DNA of 64,000 bases, from NCBI RefSeq assembly GCF_022024035.1, contig NZ_CP091787.1, positions 1,922,001-1,986,000 on the forward strand, read 5' to 3'. The DNA comes from Prevotella sp. E13-17. Its GTDB lineage: Bacteria; Bacteroidota; Bacteroidia; Bacteroidales; Bacteroidaceae. This document shows positions 1 to 64,000 of the stretch, in pieces. The translations under genes were made by a program, and so were the position numbers. Numbering within the stretch: position 1 is the first letter of the stretch; each line of letters opens with the position of its first letter. The notes beneath the pieces were generated by a model. It ran no database searches. It was not told the origin of the DNA and saw only the letters and a program-made list of their open reading frames with translations.

Positions 1-1182
1 CATCAACTGTTCGTAATCATTGAGGTCAACAACGGCATCGCGATAGCGATTAGCATTAAGCCTCACCTGTGCACGAACTAATAAATATGGAGCTGCTTCT
101 TTTAGCAAAGGACGGCTAAATTGCGCCAAACAACTATCAAGCAATGCCTGCTGAGCTATACTGTCATTTTGTTTTGCCTTACACTGTGATGCCATATAGA
201 ACAACTCGGCAGAACGTATTGGAGAATCAAACAACGACTGATATAAATCGTATGCCTCAGCATACTTGTTTTGTGCAAACAGAATTGTGCCCTTTTGATA
301 CAAATAATTAGGTTGTGGCGACAATTCATAAGCCATATTGATGTCGTGCATGGCATCCTCAAAACGACCATGTGAGTATGCCAGTTGAGCTCTGCTCACA
401 TAACCATCCGGTTCTTTAGGAAACTGTTTCAAAAAATCTGAAATAACCGAAGTGTAGGTCAAAGAGTCATGAGAGCCAGCAATAAGCAACATCAATTGCG
501 CCTGATTCAAATCGTCAGGGATGGCTTTCTTAATATGAACTGCTCGTAATGCCGGATCATTGAGACTCAGCCCTGTCATCTTTAACTGATTGGCAAAGGT
601 AGCAGCGACCGCATAAGCCAATGTGTCGCCATCACTATTCATAGGTTGCATCACTCCCAAAACCTTACCATTGTCATCTAACAAGGGACAGCCGACAAGG
701 TCTAAAGACGAGCGAAGCGACATCGTATAGTAAGTATAGTCTGTATTAAACGATTCCATTTTCTGAAGTTTCGCCTGCACCATGGACATCGAACCCTTAT
801 AAGACAAAATCCAACAATTAGAATTAACAGCTGGCTTTGCTGCTGCAAATTCTACAGATGGAGACTTCTTGATTGCAACCCGAAACTTGATAACGTCATA
901 TGTTTCGTTAGCACCCAGTATTTTTTCCACGTCCCATTCTTTTCCTGCATTATCTATTGCTACAGCCTTTGCTGCATTTTTAAAGGGTGCATAACTACTG
1001 ATCGCCTCACCATGCTCTCCTACAAAAAAACCGCTTGAGCTACCCAATAGTTCGCCATCGGCAGAGAAAGTCTTCAGTGTAAACACTGCCTTCGACATTT
1101 TTTTACTCCATGAGGGCTGTCCAGCCAAAACTGTCAGGCTTACACAGAAAAACAATATGATTGTCAACGAGTATTTCTTCAT
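1..1182 (-). CDS. Trypsin-like pseudo-protease with TPR repeats (3' end outside window)
   Basis: The frame is open from an ATG at 1182 to the window edge, so the C-terminus is missing. Residues 1-21 form a signal peptide (MKKYSLTIILFFCVSLTVLA). Residues 25-200 look like a trypsin/HtrA-like beta-barrel: GSSSGFFVGEHGEAI is followed by a GCPLLDDNGKVLGV segment. The catalytic positions are not kept: the usual NAH(V) reads SSYAP, and the GxSGGP serine loop reads LVGCPL. A binding or scaffold role is therefore more likely than proteolysis. The second half holds TPR-like helices (GYVSRAQLAYSHGRFEDAM, NYLYQKGTILFAQNKYAEA). It lies 21 bp downstream of recN on the same strand and is probably cotranscribed. 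It acts in the periplasm or envelope; the function is not known. Confidence 0.75.
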   Translation of the reverse strand, partial: MKKYSLTIILFFCVSLTVLAGQPSWSKKMSKAVFTLKTFSADGELLGSSSGFFVGEHGEAISSYAPFKNAAKAVAIDNAGKEWDVEKILGANETYDVIKFRVAIKKSPSVEFAAAKPAVNSNCWILSYKGSMSMVQAKLQKMESFNTDYTYYTMSLRSSLDLVGCPLLDDNGKVLGVMQPMNSDGDTLAYAVAATFANQLKMTGLSLNDPALRAVHIKKAIPDDLNQAQLMLLIAGSHDSLTYTSVISDFLKQFPKEPDGYVSRAQLAYSHGRFEDAMHDINMAYELSPQPNYLYQKGTILFAQNKYAEAYDLYQSLFDSPIRSAELFYMASQCKAKQNDSIAQQALLDSCLAQFSRPLLKEAAPYLLVRAQVRLNANRYRDAVVDLNDYEQLM

Positions 1183-1203
1183 CTTTTATCACTTTATATA
1201 CAA

Positions 1204-2874
1204 TTAATCATTTTCATTTATCTTCAGTAGCTGACGAGCATTTTCGATAGCTGCCGAACTAATATCACTACCGCTAAGCATTTGTGCTATTTCATTCACA
1301 CGTTCGTCATGATTCAGGCGTAACATATGACTTTTTGTTCCATTATCGGTTTCTTCCTTATACACCTTATAATGAGCGCATCCTTTTGCTGCAATCTGCG
1401 GCAGATGAGTAATGCTAATAACTTGACGACCATGATGGCCCATTTCCGACATCATCTGTGCCATCTGCTCTGCAATTTTCCCACTAACACCAGTGTCCAC
1501 TTCATCAAAGATGATGGTTGGCAACTTAACCACACCACTAATCAATGCTTTTAACGATAGCATCACACGGGCAATCTCGCCACCCGAAGCTACTTGTGAA
1601 ATGGGTAACAAAGGAGTTGAGGCATTTGCACTAAAGAGAAAAGCCACGCGATCCTGACCTTTCGGTCCCAGATCAGCCTTATCTATTTGAATTTGAAACG
1701 TAACGCGCGGCATCCCCAACAATTGCAAACTTGCAATCATCTGTTTGTAAATAAGACGAGAGGCTTCTAATCGCTTCTTGGTTAGTTCCTCAGCTAATTG
1801 CTTTGCCACATCGCGCTCTTCTGACAAACGCTGTTCTAATGAAGATAGAGATTCATCACTATTATCAATGGCGTCCAGTTGTCTTTTTAAATTGTCACGC
1901 AGAGAAAACAGTTCGTCAATGGTCTCTACACGGTGTTTTTTTTCTAGATCATAGATTTTATCCAGGCGCGCATTCACTTGATCAAGTTCAGCTGGATCAA
2001 AATCCACATCCTCCAGCTGTCCACTTACATCCGTTGCGACGTCTTTAGCTTCAATATAACAAGAATTCAAGCGTTCTGCCAAATCCTTTAATTCAGGTAA
2101 TACATGTTCAATGGAACGCAAAGAAGATGCAGCTTTTCGCAATGCGCCAACAGCACCCACAGACTCATTCATCAACAATGTATCTGCCTCATAAAGAGCC
2201 TGCTTAATATCCTCAGCATGCGTCATGCGTTCCTGTTTCTGTTCCAACTCATCTTGCTCTCCATCAACAAGCCTGGCAGCGTCAAGTTCATTATATTGAA
2301 ATCGGAGAAAGTCGGCCTGCTGCTGATTGCGTGCAATTTCCTGACGCATATTTTCGAGTTCACATTCTGTGGCATGCATTCTCTCATAGCTTTCACGATA
2401 ACGTCTCATCAAGGATTCATCATCTGCCACGATGTCGATTACTTCAAGTTGGAAATCTTGTTTTCCCAAAAGCAAATTTTGGTGCTGAGAATGGACATCT
2501 ACAAGTTGATCGCCCAACTCCTTCATCAAGGATAATGCCACCGGCTCGTCATTAATAAATGCACGACTCTTTCCAGCAGATGTCAGCTCACGTCGAACAA
2601 TTGTATCATCACCGTCATATTCTAAATCATTCTGATCGAAAAAAGCTTTCATCTCATAGCGTGACAAATCAAAATGTGCTTCAATGACACACTTCTCTGC
2701 CCCCTGTTTGATAGACTTAGAGTCTGCACGCTGACCAAGAAGAAGTCCAATGGCCCCTAAGATAATACTCTTTCCAGCGCCAGTCTCACCCGTAATGACC
2801 GAAAAGCCCGATTCAAAGCTAATGTCAAGCTGGTCAATTAAGGCATAGTTTTTAATATATAACTGTTTCAGCAT
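1204..2874 (-). CDS. recN: DNA repair protein RecN
   Basis: RecN is an SMC-like ATPase that acts at DNA double-strand breaks. The protein is 556 residues, the normal size. The Walker A motif GETGAGKS is at residues 29-36. A long coiled-coil region follows, then the ABC signature ASGGEIARVMLSLK at about 428 and Walker B TIIFDEVDTGVSG at about 450. I chose the ATG at 2874 (MLKQLYIKNYALID) because the frame extends upstream only through a promoter: TAtcTTTG lies at 2895-2902 on this strand. The pseudo-protease gene follows after 21 bp. Confidence 0.96.
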   Translation of the reverse strand: MLKQLYIKNYALIDQLDISFESGFSVITGETGAGKSIILGAIGLLLGQRADSKSIKQGAEKCVIEAHFDLSRYEMKAFFDQNDLEYDGDDTIVRRELTSAGKSRAFINDEPVALSLMKELGDQLVDVHSQHQNLLLGKQDFQLEVIDIVADDESLMRRYRESYERMHATECELENMRQEIARNQQQADFLRFQYNELDAARLVDGEQDELEQKQERMTHAEDIKQALYEADTLLMNESVGAVGALRKAASSLRSIEHVLPELKDLAERLNSCYIEAKDVATDVSGQLEDVDFDPAELDQVNARLDKIYDLEKKHRVETIDELFSLRDNLKRQLDAIDNSDESLSSLEQRLSEERDVAKQLAEELTKKRLEASRLIYKQMIASLQLLGMPRVTFQIQIDKADLGPKGQDRVAFLFSANASTPLLPISQVASGGEIARVMLSLKALISGVVKLPTIIFDEVDTGVSGKIAEQMAQMMSEMGHHGRQVISITHLPQIAAKGCAHYKVYKEETDNGTKSHMLRLNHDERVNEIAQMLSGSDISSAAIENARQLLKINEND

Positions 2875-2894
2875 TTTCTTATTCTTTTGCTTTG

Positions 2895-2902
2895 CAAAGA
2901 TA
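2895..2902 (-). promoter_or_regulatory. Bacteroidetes -7 box for recN
   Basis: TAtcTTTG on the minus strand, 20 nt upstream of the recN ATG, with a weak ATTG at the -33 position. It excludes the longer recN start upstream. Confidence 0.6.
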
Positions 2903-2996
2903 CTACTTTTTATTCTAATAAGCAATTGTCGCCTGTTTTTATGCTAATTTGGCAAGAAAAAACTACCTAAATGTAGGTAATCTCAAAAAATATCAG

Positions 2997-3004
2997 TACC
3001 TTTG
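2997..3004 (+). promoter_or_regulatory. -7 box for the Fe-S scaffold-like operon
   Basis: TAccTTTG followed by GC, 38 nt before the start codon at 3043. No good TTTG is seen at the -33 position. Confidence 0.55.
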
Positions 3005-3042
3005 CAGCACAATACACATATTTTATTATAAAATAGGTTACA

Positions 3043-3744
3043 ATGATTTATTCTAAGGAAGTTGAAAACATGTGCGTTGTGGCAAAAGGCCCCAACCACG
3101 GTCCTGCCCCCATCCCCGAAGAGGGAAAGTGGATTCAGGCCAAAGAGATCAAGGACATTTCGGGCTATACCCACGGTATTGGCTGGTGCGCTCCTCAGCA
3201 GGGTGCCTGCAAACTGAGCCTGAACGTAAAAGACGGCGTTATTCAGGAAGCTCTTGTTGAGACCATCGGTTGCACAGGTATGACTCACTCTGCTGCTATG
3301 GCTTCTGAGATTCTGCCTGGCAAGACCATCCTCGAGGCTCTTAACACAGACCTCGTTTGCGATGCCATCAATACTGCTATGCGTGAGTTGTTCCTGCAGA
3401 TCGTTTACGGACGTACACAGAGTGCATTCTCTGAAGGTGGCCTGGTTATTGGCGCTGGTTTGGAAGACTTGGGTAAGGGTCTGCGTTCACAGACTGGTAC
3501 TCTCTATGGCACAGTTGCTAAGGGCACCCGCTACTTGGAGTTGACCGAGGGTTACATCACCAAGCAGTTCTTGGATAAAGACAATCAGGTTTGCGGTTAC
3601 GAATATGTACACCTGGGCAAGATGATGGAAGCCATTAAGGACGGCATGGACGCCAACGAGGCTGTTAAGAAGTTCACAGGTTCATACGGTCGTACCACTG
3701 CTGAGCAGGGAATTGTTAAGGCTATTGACCCACGTAAAGAGTAA
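3043..3744 (+). CDS. Iron-sulfur cluster assembly scaffold-like protein (NifU-N/IscU-like)
   Basis: A 233-residue protein with an IscU/NifU N-domain-like core. Cysteines stand at 11, 49, 56 and 77, and ETIGCTGMTHSAAMASE (73-89) resembles the cluster-binding cysteine loop of IscU proteins. It is always worth reading with the next gene, because this pair is a recurring two-gene unit in anaerobic Bacteroidales, where it is annotated as scaffold plus GGGtGRT protein. An alternative start is MCVVAKG at 3070. Codon use is strongly biased (GCT, CGT, GGT, CTG), unlike the flanking genes, which suggests high expression. The biochemical role is inferred from the fold only. Confidence 0.8.
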   Translation: MIYSKEVENMCVVAKGPNHGPAPIPEEGKWIQAKEIKDISGYTHGIGWCAPQQGACKLSLNVKDGVIQEALVETIGCTGMTHSAAMASEILPGKTILEALNTDLVCDAINTAMRELFLQIVYGRTQSAFSEGGLVIGAGLEDLGKGLRSQTGTLYGTVAKGTRYLELTEGYITKQFLDKDNQVCGYEYVHLGKMMEAIKDGMDANEAVKKFTGSYGRTTAEQGIVKAIDPRKE

Positions 3745-3758
3745 GGAGGATAGAAATT

Positions 3759-4772
3759 ATGATTAGAAAAGTATCATTCGAGAGCTACGAGCGTCGCATC
3801 AACCAGGTGCTGGCTGCTCTGAAGGAGAACGGCATCAATAGCATTGAAGAAGCTAACGAGATTTGCGAGAAGGCTGGCGTTGATCCCTACCAGATGTGTG
3901 AAGAGACCCAGCGTATCTGCTTTGAGAACGCAAAATGGGCATATGTATGCGGTGCTGCCATCGCAATCAAGAAGGGTGTGAAGAGCGCTGCCGAGGCTGC
4001 CGAAGCCATTGGTATTGGTCTGCAGAGTTTCTGTATCCCTGGTTCTGTTGCAGACGACCGTAAGGTTGGTTTGGGCCACGGTAACCTGGCTGCTCGTCTG
4101 TTGCGTGAGGAGACAGAGTGCTTCGCATTCCTGGCTGGCCACGAGTCATTCGCTGCTGCCGAGGGTGCTATCAAGATTGCTGAGAAGGCAAACAAAGTAC
4201 GCAAGAAGCCTCTTCGCGTTATCTTGAACGGTCTGGGTAAGGACGCTGCTATGATTATCAGCCGTATCAATGGTTTCACATACGTACAGACACAATTCGA
4301 CTACTATACTGGCGAGGTAAAGGTAGTGAAGGAAGTTGCCTATTCAGACGGTCCTCGTGCCAAAGTAAAGTGCTATGGTGCAGACGATGTTCGTGAAGGT
4401 GTAGCTATCCTGTGGAAGGAGAACGTAGATGTATCAATCACTGGTAACTCTACCAACCCAACTCGTTTCCAGCATCCTGTTGCAGGTACCTATAAGAAGG
4501 AGCGCGTGCTCGCTGGCAAGCCTTACTTCTCTGTAGCCTCTGGTGGTGGTACTGGTCGTACTCTGCACCCCGACAATATGGCTGCCGGTCCTGCATCATA
4601 CGGTATGACCGACACACTGGGTCGTATGCACTCTGATGCTCAGTTCGCAGGTTCTTCATCAGTTCCTGCACACGTAGAGATGATGGGCTTCCTGGGTATT
4701 GGTAACAACCCAATGGTAGGTGCTACCGTATCAATCGCTGTAGAGATTGACCTCGCACTGAATAAGAAATAA
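3759..4772 (+). CDS. GGGtGRT protein
   Basis: A 337-residue cytosolic protein that carries the family signature SVASGGGTGRTLHPDN at about residues 257-272. The family is named after this motif and has no established function. Glycine-rich segments and conserved FLAGHESFAAAEGAIK and LNGLGKDAAMIISRINGF stretches suggest nucleotide or cofactor binding, which is inference. It starts 14 bp after the scaffold-like gene behind a strong ribosome-binding site (AAGGAGGA), shares that gene's biased codons, and is followed by a clear terminator. The two genes form an isolated bicistronic operon. Confidence 0.85.
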   Translation: MIRKVSFESYERRINQVLAALKENGINSIEEANEICEKAGVDPYQMCEETQRICFENAKWAYVCGAAIAIKKGVKSAAEAAEAIGIGLQSFCIPGSVADDRKVGLGHGNLAARLLREETECFAFLAGHESFAAAEGAIKIAEKANKVRKKPLRVILNGLGKDAAMIISRINGFTYVQTQFDYYTGEVKVVKEVAYSDGPRAKVKCYGADDVREGVAILWKENVDVSITGNSTNPTRFQHPVAGTYKKERVLAGKPYFSVASGGGTGRTLHPDNMAAGPASYGMTDTLGRMHSDAQFAGSSSVPAHVEMMGFLGIGNNPMVGATVSIAVEIDLALNKK

Positions 4773-4791
4773 TAAGCCAATTATATACGAT

Positions 4792-4836
4792 AAGGAAGTC
4801 TGCTGTTTACAATAGGCAGACTTCCTTTTTTCTTTT
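4792..4836 (+). terminator. Rho-independent terminator of the scaffold/GGGtGRT operon
   Basis: A perfect 12-bp stem, AAGGAAGTCTGC (4792-4803) with GCAGACTTCCTT (4816-4827), a 12-nt loop, then a T-rich tail. Confidence 0.9.
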
Positions 4837-4852
4837 TCATCAACAGACAGTA

Positions 4853-6091
4853 ATGAAACGACTACTCTATCTGCTTATACTTATCCCCGCCTTGACAAGT
4901 GCACATCATCAAATTTTCTCGCCCAACGTCAAGTCACTCGAAGTTATCCTCAACGACGACTTCACAGCCCTACCCGTGCTACAATTGGGCAGCGACGATT
5001 ACCTGCAGATAGGTTTTGACGAACTGTCACATAACTACCACCGTTACGTTTGCCACCTGGAGCCATGCAATCCAGACTGGACACCGGTAGAAGGAATTTT
5101 CGAAAGCGACTGGTTAGTAGGATTCAATGACACGCCCATTGAAGATTACGAGAACTCAATCAATACACATACGCTCTATACCCACTACAGTTTTCGATTT
5201 CCTAATTCACAATGTAATATCAAACAAAGCGGAAACTATCGTCTTTACATCAATGATGAAGATCTAGACGGAGAAACTATTGCCATTATAGAGTTCAGGG
5301 TATTAGAATCGTTGATGAATGTTGGCCTCGGTATAACAACGAATACCGACATTGACTTTAACAAAAGCCATCAGCAGGTCAACATGACTATCAACTATAA
5401 CAGTATCCATGTGACTCGTCCTGACGAGCAACTACAAACCTTTGTCCTACAAAACGGGTGTGAAGGAAACATGAAAGAGAACATTGCACCCAACTACATC
5501 ACGCCTAAAAGTCTGCGTTGGGAGCACAATCGGCAACTTATATTTGAAGCGGGCAACGAATACCATAAGTTTGAGCTACTAGATCCCAGTCATACCACAA
5601 TGGGATTAGCATCCGTCTTTTGGGACGAGGACAACGAGGCCTATCACGCCGTACCCTTTCCCTGCTCTATGCAATCCAGCTATATTTACGATGAAGATGC
5701 GAACGGAGCCTTTTTGCTTCGCAACAGTGACAACTACGAAGCGACCCGCACATCTGAGTATGTCTTTGTTCATTACCTCCTAAAAGCGGAACGTCCATAC
5801 GACAATGCCCAAATTGTCATTGACGGACGATGGACATCAGAAGATAAAGATTACTACACCATGAGCTACGATGAGAAAGAAAAAGCATATCATGCCACCA
5901 TCATGCAGAAACTTGGATACTATAACTATCGGTTTCTGATGAAGGACATGGACGGAACCACCCATCTTGTTCCCGAGGAAGGTTCATTCTTCCAGACAGA
6001 AAATACGTACCAAGCGTTGGTTTATTATCGTGGTAGCGGTGAACGAATATGGCGCCTCGTTGGTTACCAACAAAAGACATTCCGACTTTAA
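4853..6091 (+). CDS. Type IX secretion plug-like protein (DUF5103)
   Basis: A 412-residue protein with a signal peptide (MKRLLYLLILIPALTSA) followed by YLQIGFDELSHNYHRYVCHL, SDWLVGFNDTPIEDYENS and YTHYSFRFPNSQ, all typical of the DUF5103/T9SS plug family. In Flavobacterium the plug protein closes the idle SprA translocon at the outer membrane. It matches the CHU_C-type T9SS cargo at 26431. The stop codon overlaps the stop of the convergent AraC-type gene (TTAA at 6088-6091), so there is no room for a separate terminator. Confidence 0.85.
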   Translation: MKRLLYLLILIPALTSAHHQIFSPNVKSLEVILNDDFTALPVLQLGSDDYLQIGFDELSHNYHRYVCHLEPCNPDWTPVEGIFESDWLVGFNDTPIEDYENSINTHTLYTHYSFRFPNSQCNIKQSGNYRLYINDEDLDGETIAIIEFRVLESLMNVGLGITTNTDIDFNKSHQQVNMTINYNSIHVTRPDEQLQTFVLQNGCEGNMKENIAPNYITPKSLRWEHNRQLIFEAGNEYHKFELLDPSHTTMGLASVFWDEDNEAYHAVPFPCSMQSSYIYDEDANGAFLLRNSDNYEATRTSEYVFVHYLLKAERPYDNAQIVIDGRWTSEDKDYYTMSYDEKEKAYHATIMQKLGYYNYRFLMKDMDGTTHLVPEEGSFFQTENTYQALVYYRGSGERIWRLVGYQQKTFRL

Positions 6092-8538
6092 TTCTTTTTA
6101 GACCTATACTCTTTTGGAGTCATCTTATATTCATGGAAGAAATTTCCAATGAAATAATTTGGAGTATAGAAGCCGCACTCCTTGGCTATATTCTCTATAG
6201 AGAAGTTGGTGGTTCGCAACAGGTTTGCTGCACGTTGCAGACGAAAGATGCGTGCAAGTTCTCGTGGATTCTTATAAAGCTCGCTCGACATCAACTCATA
6301 CAGTCGCACGACACTTACGTCACATAGCTGACTTAGCCTCTGCATCGTAAGCGAACGCTTGTCCTGCTGATGTACAAAAGGAGTGATCTTCAGCATGACA
6401 GCAATAAACTCTGGCGACAGTTTTGTGTTCGTATCACGCATATTAGCCATCAAATCATCCTGCGTAGGCATCAGTACTTCGGCAGAGAAAGAATCACATC
6501 GCTCAACAAATGAACAAATCTTTCTTATCATTTCACCTTCTGCATTGGCCCGACGCACACGCAAGCGAGTGTTTTTATTGTAGATGACGAAGTTAAAAAT
6601 CACCAGTGCAAAGACAATTATGCCAAGAAAGATATGTACCACCTGAGTCTGCCACCAAGGTTGACTGACGCGAATTTTCCACTTGAAGGGTTCACCCTCC
6701 CAAAGGTCTGGAAACATTGAAGCCTGAACTTCCAAAGTATAATCTCCTGGCTGCAATCCGAGAAGAGTCAGATGAAGCCGTCCCTGAATATCCACCTGCT
6801 GATGTTCGTCGTTATAAAAGAATGTCTGCCATTCACCTTGATGATCCAATCCGTGCACTCTGACACGGTAATAAGTCTGTAGTGGACGAAAATAGTTCAA
6901 CGCAGAGAAGGTCAGCGCCAGTGAGTTTTGATCACTGTTCAAATTAATTTCTGTGGCTCGTGTAAACGCCTGATCAATGACGACATTCCCGCCTATTACC
7001 TCTCCTGGCAAGACATTAGTCCCATTCACCTGTAGCCGTGTCATTTTCGGATAAAGCTTATGAGGCTTTCTGTCGTTGATAATCCCAAACGAGTCTGGGT
7101 GAAATGCAACTATATGATCCAGTCCCTCCATCAAAATGGTGCCATCATTCAGAGATATAGCTCGATTATTCTCGAAGGACTCTATAGGAATATAGTCGAG
7201 AGCCGTAAAGCTATTGATAAACACAGGCTCTTCATGGTCTATCATAATATAAGAGATACCGGCAGATGTCGATACCCAGATGTCATGGTTTTTATCTTCC
7301 ACAACAGCATGAATAACATTATTTGGAAGCCCATCTTGCTTGGTGAAAACGATTGGTTTCTCATTCTCTGAGCGATATAAATAAAGCCCACGCATGGTTC
7401 CCTGCCATCTCCATTCGCGACTATCCCGATATAAACAGTTTGCAGCAATACCCCGGAAATCTATGTTTGGCTGCGGTATCCGCTCAAGAATCTTACTATA
7501 ATCGGCACATTTCGGATGCTCTCTACGGTAAATATGGAAGGGAGACGCCATAGGACCAGAATAAAGGACGCCCCTTTTCTCTGTGCCTATCCACATACCA
7601 CCCTGGCGATCGAAAGACAGCATATTACAATCTGTTACCAACGGCGTACCATCCATCAAGGTAAATTCCTTGATATGTTCTACTTTTCTGGTAGCAATAT
7701 CATAAATCCAATAGCCATAAGTACTTGGTATGTAAAGTTTATCGTCCTTCAACGCGAAATTATTCAGACGATAAGGACATTCTGTCAAGGTTGTCCACTT
7801 CCTGTTCTTTACATCAAAATAGAGTAAGATGGAGCCCTGTTCACCTTGGCGTATTTGGAAGAAACCATTCTCATATCTGAGGAGTACAGACGTTTTCTTG
7901 TATTTACCGACGCAGTCAGCACCATAAGCTTTCTTACGAAACATCAACCGACCTGTTTTTATACTTTGCCCAACCACCTCGCCATCGTCAAAGAATGTCA
8001 GGAGTATGTTTCCAATGACATCCAAATCCTGAAGGTTTTTATTTGAGTAAAGACGATGGTATTTATTTTCATCTACAGAAAACAGCCCTTTGGCGGTGAC
8101 CATCCAAACCGATCCCAGTGTATCTACAAACAAGTCATTCACGGCATCTCTACAGCCCATCTCACGTATTACGCTGTCCACATTTTCCACAAAATGTTCC
8201 AGCATCATATCCACACAAGTCACCGTCCCTTGGTTTTTCAGCCAAACATGATGTCTGTTGTCAAAATATAACTGATAATAACCGTGATAAGCAGGCAACA
8301 AGTATTGATAATCTGGCCTAGTATCGATATGTGTAAAACTAACGCCATCAAAGAAATTCAAGTTGCCAAGGGTTGAAATAATCATTCGTCCCGTCTTGGT
8401 ACAGACAACAATCTGAGCACTATTGTCTGCCAAATCGTTAGCTGCATTCAGAAATTTAAATTGTCTATCCGTCTCCGCTGCATTCGCAAACAACGGGAAC
8501 ACAAGTATCAGAAATAAGTATAAGGTTCGCAGCTTCAT
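6088..8538 (-). CDS. Membrane AraC-family regulator with sensor propeller and Y_Y_Y domain
   Basis: An 816-residue one-piece sensor-regulator. It has a signal peptide or anchor (MKLRTLYLFLILVFPLFANA), an N-terminal propeller-like sensor region, a Y_Y_Y domain at about 545-610 (YYRVRVHGLDHQGEWQTFF), one membrane helix at about 640-662 (FLGIIVFALVIFNFVIY), then an AraC-type HTH at about 730-812 (IENIAKECGFYTPNYFIGNF). Hybrid two-component systems of Bacteroidetes share the sensor half but carry kinase and receiver domains, which are absent here. The start at 8538 is set by a -7 box at 8560-8567; a longer frame to 8589 would begin upstream of the promoter. The target genes are not evident. Confidence 0.85.
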   Translation of the reverse strand: MKLRTLYLFLILVFPLFANAAETDRQFKFLNAANDLADNSAQIVVCTKTGRMIISTLGNLNFFDGVSFTHIDTRPDYQYLLPAYHGYYQLYFDNRHHVWLKNQGTVTCVDMMLEHFVENVDSVIREMGCRDAVNDLFVDTLGSVWMVTAKGLFSVDENKYHRLYSNKNLQDLDVIGNILLTFFDDGEVVGQSIKTGRLMFRKKAYGADCVGKYKKTSVLLRYENGFFQIRQGEQGSILLYFDVKNRKWTTLTECPYRLNNFALKDDKLYIPSTYGYWIYDIATRKVEHIKEFTLMDGTPLVTDCNMLSFDRQGGMWIGTEKRGVLYSGPMASPFHIYRREHPKCADYSKILERIPQPNIDFRGIAANCLYRDSREWRWQGTMRGLYLYRSENEKPIVFTKQDGLPNNVIHAVVEDKNHDIWVSTSAGISYIMIDHEEPVFINSFTALDYIPIESFENNRAISLNDGTILMEGLDHIVAFHPDSFGIINDRKPHKLYPKMTRLQVNGTNVLPGEVIGGNVVIDQAFTRATEINLNSDQNSLALTFSALNYFRPLQTYYRVRVHGLDHQGEWQTFFYNDEHQQVDIQGRLHLTLLGLQPGDYTLEVQASMFPDLWEGEPFKWKIRVSQPWWQTQVVHIFLGIIVFALVIFNFVIYNKNTRLRVRRANAEGEMIRKICSFVERCDSFSAEVLMPTQDDLMANMRDTNTKLSPEFIAVMLKITPFVHQQDKRSLTMQRLSQLCDVSVVRLYELMSSELYKNPRELARIFRLQRAANLLRTTNFSIENIAKECGFYTPNYFIGNFFHEYKMTPKEYRSKKN

Positions 8539-8559
8539 AACATTATATTGTAGATGCTG

Positions 8560-8567
8560 CAAAGATA
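8560..8567 (-). promoter_or_regulatory. -7 box for the AraC-type regulator
   Basis: TAtcTTTG on the minus strand, 21 nt upstream of the start codon at 8538. Confidence 0.6.
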
Positions 8568-8655
8568 CATAAAAATTTATATAATGCAAAAATATTATTA
8601 TGAAAGTTTTTCAATTGAATCAGCAAGCCCAAAATTGATATTAACAGCCTTTAAA

Positions 8656-8675
8656 GAAAAAAGGGCTTACGCCCT
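8656..8675 (-). terminator. Terminator after tRNA-Gly
   Basis: AGGGC-GTAA-GCCCT hairpin followed by T6 on the minus strand, directly downstream of tRNA-Gly. Confidence 0.8.
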
Positions 8676-8685
8676 AAGGATATCG

Positions 8686-8758
8686 AGCGGAATACGGGAC
8701 TCGAACCCGCGACCCTCGGCTTGGGAAGCCAATGCTCTACCAACTGAGCTAATTCCGC
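8686..8758 (-). tRNA. tRNA-Gly (anticodon CCC)
   Basis: A 73-nt cloverleaf. The acceptor GCGGAAT pairs with ATTCCGC, the anticodon stem is TTGGC/GCCGA with loop TTCCCAA, and the T arm is GCGGGTTCGAGTCCCGT. CCA is not encoded. It lies downstream of tRNA-Thr on the same strand, but an apparent terminator stands between them. Confidence 0.97.
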
Positions 8759-8772
8759 AAATAACATAAAAG

Positions 8773-8794
8773 AAAAAGGGACTTTCTACGTCCC
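8773..8794 (-). terminator. Terminator-like hairpin between tRNA-Thr and tRNA-Gly
   Basis: GGGAC-GTAGAAA-GTCCC followed by T5 on the minus strand, just after tRNA-Thr. tRNA-Gly transcription would need read-through, processing, or its own promoter, which I cannot see. Confidence 0.65.
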
Positions 8795-8819
8795 GCATTC
8801 ATATCCCATTTTCAAATGG

Positions 8820-8892
<73 letters not shown>

Positions 8893-8916
8893 CTGCTCCT
8901 TTTGTTTTTGCAGCTG

Positions 8917-8948
8917 CAAAGGTAATCATTTTTTTGTTATCCAACAAA
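8917..8948 (-). promoter_or_regulatory. Promoter of tRNA-Thr
   Basis: Minus-strand -33 TTTG (8945-8948), 20 nt, then -7 TAccTTTG (8917-8924). This is a textbook Bacteroidetes promoter 24 nt before the tRNA. Confidence 0.8.
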
Positions 8949-8983
8949 TATAATCGCTACTTTTTCGCCGTCAACGGTCTTTT

Positions 8984-9592
8984 TTATGCTCCTTGAACTC
9001 GATGATCGGGGCTGATGATCCATCTGTAAAGGTTGCAACCCATAAAATTACCCAAGACTTCAACAACATAAATCGTTACCAAATTGCCGTCAATAAACTT
9101 TGGAATAGCTAAGAAATAGAAAGCGTCGGCAATGGAATGAGTAAAGCCACAGAGGATAAACACCGGAACACCAAACAGCAAAGGCAGGAACTTGCCGCTT
9201 CGACCAAATTGAACTGCGGTCGTCATGATAAAGCCACAACCTATGGCTAACAAAAAGCATGCTAAGGGCCCCTTATCCAAACGCGACTGGACGATAAGTT
9301 CTGCAGGCGGCAATATGTCGGGCTGAGCATAGGCAAAGACCATTGAACACAGACCGCAGGCGAGAACATTACCCATCACCACGAGCGACAACATGCCCCA
9401 GTCGCCTTTTGCCCGAATAAAACCTGCTGTGCCAGTATAAAGTTTCAACTGATAATGGAGAACTGCGAGAAGACCGAAAGAGAATAGAACTGCCCCGGAT
9501 ACACCACCTACTCGGAGGTTGACTATACAACCCACAGAAATACAGAGACCCGCAAGAAATGCTGAACGTAAAATGGATAATGGTTGATTCAT
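8984..9592 (-). CDS. Formate/nitrite transporter family protein
   Basis: A 202-residue polytopic membrane protein of the FNT channel family, which moves small monovalent anions such as formate or nitrite. It begins directly at the first helix (LRSAFLAGLCISVGCIVNL) and keeps the central histidine motif CGFTHSIADAFYFL near 155-168, a GN motif (VVMGNVLACGL), and a late LGNFMGCNLYRW segment. It is shorter than typical FNT proteins (about 260-280). The ATG at 9592 is the first plausible start: a -7 box (TAccTTTG, 9598-9605) ends only 5 nt before it, so the mRNA may have almost no leader. Confidence 0.85.
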   Translation of the reverse strand: MNQPLSILRSAFLAGLCISVGCIVNLRVGGVSGAVLFSFGLLAVLHYQLKLYTGTAGFIRAKGDWGMLSLVVMGNVLACGLCSMVFAYAQPDILPPAELIVQSRLDKGPLACFLLAIGCGFIMTTAVQFGRSGKFLPLLFGVPVFILCGFTHSIADAFYFLAIPKFIDGNLVTIYVVEVLGNFMGCNLYRWIISPDHRVQGA

Positions 9593-9597
9593 GAGTG

Positions 9598-9605
9598 CAA
9601 AGGTA
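9598..9605 (-). promoter_or_regulatory. -7 box of the FNT transporter gene
   Basis: TAccTTTG then CACTC and the ATG, so transcription would start within a few bases of the start codon. No clean -33 TTTG at 20 bp spacing. Confidence 0.5.
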
Positions 9606-9652
9606 CTAAATATTCTACAAATACATAGCACCTTTGCACAGAAAAACCGATA

Positions 9653-9739
9653 TTACTCCTCGAATGAAACGTTTTGTTGTGCCATTGCACTAAACATACA
9701 TGCTGATGCAAGTAGGCAAATAACTAATAGCCTTTTCAT
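9653..9739 (-). CDS. Putative 28-residue secreted peptide or truncated gene
   Basis: A complete short frame on the minus strand. It begins MKRLLVICLLASACMFSAMA, a nearly ideal signal peptide with charged start, hydrophobic core and AMA cleavage site, then the tail QQNVSFEE and TAA. Upstream is the AT-rich stretch common before Bacteroidetes starts. It may be a tiny secreted peptide, a leader, or the stump of a deleted secreted-protein gene; no homologue is recognised. Confidence 0.4.
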   Translation of the reverse strand: MKRLLVICLLASACMFSAMAQQNVSFEE

Positions 9740-9837
9740 TGTTAGATTAATCATTTATTTATTTTCCTTGGTTCACACATATATATATCATACAAACGCA
9801 CGAACATATTAATATATTGTGTGGAAGGGAAGCGAAT

Positions 9838-9871
9838 AAAAAAAAGTGGTTGATCATCACTGACCAACCAC
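9838..9871 (-). terminator. Terminator of the flavodoxin operon
   Basis: GTGGTTG (9846-9852) pairs with CAACCAC (9865-9871), followed on the minus strand by T8. Confidence 0.85.
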
Positions 9872-9919
9872 AAACTAATACTAAACTAAACAAATACTTT
9901 ATGAATTAATGCTATTGAT

Positions 9920-10414
9920 TTACAATTCAGGGGTAATAGCAGATAACCAGGTTTCTATGCGCGTGTCGGTTTTATCGTCCTCATTGATATCGTCAAGGGG
10001 AAGACCCACAAACTTGCCATCAACAACAGCTTCAGAATCATCGAAGTCGTAGCCATCTGTATCGACGCTGCCTACGAACTTTGCCCCACTATCTTTGATG
10101 CCATTGTAGAGTTGTCCCATGCCCCCCACAAAGGTGTCGCCATAGGAAGCACAGTCGCCACAACCAAATAGAGCGATGGTCTTATGGCTAAGGTCTGAAT
10201 TCTGCAGAATCTTCAGCCCATCGTACCAGTCGTCCTGTAGCTCGCCTGCACCCCATGTTGAAGTACCAAGAATAAGGTTGCTATTGGCAGCAACAACATC
10301 AGCTGAGAGTTCTTGCACGTTCAAAGCCGAGCATCCTAGTTTCGAGGCAATCTTCTCGGCAAGGGCCTCACATGTTCCTGTTGAGGAACCGTAGATTACA
10401 ATTGTAGTGTTCAT
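9920..10414 (-). CDS. fldA: Flavodoxin (long-chain type)
   Basis: A 164-residue cytosolic FMN electron carrier. The phosphate loop is GSSTGTCEALA (9-19), followed by the FMN loops TSTWGAGELQDDWYD (about 51-65) and GCGDCASYGDTF (about 84-95). The extra segment near 120-140 and the length mark the long-chain class. It lies directly after the DUF2023 gene, the usual Bacteroidales arrangement, and ends in a strong terminator. Confidence 0.95.
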   Translation of the reverse strand: MNTTIVIYGSSTGTCEALAEKIASKLGCSALNVQELSADVVAANSNLILGTSTWGAGELQDDWYDGLKILQNSDLSHKTIALFGCGDCASYGDTFVGGMGQLYNGIKDSGAKFVGSVDTDGYDFDDSEAVVDGKFVGLPLDDINEDDKTDTRIETWLSAITPEL

Positions 10415-10439
10415 ACTTTATTTTTACTATTTATTATGG

Positions 10440-10808
10440 TTAATTCTTACTGACACAAGGCTGCTTGCACTTACGTTGACAATACCTTTGACACTGTGCA
10501 CAGATGTCGTAGCCAAGCATTGCACCAAGAATAAAATCTTCTTCGGGAGAAAGTTGATTGAGTGGACGCGTGACAATGAGGCGGATAGCCTCGAGACACT
10601 CGCGACGACCAAAATACATATTTAAATTTTGGCGACCCACGGGCTGCAAGACATAGGGAATGCCTTGACTCTCAAGGCGCTGCACAGCCTGCTCTCCAAA
10701 CTTCTTGTTGCAGGTAAACAATACCATCTGCCGAACACCTTTGTTCAGCTCGTAGATGTGGTTCATCAACACCTTCATCTCTGTGGAAATTGTTGTTTTT
10801 GTTTTCAT
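10440..10808 (-). CDS. DUF2023 family protein
   Basis: A 122-residue small protein with the DUF2023 opening (MKVLMNHIYELNKGVRQMVL) and a cysteine-rich C-terminus (CAQCQRYCQRKCKQPC). The family is found beside flavodoxin and may modulate it or bind metal through the cysteines; both ideas are inference. The start at 10808 (MKTKTT) lies 5 nt after a -7 box, so the transcript would be nearly leaderless. An internal alternative is MKVLMNHIYE. Confidence 0.8.
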   Translation of the reverse strand: MKTKTTISTEMKVLMNHIYELNKGVRQMVLFTCNKKFGEQAVQRLESQGIPYVLQPVGRQNLNMYFGRRECLEAIRLIVTRPLNQLSPEEDFILGAMLGYDICAQCQRYCQRKCKQPCVSKN

Positions 10809-10813
10809 CGGTG

Positions 10814-10821
10814 CAAAGGTA
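10814..10821 (-). promoter_or_regulatory. -7 box of the DUF2023-flavodoxin operon
   Basis: TAccTTTG then CACCG and ATG; an ATTG lies about 20 nt upstream as the -33 element. Same 5-nt spacing to the ATG as in the FNT gene. Confidence 0.6.
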
Positions 10822-10950
10822 CGACAGAATGTCAATATACACAATACCTAAATCATGGGGTTTGATTTTCCACATACTTGACACACAGAACAAAAACAGA
10901 TTAATAAAAAGTAGGTATTGGGGGCTAAAACTAAAAATCTTCACAATTTA

Positions 10951-11062
10951 ACAGATAAAAACTGGTGATATCTGTTTAATTATTAGTATATTTGCAAAAT
11001 AATCAAAATGGCCAAGACCTTTTTGACAAACAGAGTAAATATCAACTTGATAGCAGATATCA
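10951..11062 (+). promoter_or_regulatory. Nitroreductase promoter with repeated CAGATA half-sites
   Basis: The -7 box TAtaTTTG is at 10987-10994. ACAGATA (10951-10957) and TATCTGT (10969-10975) form an inverted repeat over the -33 region. CAGATATCA (11054-11062) in the leader is the reverse complement of TGATATCTG (10966-10974). This layout fits operator sites or a leader hairpin. Confidence 0.45.
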
Positions 11063-11087
11063 ATTATTAAATAATAGATTAAGTATT

Positions 11088-11585
11088 ATGACACTATTAG
11101 ACTTAGTAAGAAAAAGGTATAGCTGCAGAAGCTATAAAGAGGAAAATGTGGAACAAGAAAAGCTTGAATACGTGATGGAATGCGTGCGTATGGCTCCGTC
11201 AGCAGTGAACAAACAGCCATGGATGTTTCGCATCATAACGAACGAGGAGGAAAAGATAAAGCTGAGAGAGTGCTACCGAGGCAGTTGGTTTGGTTCGGCA
11301 CCAGTGTATATCATCTGTAGCATCTTGCATGATCAGGAATGGGTGCGAAGAGACGGCAAACACCATGGCGACATCGATATCGCAATTGCTGTTGAGCATC
11401 TTTGCCTGGCAGCAACAGAGCAAGGACTGGGCACCTGCTGGGTATGCAACTTTGATGCTGAGAAATGCAAGCAGTTGTTTCAACTAGACGAGAACGAAGA
11501 GCCAGCAGTACTCATTCCCATTGGCTATCCTGCCGATGAGCCAAACGAGAAGATTCGAAAAAACATGAATGAGATATTGAAATAA
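11088..11585 (+). CDS. Nitroreductase family protein
   Basis: A 165-residue FMN-dependent oxidoreductase. The N-terminal FMN contacts RKRYSCRSY and MAPSAVNKQPW (about 32-42) and the later EQGLGTCWVCNFD and IPIGYPADEP segments are typical. The physiological substrate cannot be read. The ATG at 11088 is preferred because the frame upstream passes through the -7 box at 10987-10994. It is monocistronic. Confidence 0.9.
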   Translation: MTLLDLVRKRYSCRSYKEENVEQEKLEYVMECVRMAPSAVNKQPWMFRIITNEEEKIKLRECYRGSWFGSAPVYIICSILHDQEWVRRDGKHHGDIDIAIAVEHLCLAATEQGLGTCWVCNFDAEKCKQLFQLDENEEPAVLIPIGYPADEPNEKIRKNMNEILK

Positions 11586-11619
11586 CACGCCGCACGTGTT
11601 ATAATAGCCAAATTACGAT

Positions 11620-11655
11620 AAGGAGGGTGTGTTCACGTGTTGGCACATCCTCTTT
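11620..11655 (+). terminator. Imperfect hairpin after the nitroreductase gene
   Basis: A 12-bp stem with two G-T pairs: AAGGAGGGTGTG (11620-11631) with CACATCCTCTTT (11644-11655). There is no long T tract, so termination strength is uncertain. Confidence 0.5.
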
Positions 11656-11710
11656 AAAGTTATAACAGATTAAGTTTGGTGTTGCAATGCGTAGATTTCC
11701 AAGTGCATGT

Positions 11711-11977
11711 AGAGTTTAGAACAACCTTTTCTGAGCTCTAAAAGGAGACGTTTTAAAGTATAGAAGAGGCGTTTCTAAAGTATAGAACCAAAGCGATTGT
11801 TCCTGTTTTAGCCCCTGGACGCCCTACTTTTAGCCCCTGAATGAACCGTTTTTAGGGGCTGGATCGACCCTATCCAGGGGCTATACACACCACTTTCAGG
11901 GGCTGGACGGACATCAAAAGTAAAGCAATAACAACGCAAGAGTGAAACAATAACATGACGAAAGTAAAACCATGACA
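11711..11977. repeat. 22-bp-period degenerate repeat array (array 1)
   Basis: A non-coding array between convergent units (nitroreductase and tRNA-Lys). Unit cores recur every 22 bp. TTTAGAA/TATAGAA-type cores start at 11715, 11737, 11759 and 11781. After a 4-bp phase shift, AGCCCCTG cores start at 11810 and 11832, AGGGGCT cores (their inverse) at 11854, 11876 and 11898, and GTAAAGCAATAAC-type cores at 11920, 11942 and 11964. Sequence between cores is not conserved. It is not a CRISPR: units differ and spacers are only about 8-12 bp. Function unknown; the counterpart is at 30977-31165. Confidence 0.8.
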
Positions 11978-12037
11978 ATACTAAATCGCTCCAATCGTCA
12001 CGAAGACACACAGCCTTTTTGATTCTCTATTATAACA

Positions 12038-12068
12038 AATAAAAAAGCAGACCTTAAAAGTCTGCTTT
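12038..12068 (-). terminator. Terminator of the tRNA-Lys operon
   Basis: AAAGCAGAC (12044-12052) pairs with GTCTGCTTT (12060-12068), with a T-rich tail on the minus strand. Confidence 0.85.
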
Positions 12069-12073
12069 CTCTG

Positions 12074-12146
12074 TACACCCGCAGGGGTTCGAACCCTGGA
12101 CACCCTGATTAAGAGTCAGGTGCTCTACCAACTGAGCTACGGGTGC
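12074..12146 (-). tRNA. tRNA-Lys (anticodon CTT), copy 2
   Basis: A 73-nt cloverleaf: anticodon stem CCTGA/TCAGG with loop CTCTTAA, T arm CAGGGTTCGAACCCCTG. It is identical to the copy at 12174-12246, exactly 100 bp away. Confidence 0.97.
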
Positions 12147-12173
12147 ATAACTTAAACGTTTTCCTATCGGTTG

Positions 12174-12246
12174 TACACCCGCAGGGGTTCGAACCCTGGA
12201 CACCCTGATTAAGAGTCAGGTGCTCTACCAACTGAGCTACGGGTGC
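12174..12246 (-). tRNA. tRNA-Lys (anticodon CTT), copy 1
   Basis: Same sequence as the tRNA at 12074-12146, a recent tandem duplication. Both share the promoter at 12269-12300 and the terminator at 12038-12068. Confidence 0.97.
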
Positions 12247-12268
12247 AACGTTTATCGTTTTGCGGGTG

Positions 12269-12300
12269 CAAAGGTACACACTTTTTCTGATTCGACCAAA
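12269..12300 (-). promoter_or_regulatory. Promoter of the tRNA-Lys pair
   Basis: Minus-strand -33 TTTG (12297-12300), 20-nt spacer, -7 TAccTTTG (12269-12276). Confidence 0.8.
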
Positions 12301-12349
12301 CTTTTTGGCACTTTTTCTTTAAGAAAGTACTATTTTCCCCATTTTTATC

Positions 12350-13840
12350 TTATCTGGTGGCACGAAAGCCGTCCAAATTTTCATATTTGCGCCTCATCAT
12401 ACGCATATAGATGTTGCGCAGCCACCAAGGATGAGTCAGTGTGCATACCACCCCAACTGCTATCATTATAAGATAGGCTGTCGTCTCGTCAAACACAAGA
12501 AGCAGCACGGTAACCGACACTAAGGGAAGAAACATAGCCACCATCTCGATAATCATCTGTAGCCCATTCTCGACATTTCCTTTTCCCGTTATTTTCTGAT
12601 TCAAGGGAATCGTCTGCTTATTATATACAGCCAACTGAAAAAGAGTGCCATAAAGCAGTCCACTAGTAGTGGTTATATATGCCAACATCATGAGCCAAGT
12701 GAACTTGCCTTCAATGACGGCTGGAGTCATGATTAACAGGGGTACAATGAGGATTGCAACATGAAAATAGTATTTGGCACGTAGCAAGGCTAAGATATTC
12801 TCGCGATGTACCAACAACAGGTCTATATAATTGCCTTCGGGCGCCATAATCTTAACCAAGGTTGTCATGCCATAAAGAGCAAAACAATAATAGCACCAGA
12901 AGTTGCGCATCATAAAACTATCGTATATATCGGTATAGGCAACGAGTACCGATAAAACTATAATTAGCGTGAGACTCATAATGACACGAGAACGAACTGC
13001 CTTGTTTCGCATAATAGACTTGATCTCGAGTTTTAAGTATTCGCCTATCTGACCAAAACGATCAAGGAAGGCAAAGTTGAAGACACGTTTCATGTCGCTT
13101 TCCTTCTTTTGCATATTAGCCACCTCCTCATAGGCAAACCTAAACTGAAGAGCTCGGTTGATTGTAAAAAACAGCAATAATAATGACAGAGCAACAAGGG
13201 ACATCCACCCTGAACTACCCACCTTAACAAAAAAGTCAAGAACTGCATCACAGGTAGCATTATTATCACTTAACAACATCGGAACCAGATAGCCCCCATA
13301 CACTACGATGGGGAGAGCCCACCATAGCAGAGAACGACCTATGAGTGTACGCATCAAAAGGTACCACTGACTGTTTACTAACACCAAGAGCATTCCACTA
13401 ATCAGCACCCCAAGTGTAGCCAGAAATTCTGCACCACCAAAGAAAATAACAACACAATATGGCAAAAAGAGACTGAGCCACATCAGATTGTAACCACTCA
13501 GCAACGAACTGACAAGAAAATGCTCAATCACAGACAGACGAGGTAGAGGCAATAGCAGATAGGGAGTGACCAATACGGCTGGCGTCTGTTGCACCATGAA
13601 ACGCATGCCAAAATCTATCAGAAGGAAAATGGGAAGAACAGAAATAAGTAAACCAGGATGACCACTCTCATTGGCTGACATGGCAAGTATCGTGCCCAAC
13701 ATGATGAGATAGACCACCATGAATCCGGCGCCTAAATAAAGCATCACCTGAGCTACGACACTCTGTTCAAATGCAGGACTACGTCGATAACTCAGGCGAT
13801 TATTCTTTCTGAGGAGTAGAAAAAGTGACAGTCTATTCAT
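12350..13840 (-). CDS. DUF5687 integral membrane protein (ABC exporter permease-like)
   Basis: A 496-residue inner-membrane protein with about 12 hydrophobic helices. The segments FLLIDFGMRFMVQQTPAV and TPYLLLPLPRLSVIEHFL match the DUF5687 pattern; the family is generally considered the permease of an ABC transporter with a neighbouring ATPase gene. Here no ATPase follows: the next genes on the strand are tRNAs. Its start overlaps the LolA-like stop by one base, so the two are translationally coupled. Confidence 0.8.
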   Translation of the reverse strand: MNRLSLFLLLRKNNRLSYRRSPAFEQSVVAQVMLYLGAGFMVVYLIMLGTILAMSANESGHPGLLISVLPIFLLIDFGMRFMVQQTPAVLVTPYLLLPLPRLSVIEHFLVSSLLSGYNLMWLSLFLPYCVVIFFGGAEFLATLGVLISGMLLVLVNSQWYLLMRTLIGRSLLWWALPIVVYGGYLVPMLLSDNNATCDAVLDFFVKVGSSGWMSLVALSLLLLFFTINRALQFRFAYEEVANMQKKESDMKRVFNFAFLDRFGQIGEYLKLEIKSIMRNKAVRSRVIMSLTLIIVLSVLVAYTDIYDSFMMRNFWCYYCFALYGMTTLVKIMAPEGNYIDLLLVHRENILALLRAKYYFHVAILIVPLLIMTPAVIEGKFTWLMMLAYITTTSGLLYGTLFQLAVYNKQTIPLNQKITGKGNVENGLQMIIEMVAMFLPLVSVTVLLLVFDETTAYLIMIAVGVVCTLTHPWWLRNIYMRMMRRKYENLDGFRATR

Positions 13841-14448
13841 CAGCGTAAATCTATAACCTCTGCTGAGGGGAAATCTTTTGCATTAAAACGGAACTGCGCA
13901 TCGGCAATCTTGTCTTTCTTGAAATTACTGATAGTGAAGGTCGTCCACTTTGATTTCTGCAGCAACTTCACTTCGGTGGGCTGGAAACTCTTTTGATCTA
14001 CAGTGATAAACATCTCCTGAACCCGACGCTTTGCATCTTTGGCAGTAAGGTGGACACGATAGAAGCCCGATGATTTTGTCATTGTGTAGCTGAAGCCAGT
14101 CTTATACAGATTAATAAAATTATAAGGATTCAGCACCTGCAATTGTGACTCACTTGGAGTTGTGACATTGACCTCATCATTCTTATTCATATAGGTCCAC
14201 AGCGTCTTGCCGTCAAACCACATCTTAGATAAATTAGTAGAGGCCCGAAACATACGACCTTTCACTGCAATATCTCCACTTGTATGTCCATACTGTGCAC
14301 TCGTCATTTTGAAATGAGCTGATACACCATTCTTGTTGCTTACCACAGCTGCACACTTGTCGAGCACTTGCTTAGCTGTCTGCGCTGCGACATGTGTAAA
14401 CGTCATTTGTGATGCCAAAAGCATCATCACGAAAAACAATCTTTTCAT
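13840..14448 (-). CDS. LolA-like outer-membrane lipoprotein carrier
   Basis: A 202-residue periplasmic protein with a signal peptide (MKRLFFVMMLLASQMTFTHVAA) and the LolA-like fold sequence: AHFKMTSAQYGHTSGDIAVKG, MWFDGKTLWTYMNKNDEVNV and LNPYNFINLYKTGFSYTM. LolA shuttles lipoproteins from the inner to the outer membrane. It lies 95 bp downstream of ftsK, a common Bacteroidetes order, and overlaps the DUF5687 gene by one base. Confidence 0.88.
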   Translation of the reverse strand: MKRLFFVMMLLASQMTFTHVAAQTAKQVLDKCAAVVSNKNGVSAHFKMTSAQYGHTSGDIAVKGRMFRASTNLSKMWFDGKTLWTYMNKNDEVNVTTPSESQLQVLNPYNFINLYKTGFSYTMTKSSGFYRVHLTAKDAKRRVQEMFITVDQKSFQPTEVKLLQKSKWTTFTISNFKKDKIADAQFRFNAKDFPSAEVIDLR

Positions 14449-14543
14449 TATATCTCTCTTTTTATTGATTTGACGATTGAAAGTGACTATTGTTTAATGC
14501 CGATAGGTAAACTAAAGTAAAAAAACAGTCGAAATTTCCATTA

Positions 14544-17033
14544 TCATCTAATCTGACTCAACAGATTCTCAAGACTTACTTCGTCCTTTATCAGCACTTC
14601 ACGGGGCTTAGAACCATGAGCTGCACCAACAATGCCTGCTTTCTCCAGCTGGTCCATCAGTCGGCCTGCACGATTGTAGCCAATCGCAAACTTACGTTGA
14701 ATAAGGCTGGTTGAACCTTGTTGACTGCCAACAATCAAGCGAGCAGCATCTTCAAACATTGGATCGAGATGAGACAGGTCAGCATCGTTGGCACCTCCAC
14801 TCTCTTCACCATCACCAACGGGAGGTTCTGGCAGTTCATAAGGAGCAAGATATCCTTGCTGCTTAGCTATGAACTGATTGATACCGTCCACTTCCGGTGT
14901 ATCAACAAAAGCGCATTGTACGCGGATAGGATCGTTGCCCTGCAAATATAGCATATCTCCACGTCCAATTAACTGCTGAGCCCCCATACGGTCGAGGATG
15001 GTCTTTGAATCTATACCTTGTGACACCTTGAAAGCAATGCGCGCCGGGAAGTTGGCCTTAATAGTACCCGTAATAATATTAGTGGTAGGACGCTGTGTGG
15101 CAATGATCATGTGAATACCTACAGCGCGAGCCTTTTGGGCTATACGAGCGATGGGCAGTTCTATTTCTTTGCCTGCGGTCATTATCAAATCACCAAACTC
15201 ATCAATAACGACCACGATATAAGGCATAAACTTATGTCCCTTCTCTGGATTAAGCTTGCGTGCAATAAATTTACGGTTGTAATCCTTAATATTTCTCTCA
15301 CCTGCAGCCATAAGTAACTCATATCGGGCATCCATCTCTACGCAGAGTGACTGCAACGTACGAACCACCTTAGAGGTATCGGTAATAATGGGGTCGTCGG
15401 CTTGTTCGGGCAATGCTGCCAAAAAATGCTTTGATATCGTACGGTAGATACTGAATTCAACCATCTTAGGGTCAACCAGTACGATTTTCATCTCGGCAGG
15501 ATGCTTTTTGTAGAGTAAAGATGTCAAGATTGCATTCAATCCAACTGACTTACCCTGACCAGTGGCACCAGCTACCAAGAGGTGTGGAGCTTTGGTGAGG
15601 TCAAACATAAAAACCTCATTGGTAATGGTCTTACCCATAGCACAAGGGAGCTCCATGGTAGATTCCTGAAATTTCTTGGAGTTCAAGATGGATTCCATCG
15701 ACACGATGTTCTGTTTGGCATTAGGCACCTCAATACCAATAGTACCTTTACCTGGAATAGGCGCAATGATACGAATGCCGAGGGCAGCAAGACTCAATGC
15801 AATATCGTCCTCAAGATTTCTAATACGCGAAATCTTCACGCCCGATGCTGGTGTTATCTCGTACAACGTGATGGTAGGACCGACGGTGGCCTTGATGGAA
15901 CTAATCTCTACACCAAAGCTACGCAACACGTCAACAATGCGATTCTTGTTGCGATTCTGTTCTTCCATATCAATATATGGTTTTCCATCGCTCTCATAAA
16001 CTTTCAACAGATCGAGTGTCGGATAATGATAGTTCTCCAAATCACGCTTAGGATCATAGGGCTCCATCTCTTCTACATTTACCAAAGCGCCTTCTGCCTT
16101 GTCATCAGCTTCGCCCGTATTAATATCAATGATAATATCATCGTTGCTATTCTCATTTTCATTTGCAGGAACCTGAACGGCCGGTTCTTCGTCATTGAAA
16201 CCTATAGGAGTAGCAGGGATTTCGGGTTCAACACTTCTCAAATTATCATCCTTGAATTCTACTGTTTCAGAAATGGGGTCATCGAACACCTCTGGATCTT
16301 CCACGATATTAAGATGTCCATTAGCGTTATTGGCATTAGCATCATCAGATGAATTAATCGTGAAGGGTACATTCTTGGGGATTAGTGTCAACGGATTCAG
16401 CACCTTCCTCAAAATAATGATTGTTTCACTACTTACATATATAAAGAAGAGCAAGGCAATGCAAATCATAATGGCAGCTAAGCCCGGCATACCGACAAAT
16501 CCTTCTATCATCTTGCCTGCCCATAGACCATGACCTCCGCCAAGATTGAAGTGCAAATCAGGAACAACAGGCGAGACAAACATTGCCAAAGAAACTGACG
16601 TCCACAGCATGAGTAGCATCAAGCAGAAGAACCACTTAATAAGTTTTGCTTGATAAGCCTTCATCAATCTCAACGAAACCAAAAACAGGAATACTGGAAT
16701 ACAGAAAGCAGAGACACCAAAACAATGGCTCATAAAAAAATAAGCTGACTTGGCACCTAGTGAACCGCAGGCGTTACGAAATTCGCCATTCTGATTAGCC
16801 ATCTCGCCAGGATTGGTATCTTCAATAATACTTTGATCAAATTGTCCAGTGGTAAAGTATGATATAAAGGCCCAGATTAGAAAAACAGATACTGCGAAGA
16901 GCAGCATACCTAATACAAAGTGCAAACGCTCGTTTTGAAATATCTGTTTAAAACTACTTAAACCTATCGACTCCATCAATGATGGTGCTTGTGTCTTGGT
17001 GCTCCTACCGTTTCTTGTGGTTTTCTTAGCCAT
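14544..17033 (-). CDS. ftsK: DNA translocase FtsK/SpoIIIE
   Basis: An 829-residue septal DNA pump. Four membrane helices lie in residues 35-205, then an acidic linker, the alpha domain from about 330, Walker A AGATGQGKS (about 484-492), Walker B YIVVVIDEFGDLIM (about 597-610), and the C-terminal winged-helix gamma domain (SLIQRKFAIGYNRAGRLMDQ). The length is normal for Bacteroidetes, with a shorter linker than in E. coli. Divergent from the exonuclease gene; its -7 box is at 17061-17068. Confidence 0.97.
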   Translation of the reverse strand: MAKKTTRNGRSTKTQAPSLMESIGLSSFKQIFQNERLHFVLGMLLFAVSVFLIWAFISYFTTGQFDQSIIEDTNPGEMANQNGEFRNACGSLGAKSAYFFMSHCFGVSAFCIPVFLFLVSLRLMKAYQAKLIKWFFCLMLLMLWTSVSLAMFVSPVVPDLHFNLGGGHGLWAGKMIEGFVGMPGLAAIMICIALLFFIYVSSETIIILRKVLNPLTLIPKNVPFTINSSDDANANNANGHLNIVEDPEVFDDPISETVEFKDDNLRSVEPEIPATPIGFNDEEPAVQVPANENENSNDDIIIDINTGEADDKAEGALVNVEEMEPYDPKRDLENYHYPTLDLLKVYESDGKPYIDMEEQNRNKNRIVDVLRSFGVEISSIKATVGPTITLYEITPASGVKISRIRNLEDDIALSLAALGIRIIAPIPGKGTIGIEVPNAKQNIVSMESILNSKKFQESTMELPCAMGKTITNEVFMFDLTKAPHLLVAGATGQGKSVGLNAILTSLLYKKHPAEMKIVLVDPKMVEFSIYRTISKHFLAALPEQADDPIITDTSKVVRTLQSLCVEMDARYELLMAAGERNIKDYNRKFIARKLNPEKGHKFMPYIVVVIDEFGDLIMTAGKEIELPIARIAQKARAVGIHMIIATQRPTTNIITGTIKANFPARIAFKVSQGIDSKTILDRMGAQQLIGRGDMLYLQGNDPIRVQCAFVDTPEVDGINQFIAKQQGYLAPYELPEPPVGDGEESGGANDADLSHLDPMFEDAARLIVGSQQGSTSLIQRKFAIGYNRAGRLMDQLEKAGIVGAAHGSKPREVLIKDEVSLENLLSQIR

Positions 17034-17060
17034 TCTATTTGGTCATTCGTTAATTCAGTG

Positions 17061-17119
17061 CAAAATTAGTGGAAAAATTCCACATTAAGTCAAAAAATCG
17101 CTTTTTTTTTGTATTTTTG
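17061..17119. promoter_or_regulatory. Divergent promoters for ftsK and the exonuclease operon
   Basis: Minus strand: TAatTTTG at 17061-17068 for ftsK, with TTTG 22 nt upstream. Plus strand: TAttTTTG at 17112-17119 for the exonuclease-rlmI-tilS operon. Confidence 0.6.
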
Positions 17120-17139
17120 CACCGCAAAAGAACAATGTG

Positions 17140-17781
17140 ATGTCAAAGACGATATACAACAAATACGACAAGAAGTTGATTGCCTCGCTACCAGTGGCCA
17201 CCTTTGAGGGAAGAATCATTGTAATCTTAACTGCTGGCGAAGCCGAGAAAGCGGTCAACTATCTTCTGTCTCAACCAATACTTGGCTTTGACACAGAGAC
17301 GCGTCCGTCGTTCAAGAAAGGACAGCATCATCAGGTGTCCCTGCTTCAGGTTTCAACAGAAGACACATGTTTCCTGTTTAGGCTGAACCATACGGGAATG
17401 ACTCCTGCGCTACTACAGCTGCTCACCGACAAGACTGTGAAAAAGATTGGATTATCTTGGCACGACGACTTGAATGCGCTACATAAGTTAAGCGACTTTA
17501 AGGCAGGTTGTTTCACAGATATTCAAGACTTTGCAAAAGTGCTAGGCATAGAAGACCTCAGTTTGCAGAAGCTCTATGCCAACCTCTTTGGACAGAAAAT
17601 CAGCAAGCGACAACAGTTGAGCAACTGGGAAGCAGACATATTAAGCGACAAGCAGAAAGTATATGCAGCAACCGATGCTTGGGCGTGTATCAAAATATAC
17701 CAAGAACTGGTTAGGCTGAAAGAGACAAATGACTATCAACTCGTAATACAACAAGAAGACCATGCTCATGCAGAAATATAG
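17140..17781 (+). CDS. 3'-5' exonuclease domain protein (RNase D/WRN-like)
   Basis: A 213-residue DEDDy-type exonuclease. Motif I is GFDTETRP (Asp51, Glu53), motif II GLSWHDDLNALHKL, motif III YAATDAW. It resembles the stand-alone RNase D-like exonucleases, but the HRDC domains of true RNase D are absent. I start at the ATG at 17140; a GTG one codon upstream is possible. It overlaps the methyltransferase start by 20 bp, so it heads a three-gene operon. Confidence 0.88.
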   Translation: MSKTIYNKYDKKLIASLPVATFEGRIIVILTAGEAEKAVNYLLSQPILGFDTETRPSFKKGQHHQVSLLQVSTEDTCFLFRLNHTGMTPALLQLLTDKTVKKIGLSWHDDLNALHKLSDFKAGCFTDIQDFAKVLGIEDLSLQKLYANLFGQKISKRQQLSNWEADILSDKQKVYAATDAWACIKIYQELVRLKETNDYQLVIQQEDHAHAEI

Positions 17782-18946
17782 AAAGATCTATCTAAAAAAA
17801 GGCAAAGAAGAAAGCCTGCTACGTTTTCATCCCTGGGTTTTCTCGGGTGCTATTCAGCAAATAGATGAAGGTATAGAAGAAGGAGAAACTGTTCAGGTGC
17901 TGACCTCGCGCAATGAATTTATAGCTGTAGGCCACTATCAGCAGGGGTCTATAGCTGTGCGCGTTTTATCGTTCAGCAATGTGGCTATTGATGAAAAATT
18001 CTGGCAGTCGCGTCTTTCTTCGGCCTATCAGATGCGTCTTAGCACTGGCATTGCGGGCAATCCCAACAACAACACTTATAGATTGGTGCATGGCGAAGGT
18101 GACAATCTGCCAGGGTTGATTATAGATGTGTATGGACCTACTGCCGTCATGCAGGCACATAGCATCGGCATGCATCTGTGTCGCCACGATATTGCCCGCG
18201 AATTAATTAATGTGATGGGCAGTCATATCAAGAGTATTTATTATAAAAGCGAGACTACCCTACCCTACATGGAACCCGAGAATGGTTTCATTTACGGTGG
18301 ATGCGACGACGATACAGCACTTGAAAATGGTCTGAAGTTTCATGTTGACTGGCTACATGGTCAGAAAACGGGTTTCTTTGTTGATCAGCGCGAGAACCGT
18401 TCGTTGCTTGAACATTATGCCAAAGGCAAAAAAGTGCTGAACATGTTCTGCTACACGGGTGGTTTCTCGTTCTATGCCATGCGGGGCGGGGCCAAGTTAG
18501 TCCACTCTGTTGACAGTTCGGCTAAGGCTATCGACCTTACCCGTAGCAATGTGGAACTGAATTTTCCTGGCGACAAACGTCATGAGGCTTTCTGTGAAGA
18601 TGCATTCAAGTTCCTTGATGGAATGGATGGAAAATATGACCTAATAATCTTGGATCCGCCTGCTTTTGCAAAACACAGAGGTGCGCTTCATAACGCATTG
18701 AAAGGCTATACACGCCTGAACAACAAGGCTTTTGAGAAGATTGCTAAAGGAGGCATTCTGTTCACGTTCTCTTGTTCTCAGGTAGTCACGAAGGAGCATT
18801 TCCGTAATGCAGTCTTTACAGCTGCCGCTCAGGCCAAGCGAAAAGTACGCATTCTCCACCAATTGCACCAACCGGCAGATCATCCCGTGAACATTTATCA
18901 CCCAGAAGGTGAGTATCTGAAAGGACTTGTTCTATATGTTGAATAA
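17762..18946 (+). CDS. rlmI: Class I SAM-dependent rRNA methyltransferase (RlmI-like)
   Basis: A 394-residue protein with an N-terminal PUA RNA-binding domain (FHPWVFSGAIQQID; GHYQQGSIAVRVLS) and a C-terminal Rossmann fold: NMFCYTGGFSFYAMRGGA binds SAM, YDLIILDPPAFAKHR is the catalytic region and FTFSCSQVV holds the conserved cysteine. RlmI makes 5-methylcytosine in 23S rRNA; the exact site is inferred. A second ATG lies two codons in. The tilS start overlaps its end by 11 bp. Confidence 0.93.
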   Translation: MLMQKYRKIYLKKGKEESLLRFHPWVFSGAIQQIDEGIEEGETVQVLTSRNEFIAVGHYQQGSIAVRVLSFSNVAIDEKFWQSRLSSAYQMRLSTGIAGNPNNNTYRLVHGEGDNLPGLIIDVYGPTAVMQAHSIGMHLCRHDIARELINVMGSHIKSIYYKSETTLPYMEPENGFIYGGCDDDTALENGLKFHVDWLHGQKTGFFVDQRENRSLLEHYAKGKKVLNMFCYTGGFSFYAMRGGAKLVHSVDSSAKAIDLTRSNVELNFPGDKRHEAFCEDAFKFLDGMDGKYDLIILDPPAFAKHRGALHNALKGYTRLNNKAFEKIAKGGILFTFSCSQVVTKEHFRNAVFTAAAQAKRKVRILHQLHQPADHPVNIYHPEGEYLKGLVLYVE

Positions 18947-20252
18947 GGTAAAGCAGTTCATCGAACGTCATCATTTGCTCGATATATCACAGAAATATCT
19001 GGTGGCCCTCAGCGGAGGAGCAGACAGTGTCTGCCTTCTGCTGATGCTGAAAGAACTGGGATATGAATTAGAGGCTGTTCATTGCAATTTTAAATTACGC
19101 GGCGAAGAGAGCTACAGAGATGAGGCGTTTGTGAAACAGCTTTGCGACGAACAACAGATAGATTTACACTTGATACATTTTGATACCAAGACCTATGCAT
19201 CACTTCACAAGGTTAGCATTGAAATGGCAGCACGCGAGCTGCGCTACAACTACTTTGAGCAGCTGAGAAAAGACTTAGGATGTGCCGGCATCTGCGTGGC
19301 TCACCATGAGGACGATACTGTAGAAACCATACTGATGAACATCCTGCGCGGTACTGGATTACGCGGATTAACTGGTATCAAACCTTGCAACGGCCATATC
19401 TTACGTCCATTGTTATGTATCAGCCGTCGTAATATAGAAACGTGGCTTGAGGGCAAAGGACAGACTTACGTCACAGACAGCACAAATCTTGAAGCCGATA
19501 TTTTACGAAACAAACTGAGATTACAAGTAATACCACTACTGAATCAGATATCGCCAAGTGCCAAAACAAATATTTTGAAGACGGCTCGCCACATTAGCGA
19601 AGCAACTGTTGTCTATGAAAAAAGCATCAATGACACACTTGCACAAATTCTGAAGAATGATACCATCTCAATAGAACAACTTTGCCAAGAGCCTTCACCC
19701 GAGAGTATTCTCTACGAATGGCTAAATCCAAAGGGGTTCTCTTCACAAACAATCGAAAGTATCAGCGACTCACTGGACCAACTACAGTCGGGACGCGAGT
19801 GGACATCGTCCACACATCAGTTGACGATCCATCGTGGTCAGCTTGTTGCCGAACCACTATTCTCGGCATTACCAACCCTGCAAATACCAGAAACTGGCAT
19901 CTACCATTACAATGGAACCGAAAAGTATCACATTAGGAATGTAGAAGGAAAACTGGTCTTATTCGACCACCAAAGTGCCTGTTTAGATGCAGAAAAGCTA
20001 CGCTTTCCACTCACAATTCGTCCTGTTTTGACAGGCGATCGCTTTCAACCTTTTGGAATGAAAGGCACCAGATTGGTGAGTGACTTCCTTACCGATACAC
20101 ATTTAAACATTTTCGAAAAGCGAAGAACGCTGGTTATCTGTGATGCAAGAGGGAATATTGTTTGGCTTGTTGGTCATCGACCCGACCATCGTTTCTGCGT
20201 CACCGACAGCACTAAGAACACAATTGTTATTTCCATAGAAAAACTAAAGTAA
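18936..20252 (+). CDS. tilS: tRNA(Ile)-lysidine synthase TilS
   Basis: A 438-residue enzyme that converts C34 of tRNA-Ile(CAU) to lysidine, so it is essential for AUA decoding. The PP-loop is ALSGGADS (24-31), followed by HHEDDTVETILMNILRGTGL and the C-terminal substrate-binding region (RPVLTGDRFQPFGMKGTRLV). The ATG at 18936 overlaps the rlmI end; a TTG upstream is less likely. Confidence 0.96.
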   Translation: MLNKVKQFIERHHLLDISQKYLVALSGGADSVCLLLMLKELGYELEAVHCNFKLRGEESYRDEAFVKQLCDEQQIDLHLIHFDTKTYASLHKVSIEMAARELRYNYFEQLRKDLGCAGICVAHHEDDTVETILMNILRGTGLRGLTGIKPCNGHILRPLLCISRRNIETWLEGKGQTYVTDSTNLEADILRNKLRLQVIPLLNQISPSAKTNILKTARHISEATVVYEKSINDTLAQILKNDTISIEQLCQEPSPESILYEWLNPKGFSSQTIESISDSLDQLQSGREWTSSTHQLTIHRGQLVAEPLFSALPTLQIPETGIYHYNGTEKYHIRNVEGKLVLFDHQSACLDAEKLRFPLTIRPVLTGDRFQPFGMKGTRLVSDFLTDTHLNIFEKRRTLVICDARGNIVWLVGHRPDHRFCVTDSTKNTIVISIEKLK

Positions 20253-20253
20253 A

Positions 20254-20285
20254 TTTGGTCGTATCGAAAATAATATATAATTTTG
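20254..20285 (+). promoter_or_regulatory. Promoter of uxaB
   Basis: -33 TTTG (20254-20257), 20-nt spacer, -7 TAatTTTG (20278-20285), with a leader of about 35 nt. Confidence 0.75.
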
Positions 20286-20325
20286 CACTCAACATAGAAC
20301 AAATATCTCTAAAACAAACAAGAAA

Positions 20326-21768
20326 ATGTTGAAACCGTTAAACAAGCATTTTGCACCTAAGAGCGTAATGCCCGAGAAGGTGATTCAGTTTGGCGAAGGA
20401 AATTTCCTTCGTGCTTTCGTTGATTGGATTATCTGGAACATGAACCAGAAAACCAATTTCAATGGATCAGTCGTTGTAGTACAACCTCTGGCACAAGGTA
20501 TGGTTGATTGGTTGAATGGACAGGACTGCCTGTATCATGTCAATCTGCAGGGACGTGAAAACGGAAAACCCGTCAACACACTGGAGCGTATTGACGTGAT
20601 TAGCCGTTGTCTGAACCCCTATTCTCAGAACGAGGCTTTTATGGCACTTGCCGATCAACCTGAAATTCGTTTTGTGATCTCAAACACAACAGAAGCTGGT
20701 ATTAATTTTGATCCAGAGTGCAAACTGGATGACAAGCCCGCTAGCAGCTACCCGGGCAAACTTGTGCAGTTATTGTATCGTCGCTACCAGACATTCAACG
20801 GTGATCCCACAAAAGGCCTGATTATATTCCCTTGCGAGCTAATTTTCCTGAATGGTCATGTTCTCAAGGACTGCATCCGCAAATATATTGAGCTATGGAA
20901 GTTGCCAAAGGACTTCAGCAAGTGGTTCGAAGAGTCTTGCGGTGTTTATGCAACGTTGGTAGATCGTATCGTTCCTGGTTTCCCTCGTAAGGAGATTGCA
21001 CAGATTCAGGAAAAGATTGGCTATCGTGACAACCTCGTGGTTCAAGCAGAGAACTTCCACCTATGGGTCATCGAAGCGCCAAAAGAGGTGGCTAACGAGT
21101 TCCCCGCCGACAAAGCAGGTCTGCACGTTCTGTTCGTGCCATCAGAGGAGCCCTACCACAAGCGTAAGGTTACGCTTCTGAATGGTCCTCATACCGTTCT
21201 CTCACCTGTGGCATATCTCAGCGGCATCAATATCGTTCGCGATGCTTGCAATCACGAGATCATTGGCAAATACATTCACAAAGTTCAGTTTGAAGAGCTG
21301 ATGCAGACACTTGATCTTCCCATGGAAGAATTGGAGAAGTTTGCTAGCGACGTACTGGAGCGCTTCGACAATCCCTTTGTTGATCATCAAGTGACCAGCA
21401 TTATGCTGAACTCATTCCCCAAATTCCAGGCTCGCGACCTGCCCGGTTTAAAGACATATTTAGAGCGAAAGGGCGAACTGCCAAAGGGACTCGTCTTCGG
21501 ACTTGCAGCCATTATCACATACTATAAAGGCGGTAAGCGCCAAGATGGTGCGGAGATAACGCCTAATGACGATCCTAAGATCATCGAACTGCTGCAACAA
21601 CTGTGGGCAACAAACGACACACAGAAAGTGGCTGATGGTGTGCTTGCAGCCGACTTTATCTGGCAGGAAGATCTTAATAAGGTTGATGGATTGAACAAAA
21701 TGGTTAAAGAATTCCTTGATCTCATCCAGCTCAAAGGTATGCTTGAGGCCGTTAAGACAATACTTTAG
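20326..21768 (+). CDS. uxaB: Tagaturonate reductase (altronate oxidoreductase)
   Basis: A 480-residue NAD-dependent enzyme of the mannitol dehydrogenase superfamily that interconverts tagaturonate and altronate in galacturonate (pectin) catabolism. The N-terminal Rossmann motif is FGEGNFLRAFVDW and the catalytic lysine motif is HKRKVTLLNGPHTV (about 278-291). It stands alone, without uxaA or uxaC nearby. Its stop overlaps the stop of the convergent EEP gene. Confidence 0.92.
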   Translation: MLKPLNKHFAPKSVMPEKVIQFGEGNFLRAFVDWIIWNMNQKTNFNGSVVVVQPLAQGMVDWLNGQDCLYHVNLQGRENGKPVNTLERIDVISRCLNPYSQNEAFMALADQPEIRFVISNTTEAGINFDPECKLDDKPASSYPGKLVQLLYRRYQTFNGDPTKGLIIFPCELIFLNGHVLKDCIRKYIELWKLPKDFSKWFEESCGVYATLVDRIVPGFPRKEIAQIQEKIGYRDNLVVQAENFHLWVIEAPKEVANEFPADKAGLHVLFVPSEEPYHKRKVTLLNGPHTVLSPVAYLSGINIVRDACNHEIIGKYIHKVQFEELMQTLDLPMEELEKFASDVLERFDNPFVDHQVTSIMLNSFPKFQARDLPGLKTYLERKGELPKGLVFGLAAIITYYKGGKRQDGAEITPNDDPKIIELLQQLWATNDTQKVADGVLAADFIWQEDLNKVDGLNKMVKEFLDLIQLKGMLEAVKTIL

Positions 21769-22682
21769 AACTTAAATTTCACAATGAGTGGCAGGTGGTC
21801 GCTGAACCCTTTTTGAAACCGCACGCCATTAAACGAACGCAAAGGACGCTTTCCTCCGAAACGAGTATCTTCGTCTAGGAGGAAAGCTTCATCATTTATA
21901 TAGGTTTGTTCTACACGATTAGCCACCTTTTCCGAACAGAAAAAGTGATCCAAAGAGCGCCACTCACCATGATAACGATAGGTGCCTTTTGCATATCCAT
22001 TTTTACCTTGTGAGTTCTTGGTGACGTTGACAAGTGAGAATTCTTCCAGGTACTTCAACGATGCATTATCGATATAATCATTAAAGTCGCCTGTGATAAT
22101 TACGTTTTCCTGATGACATAATTGCACTTGCTGGCTTATCATCTGTGCCACTTTCATGCGATACGAGCGTGTTTCACGTTCACCACCATATCTGCTTGGA
22201 GCGTGAACCACATAAATATGTAGTGTATCGCCTGTTATAATTTGTCCCTGCACATACAGCACATCGCGTGTTGGTCGCATCCCCGGCAATACTGGCACCT
22301 CTATTGACTCATAGCAAAGCGGACGAAAAGAAGCCGGTTGAAAGAGTAACGCAACATCGAGCCCACGTACATCGGGTGAAGTGGTCATCAAATACTCATA
22401 ACCTGCATTACGCAACAAAGAACGTCGCGTCAGCTGATGCAATACCGAATCATTTTCAACTTCTACCAATGCGACAATATCTGGCAGACATGAGGAACAC
22501 GACAAGATCTCTTGACCGATTCTATTCAATTTTCCCCAATAGCGAGTTCTTGTCCAATGACGTTTCCCCTCGGGCAGAAACTCACTGTCCTCCTTCCCCA
22601 CATCGTGAGTTGTGTCAAACAGGTTTTCACAGTTTAACTCAACAAATGTGAGAAAGGAGGACAGCAAAAGGGATAATATCAT
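21765..22682 (-). CDS. Endonuclease/exonuclease/phosphatase family protein
   Basis: A 305-residue EEP-fold hydrolase with an N-terminal hydrophobic signal. It shows LNCENLFDT (17-25), VALVEVEND, ITGDFNDYID and C-terminal GFSDHLPLIVKF, the conserved metal and catalytic residues. The substrate (nucleic acid or phosphoester) is unknown. It is the last gene of the LysM-PorT-POT-EEP operon, starting one base after the POT gene. Confidence 0.9.
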   Translation of the reverse strand: MILSLLLSSFLTFVELNCENLFDTTHDVGKEDSEFLPEGKRHWTRTRYWGKLNRIGQEILSCSSCLPDIVALVEVENDSVLHQLTRRSLLRNAGYEYLMTTSPDVRGLDVALLFQPASFRPLCYESIEVPVLPGMRPTRDVLYVQGQIITGDTLHIYVVHAPSRYGGERETRSYRMKVAQMISQQVQLCHQENVIITGDFNDYIDNASLKYLEEFSLVNVTKNSQGKNGYAKGTYRYHGEWRSLDHFFCSEKVANRVEQTYINDEAFLLDEDTRFGGKRPLRSFNGVRFQKGFSDHLPLIVKFKF

Positions 22683-22683
22683 C

Positions 22684-24195
22684 TTAGCAGACTTTCTCCA
22701 GTCGTTTCATAATTAAGAACATGAAAGCTGCTGCCAACAGGCATAGACATGCAAATACTGCCCATACAGTCCATAGAGGAAGGTCACCCCAAAGAAGTCC
22801 ACCAACCATCACAAGTTGGTTGCCGAGGGCTGTAGAAACAAACCATCCGCCCATGCACGCACCTTTGTATTTTGGAGGTGCGACCTTAGATACGAACGAG
22901 ATACCCATTGGCGAGAGCAACAGCTCACCAAAAGTAAGAATAAGGTATGTACTAATCAACCAGTATGAAGACACGCGGGGAGCTGCATCACCAAGACTAG
23001 CTTGATCTGCAGGCGAAGGTAAGGTGAGTGAAGCATAGAGCATCAAGCAGAATGCCACAGCAGCCACAATCATACCATAAGCAATTTTGCGTGGTGCCTT
23101 AGGCTCTTTATTACGAGCTGCGAGCCATCCAAATATAGCAAGCGATACAGGTGTCAGTGCTACTACATAGAAGGGGTTGAACTGTTGGAAGATTGGAGCC
23201 TTAACTTCAACACTACCTTCAATTGAATTATAACTATAACTTAAGAAAGCCAGAGCAGCAATGATAACCAGACCGCTTTTTACCTTACCCGAAAATGATT
23301 TACCCTGAAACAGAGAGAATGCCGCATAAACCATGACAATGATAGCCACGAGGTTCCAAACATTAAACGCCATGGCTTTCAAACCATCAGCAGAAGTCTC
23401 AGTAAACTCATTGGCGAAATAGGTCAGTGAAAGACCATTTTGATGGAATGACATCCAGAAGAAAGCCACAACACCAAACACAAGTAACAATGCAATCAGG
23501 CGCTCTTTTGTTTCAGAAGGCGAGAGCGTGTCTTCCTCAGAGGTATTTCCATTCTTTTTAGAACCACCCTCAACATGGCGGAAAGTACTGCGGAATGCAT
23601 AGTAAATTGCAATGGATAGTATCAATGAAGCACATGCTACTGCGAAAGCAAAATGATATGAGTCGTTTTCACTGACATTAAGACTCTGCTGAGCCCATTC
23701 CATAATACGAATAGCCGCCGTTGGAGCAAACAGTGCACCGATGTTGATGGCCATATAGAAAATTGAAAAGCCAGAGTCGCGCTTATCAGCGAACTGCGGA
23801 TCATTATAAAGATCGCCCACCATTACTTGCAGGTTACCTTTAAAAAGACCTGTCCCCAAGCCGATACTCAACAGGGCAACCAACATTACCACAAGTGCTA
23901 CCGTGTTGCCGCCCAAGGGAACAGAGAGCAACAGATAGCCCAAAAACATAATGATAATACCTGTGGTTACCATTTTTCCAAACCCAAACTTATCAGCCAT
24001 AAAGCCACCAATAAGAGGGAAGAAGTAAACAAACATCAAGAACGAACTGTAAATGACGCCGGCTGTGCCAGGTGTCAATCCGTAATTAGCTCTTAAAAAC
24101 AAAGCAAAGACGGCCAACATCGTGTAATAGCCGAATCGCTCTCCTGTGTTGGCAAGCGCCAAAGCATAAAGACCTTTAGGTTGGTTTTCAAACAT
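22684..24195 (-). CDS. POT-family peptide MFS transporter
   Basis: A 503-residue proton-coupled oligopeptide transporter with 12 or more helices. The signature at the first helix reads NTGERFGYYTM. Canonical POT proteins have ExxERFxYY, so the first glutamate is an asparagine here, which may change proton coupling. Other landmarks are GGFMADKFGFGKMV and a GDLYNDP loop. It starts 2 nt after the PorT-like gene stop. Confidence 0.9.
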   Translation of the reverse strand: MFENQPKGLYALALANTGERFGYYTMLAVFALFLRANYGLTPGTAGVIYSSFLMFVYFFPLIGGFMADKFGFGKMVTTGIIIMFLGYLLLSVPLGGNTVALVVMLVALLSIGLGTGLFKGNLQVMVGDLYNDPQFADKRDSGFSIFYMAINIGALFAPTAAIRIMEWAQQSLNVSENDSYHFAFAVACASLILSIAIYYAFRSTFRHVEGGSKKNGNTSEEDTLSPSETKERLIALLLVFGVVAFFWMSFHQNGLSLTYFANEFTETSADGLKAMAFNVWNLVAIIVMVYAAFSLFQGKSFSGKVKSGLVIIAALAFLSYSYNSIEGSVEVKAPIFQQFNPFYVVALTPVSLAIFGWLAARNKEPKAPRKIAYGMIVAAVAFCLMLYASLTLPSPADQASLGDAAPRVSSYWLISTYLILTFGELLLSPMGISFVSKVAPPKYKGACMGGWFVSTALGNQLVMVGGLLWGDLPLWTVWAVFACLCLLAAAFMFLIMKRLEKVC

Positions 24196-24197
24196 AA

Positions 24198-24974
24198 TTA
24201 TTTAATTTTGGAATTTTTACTTTTAACTAAGTCGAAGAGATAAGTCATCTTAATAACGATATTGCTGATATTAGAACGAGCAAAATAGTCATGCTTAGAA
24301 TTACCATAGATGTCTCCAAGGCCATAATAATAACGACCTTCGAGCAGCAGATGACCTGCATGTGGAATTGAGAGTTCCAATCCCAAACCTGCAGCAATGC
24401 CATAATCCACCTTATGTTCAACCGACATTGTATCCTGGGCAATGATAGTAGAAGTGCGTGAACCTATGTTGATATCTTTAAATTCAAAGTTCTTCTGTGT
24501 CTTCTCGTTAAGAAATACACCAATTTGGGGACCTGCCTGAAAGAAAAACTGCAGGCCACGACGTTCACGTCCCCACCCCAAACGAGCAAAAACAGGAATC
24601 TGAAGATAAGTCATATCGCGCTGGTATGATTCTGCCAATCCCGTTACTGTATTGACAACCAGCTCGTCTTCTGGCGTTTTAATATCTTCCTTCCACCCCA
24701 GCTGGGTATAGTTTACCTCTGCTACTACAGCACAAATACTGTTGAAATACTTTTCAGAAGTATATCGCAGAGTCAAGCCTCCAGTAAGTCCCGTATGCTG
24801 ACTTTGCGGTACTGTTGGCGTAAAACCAACATTGCTAAGTACGTAACCACCATTGAAACCAATGGAAAACTCATTACGATAATCTCCAATCTGGGCCTTG
24901 ACTGCAGACGTAAGAGCCAACAAGGCTATTAAGAGAGAGAAACGCTTCACCTTTCTATTAATAATTAAGAGCAT
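24198..24974 (-). CDS. PorT-like outer-membrane beta-barrel protein
   Basis: A 258-residue outer-membrane protein. A signal sequence (MLLIINRKVKRFSLLIALLA through VKAQ) is followed by alternating beta-strands (FSIGFNGGYVLSNVGF, LQFFFQAGPQIGVFL, ISNIVIKMTYLFDL), the PorT/OmpW-like barrel pattern. PorT is linked to type IX secretion in Porphyromonas; that role here is inference. The chosen start overlaps the LysM gene end by 17 bp; a longer frame to 25034 lacks a signal peptide at its start. Confidence 0.75.
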   Translation of the reverse strand: MLLIINRKVKRFSLLIALLALTSAVKAQIGDYRNEFSIGFNGGYVLSNVGFTPTVPQSQHTGLTGGLTLRYTSEKYFNSICAVVAEVNYTQLGWKEDIKTPEDELVVNTVTGLAESYQRDMTYLQIPVFARLGWGRERRGLQFFFQAGPQIGVFLNEKTQKNFEFKDINIGSRTSTIIAQDTMSVEHKVDYGIAAGLGLELSIPHAGHLLLEGRYYYGLGDIYGNSKHDYFARSNISNIVIKMTYLFDLVKSKNSKIK

Positions 24975-26292
24975 CGATTGTGAAGTCAGGTTTATAATGA
25001 ATAAACATATATGCTTTATTTTGTAATCCGCCATGCCCTATACGCTCGAACTTTAGCGGAGTTTGCACCACCTGATAGTTAAATCTGCCAGGGGCCCCAT
25101 CGAACTGCATTCCATACTTATGGAGGCCACGCAGGAAATAGACCGCATGATCAAAACCTGTGAGCGCGAAACGAGGCATGATTGTAATCATGTCCTGATG
25201 GAAATTCCAACGATAGCGTTGCAATAAACGTATGGTCAGTGGCGAATTGATATTCGTATAGAATGGTGCAGGAATATAGGTGTCAAAGCGGTGGAAGTTT
25301 GAGTGCTGTGCATAGATGCCTCCCAACCACTCTGTGTAGCCAAACACAGAAATCTTCACGTCTGGGTGTTGCTGGAGAATGGTATCCAGCCTTTTAAACA
25401 GCGGAGTTATAAAAGATGTATTCTCAGAATTAAGAACAACCACATTAGATACACCTTTCAAAAAGGCACCCATAAAATTAAGGTCAGACGAGTAGATACT
25501 TGTAAGATTATACATCTTACCATCCTTCTCAAACTGTTTTCTTAAAGCAGATGTAAATCCTCCCTTAGAACTATTGGCATCACTACAATTTACAATAATT
25601 GGATGATAATCCCTAAACCACACAGAGAAACGACGTGCAGTGATGTCATCGAGATCTGAAGAGGGTTGATAGATCTGAAAAATGTATCTGTTATTAACCA
25701 ACTCGGGGATATCAAGTGAAAATGGTACCACCATCAAGCACTGATGTTGCTGGGCAAAAGCTGCCAACGTTGGCACATGCTTATTATAGTAAGGACCAAT
25801 CAAAAGGTCACACTTAGCATTCTCAATCTGAGGCAATAAAGCACCAAGGTTTGTGTTTTCTGATAAATTCCAAGCGTGCACATCTACTGAAATCCCCTCG
25901 TACTTCATACTATCACAAGCCATCAACACACCTCGATAGTACTCCAGCATACGCCTACCATCATCGCTTTGAAGATTTAACGGCAACAACACCCCCAAAC
26001 GGATTGGACGCTGACGGACATCATCAACTGCAAAATTCGTACGAACATTCTGACTAGCGCCATTTGTTGTTACCGGAATATTAATCAGATCACCTTTCTT
26101 CAACTGATAGTCCGACTGAAGCATAACCGGATTGGCTTGCCTCAACTGTTCTTGGGTGATACCATACATTCGAGCTATACCATATACAGTTTCTTTCTTC
26201 TGTACTCTATGCACCTTAACGTATTGTGCACGAATAACACCTACACAACACGTTAGAAGAACAATGCAAATACAACGTAACAATCGAACCAT
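24958..26292 (-). CDS. LysM domain protein with periplasmic-binding-like domain
   Basis: A 444-residue exported protein: signal peptide (MVRLLRCICIVLLTCCVGVI), LysM at about 26-73 (KKETVYGIARMYGITQEQL; YQLKKGDLINIPV), then a type 1 periplasmic-binding fold (IRLGVLLPLNLQSDDGRRML, CDLLIGPYYNKHVPTLAAFA). It probably binds peptidoglycan and a small ligand. The ATG at 26292 is preferred because the -7 box at 26320-26327 lies in the longer frame. It is the first gene of a tight four-gene operon. Confidence 0.9.
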   Translation of the reverse strand: MVRLLRCICIVLLTCCVGVIRAQYVKVHRVQKKETVYGIARMYGITQEQLRQANPVMLQSDYQLKKGDLINIPVTTNGASQNVRTNFAVDDVRQRPIRLGVLLPLNLQSDDGRRMLEYYRGVLMACDSMKYEGISVDVHAWNLSENTNLGALLPQIENAKCDLLIGPYYNKHVPTLAAFAQQHQCLMVVPFSLDIPELVNNRYIFQIYQPSSDLDDITARRFSVWFRDYHPIIVNCSDANSSKGGFTSALRKQFEKDGKMYNLTSIYSSDLNFMGAFLKGVSNVVVLNSENTSFITPLFKRLDTILQQHPDVKISVFGYTEWLGGIYAQHSNFHRFDTYIPAPFYTNINSPLTIRLLQRYRWNFHQDMITIMPRFALTGFDHAVYFLRGLHKYGMQFDGAPGRFNYQVVQTPLKFERIGHGGLQNKAYMFIHYKPDFTIDALNY

Positions 26293-26319
26293 AATATTTA
26301 TAATCTGCTTATTCGACTG

Positions 26320-26410
26320 CAAAAATACGAAATAATTATGAAATGATTGCAAGCAAACAAAAAAATGTTCTAACAAACAAAGCTTTATTATCAATAAATT
26401 AGTATCTTTG
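26320..26410. promoter_or_regulatory. Divergent promoters for the LysM operon and the CHU_C gene
   Basis: Minus strand TAttTTTG at 26320-26327 drives the LysM operon. Plus strand TAtcTTTG at 26403-26410 drives the CHU_C-type gene 21 nt downstream. Confidence 0.65.
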
Positions 26411-26430
26411 CACATTAAAATATAAAAATA

Positions 26431-27129
26431 ATGAAAAATAGAATCATCAGTTCCCTTTGGTTTTCTTTAATGCTTTTACCCTTGACAGTAACAGCACAGA
26501 AAGTTAATCCTATGGCATATTATGTCGATGATGAGATGAAAGCACAGGTATCATCGAACATTTCAAATGCGCAAGCACCGCTTGAAGTGACATTCAAGGC
26601 GAACCCTACAAATATCGGCGACCATATTCTGTCATATGAATGGCATTTTAGAAAGAAAACAAATACAGACTACGAGGAATTGTTTGTCAGATACGAGGAA
26701 GAAACGGAGTACACTTTTCGCGAGTCGGGAACGTACAGCATACTACTTAAGACTAAGCTTGACAATCAAGAAACCGGACTTGAAGATCAAGAAATTGTAA
26801 TTACCATTGTGGAAAGCAAGTTGGAATTTCCAAATGCATTCTCGCCCAATGGAGATGGCATCAACGATACCTTCAAAGCTAAAGAGGGATACAAGAGCAT
26901 TGTTAAGTTCAAGGCAATCATCTTGAACCGATGGGGACAAAAGCTTTATGAGTGGAACAATCCCGCTGGCGAATGGGACGGCAAGTTCAATGGAAAGCCA
27001 GTGAAAGACGGAGTTTATTATCTCTATGTAAATGCAAAAGGTGCGGATGGAGCTGTTTACGAGTTTCGTAAGGACATTAACCTGCTTAGAGGGTTTACAG
27101 ACGGAGGTTCTTCAACCTCGACAAAATAA
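26431..27129 (+). CDS. T9SS-exported protein with CHU_C (gliding-type) sorting domain
   Basis: A 232-residue exported protein. The signal peptide is followed by a PKD-like beta-sandwich (APLEVTFKANPTNIG, HILSYEWHFRKK). The C-terminal half is a type B sorting domain: FPNAFSPNGDGINDTFKA, ILNRWGQKLYEWNN, GVYYLYVNAKGADG. Such domains direct export by type IX secretion with the partner PorP/SprF-like proteins. It has its own promoter and precedes uvrA by 13 bp. Confidence 0.9.
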   Translation: MKNRIISSLWFSLMLLPLTVTAQKVNPMAYYVDDEMKAQVSSNISNAQAPLEVTFKANPTNIGDHILSYEWHFRKKTNTDYEELFVRYEEETEYTFRESGTYSILLKTKLDNQETGLEDQEIVITIVESKLEFPNAFSPNGDGINDTFKAKEGYKSIVKFKAIILNRWGQKLYEWNNPAGEWDGKFNGKPVKDGVYYLYVNAKGADGAVYEFRKDINLLRGFTDGGSSTSTK

Positions 27130-27142
27130 TGAATAAGACGAC

Positions 27143-29980
27143 ATGGAAGATCATAATAAGATTCAAGTATTCGGGGCACGCGTACACAACCTGAAGAATA
27201 TTGATGTAGAAATACCACGCAACTCGTTGACCGTTATTACGGGACTATCGGGATCAGGAAAATCTTCACTTGCTTTTGATACGATATTCGCAGAGGGTCA
27301 ACGACGCTACATCGAGACGTTTTCTGCCTATGCACGTAACTTCTTGGGAGGTATGGAACGTCCCGATGTTGACAAAATTACAGGATTGTCGCCCGTCATT
27401 AGCATAGAACAAAAGACAACCAACAAGAACCCACGTTCTACGGTAGGCACGACAACAGAGATTTACGACTATATGCGCCTGCTATTTGCCCGTGCTGGCA
27501 AGGCTTATAGTTACAAGACGGGCGAGCCTATGGTGAAATATACAGAAGAGAAAGTTCTGGAGATGATTCTGAATGATTATGCCGGAAAACGTATCTTTAT
27601 TCTCGCTCCACTTGTTCGCTCAAGAAAAGGACATTATCGTGAGCTCTTTGAAACCATGCGTCGCAAGGGATACCTAACCATGCGTGTTGATGGCGAGATT
27701 GTTGAGATAAAACTTGGCATGAAGGTAGATCGCTACAAGAACCACGACATTGAAGTCGTCATTGACAAGATGGCTCTTCCACAGACACCTACAGAAGGAG
27801 GTTCGGATGAACGATTAAGAAAGTCGGTAGCCTTAGCCATGAAACAAGGTGAAGGTCTGATCATGATACTCGATAAAGATTCTGGAAACGTGAAATACTT
27901 CTCAAAAAGACTCATGTGTCCCACAACGGGTATATCTTATAGCGATCCTGCTCCCAACAATTTCTCATTCAACTCGCCGCAAGGGGCATGTCCTCAATGC
28001 AAGGGACTTGGAAAAATCAATGAGATAGACTTAGCAAAAGTCATCCCCGACCAAATGGTGAGCATATACAATGGGGGGATCGTTCCTTTAGGAAAATACA
28101 AGAACCAATTGATATTCTGGCAAATAGACGCAATACTAAAGAAATATGACTGCGACATCAAGATGTCAATCAAGGATATACCCGAAGAAGCAATGAACGA
28201 GTTACTATATGGTTCGCTTGACGATGTTCGCATTGACAAGGATGTGGTCCGTACTTCAAGTGATTATTTCGTTCGTTTCGATGGTATTATTAAATATCTC
28301 CGCGACATAATGGATAGCGACGAGTCTGCAAGCGCACAGAAATGGGCCGACCAGTTCATGGCAGAATGCGAATGCCCCGAATGTCATGGTCAACGATTGA
28401 ACCGCGAGGCTCTTTCCTATAAGATTTGGGACAAGAACATCAGCGAGCTTTCGTCGATGGACATCAGCGAACTACGTCAATGGATTGACGATGTTGAAAC
28501 GCATTTAGACAGTCAACAGAAGCAAATTGCAGCTGAGATTCTAAAGGAAATACGTACGCGTTTAGACTTCTTGTTGGAAGTGGGTCTCGACTATTTGGCT
28601 TTGAATCGTCAGTCAGCATCATTGTCTGGTGGAGAAAGCCAGCGCATTCGTCTGGCGACACAGATAGGTTCTCAGTTAGTAAACGTACTGTATATTCTTG
28701 ATGAACCCTCAATTGGTTTGCACCAACGTGATAACGAACGACTCATCAACTCTTTGAAAGAACTGCGCGATTTGGGCAATACGGTTATCGTCGTAGAACA
28801 TGATAAAGACATGATGATGGCAGCAGACTATGTGATTGACATCGGTCCACGTGCAGGACGAAAAGGTGGTGAGGTGGTTTTCCAAGGTACTCCTGACGAG
28901 ATGATGAAGACAAACACCATCACCGCACAGTATCTTAGCGGAAAACTTCAATGTAGTGAAATAACAGAAAGAAGGAAAGGGTTGGGTAAAAACCTCGTTA
29001 TTCGTGGTTGTACAGGCAACAACTTGAAGCATGTTGATGTTACGTTCCCGTTGGGAAAACTAATTGTGGTGACAGGAGTCAGCGGTTCTGGCAAATCTAC
29101 ACTTATCAACGAGACCCTTCAGCCCATACTCTCGCAGCATTTCTACCACTCGTTAAAGAAACCTATGCCTTATGATTCTATTGAGGGCATCGAATATATA
29201 GATAAGGTGGTCAATGTGGATCAATCGCCTTTGGGACGCACACCGCGTTCAAATCCTGCCACATATACTGGAGTGTTCTCCGACATTCGCTCGTTGTTTG
29301 TAAACCTGCCCGAGGCGAAAATTCGCGGTTATAAGCCAGGACGCTTTTCGTTCAATGTTAAAGGCGGACGTTGCGAGACCTGCGGTGGCAACGGTTACAA
29401 GACCATTGAGATGAACTTCCTGCCAGATATTCAGGTTCCATGCGAGGTGTGTCACGGGAAAAGATATAATCGAGAAACATTGGAGGTACGTTATAAAGGT
29501 AAATCTATTGCCGACATACTTGACATGACCATCAACCAAGCGGTGGAGTTTTTCGAGAATGTGCCAGATATTCTACGTAAGATTAAAACTATTCAAGACG
29601 TGGGATTGGGCTACATTAAACTGGGACAGCCATCCACTACCCTCTCTGGCGGTGAAAGTCAACGCGTAAAATTGGCCACCGAGTTGTCGAAGAAAGACAC
29701 CGGAAAGACACTCTACATACTGGATGAACCGACCACCGGTCTTCATTTTGAAGACATACGCATTCTGATGCAGGTCATCCATAAATTGGTGGATCGTGGT
29801 AATACGGTTGTTATCATCGAGCACAACCTGGATGTTATCAAACAGGCCGACTACATTATTGATATGGGACCAGAAGGTGGACGTAAAGGCGGCACTTTAC
29901 TTTGCGAGGGTACGCCCGAGGATGTTGCCAAAAGCAAGAAAGGCTTTACGCCTATTTTCCTGAAACAAGAGTTGCAATAG
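27143..29980 (+). CDS. uvrA: Excinuclease ABC subunit A
   Basis: A 945-residue nucleotide excision repair ATPase. It has two ABC modules: Walker [10 protein letters not shown] (34-42) and GVSGSGKST, signatures [13 protein letters not shown] and [13 protein letters not shown], and Walker [12 protein letters not shown] and [14 protein letters not shown]. The zinc-binding Cys pairs are seen ([28 protein letters not shown]). Full normal length. The CDF gene begins 5 bp after its stop. Confidence 0.98.
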
Positions 29981-29985
29981 GACAT

Positions 29986-30867
29986 ATGGAAAGAAGTAAG
30001 GAAATCTATAGAGTCACACTCATCGGAAGCGCTGTCAATGTTCTGCTACTGCTATTCAAGTTTATAGCAGGCATCTTGGGACATAGTGCAGCTATGATAG
30101 CCGATGCTGTACATTCTCTATCCGACTTTCTTACCGATATCATCGTTCTTATTTTCGTCAGAATCAGCTGCCTACCTCAAGACAAGTCGCATGATTATGG
30201 GCACGGTAAATACGAGACATTGGCGATGACGATAATAGGAATTGCTTTGCTAATGGTGGCAGCTGGCATCATGTATAGTGGTGTTACCAAGATTATAGCG
30301 TGGGCCAATGGGGCGTGCCTGAAAGCTCCTGGACTGCTAGCGCTTTGGGCAGCACTTATTTCTATCATTTTGAAGGAAGCCGTTTACCAATATTCCATGA
30401 TAAAAGCAAGAAAACTGCAATCACAAGCAGTAGAAGCCAACGCGTGGCATCATCGCAGCGATGCTCTATCATCGATTGGAACAGCCATCGGTATCGGGGG
30501 AGCTATATACTTAGGACAAGAATGGACGGTATTAGATCCTCTGGCTTCTGTCATCGTTGGCGCGTTTATCTTGAAAATATCTATTGAGTTGTTACGTGAT
30601 AGCATCGGTGACCTGATGGAGCATTCTCTTCCAGATTCCGTAGAAAACGAAATTATACAACTGGCAGAATCTATTCCTGGTGTATCTTCTCCTCATGATT
30701 TGCGAACGCGACGCATAGGAAATCACTATGCCATTGAGTTTCATATTCTTATGGATGGAGATATGCCTCTGCGCAAAGCTCACAATAAAGCTTCGGAAGT
30801 AGAAGAGTTACTACGCAATCGCTATGGACAAGAAACTCACATAGCGGTGCACGTTGAACCCAAATAA
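29986..30867 (+). CDS. Cation diffusion facilitator family transporter
   Basis: A 293-residue inner-membrane efflux protein for divalent metals (Zn, Fe or Mn; not resolved). It has six helices with metal motifs AMIADAVHSLSDFLTD and WHHRSDALSSIG (the family HxxxD pattern) and a cytosolic C-terminal domain (HDLRTRRIGNHYAIEFHIL). The ATG at 29986 lies 5 bp after uvrA; a longer frame would sit inside uvrA. Confidence 0.93.
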   Translation: MERSKEIYRVTLIGSAVNVLLLLFKFIAGILGHSAAMIADAVHSLSDFLTDIIVLIFVRISCLPQDKSHDYGHGKYETLAMTIIGIALLMVAAGIMYSGVTKIIAWANGACLKAPGLLALWAALISIILKEAVYQYSMIKARKLQSQAVEANAWHHRSDALSSIGTAIGIGGAIYLGQEWTVLDPLASVIVGAFILKISIELLRDSIGDLMEHSLPDSVENEIIQLAESIPGVSSPHDLRTRRIGNHYAIEFHILMDGDMPLRKAHNKASEVEELLRNRYGQETHIAVHVEPK

Positions 30868-30976
30868 CGATTGTATTCCCCTTCAATTTAAGCTGAACAG
30901 TCGCCCAATTCTAGCCGTCTTGCAGGCTTAAAGAAGAGCCTTCTGAAACCAAGACTAGAACTCTTGCTTTAGCTCT

Positions 30977-31165
30977 AGACTTTAGATAACATATTTCTAG
31001 ACTCTAGAACGAATAGATCCAGACTCTAGAACGAGAACTTCCAGACTCTGGAATACGCAATTCTAGAGTCTGGAAGCTAACCAATAGTGCCAGTTTTACG
31101 CGATTAAACAATAACTATTGAACATCAATCACAATGCTTTTGCAATGCAAAACCAATGCTATTAA
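30977..31165. repeat. 22-bp-period degenerate repeat array (array 2)
   Basis: A non-coding array in the convergent gap between the CDF and GH2 genes. Cores related to AGACTCTAGAACGA start at 30977, 30999, 31021, 31043 and 31065 (exactly 22 bp apart). An unrelated sequence fills the 31087 slot. CAATAAC or CAATGCT cores start at 31109, 31132 and 31154 (23 and 22 bp). Several cores are near-palindromic (CTAGACTCTAG, CCAGACTCTGG). The layout parallels array 1 at 11711-11977: a TAGA-type block, then a CAATAAC-type block. Confidence 0.8.
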
Positions 31166-31247
31166 ATGTTCCCATCGACTTCATCGCTTGGCAATGACAA
31201 GAATATTCCAATCACCTATGCTCGCTTGCAACCGAAGGGACGCGATA

Positions 31248-31304
31248 ATGGCCGATGGCCGATGGTCAATAGTCAATGTCCAATGGTCAATAATCAACGA
31301 CCAA
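31248..31304. repeat. Heptamer tandem repeat, consensus ATGGTCA
   Basis: Nine 7-bp units in phase, the last cut short: ATGGCCG twice, then ATGGTCA, ATAGTCA, ATGTCCA, ATGGTCA, ATAATCA, ACGACCA, AT. The tract ends at the stop codon of the GH2 gene. Confidence 0.8.
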
Positions 31305-33704
31305 TCACTCTTTTGTTGAAAGCTTAAGCACAACAGGTTTCATACCTGCAGCCTGCGCTTTAAGTGTAATAACACCAGCCTCGAGAGTTGAACGAAGTAT
31401 AACGGTACAAGAGCCATTGAACAGACGACGATGATTGTCAACATGTAGTTCATCTGAGTTGATGTCACCATTAACAACACCTACTATCTGCGCATTTCCA
31501 TCTACTGTAAAAGTCACATCTTCATTTGTTGTCTGCACGAGGCGACCTTTTGCGTCAAGAGCAGTAATACGAATATGTTGCAGATCTATGCCATCGGCCT
31601 TCCAGTTGTTATTATCCGATTCAGCCTTTAGTCTAACAGGAGCTTTTGTCGTTTCTATCTGGTGTCGAGCAACAATTTTTCCTTTAGTACGGGCAATGGC
31701 TTCCAACTTACCAGGCTGATAAACAATATCGTTCCAACGAATTTGGTTACGCATCTTGGCATTCTTTACATCATTTTTCTTCACGCCAAGACTCTTACCG
31801 TTCAAAAGCAGTTCTACCTCATCGGCATTGGTATAAGTTAACAGCGAAAGATGTTGTCCTGCAATACGGTTCCAGTGGTCGCTCATACCATCATTACCCG
31901 TCTGCACACCATTCCACATCTGATCACCTTTTTTCTCTATCACTCCGATATGAACCACAGGCTCGTCAGGACAGAAGAAACTCTTCATGTAGTAAGCCTT
32001 GGGTTTGGGATTCAGCTCCAAATCGAAAACGCCCTGGCTCCATCCTTTGGCAGGCCACCCCTGACTCTCGCCTAAATAGTCAATGGCGCCCCAATAGGCC
32101 AAACCTATAACTTTTTCAAGATCCATCTCGAAGTAGTTCTGTCCCATAGCAGAGACAGATGCCTCACTTTGATAAAACTTCATCCAAGGAAAGCGACGTC
32201 CGTCGCCTGGGAAATACATATACCTATAATTATATGCCTGAACGTCGGTCTTCATGGCCAGGTCACAAGGTAGAGAATCTGTCGCCCAGTTGCGATAGCG
32301 GGGATGCATAGCTACAGTCACAAGACGAGTACTATCGTAGCGCAGCACCAATGTCTTCATCAGTTGATACATGGTGACACCAAAATCATTAAAGGGCTGA
32401 TTTGGATCCTGCTGAAGCTCATTGCCAAGGCTCCACAGCACCACACTGGGCGAATTACGATCTCGTTTCACCCATTCTGGCACGTCATTTTGCCATAATT
32501 CTTCGAAAGCCACACGTCCACCGGTATGCTGCTGCGTCCACTTGTCGTAGAGTTCATCAACAACAAGAATACCGTATTTGTCACATAATTCTATAAACTC
32601 ACGGCTGTAGGGATTGTGCGATGTACGGATATGATTAATGCCAAACTGCTTCATCAACTGGATTCGCTTCTCAATAGCACGTGGATATGCTGCTGCACCA
32701 AGTGCACCAAGTGTGTGGTGATTGGCATAACCCTTAAGCAAAACCTTCTTACCATTCAGCTTCAAACCATGATCAGACGTAATTTCGATGGTGCGGAATC
32801 CGAAATGTTCGTTATAGGAATCAACAATATCACCATTTGAATTGTGCAGAACAACCTCTACGGTGTAAAGATTTGGATGTTCACAATCCCACAATTTGGC
32901 ATTATCAATCTCTACCTCTGCCACTTTTTGTTCGATGGTTCGCGATGGCGTATTGCGCCTAATCTCTGTTTTATTACTATACACACAATCACCTTGAGGA
33001 TCCTTTATTACAATGTCAACAGGAAGCACTTTATCCTTTCCCATAAACGAAGCTTCTGCATAGACGGCTACATAGCGATTGTATTGCGTTACAATTCTCA
33101 ACGGATTACGCCGCAAAAAAGCCTCTTTGGCGGTACTAATCAAACGCACGTCGCGGAACAAGCCTCCACCTGTGTACCACCGCGAATTAAAAGGATCGCG
33201 CGTATCGGCTTTGACTGCCAACACATTGTCTTGACCGAACTTCAACTTATCGGTGATGTCAAGTTCGAAACCTACATAGCCATAATTGGTACCACCAATA
33301 TATTCACCATTCAAATACACATCGCCTACATACATGATACCTCCAAAATCAAGAAGCAACCTGCGATTCTTCAACGAGTCGTCTGGCGTCAGATGATAGC
33401 GATACCAAGCCTTCCCCATTTCTTTAAACCCACGACTTGAAAGCCGACTCTTGATGTTAGCCGCAGGATCGTCGTTGTTGGCCTTCTCATCGGCCGACGG
33501 AGCCACCCACGGTTGTTCAATCTGGAAATCATGGGGTATGTTGACCACGCGCCAGTCACTATCATCAAACTGCAAAGAAGATGCATTGGGGACATCGCCA
33601 GGCATGAAGCGCCAACCGAAATTAAGACTAATCATCGCACGCGGTTGCGCTGTTAAAGTAAGCGCATAACAGAAAACAGCAAAACAGAAAAAAAGATTTC
33701 TCAT
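31305..33704 (-). CDS. Glycoside hydrolase family 2 (beta-galactosidase-like)
   Basis: A 799-residue secreted or periplasmic glycosidase: signal peptide (MRNLFFCFAVFCYALTLTA), sugar-binding domain (LNFGWRFMPGD; WRVVNIPHD), immunoglobulin-like domain, TIM barrel, and C-terminal beta domains of the DUF4982 type. The acid/base glutamate is in VVLWSLGNELQQ (about 428) and the nucleophile in YQSEASVSAM (about 513). It acts on a beta-galactoside or related plant or host glycan; specificity is not readable. No SusCD genes are adjacent. The -7 box is at 33741-33748. Confidence 0.92.
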   Translation of the reverse strand: MRNLFFCFAVFCYALTLTAQPRAMISLNFGWRFMPGDVPNASSLQFDDSDWRVVNIPHDFQIEQPWVAPSADEKANNDDPAANIKSRLSSRGFKEMGKAWYRYHLTPDDSLKNRRLLLDFGGIMYVGDVYLNGEYIGGTNYGYVGFELDITDKLKFGQDNVLAVKADTRDPFNSRWYTGGGLFRDVRLISTAKEAFLRRNPLRIVTQYNRYVAVYAEASFMGKDKVLPVDIVIKDPQGDCVYSNKTEIRRNTPSRTIEQKVAEVEIDNAKLWDCEHPNLYTVEVVLHNSNGDIVDSYNEHFGFRTIEITSDHGLKLNGKKVLLKGYANHHTLGALGAAAYPRAIEKRIQLMKQFGINHIRTSHNPYSREFIELCDKYGILVVDELYDKWTQQHTGGRVAFEELWQNDVPEWVKRDRNSPSVVLWSLGNELQQDPNQPFNDFGVTMYQLMKTLVLRYDSTRLVTVAMHPRYRNWATDSLPCDLAMKTDVQAYNYRYMYFPGDGRRFPWMKFYQSEASVSAMGQNYFEMDLEKVIGLAYWGAIDYLGESQGWPAKGWSQGVFDLELNPKPKAYYMKSFFCPDEPVVHIGVIEKKGDQMWNGVQTGNDGMSDHWNRIAGQHLSLLTYTNADEVELLLNGKSLGVKKNDVKNAKMRNQIRWNDIVYQPGKLEAIARTKGKIVARHQIETTKAPVRLKAESDNNNWKADGIDLQHIRITALDAKGRLVQTTNEDVTFTVDGNAQIVGVVNGDINSDELHVDNHRRLFNGSCTVILRSTLEAGVITLKAQAAGMKPVVLKLSTKE

Positions 33705-33740
33705 TATTATTTTAAGTAGTCAGTTATTTTAATTCGAAGA

Positions 33741-33748
33741 CAAAGGTA
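33741..33748 (-). promoter_or_regulatory. -7 box of the GH2 gene
   Basis: TAccTTTG on the minus strand, 36 nt before the ATG at 33704. Confidence 0.6.
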
Positions 33749-33791
33749 CATATTTTTTTTAGAAAAGATACACTATTTCTAAATTATTTCG

Positions 33792-33799
33792 TAACTTTG
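33792..33799 (+). promoter_or_regulatory. -7 box of the ribE-serS operon
   Basis: TAacTTTG followed by GCAG, giving a leader of about 220 nt before the ribE start. Confidence 0.6.
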
Positions 33800-33802
33800 C
33801 AG

Positions 33803-34010
33803 CCAGAAAAAAGACATCGGGGCCGTATTGGTTCGATCGGGATACTCATCAAATAACATTGAAACTCGGGATGTCTTCTCTTGTCAATGGCGGGCCATTA
33901 ACCAAGCTTTCTTCGAAATGCCGATGGATTACAAAGACGGAGAGCGCCCTTATCTTTTAACAAAGGAGTTTTCATCACATCACCCTTACGGCCCCCTTTT
34001 ATAATTACAG
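33803..34010 (+). ncRNA. Structured leader upstream of riboflavin synthase, unidentified
   Basis: A long transcribed leader. Its outer ends pair perfectly: GGGGCCGTA (33819-33827) with TACGGCCCC (33987-33995). Inside lie an AATGG-CGGG-CCATT hairpin near 33886-33899 and competing pairs, because CATCGG near 33815 can pair with CCGATG near 33921 while AGACATC can pair with GATGTCT near 33872. The position suits a cis-regulator of riboflavin synthesis, but the FMN-riboswitch consensus is not present. It may instead be an independent RNA. Confidence 0.4.
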
Positions 34011-34027
34011 AAAGGACAAAATACAAT

Positions 34028-34636
34028 ATGTTCTCAGGTATTATCGAAGAATTCGCCACTGTCGTAGCCATTGAACACGACAGAGAAAATATTAATTTCA
34101 CACTCACTTGTTCTTTTACCAACGAGTTGAGCATCGATCAAAGCGTGGCTCATAATGGTGTTTGCCTAACGGTGGTGAAAATTGAAGGCAGCAACTATGT
34201 AGTGACCGCCATGAAAGAAACCCTCGACCGCACCAACTTGGGACTCCTGAAGGTGGGCGATAAGGTAAACGTAGAACGCTCAATGATCATGAATGGCAGA
34301 CTGGATGGCCACATCGTTCAGGGACACGTTGACCAAACTGCAACGTGTATAAATATGGAAGATGCCGATGGCTCAACCTATTTCACATTCGATTATCCAG
34401 AAAATCGAGAAATGGCACTTCACGGATACTTTACTGTGGATAAGGGATCTGTTACAGTCAATGGCGTTTCCCTGACGGTATGCAACCCCACATCTCACTC
34501 ATTCCAGGTAGCCATCATTCCCTATACGCTGGAACATACCAACTTCCAAGATATCAAGGTGGGAAGTGTGGTCAATCTCGAATTCGACATTTTAGGCAAG
34601 TATATTGCCCGTCTGAATGAACTAAAACAAAAATAA
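34028..34636 (+). CDS. ribE: Riboflavin synthase, alpha subunit
   Basis: A 202-residue enzyme that dismutates two lumazines to riboflavin. It has two lumazine-binding repeats: FSGIIEEFATV with VAHNGVCLTVV, and GHIVQGHVDQTATC with VTVNGVSLTVCNP. The length is typical. It follows a long structured leader and is 8 bp ahead of serS, an operon link with no obvious functional logic. Confidence 0.96.
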   Translation: MFSGIIEEFATVVAIEHDRENINFTLTCSFTNELSIDQSVAHNGVCLTVVKIEGSNYVVTAMKETLDRTNLGLLKVGDKVNVERSMIMNGRLDGHIVQGHVDQTATCINMEDADGSTYFTFDYPENREMALHGYFTVDKGSVTVNGVSLTVCNPTSHSFQVAIIPYTLEHTNFQDIKVGSVVNLEFDILGKYIARLNELKQK

Positions 34637-34644
34637 AAATAATT

Positions 34645-35964
34645 ATGCTTACACTGAAACTCATAACTGAGGAAACCGAGCGCGTGATTCGCGGCTTGGA
34701 AAAAAAACATTTCAAGGGAGCCAAAGAAGCCATTGACCAAGTACTCGCTGTTGACAAACAGCGCCGCGAGGCTCAGCAGGAACTTGACAAGAACCTGTCA
34801 GAAGCTAAGAAGATGGCAGCTCAGATTGGTGGTTTGATGAAGGAAGGCAAGAAAGCTGAGGCTGATACCATCAAAGAGCAGGTTTCAAAGATGAAAGAAA
34901 CCAACAAGCAATTAGAAGAAACTATGAATCAGGCTCAGGAAGAGATGACTCGCCTGCTTTGCCAGATTCCTAACATACCTTACGATGAAGTACCTGAGGG
35001 TGCTGCTGCCGAGGACAACCGCGTGGTAAAGAGCAACCTCAAGGAGTGCACTGCCAACGACACTGTTGGCAACTGGGACGTCAACCCATCGCTGGGCATC
35101 GCCAACCCCCTGCCCCACTGGGAACTGGCTAAGAAATACAACCTCATCGACTTCGATTTGGGTGTAAAAATTACAGGTGCCGGATTCCCCGTTTACATCG
35201 GCAAAGGTGCTCGTCTGCAGCGTGCACTCATCAATTTCTTCCTCGATGAGGCTCGCAAGAGTGGTTACACCGAGATTATGCCTCCTACAGTAGTAAATGC
35301 AGCTTCTGGCTACGGCACAGGACAGCTGCCCGACAAAGAAGGCCAGATGTACCACTGTGAAGTTGACGACTTCTATCTCATCCCCACTGCCGAGGTACCC
35401 GTCACAAACATCTACCGCGACGTGATTCTCGACGAGAAAGATCTGCCTATCAAGAACTGCGCATACACCGAGTGTTTCCGTCGCGAGGCAGGTTCTTATG
35501 GTAAGGACGTTCGCGGTTTGAACCGTCTGCACGAGTTCTCTAAGATTGAGATTGTACGCATCGACAAGCCCGAGCACTCAAAGGAGAGCCACAAAGAGAT
35601 GCTGGCTCATGTAGAGGGTCTGCTCCAGAAATTGGAACTGCCCTATCGTATCTTGTTGCTCTGCGGTGGCGACCAGTCGTTCACATCGTCTATCTGCTAC
35701 GACTTCGAGGTTTACTCTGAGGCTCAGGGCCGCTGGCTCGAGGTTTCAAGCGTTTCAAACTTCGATACTTATCAGGCCAACCGTTTGAAGTGCCGCTATC
35801 GCAATAGTGAGACAAAGAAGACCGAACTCTGTCACACACTGAACGGTTCTGCTTTGGCTCTGCCAAGAATCGTAGCCGCTCTGTTAGAGAACAACCAGAC
35901 AGAAAACGGTATCAAGATTCCTGCTGCACTCGTGCCTTATATGGGATGTGACATGATTGATTAA
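34645..35964 (+). CDS. serS: Serine--tRNA ligase
   Basis: A 439-residue class II synthetase. An N-terminal coiled-coil arm (about 30-115) binds the long variable arm of tRNA-Ser. Motif 2 is TECFRREAGSYGKDVRGLNR and motif 3 is LNGSALALPRIVAALLEN. The strongly biased codons suggest high expression. It starts 8 bp after ribE. Confidence 0.97.
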   Translation: MLTLKLITEETERVIRGLEKKHFKGAKEAIDQVLAVDKQRREAQQELDKNLSEAKKMAAQIGGLMKEGKKAEADTIKEQVSKMKETNKQLEETMNQAQEEMTRLLCQIPNIPYDEVPEGAAAEDNRVVKSNLKECTANDTVGNWDVNPSLGIANPLPHWELAKKYNLIDFDLGVKITGAGFPVYIGKGARLQRALINFFLDEARKSGYTEIMPPTVVNAASGYGTGQLPDKEGQMYHCEVDDFYLIPTAEVPVTNIYRDVILDEKDLPIKNCAYTECFRREAGSYGKDVRGLNRLHEFSKIEIVRIDKPEHSKESHKEMLAHVEGLLQKLELPYRILLLCGGDQSFTSSICYDFEVYSEAQGRWLEVSSVSNFDTYQANRLKCRYRNSETKKTELCHTLNGSALALPRIVAALLENNQTENGIKIPAALVPYMGCDMID

Positions 35965-36077
35965 TCATATTTATCTCACATATTTGTTATAAATTGTGCG
36001 TTATTTATAAGAATGAAATGCGCACACTTCGAGTGCCGTATTAAAGAAGTTTACAAAATATTTAAAACAACAATTAA

Positions 36078-36112
36078 GATGCAAACACAGCAAAGTGTTT
36101 GCATCTTTTTTT
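36078..36112 (+). terminator. Terminator downstream of serS
   Basis: A perfect 11-bp stem GATGCAAACAC (36078-36088) with GTGTTTGCATC (36095-36105), 6-nt loop, then T7. Confidence 0.9.
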
Positions 36113-36145
36113 GTGAAAAAGCGTGGTCAATTAAAAACAAATTGT

Positions 36146-36153
36146 TATCTTTG
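36146..36153 (+). promoter_or_regulatory. -7 box of the NfnAB-like gene
   Basis: TAtcTTTG, 41 nt before the start codon at 36195. Confidence 0.6.
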
Positions 36154-36194
36154 CAACCAAAATTCAAACATTTTGAAGCTAACGAATTAATGCA

Positions 36195-38558
36195 ATGAAC
36201 AAAATCGTCAGAAAAGAGCAATTCTCAGAGAAAGTTTTTCTCTTTGAGATTGAAGCTCCACTAATTGCGAAGAGCCGCAAAGCAGGCAACTTCGTAATCG
36301 TACGCGTAGGTAGAAACGGTGAGCGCATGCCACTGACCATCGCAGGCGCAAACATTGACAAGGGCACCATTACGCTGGTAGTGCAAGTGGTGGGGCTCTC
36401 TTCCAAGAAATTGGCTGCACTGAATGTTGGTGATTCTGTAGCAGACGTAGTAGGTCCTTTGGGTAATCCAACTAAGATTGAAAACTACGGCACAGTGGTT
36501 TGTGCTGGTGGTGGACTTGGGGTTGCGCCAATGCTTCCTATTATTCAGGCCCTCAAAGCTGCAGGCAACCGTGTTCTCTCTGTGATGGCTGGCCGATCAA
36601 AAGACCTGATTATCCTTGAAGATAAAGTACGCGAAAGTTCTGACGAGGTTATCATCATGACCGACGATGGTAGCTACGGTGAGAAAGGTGTGGTAACCGT
36701 TGGCATAGAAAAATTCATTGAGCAAGAGCATGTAGATAAGATTTTTGCTATCGGTCCTCCCATCATGATGAAGTTCTCAAACCTGACAGCACAAAAGCAC
36801 AACATCCCTTGCGAAGTATCGCTCAATACCATCATGGTGGATGGAACGGGTATGTGTGGTGCTTGCCGACTCACCATCGGTGGCAAGACGAAGTTCGTGT
36901 GTATCGATGGTCCTGAGTTCGATGGCTCACTCGTTGACTGGGACGAGATGTTTAAGCGCATGGGGACCTTCAAGCGTGAGGAGCAGGAGGAATTAGCACA
37001 TTATGAGGAGCATCTTGACAGCATCAACGCTGAGGAAAAGTTCGAAGCCAAGACTACCGATGTCATCATGGATGCTGACCCAACCAACGACACCATAGAG
37101 GTACTCACCGACCGCAATGCCGCCTGGCGTAAGGAACTGCAGCAGAGCATGAAACCCAAGGAGCGCACACAGATAGAGCGCGTGGCAATGCCCGAACTCG
37201 ATCCTGTTTATCGTGCTACCACACGTACTGAAGAAGTGAACATCGGCCTTACCAAGGAGATGGCGATGACTGAGGCTAAGCGTTGTTTGGACTGCGCTAA
37301 GCCAAGTTGTGTGGAGGGCTGTCCGGTGAACATCAACATCCCATCGTTCATCAAGAACATCGAGCGCGGACAGTTCCTTGCAGCCGCCAAGGTACTTAAG
37401 AACACCTCAGCACTTCCTGCAGTCTGTGGACGTGTTTGCCCACAAGAGAAACAATGTGAGAGCAAGTGTATCCATTTGAAGATGAACTCAAAGCCTGTTG
37501 CTATTGGCTATCTAGAACGATTTGCTGCTGATTATGAGCGTGAGAGTGGTAACGTTAGCTTGCCTGAGATCGCCCCAGCTAACGGCATTAAAATTGCAGT
37601 CGTAGGTTCTGGTCCTGCCGGACTGAGCTTTGCAGGCGACATGGTGAAGAAGGGATATGATGTCTATGTATTTGAAGCTCTACATGAAATTGGTGGAGTT
37701 CTGAAATATGGAATTCCCGAATTCCGTTTGCCCAACAAGATTGTAGACGTCGAAATCGAGAATCTTGCAAAGATGGGAGTCCATTTCCAAACCGATGTGA
37801 TTATTGGTAAAACAATTAGCATCGAACAGCTTGAAGACCAGGGATTTAAAGGAATCTTTGTTGGCTCTGGTGCTGGTCTTCCCAACTTCATGAATATTCC
37901 AGGCGAAAACTCTATCAACATTATGTCAAGCAACGAGTATCTCACTCGTGTGAACTTGATGGATGCCGCCAACCCCAAGACTGACACTCCATTGAATCCT
38001 GCCAAAAGCGTACTTGTGGTAGGTGGTGGTAACACCGCCATGGATTCTTGCCGTACAGCCAAGCGCTTAGGTGCTGAAGTCACATTGGTTTATCGTCGTT
38101 CTGAGGTTGAGATGCCTGCTCGTCTTGAAGAAGTAAAACATGCCAAGGAAGAGGGCATCAAGTTTCTCACCCTGCATAACCCCATTGAGTATATTGCCGA
38201 CGACCAGGGCGCCGTTAAGCAGGCCGTTCTACAAGTGATGGAGTTGGGTGAACCCGATGCATCAGGTCGCCGCAGTCCAGTTCCCATAGAAGGTAAGACG
38301 GTAACTCTCGATGTTGATCAAGTTATTGTCGCCGTTGGTGTATCTCCCAATCCGCTCGTACCAAAATCTATCGAAGGTCTTGAGTTAGGTCGAAAGAACA
38401 CTATCGTAGTTTCTGAGAAGATGCAATCTTCTCGTAATGAAATTTTCGCTGGTGGTGATATCGTGCGTGGTGGTGCAACTGTTATCCTTGCCATGGGCGA
38501 TGGACGTCGCGCTGCTCAAAACATGGATGCTTATTTGCAAGCAAAGAATAAAGAATAA
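36195..38558 (+). CDS. Fused NfnAB-like / PyrK-GltD-type oxidoreductase
   Basis: A 787-residue flavoprotein made of two fused subunits. The N-terminal half (1-280) is a PyrK/NfnA-like ferredoxin-NADP reductase module with an FAD/NAD fold and a [2Fe-2S] cysteine cluster (GTGMCGACRLTIGGKTKFVC). The C-terminal half is GltD/NfnB-like: CLDCAKPSCVEGCPVN and CGRVCPQEKQCESKC bind [4Fe-4S], VVGSGPAGLSFAG binds FAD, VVGGGNTAMDSCRTAKRLGA binds NAD(P)H. Databases often name it dihydroorotate dehydrogenase electron-transfer subunit/glutamate synthase. No gltB or pyrD is adjacent, so an NADH-dependent ferredoxin:NADP bifurcating role is at least as likely (inference). Confidence 0.85.
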   Translation: MNKIVRKEQFSEKVFLFEIEAPLIAKSRKAGNFVIVRVGRNGERMPLTIAGANIDKGTITLVVQVVGLSSKKLAALNVGDSVADVVGPLGNPTKIENYGTVVCAGGGLGVAPMLPIIQALKAAGNRVLSVMAGRSKDLIILEDKVRESSDEVIIMTDDGSYGEKGVVTVGIEKFIEQEHVDKIFAIGPPIMMKFSNLTAQKHNIPCEVSLNTIMVDGTGMCGACRLTIGGKTKFVCIDGPEFDGSLVDWDEMFKRMGTFKREEQEELAHYEEHLDSINAEEKFEAKTTDVIMDADPTNDTIEVLTDRNAAWRKELQQSMKPKERTQIERVAMPELDPVYRATTRTEEVNIGLTKEMAMTEAKRCLDCAKPSCVEGCPVNINIPSFIKNIERGQFLAAAKVLKNTSALPAVCGRVCPQEKQCESKCIHLKMNSKPVAIGYLERFAADYERESGNVSLPEIAPANGIKIAVVGSGPAGLSFAGDMVKKGYDVYVFEALHEIGGVLKYGIPEFRLPNKIVDVEIENLAKMGVHFQTDVIIGKTISIEQLEDQGFKGIFVGSGAGLPNFMNIPGENSINIMSSNEYLTRVNLMDAANPKTDTPLNPAKSVLVVGGGNTAMDSCRTAKRLGAEVTLVYRRSEVEMPARLEEVKHAKEEGIKFLTLHNPIEYIADDQGAVKQAVLQVMELGEPDASGRRSPVPIEGKTVTLDVDQVIVAVGVSPNPLVPKSIEGLELGRKNTIVVSEKMQSSRNEIFAGGDIVRGGATVILAMGDGRRAAQNMDAYLQAKNKE

Positions 38559-38566
38559 AAGATAAG

Positions 38567-38626
38567 AAAGTGAATATTTTACTACCAATGTATCATTGTT
38601 TTGGCAAGTAAATATTCACTTTTTTT
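38567..38626 (+). terminator. Terminator after the NfnAB-like gene
   Basis: AAAGTGAATATTT at 38567 pairs with AAATATTCACTTT ending near 38623, then T-rich. The loop is large (about 22 nt). Confidence 0.7.
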
Positions 38627-38647
38627 GTGGAATTATAACCATAAATT

Positions 38648-39016
38648 ATGAACGGATTATATACAATTATACTACTCATACTTAGCAATGTATTCATGAC
38701 ACTTGCGTGGTATGGACATCTTAAACTTCAGGAAACAGGCATTAGCAGCAATTGGCCACTCATCGGTATCATCGTATTCTCTTGGGGCATTGCTTTTCTC
38801 GAATACTGTTGTCAAGTGCCAGCCAACCGCATGGGGTTCATCGGCAATGGAGGACCATTCTCCTTGGTACAGTTGAAAGTGGTACAAGAGTGTATCTCAC
38901 TGGCGGTCTTTGCTGTTATAGCTAACATTTTGTTTCAGGGAGACCATCTTCATTGGAACCATATTTTGGCTTTTTTTCTAATAATATGTGCCGTCTATCT
39001 GGTGTTCATGAAATAA
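38648..39016 (+). CDS. DUF486 (DMT superfamily) membrane protein
   Basis: A 122-residue protein with four hydrophobic helices and the DUF486 landmarks TLAWYGHLKL, FLEYCCQVPANRMG and FSLVQLKVVQE. It is a small multidrug-resistance-sized relative of the DMT superfamily; transport is not shown. It is followed by ttcA after 7 bp. Confidence 0.88.
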   Translation: MNGLYTIILLILSNVFMTLAWYGHLKLQETGISSNWPLIGIIVFSWGIAFLEYCCQVPANRMGFIGNGGPFSLVQLKVVQECISLAVFAVIANILFQGDHLHWNHILAFFLIICAVYLVFMK

Positions 39017-39023
39017 AGAATAA

Positions 39024-39794
39024 ATGCGTACAGAAATAGAAAAATTAGAAAAGTATCTGCGCAATCGCTTTGTTAAAGCGTTTGCCACCTATCATCTTAT
39101 AGCCGATAACGATTATATCCTTGTTGCCCTCTCTGGTGGCAAGGATTCTCTTTGTTTATTAGAACTATTAGCTAAACGTGCAAAAATACAACATCCCCGA
39201 TTCAAGGTTGACGCGGTACATGTAAGAATGGAAAACATCAAGTACGAGACATCTACAGACTATCTGCAGCAGTTCTGCAATGAGTTAGGTGTTCATCTTC
39301 ATATATGTACCACCCACTTTATTGTAGATGACAAATCAACTACAACATTAATAAGCGGAAACAAAAAACTTAAAAAACAGAAGCAACCCTGTTTTCTATG
39401 CTCATGGTATCGTCGAAAGAAAATATTTGATTTAGCACAAGAATTAGGATGTAATAAGATTGCCTTGGGGCATCATCAGGATGACATACTCCATACAGCA
39501 CTCATGAATCTATTCTATGAAGGGCGATTTGGTACGATGCCAGCTCTCTTACAAATGAAAAAGATGCCTCTTCAAATCATACGTCCCCTCTGTCTCATAA
39601 AAGAATCCGACATACAGCAATACGCAGAATTGCGTGGATACCAAAGACAAATCAAATTATGTCCCTATGAACATGAGAGTAATCGCACTTTTATCAAACA
39701 TTTATACGATAAAGTAGAACAAATGAATCCAGAGACACGACATAGTCTCTGGAACGCACTCGTAAGAGAAGGAAAACTAATTGAAAATTCTTAA
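39024..39794 (+). CDS. ttcA: tRNA 2-thiocytidine biosynthesis protein, TtcA family
   Basis: A 256-residue PP-loop ATPase. SGGKDS is at 37-42, the cluster-binding CxxC is in QPCFLCSWYRRK (about 119-130), a third cysteine is in IKLCPYEHE, and LGHHQDDILHTALMNLFYEG is typical of TtcA. It thiolates C32 of some tRNAs using a [4Fe-4S] cluster. It belongs to a short operon with the DUF486 gene. Confidence 0.9.
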   Translation: MRTEIEKLEKYLRNRFVKAFATYHLIADNDYILVALSGGKDSLCLLELLAKRAKIQHPRFKVDAVHVRMENIKYETSTDYLQQFCNELGVHLHICTTHFIVDDKSTTTLISGNKKLKKQKQPCFLCSWYRRKKIFDLAQELGCNKIALGHHQDDILHTALMNLFYEGRFGTMPALLQMKKMPLQIIRPLCLIKESDIQQYAELRGYQRQIKLCPYEHESNRTFIKHLYDKVEQMNPETRHSLWNALVREGKLIENS

Positions 39795-39843
39795 ATTCAG
39801 TTAATAATACATTCCCTTTATATTATTGTATAATAATAATTTG

Positions 39844-39851
39844 TACCTTTG
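39844..39851 (+). promoter_or_regulatory. -7 box of the PD40 protein gene
   Basis: TAccTTTG, 22 nt before the start codon at 39874. Confidence 0.6.
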
Positions 39852-39873
39852 TTTGTCCAAACAATGAAAAGCG

Positions 39874-40932
39874 ATGAAAAGATATATTTCTCTTCTATTA
39901 GTTGGAGTCCTACTAATACCTATCAGTGTTTCTGCACAGAATAAAAAGTCAAAAAGAAACAATAAAAAGCCAACAGTCGAAACTGTTCAAGAAGATCCAC
40001 GCATTGCTCAAATGTTGGCAGCCACCCAAAAGATTATGTTCATCGACAGCTTGGTTGTTAACTTGGACGATTTCATGCGTTTTATTCCTATCGCCAAAGA
40101 TTGTGGCACACTAGTACAAAACAACAATCTCGGACAATTCACCAACGAGTTAAAAGATTTCCGACTGACGACCATCTTTGATGCAAAAGACTCGCTTTCA
40201 CATCTTTATGTGAGTGATTACATAGGCAATAGATGGAGCCCCCCGGTTGTCGCAAAGGGTATCAATAAAGAAGCAGATGCAAACAATCCATTTATGATGC
40301 CCGATGGCACCACTCTCTATTTTTCACAAAAAGGGGCCAACAGCCTTGGTGGCTATGATATTTTTGTGACTCGCTACGATGGCAGCGAAGGCACATTTCT
40401 AAAACCCGAGAACCTAGGCATGCCCTTCGCATCAACTGCCAATGATTATTTCTATGCGATCGATGAGTTCAACAATCTAGGCTATTTTGTGACAGACCGT
40501 CATCAACCACAAGGCAAAGTTTGCATCTACGTGTTCATACCTAACGACACACGTCAAGTGTATCCATCGGAAGCTTATTCAGAAAGCGAACTCCGTGCAC
40601 TGGCAGACATCAGCTGTATAGCCAACACATGGGACAAATCCGACCTACGAAAAGCAGCCGTCAACCGATATCGCGAAGCACGACAGAATGTTAATGTCAC
40701 ACACACAAAAATAGTCAGTGAGTTCTCTTCTGAGTTAGACGATCTTCGTCACCAAGCAGAGGTACTCAGCAAGGCATTACGCATGGCACGCAACTACTAT
40801 GCTCGTGCTAATGAAAACGAACGACAGACCCTTCGCACCGAGATTCTAAACAGCGAACAAGAGTTAGAACAGTTACAATTGCTGATTCGCAAGAAGGAAA
40901 AAGAAGAACAAAACGACACCTTACTCCAATAA
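39874..40932 (+). CDS. Exported PD40 (TolB-like propeller) protein
   Basis: A 352-residue exported protein: signal peptide (MKRYISLLLVGVLLIPISVS), a lysine-rich linker, then PD40-type blades (NNPFMMPDGTTLYFSQKGAN, GGYDIFVTRYDGSEG, YFYAIDEFNNLGYFVTDR) and a C-terminal coiled coil (about 270-350). OmpA-linked PD40 proteins act in T9SS or envelope assembly, but the OmpA domain is absent here, so the role stays open. Confidence 0.8.
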   Translation: MKRYISLLLVGVLLIPISVSAQNKKSKRNNKKPTVETVQEDPRIAQMLAATQKIMFIDSLVVNLDDFMRFIPIAKDCGTLVQNNNLGQFTNELKDFRLTTIFDAKDSLSHLYVSDYIGNRWSPPVVAKGINKEADANNPFMMPDGTTLYFSQKGANSLGGYDIFVTRYDGSEGTFLKPENLGMPFASTANDYFYAIDEFNNLGYFVTDRHQPQGKVCIYVFIPNDTRQVYPSEAYSESELRALADISCIANTWDKSDLRKAAVNRYREARQNVNVTHTKIVSEFSSELDDLRHQAEVLSKALRMARNYYARANENERQTLRTEILNSEQELEQLQLLIRKKEKEEQNDTLLQ

Positions 40933-40950
40933 ACATAAATACTAATCGCT

Positions 40951-41826
40951 ATGGAAAAGAAAAAATTTGCACCTTCAGAGCTCATCATCAATACCGATGG
41001 TTCATGTTTTCATCTGCATCTCAAACCAGAACAATTGGCCGATAAAGTGATACTCGTAGGCGACCCAGCACGTGTAGATACCGTTGCTGCCCATTTTGAC
41101 ACTAAGGAATGCGAGGTGAGTAGTCGTGAGTTCCACACCATCACCGGTAATTATAAGGGCAAACGCATCACCGTTCAGAGTCACGGCATCGGTTGTGACA
41201 ATATCGATATTGTGGTCAACGAACTCGACACCCTTGCTAACATCAATTATAACACACGCGAAGAGCACGAAGAGCACCGCACACTCACAATGGTACGCAT
41301 CGGCACTTGTGGCGGTCTGCAACCCAACACGCCAACAGGAACCTTTGTTGCATCGGTCAAAAGCATTGGATTTGACGGACTACTCAATTATTATGCAGGT
41401 CGCAACGTTGTTTGCGACATCCAGATGGAACAGGCTTTTCGCGAGCATATGAAATGGAACCCAATCAAGGGCGCGCCCTATGTAGCTGTGGCCGACAAAG
41501 AACTCATTAACCAAGTAGCTCAGAATGACATGGTGCGGGGCTATACCATCTCATGTGGTGGTTTTTATGGTCCTCAGGGACGTGTACTCCGCGCCGATAT
41601 CGAAGACCCACAGCAGAACGAAAAGATTGAATCATTCGAATATGAAAACATGCGCATTTGTAACTTTGAAATGGAATCCTCTGCTCTTGCCGGTCTTGCC
41701 ACCCTGTTGGGCCATCGCGCCATGACCTGTTGCATGGTAATTGCCAACAGATACGCCAAGCAGATGAACACCGAATATAAAAACACGATAGATACGCTTA
41801 TCACAAAAGTTCTTGACAGAATTTAA
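40951..41826 (+). CDS. Nucleoside phosphorylase (uridine phosphorylase-like)
   Basis: A 291-residue NP-I family enzyme. It shows ILVGDPARVD, SHGIGCDNIDIVVNEL, VRIGTCGGLQ and the substrate-site CNFEMESSALAGLA, the pattern of uridine/purine phosphorylases used in nucleoside salvage. The exact base preference is not readable. It is 18 bp after the PD40 gene and 26 bp before the aldolase. Confidence 0.9.
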   Translation: MEKKKFAPSELIINTDGSCFHLHLKPEQLADKVILVGDPARVDTVAAHFDTKECEVSSREFHTITGNYKGKRITVQSHGIGCDNIDIVVNELDTLANINYNTREEHEEHRTLTMVRIGTCGGLQPNTPTGTFVASVKSIGFDGLLNYYAGRNVVCDIQMEQAFREHMKWNPIKGAPYVAVADKELINQVAQNDMVRGYTISCGGFYGPQGRVLRADIEDPQQNEKIESFEYENMRICNFEMESSALAGLATLLGHRAMTCCMVIANRYAKQMNTEYKNTIDTLITKVLDRI

Positions 41827-41852
41827 TCATATAATAAACGGATAACTATATA

Positions 41853-42884
41853 ATGACTTCATTCGAAAGCGATTACAACAACGGAGCACACCCTTTTGTG
41901 CTTCGGCAACTTATTGAAACCAACAATTCAAATAGTTCTTCTTACGGCTCTGATATATGGAGCGAACAAGCTCGTCAGAAAATCCGTAAAGCTTGTCAGA
42001 CACCAGATGCAGACATCTACTTCCTCGTTGGTGGTACACAAACCAATGCCACCGTCATTGATGGCGTTCTCACAGGCTATGAGGGTGTTATTGCCGTCGA
42101 GTCCGGCCATATCAATGTACATGAGTCAGGTGCTGTAGAGGCTTTCGGACATAAAGTTATTACCATACCCGCTCACAATGGTAAAATGACTGCCGAAGAT
42201 CTTCGTGCCTTCCACAATAGGTTCTATGCCGACTCATCCTACGAGCATATGGTCATACCCGGTATTGTATATATTACAATGCCTACTGAACTGGGGACTA
42301 TTTATAATGCTTCTGAAATAGAGGCTATCTATAATCTTTGTCAGGAGTACGAGATTCCACTCTACATTGATGGCGCTCGCCTAGGTTATGGTTTAATGTC
42401 TGAAAAATGCGATTTTGACCTGCCATGGCTTGCCCACCATTGTGATGTATTCTATATTGGTGGCACAAAACAGGGGGCACTGTGTGGTGAAGCCGTAGTA
42501 TTCCCACGGAATAACGCCCCACGACATTTCTTCAACATTATCAAACAGCATGGAGCCCTTATGGCCAAAAGCCGATTGGCAGGTGTACAGTTCGACGCAC
42601 TCTTTACAGACAACCTGTATTTCGATTTATCCAAACATGCCATTAATAAGGCTATGCAACTTCGTCAACTGTTCTCTGAAGCCAACATTCCCATTAAGGA
42701 ATCTCCCACCAACCAGCAGTTTGTAACCCTCTCCCATCAACAGATGGAATATCTTAAATCAAAAATTCTTTTCGAGACATGGGAGCCCGTAGATGAAACT
42801 CACTCACTATGTCGATTCGTCACCAGTTGGGCCACCACCGACGAGGATATGAATCTATTGTCAGAAGCACTTAAGCAGTTATGA
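41853..42884 (+). CDS. ltaE: Low-specificity L-threonine aldolase-like PLP enzyme
   Basis: A 343-residue fold-type I PLP enzyme that cleaves threonine to glycine and acetaldehyde. Landmarks are GGTQTNATVIDGVL, IDGARLGYGLMSEKCD and the PLP lysine in YIGGTKQGALCGEAVVF (about 203-219). Its last bases overlap mnmE (ATGA). Confidence 0.92.
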   Translation: MTSFESDYNNGAHPFVLRQLIETNNSNSSSYGSDIWSEQARQKIRKACQTPDADIYFLVGGTQTNATVIDGVLTGYEGVIAVESGHINVHESGAVEAFGHKVITIPAHNGKMTAEDLRAFHNRFYADSSYEHMVIPGIVYITMPTELGTIYNASEIEAIYNLCQEYEIPLYIDGARLGYGLMSEKCDFDLPWLAHHCDVFYIGGTKQGALCGEAVVFPRNNAPRHFFNIIKQHGALMAKSRLAGVQFDALFTDNLYFDLSKHAINKAMQLRQLFSEANIPIKESPTNQQFVTLSHQQMEYLKSKILFETWEPVDETHSLCRFVTSWATTDEDMNLLSEALKQL

Positions 42885-44161
42885 ACGACACAATCTGTGC
42901 TCTCGCCACAGCCACAGGTGGCGCCATAGGAATCATAAGAATCTCAGGCCCTCAAGCGCTTGAGATTCTTTCTCGTGTGTTTAGTAAGGACATCAGCAAT
43001 GCCCAACCCAATACCATACACTACGGCAACATCAACGATGGTTCAGAGATTATCGACGAAGTCCTCGTCAGCATCTTCCGTGCACCTCATAGTTACACAG
43101 GCGAAGACTGCGCAGAAATATCATGCCACGGTTCAAGCTATATACTCAACCGTATGCTTACCCTACTCATAGAGAACGGATGCCAACAGGCAGGCCCAGG
43201 TGAATTCACGCAGCGAGCCTACCTCAATGGTAAGATGGATCTCTCGCAAGCCGAGGCTGTTGCCGATCTGATAGCTTCCAACAACAAGGCCACTCACCAG
43301 ATAGCCATGAGTCAGTTGCGTGGCCATTTCTCTTCCAAGCTGGCTCAACTGCGCGAACAACTTCTGAAACTCACCTCAATGCTCGAACTCGAACTCGACT
43401 TTTCAGACCACGAAGATCTTGAGTTTGCCGACCGCAGTGAGTTACTGGAACTTGCAGAAACTATTGACAATCACATCACTCATCTGGCCAACAGCTTCCA
43501 GACAGGCAATGCCCTGAAGAACGGCATCCCTGTAGCTATTATAGGTGCGCCAAACGTAGGTAAAAGCACCCTTCTCAATGCTCTTCTAGGCGAAGAGCGC
43601 GCCATTGTTTCTGACATACAAGGTACTACCCGCGATGCCATCGAAGACACCATCCAGTTGGGAGGTGTCACCTTCCGCTTCATCGATACTGCAGGCATCC
43701 GCCATACTGATGATCAGATAGAGAGTCTCGGCATCCAACGCTCAAAAGCAGCAGCCCAGAGTGCCCGTATTATCCTGCTCATGACAGAGCCCGGTGTACC
43801 CTATCCAGATATAGAGACACACGACAACCAGACCGTCATACGCATTGAGAACAAAACAGATGCCTTCCAAGCCAAATTCGGCATAGGCCTCGAAAACCTG
43901 AAGCAACAACTCATCAATTCTGCACCCAAAACCTCCGACTCCGACATCATTATAACCAATACCCGCCACTACGATGCCTTAGTACGTGCCCACCAGCACA
44001 TCCAGCGTGTCATCGAAGGCCTCAATATACAAATAAGCGGCGACCTCTTGAGCGAAGACCTTCGCCAGACCATCGACACCCTATCCGAAATCACCGGCGG
44101 CCAGATCACACCCAACGAAGTCTTAGGAAACATATTCAAGCACTTCTGCGTCGGAAAGTAG
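42881..44161 (+). CDS. mnmE: tRNA modification GTPase MnmE
   Basis: A 426-residue GTPase which, with MnmG, modifies U34 of several tRNAs. It has the N-terminal formyl-THF binding fold (ATATGGAIGIIRISG), G1 GAPNVGKSTL, switch II DTAGIRHTDD, and the C-terminal CxGK motif FKHFCVGK. It starts within the ltaE stop (ATGA). Its last 18 bases are a plausible attachment site, and the accessory island begins directly after it. Confidence 0.96.
   Translation: MNDTICALATATGGAIGIIRISGPQALEILSRVFSKDISNAQPNTIHYGNINDGSEIIDEVLVSIFRAPHSYTGEDCAEISCHGSSYILNRMLTLLIENGCQQAGPGEFTQRAYLNGKMDLSQAEAVADLIASNNKATHQIAMSQLRGHFSSKLAQLREQLLKLTSMLELELDFSDHEDLEFADRSELLELAETIDNHITHLANSFQTGNALKNGIPVAIIGAPNVGKSTLLNALLGEERAIVSDIQGTTRDAIEDTIQLGGVTFRFIDTAGIRHTDDQIESLGIQRSKAAAQSARIILLMTEPGVPYPDIETHDNQTVIRIENKTDAFQAKFGIGLENLKQQLINSAPKTSDSDIIITNTRHYDALVRAHQHIQRVIEGLNIQISGDLLSEDLRQTIDTLSEITGGQITPNEVLGNIFKHFCVGK
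44144..44161 (+). other. Putative attachment site at the mnmE 3' end (attL-like)
   Basis: TTCTGCGTCGGAAAGTAG encodes the end of MnmE (FCVGK and stop). Near-copies recur at 50016-50033 and 50035-50052. The 3' end of mnmE/trmE is a known integration target of genomic islands such as SGI1. Confidence 0.6.
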
Positions 44162-44185
44162 AATGTTTCTTTAAGTACTCAATGC

Positions 44186-46816
44186 ATGACTAAAAAAAGT
44201 ATCCTTCATTTTAACGGAGTATGGAGAAGTTATCAGAAAAGAATTCTTGATGATTTAGATTTCCATTTGCGTGACAACAAACTTCATATCGTTGCTGCAC
44301 CAGGTGCCGGAAAAACCACTTTGGGAATAGAAGTTATATCGCGTTTGAATCGAGCATCCCTAATTCTATGTCCGACGAATACTATTAAAAATCAATGGAA
44401 GGAACGGATTCTTTCTTCTTTTCTACAAAAGAAAGATTTTGGGATTGTCTCAACAGATATCCGTAACCCTGGTTTTCTCACTATCGTTACATATCAAGCC
44501 TTGCTGGCCGCATTTTGCGGGCATGATGATGACTCAGAAGACTGTCAACCCGTTGAAAATGATGGAAAGGAAAAGTTATATTCTATTACCATTTCCAACC
44601 GATTTCGAATGGAGAAAGCCGAGGAAATTATCAACATCCTCCTATCCGCTAATGTATCTCTGCTTTGCTTCGACGAGGCACACCATCTTAGAAAAGAGTG
44701 GTGGAAGGCATTGTCATATTTGGTAGAGCATCTGAAGCCAGCACAGACAGTTTCCCTTACCGCCACACCTCCTTATGATGCAGACATCAACGAATGGAAT
44801 CGGTATCAAGCGCTATGCGGCGACATCGATGAGGTAATCTCCATTCCCGAATTGGTAAAAAACGGAGATCTGTGCCCTCATCAGGATTTCATTCATTTCT
44901 CGCGACTCCACCCGCACGAGCGCAATTTGTTCGAAAACCATAGGCGAAACGTCAATGTTTTGATGGAGAAACTGAGGGAAGATACAAGATTACATGAACT
45001 TTTATCGAAAATGCGCTTCCTTCAAGCCACAGATAACGAGATTGAAGCCATTTTGGAAAAGCCTGAATTTTATGTATCTATCGTCTCTCTTTTGAATGAG
45101 GAAGGATACTCGATTCCTCGTCGTTTTTTAGACCTGTTTGATGCAACTTCAAAGGATATTCCTATATTCGACATCAAGCAGGCGATGACTTTTCTGAATG
45201 AGTTCTTTTCTGTAGAGAAAGAGGAATGGAAGGACATGAAGGCTATTAGCAGTGAGTATCACAGTCTAGCAAGACAAATGGGATTGACAAATGGAAAAAA
45301 AGTAATTCTTGACGGAAACGACAAGTTCTACCGACAGATTGCCAATAGCATTGGAAAATTGGACTCCATAGTCAACATCGTCGAATTGGAGAACAGTCTG
45401 CTAAAAAAAAATTTGAGGATGGTCATTCTGACCGATTACATCAGACTGAGCTGCCCTGACTACTCTATGCTTGGCGTCGTACCTATTTGGCGGAAATTGA
45501 AAACAGAATTCCAAGGAAGAATCTCTTTGGGTGTTCTATGCGGATCGTTAATTCTGTTGCCTGCAACTATCGTAGGAAAATTTCAGCACCTGCTTTCTGA
45601 CAATGACGTTGCCAATGATGCCGTCAACTTGGAATTTTTTGAGGGAAACGAAGACTACATACGGATTACTCCCAAGGAATCCATCCGCAACCATATTGTC
45701 CGTTTAGTAACCGAGCTGTTCAACGATGGAGACCTGACAGTGCTTGTAGGTACTCAATCCTTGCTTGGAGAAGGTTGGGATGCTCCGTCCATCAACTCGT
45801 TGATTCTCTCTAGTACAGTGAGCTCCTATATGCTTTCCAACCAGATGCGAGGGCGGGCCATCCGCATCGACTTGAATCATCCAGACAAGGTGTCAAATAT
45901 TTGGCATCTAGCTACTTATGATCCTTCATTTAAAAACTATAATTACGACCTCGCTCAAATTTCCTCTCGTTTTGAGGGATTTGAGGCTCCCTCCTATTTC
46001 GGGAACCACGAAATTATTTCAGGAATTGAGCGGGTTTGTAGGCCTAATACGTCGGGAAATCTTCAAACCAATTTCTCCTTGGCAAAGAATCGGGAATTGA
46101 CACGTCAATGGTGGAACGATGCCTTGTATATCGGTTATGAGAACAAGCCTTCCATCGGTCTATCTTCTGGTCTACAGACCAATTCTTTAACCATAAAGTC
46201 GCTGTGCTATAGAGGATATTTGTATTACATCTGGTTCTTGGCTCTTGTAATACCATTTCTTTTAAACCAACCTCAACTAATTCGGGTTTCCGGTTTTGTG
46301 GTTGTCGTTTTCTTGATGGGTCTTGTTGCCTTAAAATTCATTCGTACAGGGACGGTGGAAGGTGTCTTAAAACAAATATCCATCGTCATTTTGGAAACCC
46401 TCTCCAGTCAAGGACTCGTAAAAACCTCCCTCAAACAGGTCGGTTTGCAAGTCAGTAATGATAAGGGAACAATGTATGTGTCATGTGTAAATCTTCCTGC
46501 AGAGGAGAACAATTTGTTCATCCAATGCTTGCAAGAGTTTCTTGATCCTGTGGAAAACCCAAGATATCTGCTAGTTCGGCATGAACGATTCCACAACTTA
46601 ATAAATCAAACGGATTATTTTGCTATTCCGTCCGTAATTTCTCCGAACAAGAAAAGCTTAGAGATTTTTATGAAGATTTGGAGAACCTATATCGGAAATT
46701 GCGATGTTGTATACACTAGAAGTACCGAGGGGCGGAAAGTCCTACTAAAAGCCCGCAAGTATGCATTCTCTGCAATAAAGAGGAATGTTTCAAAACGAAT
46801 GTCAAAATGGCAATGA
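44186..46816 (+). CDS. SF2 helicase with C-terminal membrane helices
   Basis: An 876-residue DEAD/DEAH-type protein: Walker A APGAGKTTLG (about 37-46), LCFDEAHH (about 160-167), LTATPP (about 190), QSLLGEGWDAPS and motif VI NQMRGRAIRID (about 550). Unusually, residues about 675-725 hold two strong membrane helices (YIWFLALVIPFLL and VVVVFLMGLVALKFI), followed by a basic C-terminal domain of about 150 residues. A membrane-tethered helicase suggests a defence role, with nucleic-acid sensing at the membrane (inference). I do not recognise a named system. It is the first gene of the island, 24 bp after mnmE. Confidence 0.75.
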   Translation: MTKKSILHFNGVWRSYQKRILDDLDFHLRDNKLHIVAAPGAGKTTLGIEVISRLNRASLILCPTNTIKNQWKERILSSFLQKKDFGIVSTDIRNPGFLTIVTYQALLAAFCGHDDDSEDCQPVENDGKEKLYSITISNRFRMEKAEEIINILLSANVSLLCFDEAHHLRKEWWKALSYLVEHLKPAQTVSLTATPPYDADINEWNRYQALCGDIDEVISIPELVKNGDLCPHQDFIHFSRLHPHERNLFENHRRNVNVLMEKLREDTRLHELLSKMRFLQATDNEIEAILEKPEFYVSIVSLLNEEGYSIPRRFLDLFDATSKDIPIFDIKQAMTFLNEFFSVEKEEWKDMKAISSEYHSLARQMGLTNGKKVILDGNDKFYRQIANSIGKLDSIVNIVELENSLLKKNLRMVILTDYIRLSCPDYSMLGVVPIWRKLKTEFQGRISLGVLCGSLILLPATIVGKFQHLLSDNDVANDAVNLEFFEGNEDYIRITPKESIRNHIVRLVTELFNDGDLTVLVGTQSLLGEGWDAPSINSLILSSTVSSYMLSNQMRGRAIRIDLNHPDKVSNIWHLATYDPSFKNYNYDLAQISSRFEGFEAPSYFGNHEIISGIERVCRPNTSGNLQTNFSLAKNRELTRQWWNDALYIGYENKPSIGLSSGLQTNSLTIKSLCYRGYLYYIWFLALVIPFLLNQPQLIRVSGFVVVVFLMGLVALKFIRTGTVEGVLKQISIVILETLSSQGLVKTSLKQVGLQVSNDKGTMYVSCVNLPAEENNLFIQCLQEFLDPVENPRYLLVRHERFHNLINQTDYFAIPSVISPNKKSLEIFMKIWRTYIGNCDVVYTRSTEGRKVLLKARKYAFSAIKRNVSKRMSKWQ

Positions 46817-47010
46817 TGCTTGGACTATACAATTCATTATAAGCCATCTAAAAATAATTACTCCTTATATAGCTAAACTAAATTGTATTAGAAGATGATT
46901 GATTTGAATAAATATGGCACATTCGTTATGAATTACAAGGAGGAAAAACATTGTTATTTGTCAAAAATAAGACTAAAATAACTCAAAAATGCACTTTTTT
47001 GTGATAAAAC
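46817..47010 (+). other. Intergenic region upstream of the regulator/NTase operon
   Basis: AT-rich with no terminator. A 28-codon frame at 46895-46981 is open but has no support beyond length. Confidence 0.4.
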
Positions 47011-47056
47011 TTTGGTAGATTTTAATATTATACGTATTTTTGCACAAAATATCACA
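47000..47056. promoter_or_regulatory. Inverted repeat flanking the operon promoter (operator candidate)
   Basis: TGTGATA (47000-47006) and TATCACA (47050-47056) flank the whole -33/-7 promoter. AbiEi-type antitoxins autoregulate by binding inverted repeats around their promoter, so this is a candidate operator. Confidence 0.4.
47011..47042 (+). promoter_or_regulatory. Promoter of the regulator/NTase/phosphoesterase operon
   Basis: -33 TTTG (47011-47014), 20-nt spacer, -7 TAttTTTG (47035-47042). The regulator start at 47075 follows after 32 nt; a longer frame to 47012 overlaps the promoter and is excluded. Confidence 0.8.
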
Positions 47057-47074
47057 CATAATATAATTTGCAAA

Positions 47075-48034
47075 ATGAAATATAATATAGCAACAGCAAC
47101 AGATTATCTGGAAGAGTTGACAGGCTTCAAGACAAGGAGACTTACTCATGCCAAAGGCGAAGATAAAAAGTTGCCATTGGCGATTGCTACCAGTTATAGC
47201 TTTTATGATCTTGAGTTCATGGAAATGCAAGTCACTATTGCTATACCTACAGGTGACGGCATAACGCCAATGCAGTTAGCCAAACATCAAGCTAAGATGA
47301 TAGAGACATTCCATCATCCTGTCATCTTTGCTTTAGAATCAGTTGCATCCTATCAGATAGCTCGGCTCACCCAAGCAAAGGTTGATTTTATTGTACCTGG
47401 GAAAATCGTGTTCATCCCAAGTATGCTAATCGTATTGCGTGAACTGAAGAACACGGTCAAAGAAATGCCTGAGAAGATGCCACCTGTATCCCAGTTGCTG
47501 GTGCTCTATCATCTTGAAACAAAAACAATAGACGGACTTACCGCTTCGGAGATAACGGAACTAACAGGCTTGGCATACCCGACTATTAACGTCGCTCTTC
47601 GATGGCTTGTGACCAATAACATCATAGCCCTTGTTGGAGGCAAACAGAAACATGTTCAGATAACGATGTGCAAGGAAGAGCTTTGGAACAAATCCCTTCC
47701 GTTGATGACATCGCCTATAGAGCGCATACTTTTCACCGACACAAAACCTGAGGGAAGTTTGATGGCCGGAGAGACTGCTATGGGACATTACACCATGCTT
47801 GCGGAGCCTGCAACTCCAGTCGTTGCGATAGACAAAGCAACAGCAAAAATTAATGCCGCCATGATGAATAAGGAATTTGGCGACATAAAGGTGGAAGTAT
47901 GGAAATACTCTCCAGCCCTGCTGTCTGATGGTGAATGGGCAGACAGGCTATCGCTCTATCTGTGCATGAAGGACAGCGAAGACGAAAGAATACAAATGGA
48001 ATGTGACACTTTAATTGAAAAAATGAAATGGTAA
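47075..48034 (+). CDS. Winged-helix regulator, putative AbiEi-like antitoxin
   Basis: A 319-residue protein. The middle (about 140-215) is a winged helix (SEITELTGLAYPTINVALRW, LVGGKQKHVQITM); the N-terminal part resembles a mixed alpha/beta domain and the C-terminal part (about 220-319) a second alpha/beta domain. It overlaps the nucleotidyltransferase gene by 7 bp, the architecture of type IV AbiE systems, in which the first gene is repressor and antitoxin. Sequence recognition is by context more than by a clear family match. Confidence 0.6.
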   Translation: MKYNIATATDYLEELTGFKTRRLTHAKGEDKKLPLAIATSYSFYDLEFMEMQVTIAIPTGDGITPMQLAKHQAKMIETFHHPVIFALESVASYQIARLTQAKVDFIVPGKIVFIPSMLIVLRELKNTVKEMPEKMPPVSQLLVLYHLETKTIDGLTASEITELTGLAYPTINVALRWLVTNNIIALVGGKQKHVQITMCKEELWNKSLPLMTSPIERILFTDTKPEGSLMAGETAMGHYTMLAEPATPVVAIDKATAKINAAMMNKEFGDIKVEVWKYSPALLSDGEWADRLSLYLCMKDSEDERIQMECDTLIEKMKW

Positions 48035-48792
48035 CAGGAATTGAACGCTGGAAGGAATATTTCAATGATTATAAGGACAAGTATGTGCTGATAGGAGGTG
48101 CAGCCTGCAATCTGCTTGAAGAAGAACTCGACATGAATCCTCGTGCAACGAAGGATCTTGACCTTGTTCTTGTAGTAGAAGCACTCACTCCTGATTTCGG
48201 AGCCCGCTTGTGGGATTTAATCAAGTCAGCCAATTACGCTGGTCGAAGCAAAGGAGAGAACGAGTTCAAGCATGAATACTATCGCTTTGTAAATCCAGAA
48301 GATAAGACATATCCGAAGCAAATTGAACTGTTCGCACGTAGCACAGGAATCCTCAACCTGCCATCCAATGCACACATAGAACCCATAAGTGTAGGAGAAG
48401 ACTTGTCCAGTTTGTCAGCTATCTTGATGGATGATGACTACTATGCGTTCACTATAGAGCATAGCAGGAATATAGACGGCATCCATGTAGCAAGTCCAGA
48501 AGCTCTCATTTGTCTCAAAGCCAAGGCATACACGGAAATGCTGGACAGAAAAGCCGAAGGTGAACAGGTAGACAGCCGTGACATCGAGAAACATAAGAAA
48601 GATGTGTTCAGGCTGATAGCCATGCTGCCACAAGACTCTCGATTCTCGCTCCCAGAGAAATTGAGGAATGACATGAGTGATTTCTATCAAAAGATAGGAG
48701 AATTGCCTGATCCAGACTTTTTCAAGAATGCAGGACTAAGAGGTTTGGATGCCCAGCGTCTTCTTGACCTCTTCAACACGGTGTTCCTATAA
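48028..48792 (+). CDS. Nucleotidyltransferase, AbiEii-like putative toxin
   Basis: A 254-residue protein with the polymerase-beta-type core: LIGGAACNLLEEELDMNPR then ATKDLDLVLVVE (about 21-51), where GG and DxD are the nucleotide and metal sites. HKKDVFRLIAML (about 190-201) matches the C-terminal helix of AbiEii-like proteins. AbiEii/MenA-type toxins transfer nucleotides to tRNA and stop translation. It is flanked by regulator (7-bp overlap) and phosphoesterase (1-bp overlap). Confidence 0.75.
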   Translation: MVTGIERWKEYFNDYKDKYVLIGGAACNLLEEELDMNPRATKDLDLVLVVEALTPDFGARLWDLIKSANYAGRSKGENEFKHEYYRFVNPEDKTYPKQIELFARSTGILNLPSNAHIEPISVGEDLSSLSAILMDDDYYAFTIEHSRNIDGIHVASPEALICLKAKAYTEMLDRKAEGEQVDSRDIEKHKKDVFRLIAMLPQDSRFSLPEKLRNDMSDFYQKIGELPDPDFFKNAGLRGLDAQRLLDLFNTVFL

Positions 48793-49613
48793 TGAGAACT
48801 GAAACGCATCACAACATATACAATTTTCCGGACTGCCGCAACATTGTTATCTGTGGCGACATTCACGGTGACTTCAATCTCCTCGTGAATAAAGTTTGTG
48901 TCCAATATCAGATGAAAGATACTCTAGTCATTGTAGCAGGAGATTGTGGCTTTGGCTTTGAAAGAAAAGGGTACTATGAGAATATTGTCAAGCGCAATGC
49001 CAAGCGAGTAAATGAATCCAACAACTGGTTCCTTTTCATCCGTGGCAACCATGACAATCCAGCTTACTTTGACGGAAAGACATTCCGGCATAAAAGGTTT
49101 ACTTGCATTCCCGACTACTCTGTAGTCAAAGCCAATGGTCACACCATACTCTGTGTGGGTGGAGCAATATCTGTTGACCGTCAGCCAAGAATAGATGCAT
49201 GGGAACACAATCAAAGAAAGGCACATAGGTACAGCCATAACTCTTCTGACATTGAACTTCTTTCACCCAACTATTATTGGCAAGATGAAGCTCCAGTTTT
49301 CAACAATGACTTATTATCTGAGATAACCAACTTGCATAAGATAGATACAGTAGTGACGCATACTGCTCCATCTTTCTGTGAGCTACTGAACAAAGACGGA
49401 TTACTGCAATGGGCAATATATGACAACAGTCTGTTAGATGATGTACAAAAGGAACGTGAGACAATGGATGCAATCTATACCAAATTGAGAGCTGTGCCCG
49501 AGCCACTTACACATTGGTATTACGGTCACTTTCATCAAAGCTGGCGTTCATCTATTGATGGAGTCCTATTCAAGATGTTAGACATCATGGAACTGGCTGA
49601 AATTACCCCTTGA
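48792..49613 (+). CDS. Calcineurin-like metallophosphoesterase
   Basis: A 273-residue hydrolase with the full metal set: CGDIHGDFN (about 18-26), AGDCGFGFE, RGNHDNPAYF, VTHTAPS and GHFHQS. It overlaps the nucleotidyltransferase gene by one base, so it is a fixed member of this operon. Such an enzyme could remove a nucleotide or phosphate added by the transferase, or act as an effector; this is inference. Substrate unknown. Confidence 0.85.
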   Translation: MRTETHHNIYNFPDCRNIVICGDIHGDFNLLVNKVCVQYQMKDTLVIVAGDCGFGFERKGYYENIVKRNAKRVNESNNWFLFIRGNHDNPAYFDGKTFRHKRFTCIPDYSVVKANGHTILCVGGAISVDRQPRIDAWEHNQRKAHRYSHNSSDIELLSPNYYWQDEAPVFNNDLLSEITNLHKIDTVVTHTAPSFCELLNKDGLLQWAIYDNSLLDDVQKERETMDAIYTKLRAVPEPLTHWYYGHFHQSWRSSIDGVLFKMLDIMELAEITP

Positions 49614-49640
49614 CAAAATCAAGTTTTATAACGCCATTCT

Positions 49641-49684
49641 GTACAAACATACTACTATTAGACAGAAGTGTAGTAGTTTTGTAC
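49641..49684. terminator. Imperfect inverted repeat after the phosphoesterase gene
   Basis: GTACAAA/TTTGTAC plus ACTACTA/TAGTAGT with a 3-nt bulge, closing a 13-nt loop. Possible bidirectional terminator. Confidence 0.5.
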
Positions 49685-49690
49685 GATTAT

Positions 49691-49729
49691 ATAAATTCGG
49701 CAATAAATACATTTTGTTGCCGAATTTAT
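49691..49729. terminator. 13-bp perfect hairpin
   Basis: ATAAATTCGGCAA (49691-49703) pairs with TTGCCGAATTTAT (49717-49729), loop 13 nt. No long T tract; a terminator or protein site. Confidence 0.5.
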
Positions 49730-49824
49730 ATTTCCTATCAACCAAACACCTGTATTAAAGGATTCTGATTTCTGCCGTCAAAAAAGAAAGAGATGGTTAG
49801 CTTGGTTTCAATTGGGCAAGGGGC

Positions 49825-49875
49825 GGTTTAGTTTATCCCCATATTATATATCTATAACCTAAACTAAACCTTTTA
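49825..49875 (+). terminator. Hairpin with T run
   Basis: GGTTTAGTTTA (49825-49835) pairs with TAAACTAAACC (49860-49870), followed by TTTTAT. Confidence 0.6.
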
Positions 49876-50015
49876 TCTTCCGACGTTGAAACCTTGTCAT
49901 CAAATGCGTTTCTCAAAATAGGTTAGAAATGACGATGAGCATCACTGTCACTTTTGTTACCTTAAAAAGATGTGTTTACACTGACTATCAGCCACTTATA
50001 TTTACAGATAGTAAC

Positions 50016-50033
50016 TTCTGAATCGGAAAGTAG
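50016..50033. repeat. Near-copy of the mnmE 3' end (attR-like 1)
   Basis: TTCTGAATCGGAAAGTAG differs from the mnmE end (44144-44161) at two adjacent bases; the identity extends further on both sides (AC before, A after). Confidence 0.6.
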
Positions 50034-50034
50034 A

Positions 50035-50052
50035 TTCTGCGTGGGAAAGTGA
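50035..50052. repeat. Near-copy of the mnmE 3' end (attR-like 2)
   Basis: TTCTGCGTGGGAAAGTGA matches the mnmE end at 15 of 18 positions and lies one base after the first copy, a 19-bp tandem. Confidence 0.5.
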
Positions 50053-50113
50053 TATATATAATAGTTGAAAAAATCTCTCCAATATATAGCAAAACTATAG
50101 AATACTCCAATTA

Positions 50114-52924
50114 TTATAGAAATTTATCTCCATCTTCGCAATTATTATGAATTTTGACAGAAATAGCATGCAGAATATGATCTTTTAAGGCATTTATTAT
50201 CTTATGCTTTTCCCCACTACCAGTCGTTGACAAACGAAGTAATGGCAAACCATACACTTCAAGGATATGGTCTTTCATTTCGTCACGTCGATGTTGAGCA
50301 GTTTCTTCATTATGGAAGTTGTACCCATCTGTCTCAATTGCCAATAACGGTTTCTTGCTAACATGGTTTACTATAAGAAAGTCAAGATGGGTTGCATAAT
50401 GAGAGATATATTTGCGCTCTTCATCATTGAGAAGCGACCAGTCTCTTATAATGGTCCTTAGCGGAGTATGACAGAATACGCCCAAGTGAGAATATTCAGG
50501 GTACTCACGCAGGATGTTCTCAATCAATGAGAATGTCAGGTTTTCTGAGTCGTATTCTGAGATGTTACGATGACCGGCAAGAAACGCCATACGTTCTGCT
50601 GTATATTGACTATAGAGATAATCGAAAATAGAACTGATTTTACTCTCCGTTACTGAGAAATTGTTGTAGGCGATATAGTCTATAAACTCCGTAATATTCC
50701 CTTTTCGTTCCTGCTCGTTACCCGAAACGACCAAGTAGAAATGTTTCTTTGCTCTTGATATGGCAACATTCAACAAATTGGGATCATCAGCAAACTCGGA
50801 TATCTCGTCATCCACGACACTCATGATGATGGTGTCCTTTTCTCGTCCCTGATACTTATGAATGGTGGCGGCCTCTATAGTGGGAATCTGATGATTAAAT
50901 TCATTCACCTGTTGGTTATATGGTGTAATGATACCAATATCCGTTTCATCTTGCAAGTTTGGCATGATTTCCTCCTTTACCACATCAATCTCGCGCTGGT
51001 TATAGTGACCACGCGTATGATGTCCTGGAGCTGTTTTGATGGCTGTCAGTACGTTAGGCTCATCATTGTCTTCCGTCACAATCAACAGATTCCCACCATA
51101 GAAACGCTGATTGCAAAAGTTGATGATTTTGGGATGACAGCGGTAGTGCTCCCTGAGCAAGGTTTGCTTGACGTTTGGCATGACTGCACAGACAGACTGC
51201 AGAAAGCTGTACTTTGCACAGTTGTACCCTTCCAGCACTTTATATTCTTTGAATATAGTGTCCAATTTCAACTTATCTTCATCTGTTACCACGTTAGGGA
51301 GCTGGAGAGTATCACCCACTATTACAGCGTTTCTGGCACAAGTAAGAGCCAAAGCACCCGTTTCGATAGAGACCTGCGAGGCTTCGTCCATAATAAGGTA
51401 ATCATAAACCATGTCAGGAACAGATGTTCTTGCAGAAAACGTTGTGCTCAGGACAACTGGGTATTGATTCAATAATTCTTCTGCATGAAGGTGCAATTCT
51501 TTTACGTCATTAAACACCCTGCGTTGATTCTTGCTGTATTTTCCATTGAGAGAATTTTTCAGAACTGCCATCGAATGATCAGTTAGAGCGGATGACAATG
51601 CCTTTGCGTTATAGGAGGCGAGCTGACTCGTGTGGCTGTCTATGAGAACGGTTAATTCCTTAATTCTCACAATATAGTACAATGCCTGTAGCTCCAAGAT
51701 GGTCGGCAGAATATTGTTTCTATCTAACGGCGACTTTACGCCAAGAAGATATTTTCTGGCAAAATTCATCCAAACCCACTTGATGCGTTCCACGAATTGG
51801 CCAAATGTACTGGATGTAACAGCATCGCCTTCAGCGTAGGCCTGATAGCGGAACCAAAGATTCATAATACGTTGGGATTTAGCAGTTCTTTTTGGCGAAT
51901 AGATTTCTTCGTCTATCTGATTGTCCTGCTTAAAATGCTCCCACTCCAGTTCTATGGCCTTCAGTTCTTGCTTCGTAGAAGCCAAACTCTCTTGCAAATC
52001 AAACACTTTCCGCAGTTGTTTCAGAGTATCCCCCACTCTTCGTTTCTCTTGGAACGAATCTGTCATCGACAAACTCCATGTCTGCAATTCATCTGGAACA
52101 ACAGGTTGGTTATTGACAAAGACTTCTTTGTTTTCCCTCTTTCCTAATGATGCCACAATGAAGTCCAGCCCATACTTCTGCAATTTCTCCAGCACATTGG
52201 CTGTTGCAGAGTTATTGTTCGATACTACCATCACCGTTTTTCCCTGTACCAAGATGTTGGCAATGATATTCAAGATGGTCTGAGTCTTTCCTGTTCCTGG
52301 AGGACCTTGAATCACGCTGATTTGATTCTCAAAGGCAGCAGTAACGGCTTTCTCTTGACTGGAGTTACAGCCAAAAGGAAAAATCAGGTCAGATACCCGA
52401 TGCCTCTTGACATGATATACATTTGGGTTAAGATATGGGACTGCGGCCAACTCCTTATCAATGAAGTCTATCTTTTCATAAAGCGCAGGAAGGATGCCAC
52501 CATGCTCTTCATCCTTACCCAGTTCATTAACCTGTGCAATACGCTTTAGAAATTCAAAAGCATTATTTGCGATGTCGTCTGCCAGACACGATTCTACCAC
52601 ATGAATACTACCATGAAGGTAGTCTTGAACATAACCATTGTTGAATGTAATACGCCAATGCGTTTGTTCACCATGTTGGAAGGAACGAATGTCTTCAACA
52701 TTATGCTGTTCTCTTCCACCGATGTAAACCTTACAATACAGATGATCATGCCAGACGGCATCCTTCAACCAAACCACATCATTATACCTGTAATGATATG
52801 TACGAGGCGAAGACTTGAACTTTACGTCGTACACACCATTACCGCCCATCTGGAACTGCTCTATCTGCAAAGCCTTGGGCTGACCTTTAATGATTATGAA
52901 TGAGTTTGGCATTTTACAATCCAT
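50114..52924 (-). CDS. SF1 helicase (Upf1-like) with C-terminal nuclease-like domain
   Basis: A 936-residue protein. N-terminal domain about 1-190, Walker A IQGPPGTGKTQTI (about 205-215), a helical insertion, DYLIMDEASQVS (Walker B) and VGDTLQLPNV, motif VI LNVAISRAKKHFYLV. The end (about 830-910) has HLDFLIVN, LAIETDGYNFH and AQHRRDEMKDHILEVYGLP, which fits the Vsr/MTES-type PD-(D/E)XK nucleases fused to AAA_11/12 helicases. It is probably a phage-defence effector. The upstream region is decayed sequence; its promoter is not visible. Confidence 0.8.
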   Translation of the reverse strand: MDCKMPNSFIIIKGQPKALQIEQFQMGGNGVYDVKFKSSPRTYHYRYNDVVWLKDAVWHDHLYCKVYIGGREQHNVEDIRSFQHGEQTHWRITFNNGYVQDYLHGSIHVVESCLADDIANNAFEFLKRIAQVNELGKDEEHGGILPALYEKIDFIDKELAAVPYLNPNVYHVKRHRVSDLIFPFGCNSSQEKAVTAAFENQISVIQGPPGTGKTQTILNIIANILVQGKTVMVVSNNNSATANVLEKLQKYGLDFIVASLGKRENKEVFVNNQPVVPDELQTWSLSMTDSFQEKRRVGDTLKQLRKVFDLQESLASTKQELKAIELEWEHFKQDNQIDEEIYSPKRTAKSQRIMNLWFRYQAYAEGDAVTSSTFGQFVERIKWVWMNFARKYLLGVKSPLDRNNILPTILELQALYYIVRIKELTVLIDSHTSQLASYNAKALSSALTDHSMAVLKNSLNGKYSKNQRRVFNDVKELHLHAEELLNQYPVVLSTTFSARTSVPDMVYDYLIMDEASQVSIETGALALTCARNAVIVGDTLQLPNVVTDEDKLKLDTIFKEYKVLEGYNCAKYSFLQSVCAVMPNVKQTLLREHYRCHPKIINFCNQRFYGGNLLIVTEDNDEPNVLTAIKTAPGHHTRGHYNQREIDVVKEEIMPNLQDETDIGIITPYNQQVNEFNHQIPTIEAATIHKYQGREKDTIIMSVVDDEISEFADDPNLLNVAISRAKKHFYLVVSGNEQERKGNITEFIDYIAYNNFSVTESKISSIFDYLYSQYTAERMAFLAGHRNISEYDSENLTFSLIENILREYPEYSHLGVFCHTPLRTIIRDWSLLNDEERKYISHYATHLDFLIVNHVSKKPLLAIETDGYNFHNEETAQHRRDEMKDHILEVYGLPLLRLSTTGSGEKHKIINALKDHILHAISVKIHNNCEDGDKFL

Positions 52925-53358
52925 GATTACACCTTCTTCTTAGCGTCCTCTTCTATCATCTTGATAGAATCAAGATTCGCCAGTTCCACTGCTGTCGCCA
53001 CCATCCGAATCGTCATTCAGATTTTTCAACCGCTTCACGGGTTTCGACGCACTTGTCTTTTGCCCTCTTGACGAACTTGTAAGAATTCCTTTCGAGTTCC
53101 CTCTTCGCTCAATTCCTTAAGCGAGTATTCACACTCACCCTGCCTTCCTCATCCTTATACAGTATCAGTTTATTCTCTTTGTCCATCTTTCGTATAACGC
53201 GTTTAATCCGTTCTGTATTACATCTTATTGCGCTCTTTGAGATGCTCAGGCGAGCAGAGCTCGGAGTTTTTCTTCCAACATCCATCTCACACCTTTTAGC
53301 CTCCTTCCTGCGAATCAAAGCGCTTATCCCTGAGATCCTGCAGTCCCTGATGATTCTG
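52925..53358 (-). pseudogene. Decayed coding sequence between helicase and AlbA_2 remnant
   Basis: On the minus strand short frames alternate: a helix-rich frame at 53109-53426 (TERIKRVIRKMDKENKLIL, winged-helix-like) breaks and appears to continue in another frame. A 29-codon frame at 52927-53016 (MTIRMVATAVELANLDSIKM through KKKV) ends 2 nt before the helicase ATG and may couple its translation. No intact gene can be supported. Confidence 0.4.
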
Positions 53359-53744
53359 TCATTCCACAATCTCCCAATGACCGCTATAACCACTACCCAC
53401 ATAACGGATATGCGGCATTTTGGCAAGATGACGCTTGATAGTTTTTGAACTTCGATTACTCAATTTGGCCAAATCTCCTGTTGAGATTTGAGGGTTATTT
53501 CGGATCTGTTTCTCTATCCAATCATCAAGTTCATTATCTTGAGGGACATCTTGAGGGACACCCTTTACAGGCCTCTTAAATATCACTACAACAAAGCCAC
53601 CATTGACTGTCCATGTTGGCGCTGCTACACCTCTCTTCTGGCAAGCCTCCATGATGCGCTTCACCCCCGAGCCCCAGTTCTCAATATATGTTGTACTATA
53701 TAGCACTGTATCAGTTCCTTCAGTTCATCTATTGTAAGTGCCAT
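53359..53744 (-). pseudogene. AlbA_2/RecG-like DNA-binding protein remnant with internal deletion
   Basis: It begins with a typical N-terminus (ATG at 53744, MALTIDELKELIQ). After about 14 codons it jumps, in another frame, to the C-terminal part of the same family: STTYIENWGSGVKRIMEACQ, then a winged helix at the end (LAKLSNRSSKTIKRHLAKM, YSGHWEIVE). The middle ATP-binding region is missing, so a large internal deletion with frameshift has occurred. Confidence 0.7.
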
Positions 53745-53885
53745 ATATTCTTATAACGTTTTTATTCCGTTCTTATTTCCGTGTCTTCGAAGTCCGTAAA
53801 TCCGTAATACTTTCAGCCATCTTCAGCGGATCAAGGAACCGTCCCGTAATTCTGCACATTCTTATTCTCTTTCCGTTTCATCTTT
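53745..53885 (-). other. Short decayed sequence
   Basis: Small broken frames on the minus strand (MKRKENKNVQNYGTVP and stop; then GFTDFEDTEIRTE and stop) with CGGA-rich direct repeats. They resemble debris of a small gene; none is functional as written. Confidence 0.35.
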
Positions 53886-55283
53886 TCAAATATTACCTTT
53901 CGTAATCCTAAGCTTGATTCGATTGTCATATTGGGAGAAGATAACATTATTATCCACATCCAATTCATTCTTTGCGACAAATTCATTATACGAAAGGTTC
54001 GGAGCATCCCCTATTATAGCTTGACTTTTATACTCAGAATGTCTCTCAACCGTTGAACTGATTAGCCTCAATATAATCTCCCTTATGAGTTCTGAAAGTA
54101 GGACATAATCGTAGTAATCATTTAATACTGCATCGTGTACTAAAGTGTTCCTAACCCCTTTGATGAGACACTTTATTTCTTTTGTCTGTTGGATGTTTAG
54201 CTCATCAAGAATAAGATAAAACTTAGATGTTGCAGTACTAACATCATTAAGTTTGTTTATTGCATTCTTAAAACTTTTTTTATTATCAACAGGAATATCA
54301 TCATGTCTTTCAAGTAAATCTATGTACTGCTCTTTTATATCCTCAAAAGTATCTGGTGAGATTTTTGTTGGTGTTTTCTTTTCCTTTTTATGTATGCTGA
54401 TGTATTTTTTGCATAATCCTTCCAACACCAATATAAGAATAAATGCACTATCTTCGCAATAGAGTAGTTGTTGAGCAGAACATAGGTGATAGACGAACTT
54501 GTTGAGATCTAGCAAATGATTCCACCTGACATAATTGTCAAATTCAAAAAGAATAGGGGCAGGCCGAAATACATTTGCGTTTCCACACGCATAATATGAA
54601 CGTCCCGTGTTTTCGGTTCTGTTATACGAGTATATTCTAAAGAAGCCATTATAATATTCTTTGGTAATTTGTACCTGCGCCCCATTAATTAGAGATAAGT
54701 ATCCAGCTAATGAGTAGCGAAATAATTGAAACAAGTCTAATGTCAGAGTATTGTGCTCAACAGTTTCATTAATGGGGAAAGTTGCAAACATTACACTTGT
54801 CTCAGCATCTTTTTGTATATGAATATCAAACGGTGCGTCATTAACCATCAGACTTGTTACTGGCCATGATGGAATAAGCAAATCTAAACCCCAGAAATCA
54901 ATTCTCAACAATTGTATAGGCGAGAGATCTTTATCTTTATCTTTTTGATAAGAATAAAAAACATCCTCTTCATGAACAGTAATATAGTCAAAACACTTAA
55001 ATGTCACCTTCTTCTCCTTGGTTGACATTTTTGTATATGCCATGAAGGGTATTTCTATTTCAATATCATCGAAAGACGACATTTTTGCACTCGCAGGACA
55101 ACCTAAACTATTGTAGTTAAAGAGGACGAAATCCTCATCATTGAAAATATGAGTTTCAAGGTACAATATTCCACAATCATCCATTACTCTACCAAACTCA
55201 CATTCCATTTCCCTATAAGGTTCATGCGATTCACGGTCGAGTAAAGAAAGCTCAATTTTACGGACTTTGTATAGTTCTTTCAT
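53886..55283 (-). CDS. Putative HEPN-domain RNase (ApeA-like architecture)
   Basis: A 465-residue protein. The N-terminal about 280 residues are beta-rich with no recognised motif. The C-terminal about 160 residues are helical and include LIKGVRNTLVHDAVLNDYYD, where R-N-T-L-V-H fits the RX4-6H catalytic motif of HEPN RNases. Large N-terminal domain plus C-terminal HEPN resembles the abortive-infection protein ApeA. It is the last gene of the type III restriction operon (33-bp gap). Family assignment is inference. Confidence 0.55.
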   Translation of the reverse strand: MKELYKVRKIELSLLDRESHEPYREMECEFGRVMDDCGILYLETHIFNDEDFVLFNYNSLGCPASAKMSSFDDIEIEIPFMAYTKMSTKEKKVTFKCFDYITVHEEDVFYSYQKDKDKDLSPIQLLRIDFWGLDLLIPSWPVTSLMVNDAPFDIHIQKDAETSVMFATFPINETVEHNTLTLDLFQLFRYSLAGYLSLINGAQVQITKEYYNGFFRIYSYNRTENTGRSYYACGNANVFRPAPILFEFDNYVRWNHLLDLNKFVYHLCSAQQLLYCEDSAFILILVLEGLCKKYISIHKKEKKTPTKISPDTFEDIKEQYIDLLERHDDIPVDNKKSFKNAINKLNDVSTATSKFYLILDELNIQQTKEIKCLIKGVRNTLVHDAVLNDYYDYVLLSELIREIILRLISSTVERHSEYKSQAIIGDAPNLSYNEFVAKNELDVDNNVIFSQYDNRIKLRITKGNI

Positions 55284-55316
55284 AATGGAGATTGAATATT
55301 GATTCGCATTTCGTTT

Positions 55317-56396
55317 TTATAGAATATTATACCCCTCCGGCACCAGATGCAGCTTGTTGATTGACTCATAGGCAGAAGAAAGGGAATCATATACCTTCAG
55401 CACGTCGTTGTAATCCCAATACTTCAAGTCATCACGAATTGCTTTCACGCTGGCTGCTTCTTTCTTGATTTTCTCTATCTGCTTGGCATCCGATACTGCC
55501 ACAATACCCTGAACTGACGGGTTGTTCTTTGCCCTCATCAAGTTCATCAACAGGCTGTCGATACTGCCGTTTGTCTGTACTTCAAAGACGTATGTCACGC
55601 GCCCCATATTACCTACTGACACTTCCCAGATGGCATCAACAACAGCACCGTCGGCAACCTTCTTCTCTCTATAAGCCTTAAAGCCGAGGAATGAACCAAT
55701 GTCGCAGATACGGTCGCGCACATCATTATGCACAAAGGTCTTCTGCTTCTCCGTCTCAGGTTTTTCTTCTTCAATTACTTCATCTATAGGAATATCTATC
55801 TGCAACTCTTGCCAATAGAAGTAATCCAAGGCAAGCATATTGTCAATTTCGGAATATCCCTTCGACTTAGCCAGTTCAACGAGCGACTTACCAATCTTGC
55901 AGAGATAAGCATACCGTTTGCCATCGAGACTTGCATTCTGCTTGGGAACCTTTTCTATCCCTAAAGCGAGAAAAGCCGTCAGCGATTTTCGGTTCCACAA
56001 CAGATACTCATCAGGATTGAACTTGTTCAGCAGTTCGCTCATAATGGCAGGGCCAATACCTTTGATTTTACTGCGGAAGTCGTCCCAGCGTTTCTCTATG
56101 GAATGTTTGCTCCAGAACAACTCTGTCAGCTGCTCACGGATTAACTCCATTCCGTTGCTTTCCACAATGTTGTCGATATAATACTTCTTGTTGCCCCATA
56201 TTCGCATAGCCCAAAGTGGAGCAATCAGCTCATAGAATTCTTCTTCCGTAAGCTTGGCAAATCTTTCCTTCGAATAGGCTTGCATATCTTCGCACATAGC
56301 ACGACGTTCGGTGAAGTCCTGCTCAACCTGCTTTTTGTTCTCTTTCGCCCACTTCTGATACTTCTTGAGCGTATCCAAATATAGTTTCTCGTTCAT
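55317..56396 (-). CDS. HhH plus PD-(D/E)XK-like protein of the type III R-M operon
   Basis: A 359-residue protein I do not recognise by name. Residues about 110-150 (IKGIGPAIMSELLNKFNPDE, YLLWNRKSLTAFLALGI) look like a helix-hairpin-helix DNA-binding segment. The C-terminal region (about 225-330) has DAIWEVSVGNMGRVTYVFEV and QTNGSIDSLLMNLMRAKN, a D...ExQ pattern of the PD-(D/E)XK fold with Gln at the usual Lys position. It sits 12 bp after res and 33 bp before the HEPN gene. A DNA-sensing or nuclease accessory role is inferred. Confidence 0.55.
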   Translation of the reverse strand: MNEKLYLDTLKKYQKWAKENKKQVEQDFTERRAMCEDMQAYSKERFAKLTEEEFYELIAPLWAMRIWGNKKYYIDNIVESNGMELIREQLTELFWSKHSIEKRWDDFRSKIKGIGPAIMSELLNKFNPDEYLLWNRKSLTAFLALGIEKVPKQNASLDGKRYAYLCKIGKSLVELAKSKGYSEIDNMLALDYFYWQELQIDIPIDEVIEEEKPETEKQKTFVHNDVRDRICDIGSFLGFKAYREKKVADGAVVDAIWEVSVGNMGRVTYVFEVQTNGSIDSLLMNLMRAKNNPSVQGIVAVSDAKQIEKIKKEAASVKAIRDDLKYWDYNDVLKVYDSLSSAYESINKLHLVPEGYNIL

Positions 56397-56408
56397 ATCG
56401 TTAGGTAT

Positions 56409-59369
56409 TTAGTTCGAATTTATAACATTGTCAATAATTGTACGCAATTGTTGGTTATTGAGTTGATCCCTAAAGTTGACATTTAACTCAGGATAGTCCT
56501 CACGAAGCTGATTAAAAAACTTCTCGGCACAGCTAATTTTCTTCTTCTCAACGTCTCGTAAATGTGCAGGCACATCAACACCTTTGGTCTCGACAATGAT
56601 ATTCAGTTCCTTAGTGCCATCTGTCTTCTTTACCATATACATAAAGTCAGGGCTATACGAGTCGTTTGTAATCGTTGGAATAGCAATACTCTTACGTGGA
56701 ATCTTTCCAAACACGATGACCTCGTCAATATCAGAGGTCCTAAGATTTGTCTGCTCCAATTCACTGTCGTATGTGTATGCATCGTAGAGGTATCTGTCAG
56801 CCACTCTTGCACTATCCAGATGATTGCCAATGTAACTCTGCACGATGTCTTCATACAACTTGCCGTTCTCGTCAGTAAGCCTTGTACGCTTTACGTCATA
56901 AGCTGTCTGCTTATATTTAAACTGACTCATGGAGTTTTCTATCTTCCAATTCGTGATATTGCTGATGATACGAGCCAGCGACTGATCGTTAATCATATCT
57001 TGTGAAAAGGTCGGCTTTGTACCAATACCCTCACACATTGCCTTGTGAAGCGTACGGATAGGTACGCTTGTGGCACGATTGATTCGCTTTAGGAATTCGC
57101 TATAAGGCATACGGTTTCCTGTTGTCTGATATGAAACGCCCGTATCTTGAACGTAGGCCATTTTTCCATCGTCAGTTTCCACTATCTCTCTTTGACTGGT
57201 AATGATGCTCTGTGCGAACACACCATCGCTGAACAGCATTGGTAGTGCTTTCTCCAATTCTTTCTCCAGCAAGGGGTCGAAGAAGATGATATACCTCTTA
57301 TTGATCTTCATCCAAAGGTCGCGCAGACGGTCGAACACCTGCGGACGAATCTTAATTTTATTGGTATTCTTCTTATTACGGTCAATCACTTTCGACTTGG
57401 GTAATCCTGTATTAGCAAACTCTGGGTATTGATTATACAACTCACCCAACATATCACCATTTACTGTTCCCTGCAAATCTTTTATGAAGCCCTTTTGAGC
57501 CAGTTCCATCATCAACTGGAACTGATCCACACCTCGTTTCTCTGCTACCCGTTGAATCAGCTCCATAGGAATCTTATCCGTGATAGCTACTTGCTGCGAC
57601 TGGCCGTTTATTTCAGCAACCAGTTTGGCTGCAAAGTCTGCTTCGTCGAAATCTACAATATAGTTCAGCAGGAATTCTTCGCTGCTGCGATTACCATATT
57701 CATCAACTGGCAGGCGCAATCCACGACCAACTTCTTGCAACTTACTAATTTCGCTACCACTGGAACGTAGCTTGCAAATGGTAAACACATTGGGATTATC
57801 CCATCCTTCCTTCAGCGTCCACTTTGAGAATATAAAACGACGTACGTTCCAACTACCATCTTCGTTCTTGAACGACAACAGTTGTTTCTTATCGTGCAGA
57901 ATCTCCTTCACTTGCTGAGCTATCTCCTCGTCGCTGTTTTGGTTATCCTCTGCAAAATAACCTCCATGACAAGCATGAGGGTCTTTCAGCGTTGCCTCCA
58001 AGTATGCCTTATAATCGTCTGAGCAAGGTTTGCTAAGTTCTATCTTAATGCGTTCTTTCAGAAGCGACTCAAACTTCTCTGCCAACCAACCGTTTTCCTC
58101 TCCCTCTCCACGATACGAACGAATGCTATCGATAAAGAACAGGGCCAGTGTCTTCATGCGCTGAGGACGCTCAAAATTCAAACGCTCCGTTTCGAAATGC
58201 CGCTGAATAGCCAACTTCACCATTTCCTCCTGATACGACTGGGCATAGACAGACGGACTGAAGTGTTCGCTGGTATGGAACTGCTTGCCATTAGAAAGTG
58301 TCACCAAACCTTTCTCTACCGCAGCCACGCTGACGTTCTGCATCTCTGGTGCCAAAGTGATAGGGTCATCAGCTTGCAGCACCTCCGTTCGATTGCCATA
58401 TTGCAACGTCACCTTGCGTTCGCGCTCATTAATCTCTTTGATGATAACACGTTCGCGCTGCTGTCCCTGCAACTCAAAATGCTCCTTGGCAACGCCTTTA
58501 ATCAGATTCTGCGAAAAAGCCTCGCAGGCATTCAGGTCGTAGAGCAGATTCAGATAGTCTTTCGTTACAAGTTTATTCTTACCACGCCCTACGGTTATCT
58601 CAGGAAATGTGGCACCATAGCGCAGTATCAGTTGCGGCTTCAACTCATTTAGAATTTGCGTGTAGGCCGACTGGGTGCGGTTAAAGCGGTGAGGTTCGTC
58701 AATGATGACAACAGGATGTGTAGCCCTCAATGCATCGAATGGACGATAGAAGCCCAACACACCAAAGTCGTAATCGTTGCGTTTCAATATCTGTGCATTC
58801 GTCAGCAGAGCCATGTTCAGCAACAGTACATATATCTTATTGCGCTGTTGGCAAGAACCTTCCACGAAGTTGCGCACCACACCAGGGAAATACCGCTTAC
58901 CTTTCTTCGTCTTTGCAGCCTCCAATACGCCAACTTCCAGGTCACAATCATAACCACAGGCGTTCTTGAAGTGATGCTGCACATACAGGTCGCTCAGAAA
59001 TTGCTCTGCGCCTGCCTTGATAGGCAGCGAGGGCACACAGACGATGAATTTATTCAGGCGATAGCGCTGGTGCAACTCAAAAATGGTCTTGGTATAAACA
59101 TACGTCTTACCTGTACCCGTCTCCATCTTGATATCAAGATTCAGAGGGGCGCCCTCTTCTGGTTCCTGCAACTTCTGAGGCTGATTTGGCAGCAGTTGTT
59201 TCTTCACCTCAAAGATAGGTGCACTAAGCTGATAGCGGTTCGACCACGACATTAGCGGATTGGCATAAAAGTCTTTTGGCGACTGCCAATTCACTTCCTT
59301 TAGTGCGTCACCTACAGCCTCTACAGGCAATTGCTGGTGCCGCAAATTGTTTTGTAATATCAGTTCCAT
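56409..59369 (-). CDS. Type III restriction enzyme, Res subunit
   Basis: A 986-residue SF2 helicase-endonuclease. Walker A is DIKMETGTGKTYVY (about 81-94), the DExH-type motif is VVIIDEPHRF, then LRYGATFPE, FSKWTLKEGWDNPNV and QEVGRGLRLPV. The C-terminal nuclease has YSPDFMYMVKK and LNIIVETKGVD (PD...ExK). It cleaves DNA at unmodified inversely oriented sites together with Mod. It begins 6 bp after mod. Confidence 0.95.
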   Translation of the reverse strand: MELILQNNLRHQQLPVEAVGDALKEVNWQSPKDFYANPLMSWSNRYQLSAPIFEVKKQLLPNQPQKLQEPEEGAPLNLDIKMETGTGKTYVYTKTIFELHQRYRLNKFIVCVPSLPIKAGAEQFLSDLYVQHHFKNACGYDCDLEVGVLEAAKTKKGKRYFPGVVRNFVEGSCQQRNKIYVLLLNMALLTNAQILKRNDYDFGVLGFYRPFDALRATHPVVIIDEPHRFNRTQSAYTQILNELKPQLILRYGATFPEITVGRGKNKLVTKDYLNLLYDLNACEAFSQNLIKGVAKEHFELQGQQRERVIIKEINERERKVTLQYGNRTEVLQADDPITLAPEMQNVSVAAVEKGLVTLSNGKQFHTSEHFSPSVYAQSYQEEMVKLAIQRHFETERLNFERPQRMKTLALFFIDSIRSYRGEGEENGWLAEKFESLLKERIKIELSKPCSDDYKAYLEATLKDPHACHGGYFAEDNQNSDEEIAQQVKEILHDKKQLLSFKNEDGSWNVRRFIFSKWTLKEGWDNPNVFTICKLRSSGSEISKLQEVGRGLRLPVDEYGNRSSEEFLLNYIVDFDEADFAAKLVAEINGQSQQVAITDKIPMELIQRVAEKRGVDQFQLMMELAQKGFIKDLQGTVNGDMLGELYNQYPEFANTGLPKSKVIDRNKKNTNKIKIRPQVFDRLRDLWMKINKRYIIFFDPLLEKELEKALPMLFSDGVFAQSIITSQREIVETDDGKMAYVQDTGVSYQTTGNRMPYSEFLKRINRATSVPIRTLHKAMCEGIGTKPTFSQDMINDQSLARIISNITNWKIENSMSQFKYKQTAYDVKRTRLTDENGKLYEDIVQSYIGNHLDSARVADRYLYDAYTYDSELEQTNLRTSDIDEVIVFGKIPRKSIAIPTITNDSYSPDFMYMVKKTDGTKELNIIVETKGVDVPAHLRDVEKKKISCAEKFFNQLREDYPELNVNFRDQLNNQQLRTIIDNVINSN

Positions 59370-59375
59370 ATCCCC

Positions 59376-61418
59376 TTAGTAACGCACGTCGATAATGATG
59401 TTCTTATCCTTCACCAGATTGATGGTTGGCTTGTTCTTCTCAAGCATATCCTTAGCATTGTGGCCGAAACTATAGCCAAACAGCACGATGCAGTCGGGAT
59501 TAAACGCAGGATCACTCTGATAGCGATCTACCAACGCTGTCATAGCATCTTCCGTAAAGTCAGCATCCGTCAGATAGAGATGGCGTCCGCAGAGCGTTGC
59601 GTGATATTTGTCTAGCACGACATCCTGTGTTTTAGCACCCAATCCGTAACCATCATTAACAAGCCATGTTTCCAATACTGTATCACGTCCAAACATATTC
59701 AGCGTATCGTCAGTACTCAGAATAACGTTGGGGTCAAAGGTTTCCAGCTTGTCGAGTGTATTCTGAGGCACTTCCTCCAGCGTGTAATGCTTAAAGCCCA
59801 AGTCGCCTGCAAACAGCGGATTCTCTTCCTTGATTTTCTTCGCAGCACGCTTAATGCGCTCCATGCCGATTTCATCGATGGTGCGGTAGCCTGCTTTGTA
59901 TGCTGCTTTTGTACTGCTTATTTTTTCAGGTAACTGAACAAGAATAAACTTTCTTGATCCTTCATCAGCAGCATTTAAATTCATAATAGCATGTGCAGTA
60001 GAACTGGACCCACCAAAAAAATCTACAACGGTAAAGTCCTTTCCGTCTACGAGGCTAATTAAGTATTCCAACATCGAAACATTTTTAGGATTGTTAAACA
60101 ATCCACTCTTCTCCATTATTTCATTTAAGGTTGTAGTTCCATCGTTGGTAGAAAACTCAATAATACTCTTTGAATTAGATATGGTTTCTTTTATATATTT
60201 AAGTGTTCCATCTTTTTCAAAAACGTCATCTTCTGAAATAAACGTTCTTTTAACGATAGTATATGAATCAGAGCCCGACAATTTCTTAACCATTAACTCT
60301 GGAGAATCTTTAGCTCTATCCATCTCCCATGTCCATGCGCCCAAATTACCTCTAACTCTAGGTGGACGTATCGCAATATAACCAGCATTGATAAGATCTA
60401 AATTGTCTGCATATACAACAGACTCATCATTTGACGTTTTTGCAAGTTCTTTGTCATAGTCTTCCAAGACCTTGACATCTTTTGTCTCTGGATGATAATA
60501 AAAGGTATATCCTAAATTTTCACGGCTATTCAAAGTTCCACCTTCTCCTCGTGTCGTAATTGGGTCATTCAGATAAAAGTACTTATCTCCTTCTTTGAAT
60601 ACTGTCTTTTCTGCAAAAGACTGTCTACCTAAAGTTGCAGATAGTTTCCCACCTTTGACAACCTGGGATCTCCTATAACAATATATAAACTCATGATTCT
60701 TTTGAATATTTAAAGTATCATTTTTAGAGTTTAATTTATTTTGAATAATTGGTCCAATACCATTTTCTTCTCCAAACAAATAGTCGCATAACAGTTTTAA
60801 GTTTGCCTGCTCATTATCGTCAATGGAGATAAAGATTACGCCATCTTTTGACAGCAAGTCGCGAGCCAACTGGAGGCGAGGCATCATAAACGTCAACCAA
60901 GCAGCGTGGCTGGCACGATGGCCACTTGTCATTGCAATAATCTTCTCGGCCTCGTCAGGGCTGATGCTCAACTTTTTCTCTAACTCCTCTGCCGTAAACT
61001 TGAACTTGTCGTTATACACAAAACCGTCAGTTCCTGTGTTGTAAGGCGGGTCGATATAGATGCACTTCACCTGACCGGCATAGCTCTTAGTAAGATGATG
61101 CAGCGCATCGAGGTTATCGCCACTGATATAGATATTCTCGCTGTTGGCGTTCTCAGGCTTCGCGTTGTGCTCTGTGTCAGGGCGAATCACCGTCGTGGTA
61201 TCCAGCGACGACAGCATACGGGCATAACTCTTACCCAAGAAGTCATAACTGCGACCTTCACGAGTGACATCCACCTGCGGCTGAATAGCCTCACGGAACT
61301 TGTCAATATCGAATTCCCCTTGGCTATTAAAGCATTGCGGGAAGTACTCCTTCAATCCAGCCATCTCCCTGCTGACAGGGCTTGCTGTCTCGTTCTTGTT
61401 AATAATATGTTGTATCAT
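59376..61418 (-). CDS. Type III DNA methyltransferase, Mod subunit
   Basis: A 680-residue beta-class adenine methyltransferase. Motif IV is CIYIDPPYNTGTDGFVYND (about 114-132), followed by the variable recognition region (about 240-450) and the SAM motif TVVDFFGGSSSTAHAIM (about 468-484), the order expected for Mod. Full length, with no internal repeat tract that would mark phase variation. First intact gene of the mod-res-nuclease-HEPN operon. Confidence 0.95.
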   Translation of the reverse strand: MIQHIINKNETASPVSREMAGLKEYFPQCFNSQGEFDIDKFREAIQPQVDVTREGRSYDFLGKSYARMLSSLDTTTVIRPDTEHNAKPENANSENIYISGDNLDALHHLTKSYAGQVKCIYIDPPYNTGTDGFVYNDKFKFTAEELEKKLSISPDEAEKIIAMTSGHRASHAAWLTFMMPRLQLARDLLSKDGVIFISIDDNEQANLKLLCDYLFGEENGIGPIIQNKLNSKNDTLNIQKNHEFIYCYRRSQVVKGGKLSATLGRQSFAEKTVFKEGDKYFYLNDPITTRGEGGTLNSRENLGYTFYYHPETKDVKVLEDYDKELAKTSNDESVVYADNLDLINAGYIAIRPPRVRGNLGAWTWEMDRAKDSPELMVKKLSGSDSYTIVKRTFISEDDVFEKDGTLKYIKETISNSKSIIEFSTNDGTTTLNEIMEKSGLFNNPKNVSMLEYLISLVDGKDFTVVDFFGGSSSTAHAIMNLNAADEGSRKFILVQLPEKISSTKAAYKAGYRTIDEIGMERIKRAAKKIKEENPLFAGDLGFKHYTLEEVPQNTLDKLETFDPNVILSTDDTLNMFGRDTVLETWLVNDGYGLGAKTQDVVLDKYHATLCGRHLYLTDADFTEDAMTALVDRYQSDPAFNPDCIVLFGYSFGHNAKDMLEKNKPTINLVKDKNIIIDVRY

Positions 61419-61447
61419 TGCTCAATATTTTTTTCTTTGGATTTATC

Positions 61448-61483
61448 TTAACTCTTTTCTATCAGGTCACTTATTGCAGCCAT
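61448..61483 (-). pseudogene. 11-codon stump ahead of mod
   Basis: MAAISDLIEKS and stop. This resembles the first residues of another Mod-like gene and looks like the left-over start of a replaced copy. Very short; low weight. Confidence 0.3.
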
Positions 61484-61495
61484 AATTTTCTTGTT

Positions 61496-61877
61496 TTATT
61501 TCTTTGGCAGTTTCTGAGTATCTGTCTCGCCATAGAGATCCTTCTGCTCAACGTTGTAGTTGGTCATCTCCGTCGCCAGGTTCTTGGCGGCAATGGTCAG
61601 AGTTGGCAGGCGGTCAGCAAGGGCTCCACTCTTAATATGGAACAGGCATCTTGATCCCATTAACGTGTATTTTTTGCACGTTATTTTCACGTTCTAATTC
61701 TCCTTCTTTAAAAACATTGATAACATGCCTACGGATGTTGGATTCTTCTTTGTCAAATAGCATTGCCATCTGACTAGTAGACAGCCACACTGTCTCATTC
61801 TCCAAACGGACATCCACCTGCGTCTGTCCATCCTCTGTCTGATATATGATGATTTGATTATTCAAGTCCATAAACAA
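61496..61877 (-). pseudogene. RhuM N-terminus joined to DinD fragment
   Basis: The N-terminal piece (from 61877: NNQIIIYQTEDGQTQVDVRL, VWLSTSQMAMLFDKEESNIR) is a RhuM-family start that ends abruptly. Overlapping in another frame is a piece like the middle of DinD (LPTLTIAAKNLATEMTNYNV, EQKDLYGE). Two unrelated gene fragments are thus fused out of frame, a recombination scar in the usual position of a RhuM/DinD gene beside restriction genes. Confidence 0.7.
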
Positions 61878-61920
61878 TACTCACTTGCCATACATATTCT
61901 TCTCCGAGCTAGCTTGGGTA

Positions 61921-61928
61921 CAAAGATA
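61921..61928 (-). promoter_or_regulatory. -7 box upstream of the RhuM remnant and R-M operon
   Basis: TAtcTTTG on the minus strand; the likely promoter of the remnant and possibly of the whole restriction operon. Confidence 0.5.
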
Positions 61929-62269
61929 GCGATTTTTCAGCAGATATCATTTTGTTTTGATAAAAACATGAACAGAGAGGCAAAAATATTTGTCTTTTAA
62001 CAAATCATCGCTTCAAATTATCAATACCATCATTATGCCATAACACAATTGATGTGTCTTTTATGAAGCAAATTGTATAGTCGTAAAATTTACAGCCATA
62101 AAATTTCATAAAGAGGTCCTATGAAGATGTACTCATCGATTGTTAATCGACAAAATTGCAGGTATCTATAAAAAAAAGCCCCAAAAAGAGTAGTCTAAAC
62201 AGATTATTTGATAAAATGTTTGTTATATTAAACATTTTTATTTATCTTTGCACCCAATAAGATACAATT
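61929..62269. other. Divergent intergenic region between R-M operon and hipBA
   Basis: AT-rich. It contains the hipBA promoter (62219-62250) and the inverted repeat at 62213-62238; nothing else recognisable. Confidence 0.6.
62213..62250 (+). promoter_or_regulatory. hipBA promoter with overlapping inverted repeat
   Basis: -33 TTTG (62219-62222), 20-nt spacer, -7 TAtcTTTG (62243-62250). AAAATGTTT (62213-62221) and AAACATTTT (62230-62238), separated by 8 nt, cover the -33 box: a likely HipB autoregulatory operator (E. coli HipB sites also have an 8-nt spacer). Confidence 0.65.
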
Positions 62270-62569
62270 ATGGGAAAGAATACATTTGGTAAAACGATGC
62301 CAAGGGCATTGAGCCAGAACCTAAAGATTATGGGCGAGCAAATCATGTTGGCCCGCAAGCGCAGACATTTGTCTATGCAGGACATTGCAGACAGAGCTAC
62401 TGTGACACGCCTAACTGTCTCAAAGGTGGAACATGGCGACCCAACGGTTTCTATGGGTATCTATGCACGTGTTCTCTTTGCACTTAATCTGGAAAATGAC
62501 ATCACCCTGCTGGCTGCCGACGATGCTCTTGGCAGACAGCTTCAGGATGCAGAATTGTTGGGAAAATGA
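62270..62569 (+). CDS. hipB: HipB-like HTH antitoxin
   Basis: A 99-residue Xre-type regulator. The HTH lies at about 24-75 (LARKRRHLSMQDIADRATV, LTVSKVEHGDPTVSMGIYAR). It overlaps hipA by 4 bp (ATGA), the standard antitoxin-toxin coupling. It should repress through the inverted repeat at 62213-62238 and neutralise the kinase. Confidence 0.9.
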   Translation: MGKNTFGKTMPRALSQNLKIMGEQIMLARKRRHLSMQDIADRATVTRLTVSKVEHGDPTVSMGIYARVLFALNLENDITLLAADDALGRQLQDAELLGK

Positions 62570-63855
62570 AAAGAATTATAGTTTATGCAGATTTTGACTT
62601 CCTAACCTCTCCCGAAGAGATTGGAACATTAGGCTACGAACATGTTCGTGGCAAAGACCATTTTGTCTTTGAGTATTCGCGCCAGTGGCTAAAACAGCAT
62701 GGCGGCATTCTGTTGAGCGGTGACCTAATGAACGTTCCTTCTTTGCAGCATCCTCGTGGTAATGATAATGTCTTCGGCTTCGTCAAGGATTCCTTCCCCG
62801 ATCGCTGGGGGCGTTTGTTGCTCGACCGCAGAGAGCGACTAACTGCCCAACAAGAAAGTAGGCCGAAACGTATGCTTACTAATTACGACTACCTCATAGG
62901 GATTGAAGACTTTACGCGCATGGGTGGCATACGTTACAAAGAGGAAGAAGGTGATGACTACATCCGCTCCAGCTCTGCTGGCTTGCTACCAACGGGACGC
63001 AAGAACGCGAGTGCAAAATACCTTGTTCCCCCAATTGAGAGTCTCCGTGCCCTGTGCGATGCTAGTCATGAGATTGAGTTGGCTGAAGAACGTAACGAAC
63101 TACCAGAACAACGCTGGCTCGACCAGTTGATTGCCCCGGGAAGCTCACTTGGTGGTGCTCGTCCTAAGGCCAACGTGGTTGATACTGACGGAAAACTGTA
63201 CGTGGCAAAGTTCCCATCAAAAAAGGATCTGGAGAATACGGAGCTTATTGAGCACTTCTCGCATCAACTTGCGGCAAAAGCTGGTATCAACGTGGCAAAG
63301 ACGCGCACCATCAAGATATCAAAGGACCGTAATCTGCTTCTTTCTGAACGCTTCGATAGAACAGTAGAGGGCTGTCGCATTCATTTTGCTTCCGCTATGT
63401 CGTTGCTTGGTCTTGATGATGGAGCCGGCAGCGGCACAGGTAACGGCTATCTTGACATCGTTGATTTCATTCTTCGTGGGTGTACCGATGTGCGCCAGAA
63501 TCTCCGCGAACTCTATCGCAGAGTGGCATTTAACGTCATGTTTGGCAACACCGACGACCACTTCCGTAATCATGGTTTCCTGCTCACCCCGAAAGGCTGG
63601 ACGCTCTCTCCTGCATACGACATCAATCCAGGAGCAAAGTCACATCAATGCTTGCTTATAGACTCATACACAGAAGAGTCGGACATCAATGTCCTACTCT
63701 CTGCAAGCGAGAGCTACATGCTTGAACACCAAGAAGCATCAGAAATTATCGAGGAGGTTCGTGCTGCAATCAAAGACTGGCGCAAAATCGCTACAGAAAT
63801 ACAAATACCCGCAAAGTTGTTAGAATCATATTCTATTCGTTGGGATGAACTATAA
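62566..63855 (+). CDS. hipA: HipA-like serine/threonine kinase toxin
   Basis: A 429-residue HipA-family kinase. GSSLGGARPKANVV (about 191-204) is the P-loop-like segment, FNVMFGNTDDHFRNHGFL (about 322-339) the catalytic N-x-x-D-x-x-x-x-N type loop, and LSPAYDINP the metal-binding motif. E. coli HipA phosphorylates GltX and induces dormancy; the target here is unknown. It is intact, including the N-terminal subdomain. Confidence 0.93.
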   Translation: MKRIIVYADFDFLTSPEEIGTLGYEHVRGKDHFVFEYSRQWLKQHGGILLSGDLMNVPSLQHPRGNDNVFGFVKDSFPDRWGRLLLDRRERLTAQQESRPKRMLTNYDYLIGIEDFTRMGGIRYKEEEGDDYIRSSSAGLLPTGRKNASAKYLVPPIESLRALCDASHEIELAEERNELPEQRWLDQLIAPGSSLGGARPKANVVDTDGKLYVAKFPSKKDLENTELIEHFSHQLAAKAGINVAKTRTIKISKDRNLLLSERFDRTVEGCRIHFASAMSLLGLDDGAGSGTGNGYLDIVDFILRGCTDVRQNLRELYRRVAFNVMFGNTDDHFRNHGFLLTPKGWTLSPAYDINPGAKSHQCLLIDSYTEESDINVLLSASESYMLEHQEASEIIEEVRAAIKDWRKIATEIQIPAKLLESYSIRWDEL

Positions 63856-64000
63856 AAAGTAGCAAATTCTGCACGTTTTTCGTGAAAAATGTGTAACCTT
63901 GCAGCGCAATTGAAACATGTAGCGTACAGAGAGAAACTCGTTGAAATCCAGCGGGATAACACTTTCTCAAAGGTCATTTCCTTTACGCCCTTGTTCTTGC
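63856..64000. other. Island continuation at window edge
   Basis: No gene is recognisable in the last 145 bases. A short CACG...CGTG hairpin lies near 63878, and TAacCTTG near 63894 is a poor promoter match. Confidence 0.4.

Follow-up and report, generated by a model that had tools for sequence, protein, structure and literature searches.

Palindromes at a 22-bp pitch between genes of Prevotella sp. E13-17 and its relatives: possible rows of dimer-binding sites within MITE-like elements

Introduction

In the genome of Prevotella sp. E13-17, a row of short and similar DNA units lies between a gene for a cation efflux transporter and a convergent gene for a glycoside hydrolase. The question raised by this locus is what kind of element the row represents, and whether it stands alone. 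The DNA analysed, here called the window, is a stretch of 64,000 bp of contig NZ_CP091787.1 (positions 1,922,001 to 1,986,000); it contains two such rows, referred to below as arrays 1 and 2, array 2 being the one at issue. The original prediction, made from the letters alone, was of a maintained element in convergent gaps, perhaps a bidirectional transcription barrier or a site for a nucleoid protein. Our best reading, which we hold tentatively and rate as slightly short of probable, is that the arrays are rows of sites for a dimeric protein, set in helical phase and borne by MITE-like elements; the protein and the function are what we infer in it.

The array and its neighbours

The features of the two arrays and of the genes on either side of array 2 are collected in Table 1. 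Block A1 of array 2 has its dyad centres at 30980, 31002, 31024, 31046 and 31068, a pitch of 22 bp. The units start with AGACTTTAGAT at 30977, AGACTCTAGAA at 30999 and 31021, AGACTCTGGAA at 31043 and AGAGTCTGGAA at 31065, so that the five cores, exactly 22 bp apart, are where they had been placed. Each unit is a dyad, as in TTCTAG-ACT-CTAGAA, the first having one mismatch (TTAG for CTRR); in a column-permutation test array 2 gives p 0.037, and array 1 fails with p 0.59. The top 66-bp self-match of the window is that at lag 22 and position 30970 (48/66), other lags reaching at most 35 when lags 15-40 are scanned. At a threshold of 40/66 the window contains two lag-22 arrays, which are arrays 1 and 2. 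The CAATAAC and CAATGCT motifs were also correctly located (31109, and 31132 and 31154, respectively), in a block that is weaker than A1 and follows it with steps of 44 bp (from A1), 23 and 22 bp, the first internal step therefore being 23 bp.

Table 1. Positions of the array blocks and adjacent genes in the window.
Feature	Position	Strand	Remarks
Array 1, block A1: two TTYTAAAGTATAGAA units	11750..11788	+	22-bp register; centres 11758 and 11780 (by eye)
Array 1, block A2: five AGCCCCT/AGGGGCT dyads	11806..11908	+	
Array 1, block B: AAGTAAAGCAATAACAACGC-type units	11917..11980	+	period ~22
Array 1, stretch aligned ungapped to the dispersed element	11737..11996	+	76% identity; G000:C1:1933737-1933996
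Left neighbour of array 2: CDF-family cation efflux transporter	29902..30867	+	
Array 2, block A1: five dyad units TYYAG-NNN-CTRRA	30974..31074	+	lag-22 score 48/66
Array 2, B-like block: CAATAAC/CAATGCT, degenerate	31106..31160	+	steps 23 and 22
Right neighbour of array 2: glycoside hydrolase family 2, beta-galactosidase-like	31305..33704	-	convergent

In array 1 the A2 dyads are centred on 11813, 11835, 11857, 11879 and 11901, beginning 33 bp (3 x 11) after the last A1 centre at 11780. A verbatim sequence had been said to be shared by the two arrays, and AAACAATAAC is indeed common to both. The kinship of array 2 to other arrays resides mainly in its A1 block, at approximately 60-76% identity over 98-165 bp, mostly in alignments with small gaps. 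Ends of an element of its own were looked for around array 2 and not found, a MITE-like carrier being seen for other arrays only.

The gap that contains array 2 also holds a second type of repeat, a heptamer-like tandem of ATGGCCG / GTCAATA at 31248-31305, which can also be seen as a period of 21 and which sits between the array and the end of the glycoside hydrolase gene. Upstream of that gene, at 33821-33999, Rfam places Bacteroidales-1 RNA, a suggested 6S RNA (100.5 bits); no Rfam family reaches the gathering threshold at either window array. Directly to the right of array 1 are two tRNA-Lys(ctt) genes, at 12073-12146 and 12173-12246, which are identical by eye.

Two familiar identities were considered and set aside. 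The window arrays are not CRISPR arrays: the units vary, in E13-17 they are dyads of 13 bp separated by about 9 bp, and no CRISPR RNA family reaches the gathering score in the window. Nor do they match intrinsic terminators, which have a GC-rich hairpin followed by a run of T: no terminator-like site is flagged in the lag-22 part of either, and the minus strand of array 1 has one in block B.

The 22-bp period and its dialects

A shared design with diverged sequence, first proposed from the two window arrays, is borne out across the genome and recurs in other species: a pattern of two units with up to two mismatches has 99 matches on both strands of the 3.45-Mb E13-17 genome, against none for the reversed pattern. 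The period itself was surveyed in 20 samples of 20 kb from each of E13-17 (464 kb with the window), G016 and G024 (400 kb each) and in 80 loci of the CDF gene, by self-match at lags 13-60 with a threshold of 40/66 and a filter for low complexity. Arrays at lag 22 number 13 in E13-17, 18 in G016, nine in G024 and seven in the CDF loci; the harmonic lag of 44 gives seven, nine, seven and four, respectively, and every other lag between 13 and 60 gives between none and four. Extrapolation from the 400-kb E13-17 sample, which has 11 arrays, two of them copies of a close family, yields approximately 95 arrays per genome. Four more lag-22 arrays occur in fragments of 20 further genomes of the genus (236 kb). 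Fragments of 20 genomes from other families (259 kb) have one array at lag 22 and two at lag 23, and four other-family genomes (400 kb) have none at lag 22. At lag 23, the period of the BrickBuilt element discussed below, there is no array in E13-17, G016, G024, the CDF loci or the genus sample.

Two further repeats were observed in the course of this survey. One locus from a genome of another family (L233) has two arrays of 23-bp period, at 8210 and 9610, a period similar to that of BrickBuilt; and the G016 sample (L160-L179) has a separate repeat, with four arrays at lag 41, which is the unit length of PgRS.

The palindromes differ by eye between genomes while the pitch of 22 bp stays. In E13-17 they are TTCTAG-ACT-CTAGAA and TCCAG-CCC-CTGGA, and the same genome has other types of array as well, such as TGGTAGCCCGGCTACCA. 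G016 has palindromes like ACTTG-ACG-CAAGT, G024 has CGTTT...AAACG, G005 and G168 share ACCAAAGTCG-A-CGACTTTGGT, G012 has TGCTTTTAGC.GCTAAAAGCA and G157 has TCCTTTTAG-NNN-CTAAAAGGA. One CDF locus (L112) carries an array of GGTCCCA-CGG-TGGGACC directly downstream of the same CDF gene, and the pitch is also seen at L110, L122 and L134. Among 150 genomes of the genus, the core TTYYAGNNNCTRRAA is commonest in E13-17 (71 sites, with none for the reversed control), followed by G083 (34), G157 (29) and G012 (25); in two of the genomes, G168 (62) and G005 (35), the reversed control has many sites too. A genome of another genus in the same family, G230, has 70 core sites against three for the control, with 22-bp rows present. 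It should be noted that abundance of the core is no proof of arrays by itself, the listed G083 sites being mostly one dispersed palindrome without partners at 22 bp. At least two units 22 bp apart are found in six of the nine loci shown from relatives, and no 22-bp row in the other three (L283, L285 and L286). The pitch, abundance, dispersal and dialects of the arrays are well supported, and arrays of this period are a feature that spans the genus and at least one other genus.

Helical spacing and dyad symmetry

Of the 161 integer distances that separate dyad centres within the E13-17 arrays, 136 can be divided by 11. This figure is partly circular: lag 22 was the criterion by which the arrays were picked, and wherever a perfect 22-bp period holds one dyad, a second is implied 11 bp from it. 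Two tests of the lattice are free of this selection, one using single-unit sites found by pattern alone and the other all dyads with 6-bp arms in unselected sequence. The single-unit pattern has 71 sites in the E13-17 genome and none for its reversed control. Among the 54 of these 71 positions that were listed, every one of the 33 distances below 400 bp is a multiple of 11, even in 27 cases and odd in six, which is the helical phasing by which a cooperative protein-binding array would be recognized; the multiples include 55, 99 and 143 bp, and four of the six odd ones come from two near-duplicate arrays. For unselected dyads, 11 bp is the commonest spacing in E13-17 (7 against a mean of 0.72) and joint top in G024 (4 against 0.88); in G016 (6 against 0.81) it stands behind 41 and 82, which derive from another repeat. 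The CDF and genus loci give 4 against 1.35, and in the outgroups the spacing is not raised (1 against 1.63).

The hinge between blocks A1 and A2 measures 33 bp in at least seven E13-17 arrays, which may share descent and which include array 1 (11780 to 11813). In the other genus, 26 of the 34 listed distances in G230 lie on the 11-bp lattice and the other eight are all displaced by +1 across one 1-bp insertion; the listed distances on the lattice are six of seven in G157 and four of six in G005.

Dyads are clear in about half of the arrays: 24 of 51 pass the column-permutation test at p<0.05 and 27 fail, the passes being six of 13 in E13-17, ten of 18 in G016, two of nine in G024, six of seven in the CDF loci and none of four in the genus sample. 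Over 120 pooled A-type units, the pair at positions +-4 covaries (TA 50, CG 34; paired 0.70 against 0.50 expected, a value that none of 2000 permutations reached), the evidence for that at +-6 is marginal (p 0.049), and other pairs and shifted control pairs show no covariation. Covariation within arrays is not general, with 30 of 61 positive and 29 negative (Wilcoxon p 0.20; 18 of 23 in E13-17 and four of 18 in G016).

A constraint on the spacing of units is only suggested. Among the alignments listed, several divergent pairs of E13-17 arrays align ungapped over 187-302 bp at 63-74% identity (old pairs include 302 bp at 63%, 270 bp at 63%, 260 bp at 65% and 255 bp at 71%), and many other pairs have 1-10 gap openings. 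The suggestion goes no further because many pairs are gapped and because recent copies carry few indels anyway (229 unique substitutions against six unique indels).

The dispersed element

Many of the 99 two-unit matches fall in a dispersed, non-coding element of approximately 460 bp, of which the E13-17 genome has at least 34 close copies. A query with one copy finds at least 45 matches in this genome, namely 34 long ones at >=88% identity, five long ones at 71-76%, one fragment of 70 bp and five minor matches; the counts are lower bounds, 40 of 94 first-look candidates having been scored. Array 1 is one of the five divergent long copies. In a consensus built from 29 copies the left edge, GGCTCAGTTGCAATTGC, is sharp, and the right part fades, several copies having CTGCTGAGCCTCTACTGA there. 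Two of the 16 close copies shown (L005 and L010) have exactly one extra 22-bp unit. Among 60 relatives searched, E13-17 included, only G010 also matches the element, and then only in its outer 22-24 bp: the outer left end of four of the 16 close copies shown (GGCTCAGTAGAAATTTAGT) is the end of a G010 element that encodes an ISL3-family transposase. The ISL3-family IS of G010 (L136 and L137), of which the end GGCTCAGTAGAAATTTAGTG matches the outer end of some of the E13-17 elements, is a possible mobilising partner. Arrays in other genomes also lie inside larger dispersed repeats, flanks included: two stretches of G016, of 353 bp (87.5% identity) and 251 bp (86%), and two of G024, of 504 bp (84%) and 343 bp (81%, ungapped), are examples. 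A separate observation concerns two loci of the E13-17 genome approximately 23 kb apart (L253 and L254). Each is a long array of about 14 units that comprises blocks A1, A2 and B, and the two are near-duplicates.

A serious rival to our reading starts from these elements. The arrays might be a selfish minisatellite, in which case they would be passive tandem repeats inside MITE-like elements, like those of BrickBuilt, without host function; the period would come from an ancestral element and persist through the duplication of units and through selection for transposition alone. The dispersal of whole elements in three genomes (in E13-17 at 34 or more places at >=88% and at five more at 71-76%), the single extra units and the ISL3-like ends all argue for it, and we consider it a real possibility, albeit a rather doubtful one. 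Taken alone, it leaves unexplained why 22 bp is kept with unrelated palindromes in many species, why hinges are 33 bp and why dyads persist.

Genomic context and transcription

The arrays are strictly intergenic and dispersed, as BrickBuilt is: none of 52 is scored inside a gene, where genes were called by a simple script, inside means more than 60% overlap of the array core, and seven of the 52 have no called neighbour on one side. Of the 43 arrays that could be classified by gap, 26 are in tandem, ten in convergent and seven in divergent gaps, against approximately 26, eight and nine expected from intergenic length. Placement in convergent gaps, which had been regarded as characteristic, is correct for both window arrays as far as protein genes are concerned and is not a general property. 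The outcome named beforehand as counting against the prediction, arrays being equally frequent in genes or in divergent gaps, is observed for the divergent gaps and not for the genes. Position is not conserved either, with a lag-22 array within 600 bp downstream in one of 79 CDF orthologues (the best 80 of 586 confirmed loci, one of which was too short).

An RNA-level role, with the units forming tandem hairpins in the 3' untranslated part of transcripts and either stabilising these or ending transcription, draws support from the position of the arrays in tandem gaps, where 20 of 26 lie closer to the 3' end of the upstream gene (p 0.009; nine of ten in E13-17, eight of nine in G016, two of two in the genus sample, one of four in G024 and none of one in the CDF loci). 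The arrays are also predicted to fold strongly (mean z -4.3 in E13-17, -2.5 in G016 and -2.2 in G024), and a terminator-like site overlaps the array at 11 of 58 gene 3' ends. However, the fold excess differs little between the strands and almost vanishes in some G024 arrays, seven of the 43 arrays are in divergent gaps, and at 19 of the 58 ends a terminator-like site comes between the stop codon and the array; these site counts depend on scripted gene ends, include a few sites inside the element's own tail, and are to be seen against a background of 0.66 per kb and strand over the whole sequence. When 35 tandem-gap arrays are oriented by transcription, the G-T and A-C mismatches are equal (44 and 43), a count that supersedes an unoriented one of 53 and 42 at positions 2, 4, 5 and 6. 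The lack of a G-U bias fits sites that act at the level of DNA; helical phasing, moreover, is not needed for hairpins. The results on covariation, mismatches and folding fit DNA dyads better than selected RNA, and we judge the RNA-level explanation improbable.

The bidirectional barrier at convergent gene pairs that had been proposed is hardly credible as a general role, since arrays are not special to convergent gaps (ten against about eight by length, despite the placement of both window arrays, with most arrays in tandem gaps and some in divergent ones), terminator-like sites precede a third of them, mismatches show no wobble signature of RNA, and the actual right neighbours of array 1 are the two tRNA genes.

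The distribution along the chromosome gave one side observation. Among the sites listed, strict unit sites are absent from 1.357 to 1.953 Mb around the terminus as placed by skew (simulated P 0.03, post hoc), a gap reminiscent of that of nucleoid-occlusion sites. Avoidance of the terminus was rejected as a property of the arrays, as copies of the dispersed element and other types of array occur in the region.

Comparison with known systems

The nearest system in print is BrickBuilt of Porphyromonas gingivalis. According to the accessible parts of the report on it (PMC4596501), this is a MITE with 23-nt tandem repeats, present in 19 intergenic copies and having promoter activity in E. coli; it is confined to P. 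gingivalis and P. gulae, it has IS5-type ends, and its units are treated as direct repeats. Repeats of 41, 23 and 22 nt are also noted there for strain W83. Both systems are found in Bacteroidales, in intergenic dispersed elements with an internal tandem array of about two helix turns per unit and a variable number of units. BrickBuilt, as described there, has inverted ends related to an IS; the E13-17 family has the sharp left edge, the fading right part and, in four of the 16 copies shown, the ISL3-like outer end. Unlike the 23-nt BrickBuilt, the Prevotella arrays are of 22 bp, with dyad units, 33-bp hinges and many dialects over the genus and at least one other genus; identity with BrickBuilt is rejected, there being no array at lag 23 in the five sets named above. 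PgRS/MITE464 of P. gingivalis, named in the same accessible parts, is likewise a MITE with internal tandem repeats, but its unit is of 41 nt.

REP and BIME sequences resemble the arrays in being short intergenic palindromes of species-specific families that are sometimes clustered, at least as the accessible text of PMC3733652 presents them. By that account, however, REPs carry GTAG or CGTC tags and form pairs 20-100 bp apart, mostly head-head or tail-tail, without a fixed 22-bp lattice; no fixed tag of the GTAG/CGTC type is apparent by eye in the units listed here, so the arrays do not belong with REP/BIME so defined. We found no report of 22-bp palindrome arrays in Prevotella in the literature, mainly that which is openly accessible, and the accessible parts of PMC5771137, PMC3733652 and PMC10969869 hold nothing on Prevotella arrays.

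More distant comparisons are with well-known modular and phased sites. BOX elements of Streptococcus pneumoniae are modular intergenic repeats with a variable number of middle modules, of which the lengths and structure differ from those of the Prevotella arrays. Plasmid iterons and partition sites are phased protein sites on one face of the helix, at one or a few loci beside the cognate gene, in contrast to the approximately 95 loci extrapolated for E13-17. By analogy, the arrays may function as phased multi-site operators do and spread in the manner of MITEs.

Proposed explanation and its meaning

As helically phased rows of dimer-binding sites, the arrays might be explained as follows. Array 2 is one of some 95 (extrapolated) intergenic arrays in which palindromes follow a helical lattice of 11 bp, most often at intervals of 22 bp, and many of these are the internal part of MITE-like elements, as seen in the close family, in array 1 and in the repeats of two other genomes. 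Each palindrome would be the site for a putative dimeric DNA-binding protein; of the two roles first suggested, the nucleoid-protein site is the one in line with this reading. In a negatively supercoiled helix of about 11 bp per turn, the 22-bp pitch would put successive dimers on one face, giving a cooperative row. Between species the palindrome would have drifted or been replaced, presumably along with its protein, and the pitch kept. The likely use would be in the local organisation of the chromosome and its supercoils or in the control of neighbouring genes, or alternatively in the transposition of the element itself.

A wider proposal, which is speculative and which we think unlikely as it stands, is that the Prevotella group has a chromosome-organising system composed of a fast-evolving dimeric DNA-binding protein or protein family and about 100 intergenic arrays per genome on the 11-bp lattice, the palindrome and the protein co-evolving into a dialect of each species and MITE-like elements spreading the arrays.

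A fixed geometry with freely changing sequence is unusual, and it points to a constraint from the double helix itself. Such arrays can confuse the annotation of repeats, terminators and small RNAs. Even if they are selfish, they carry the idea of a minisatellite within a MITE past the one oral species, to an entire genus and further; and if they bind a protein, they would provide a handle on chromosome organisation and regulation in Bacteroidales that are abundant in the gut and the rumen.
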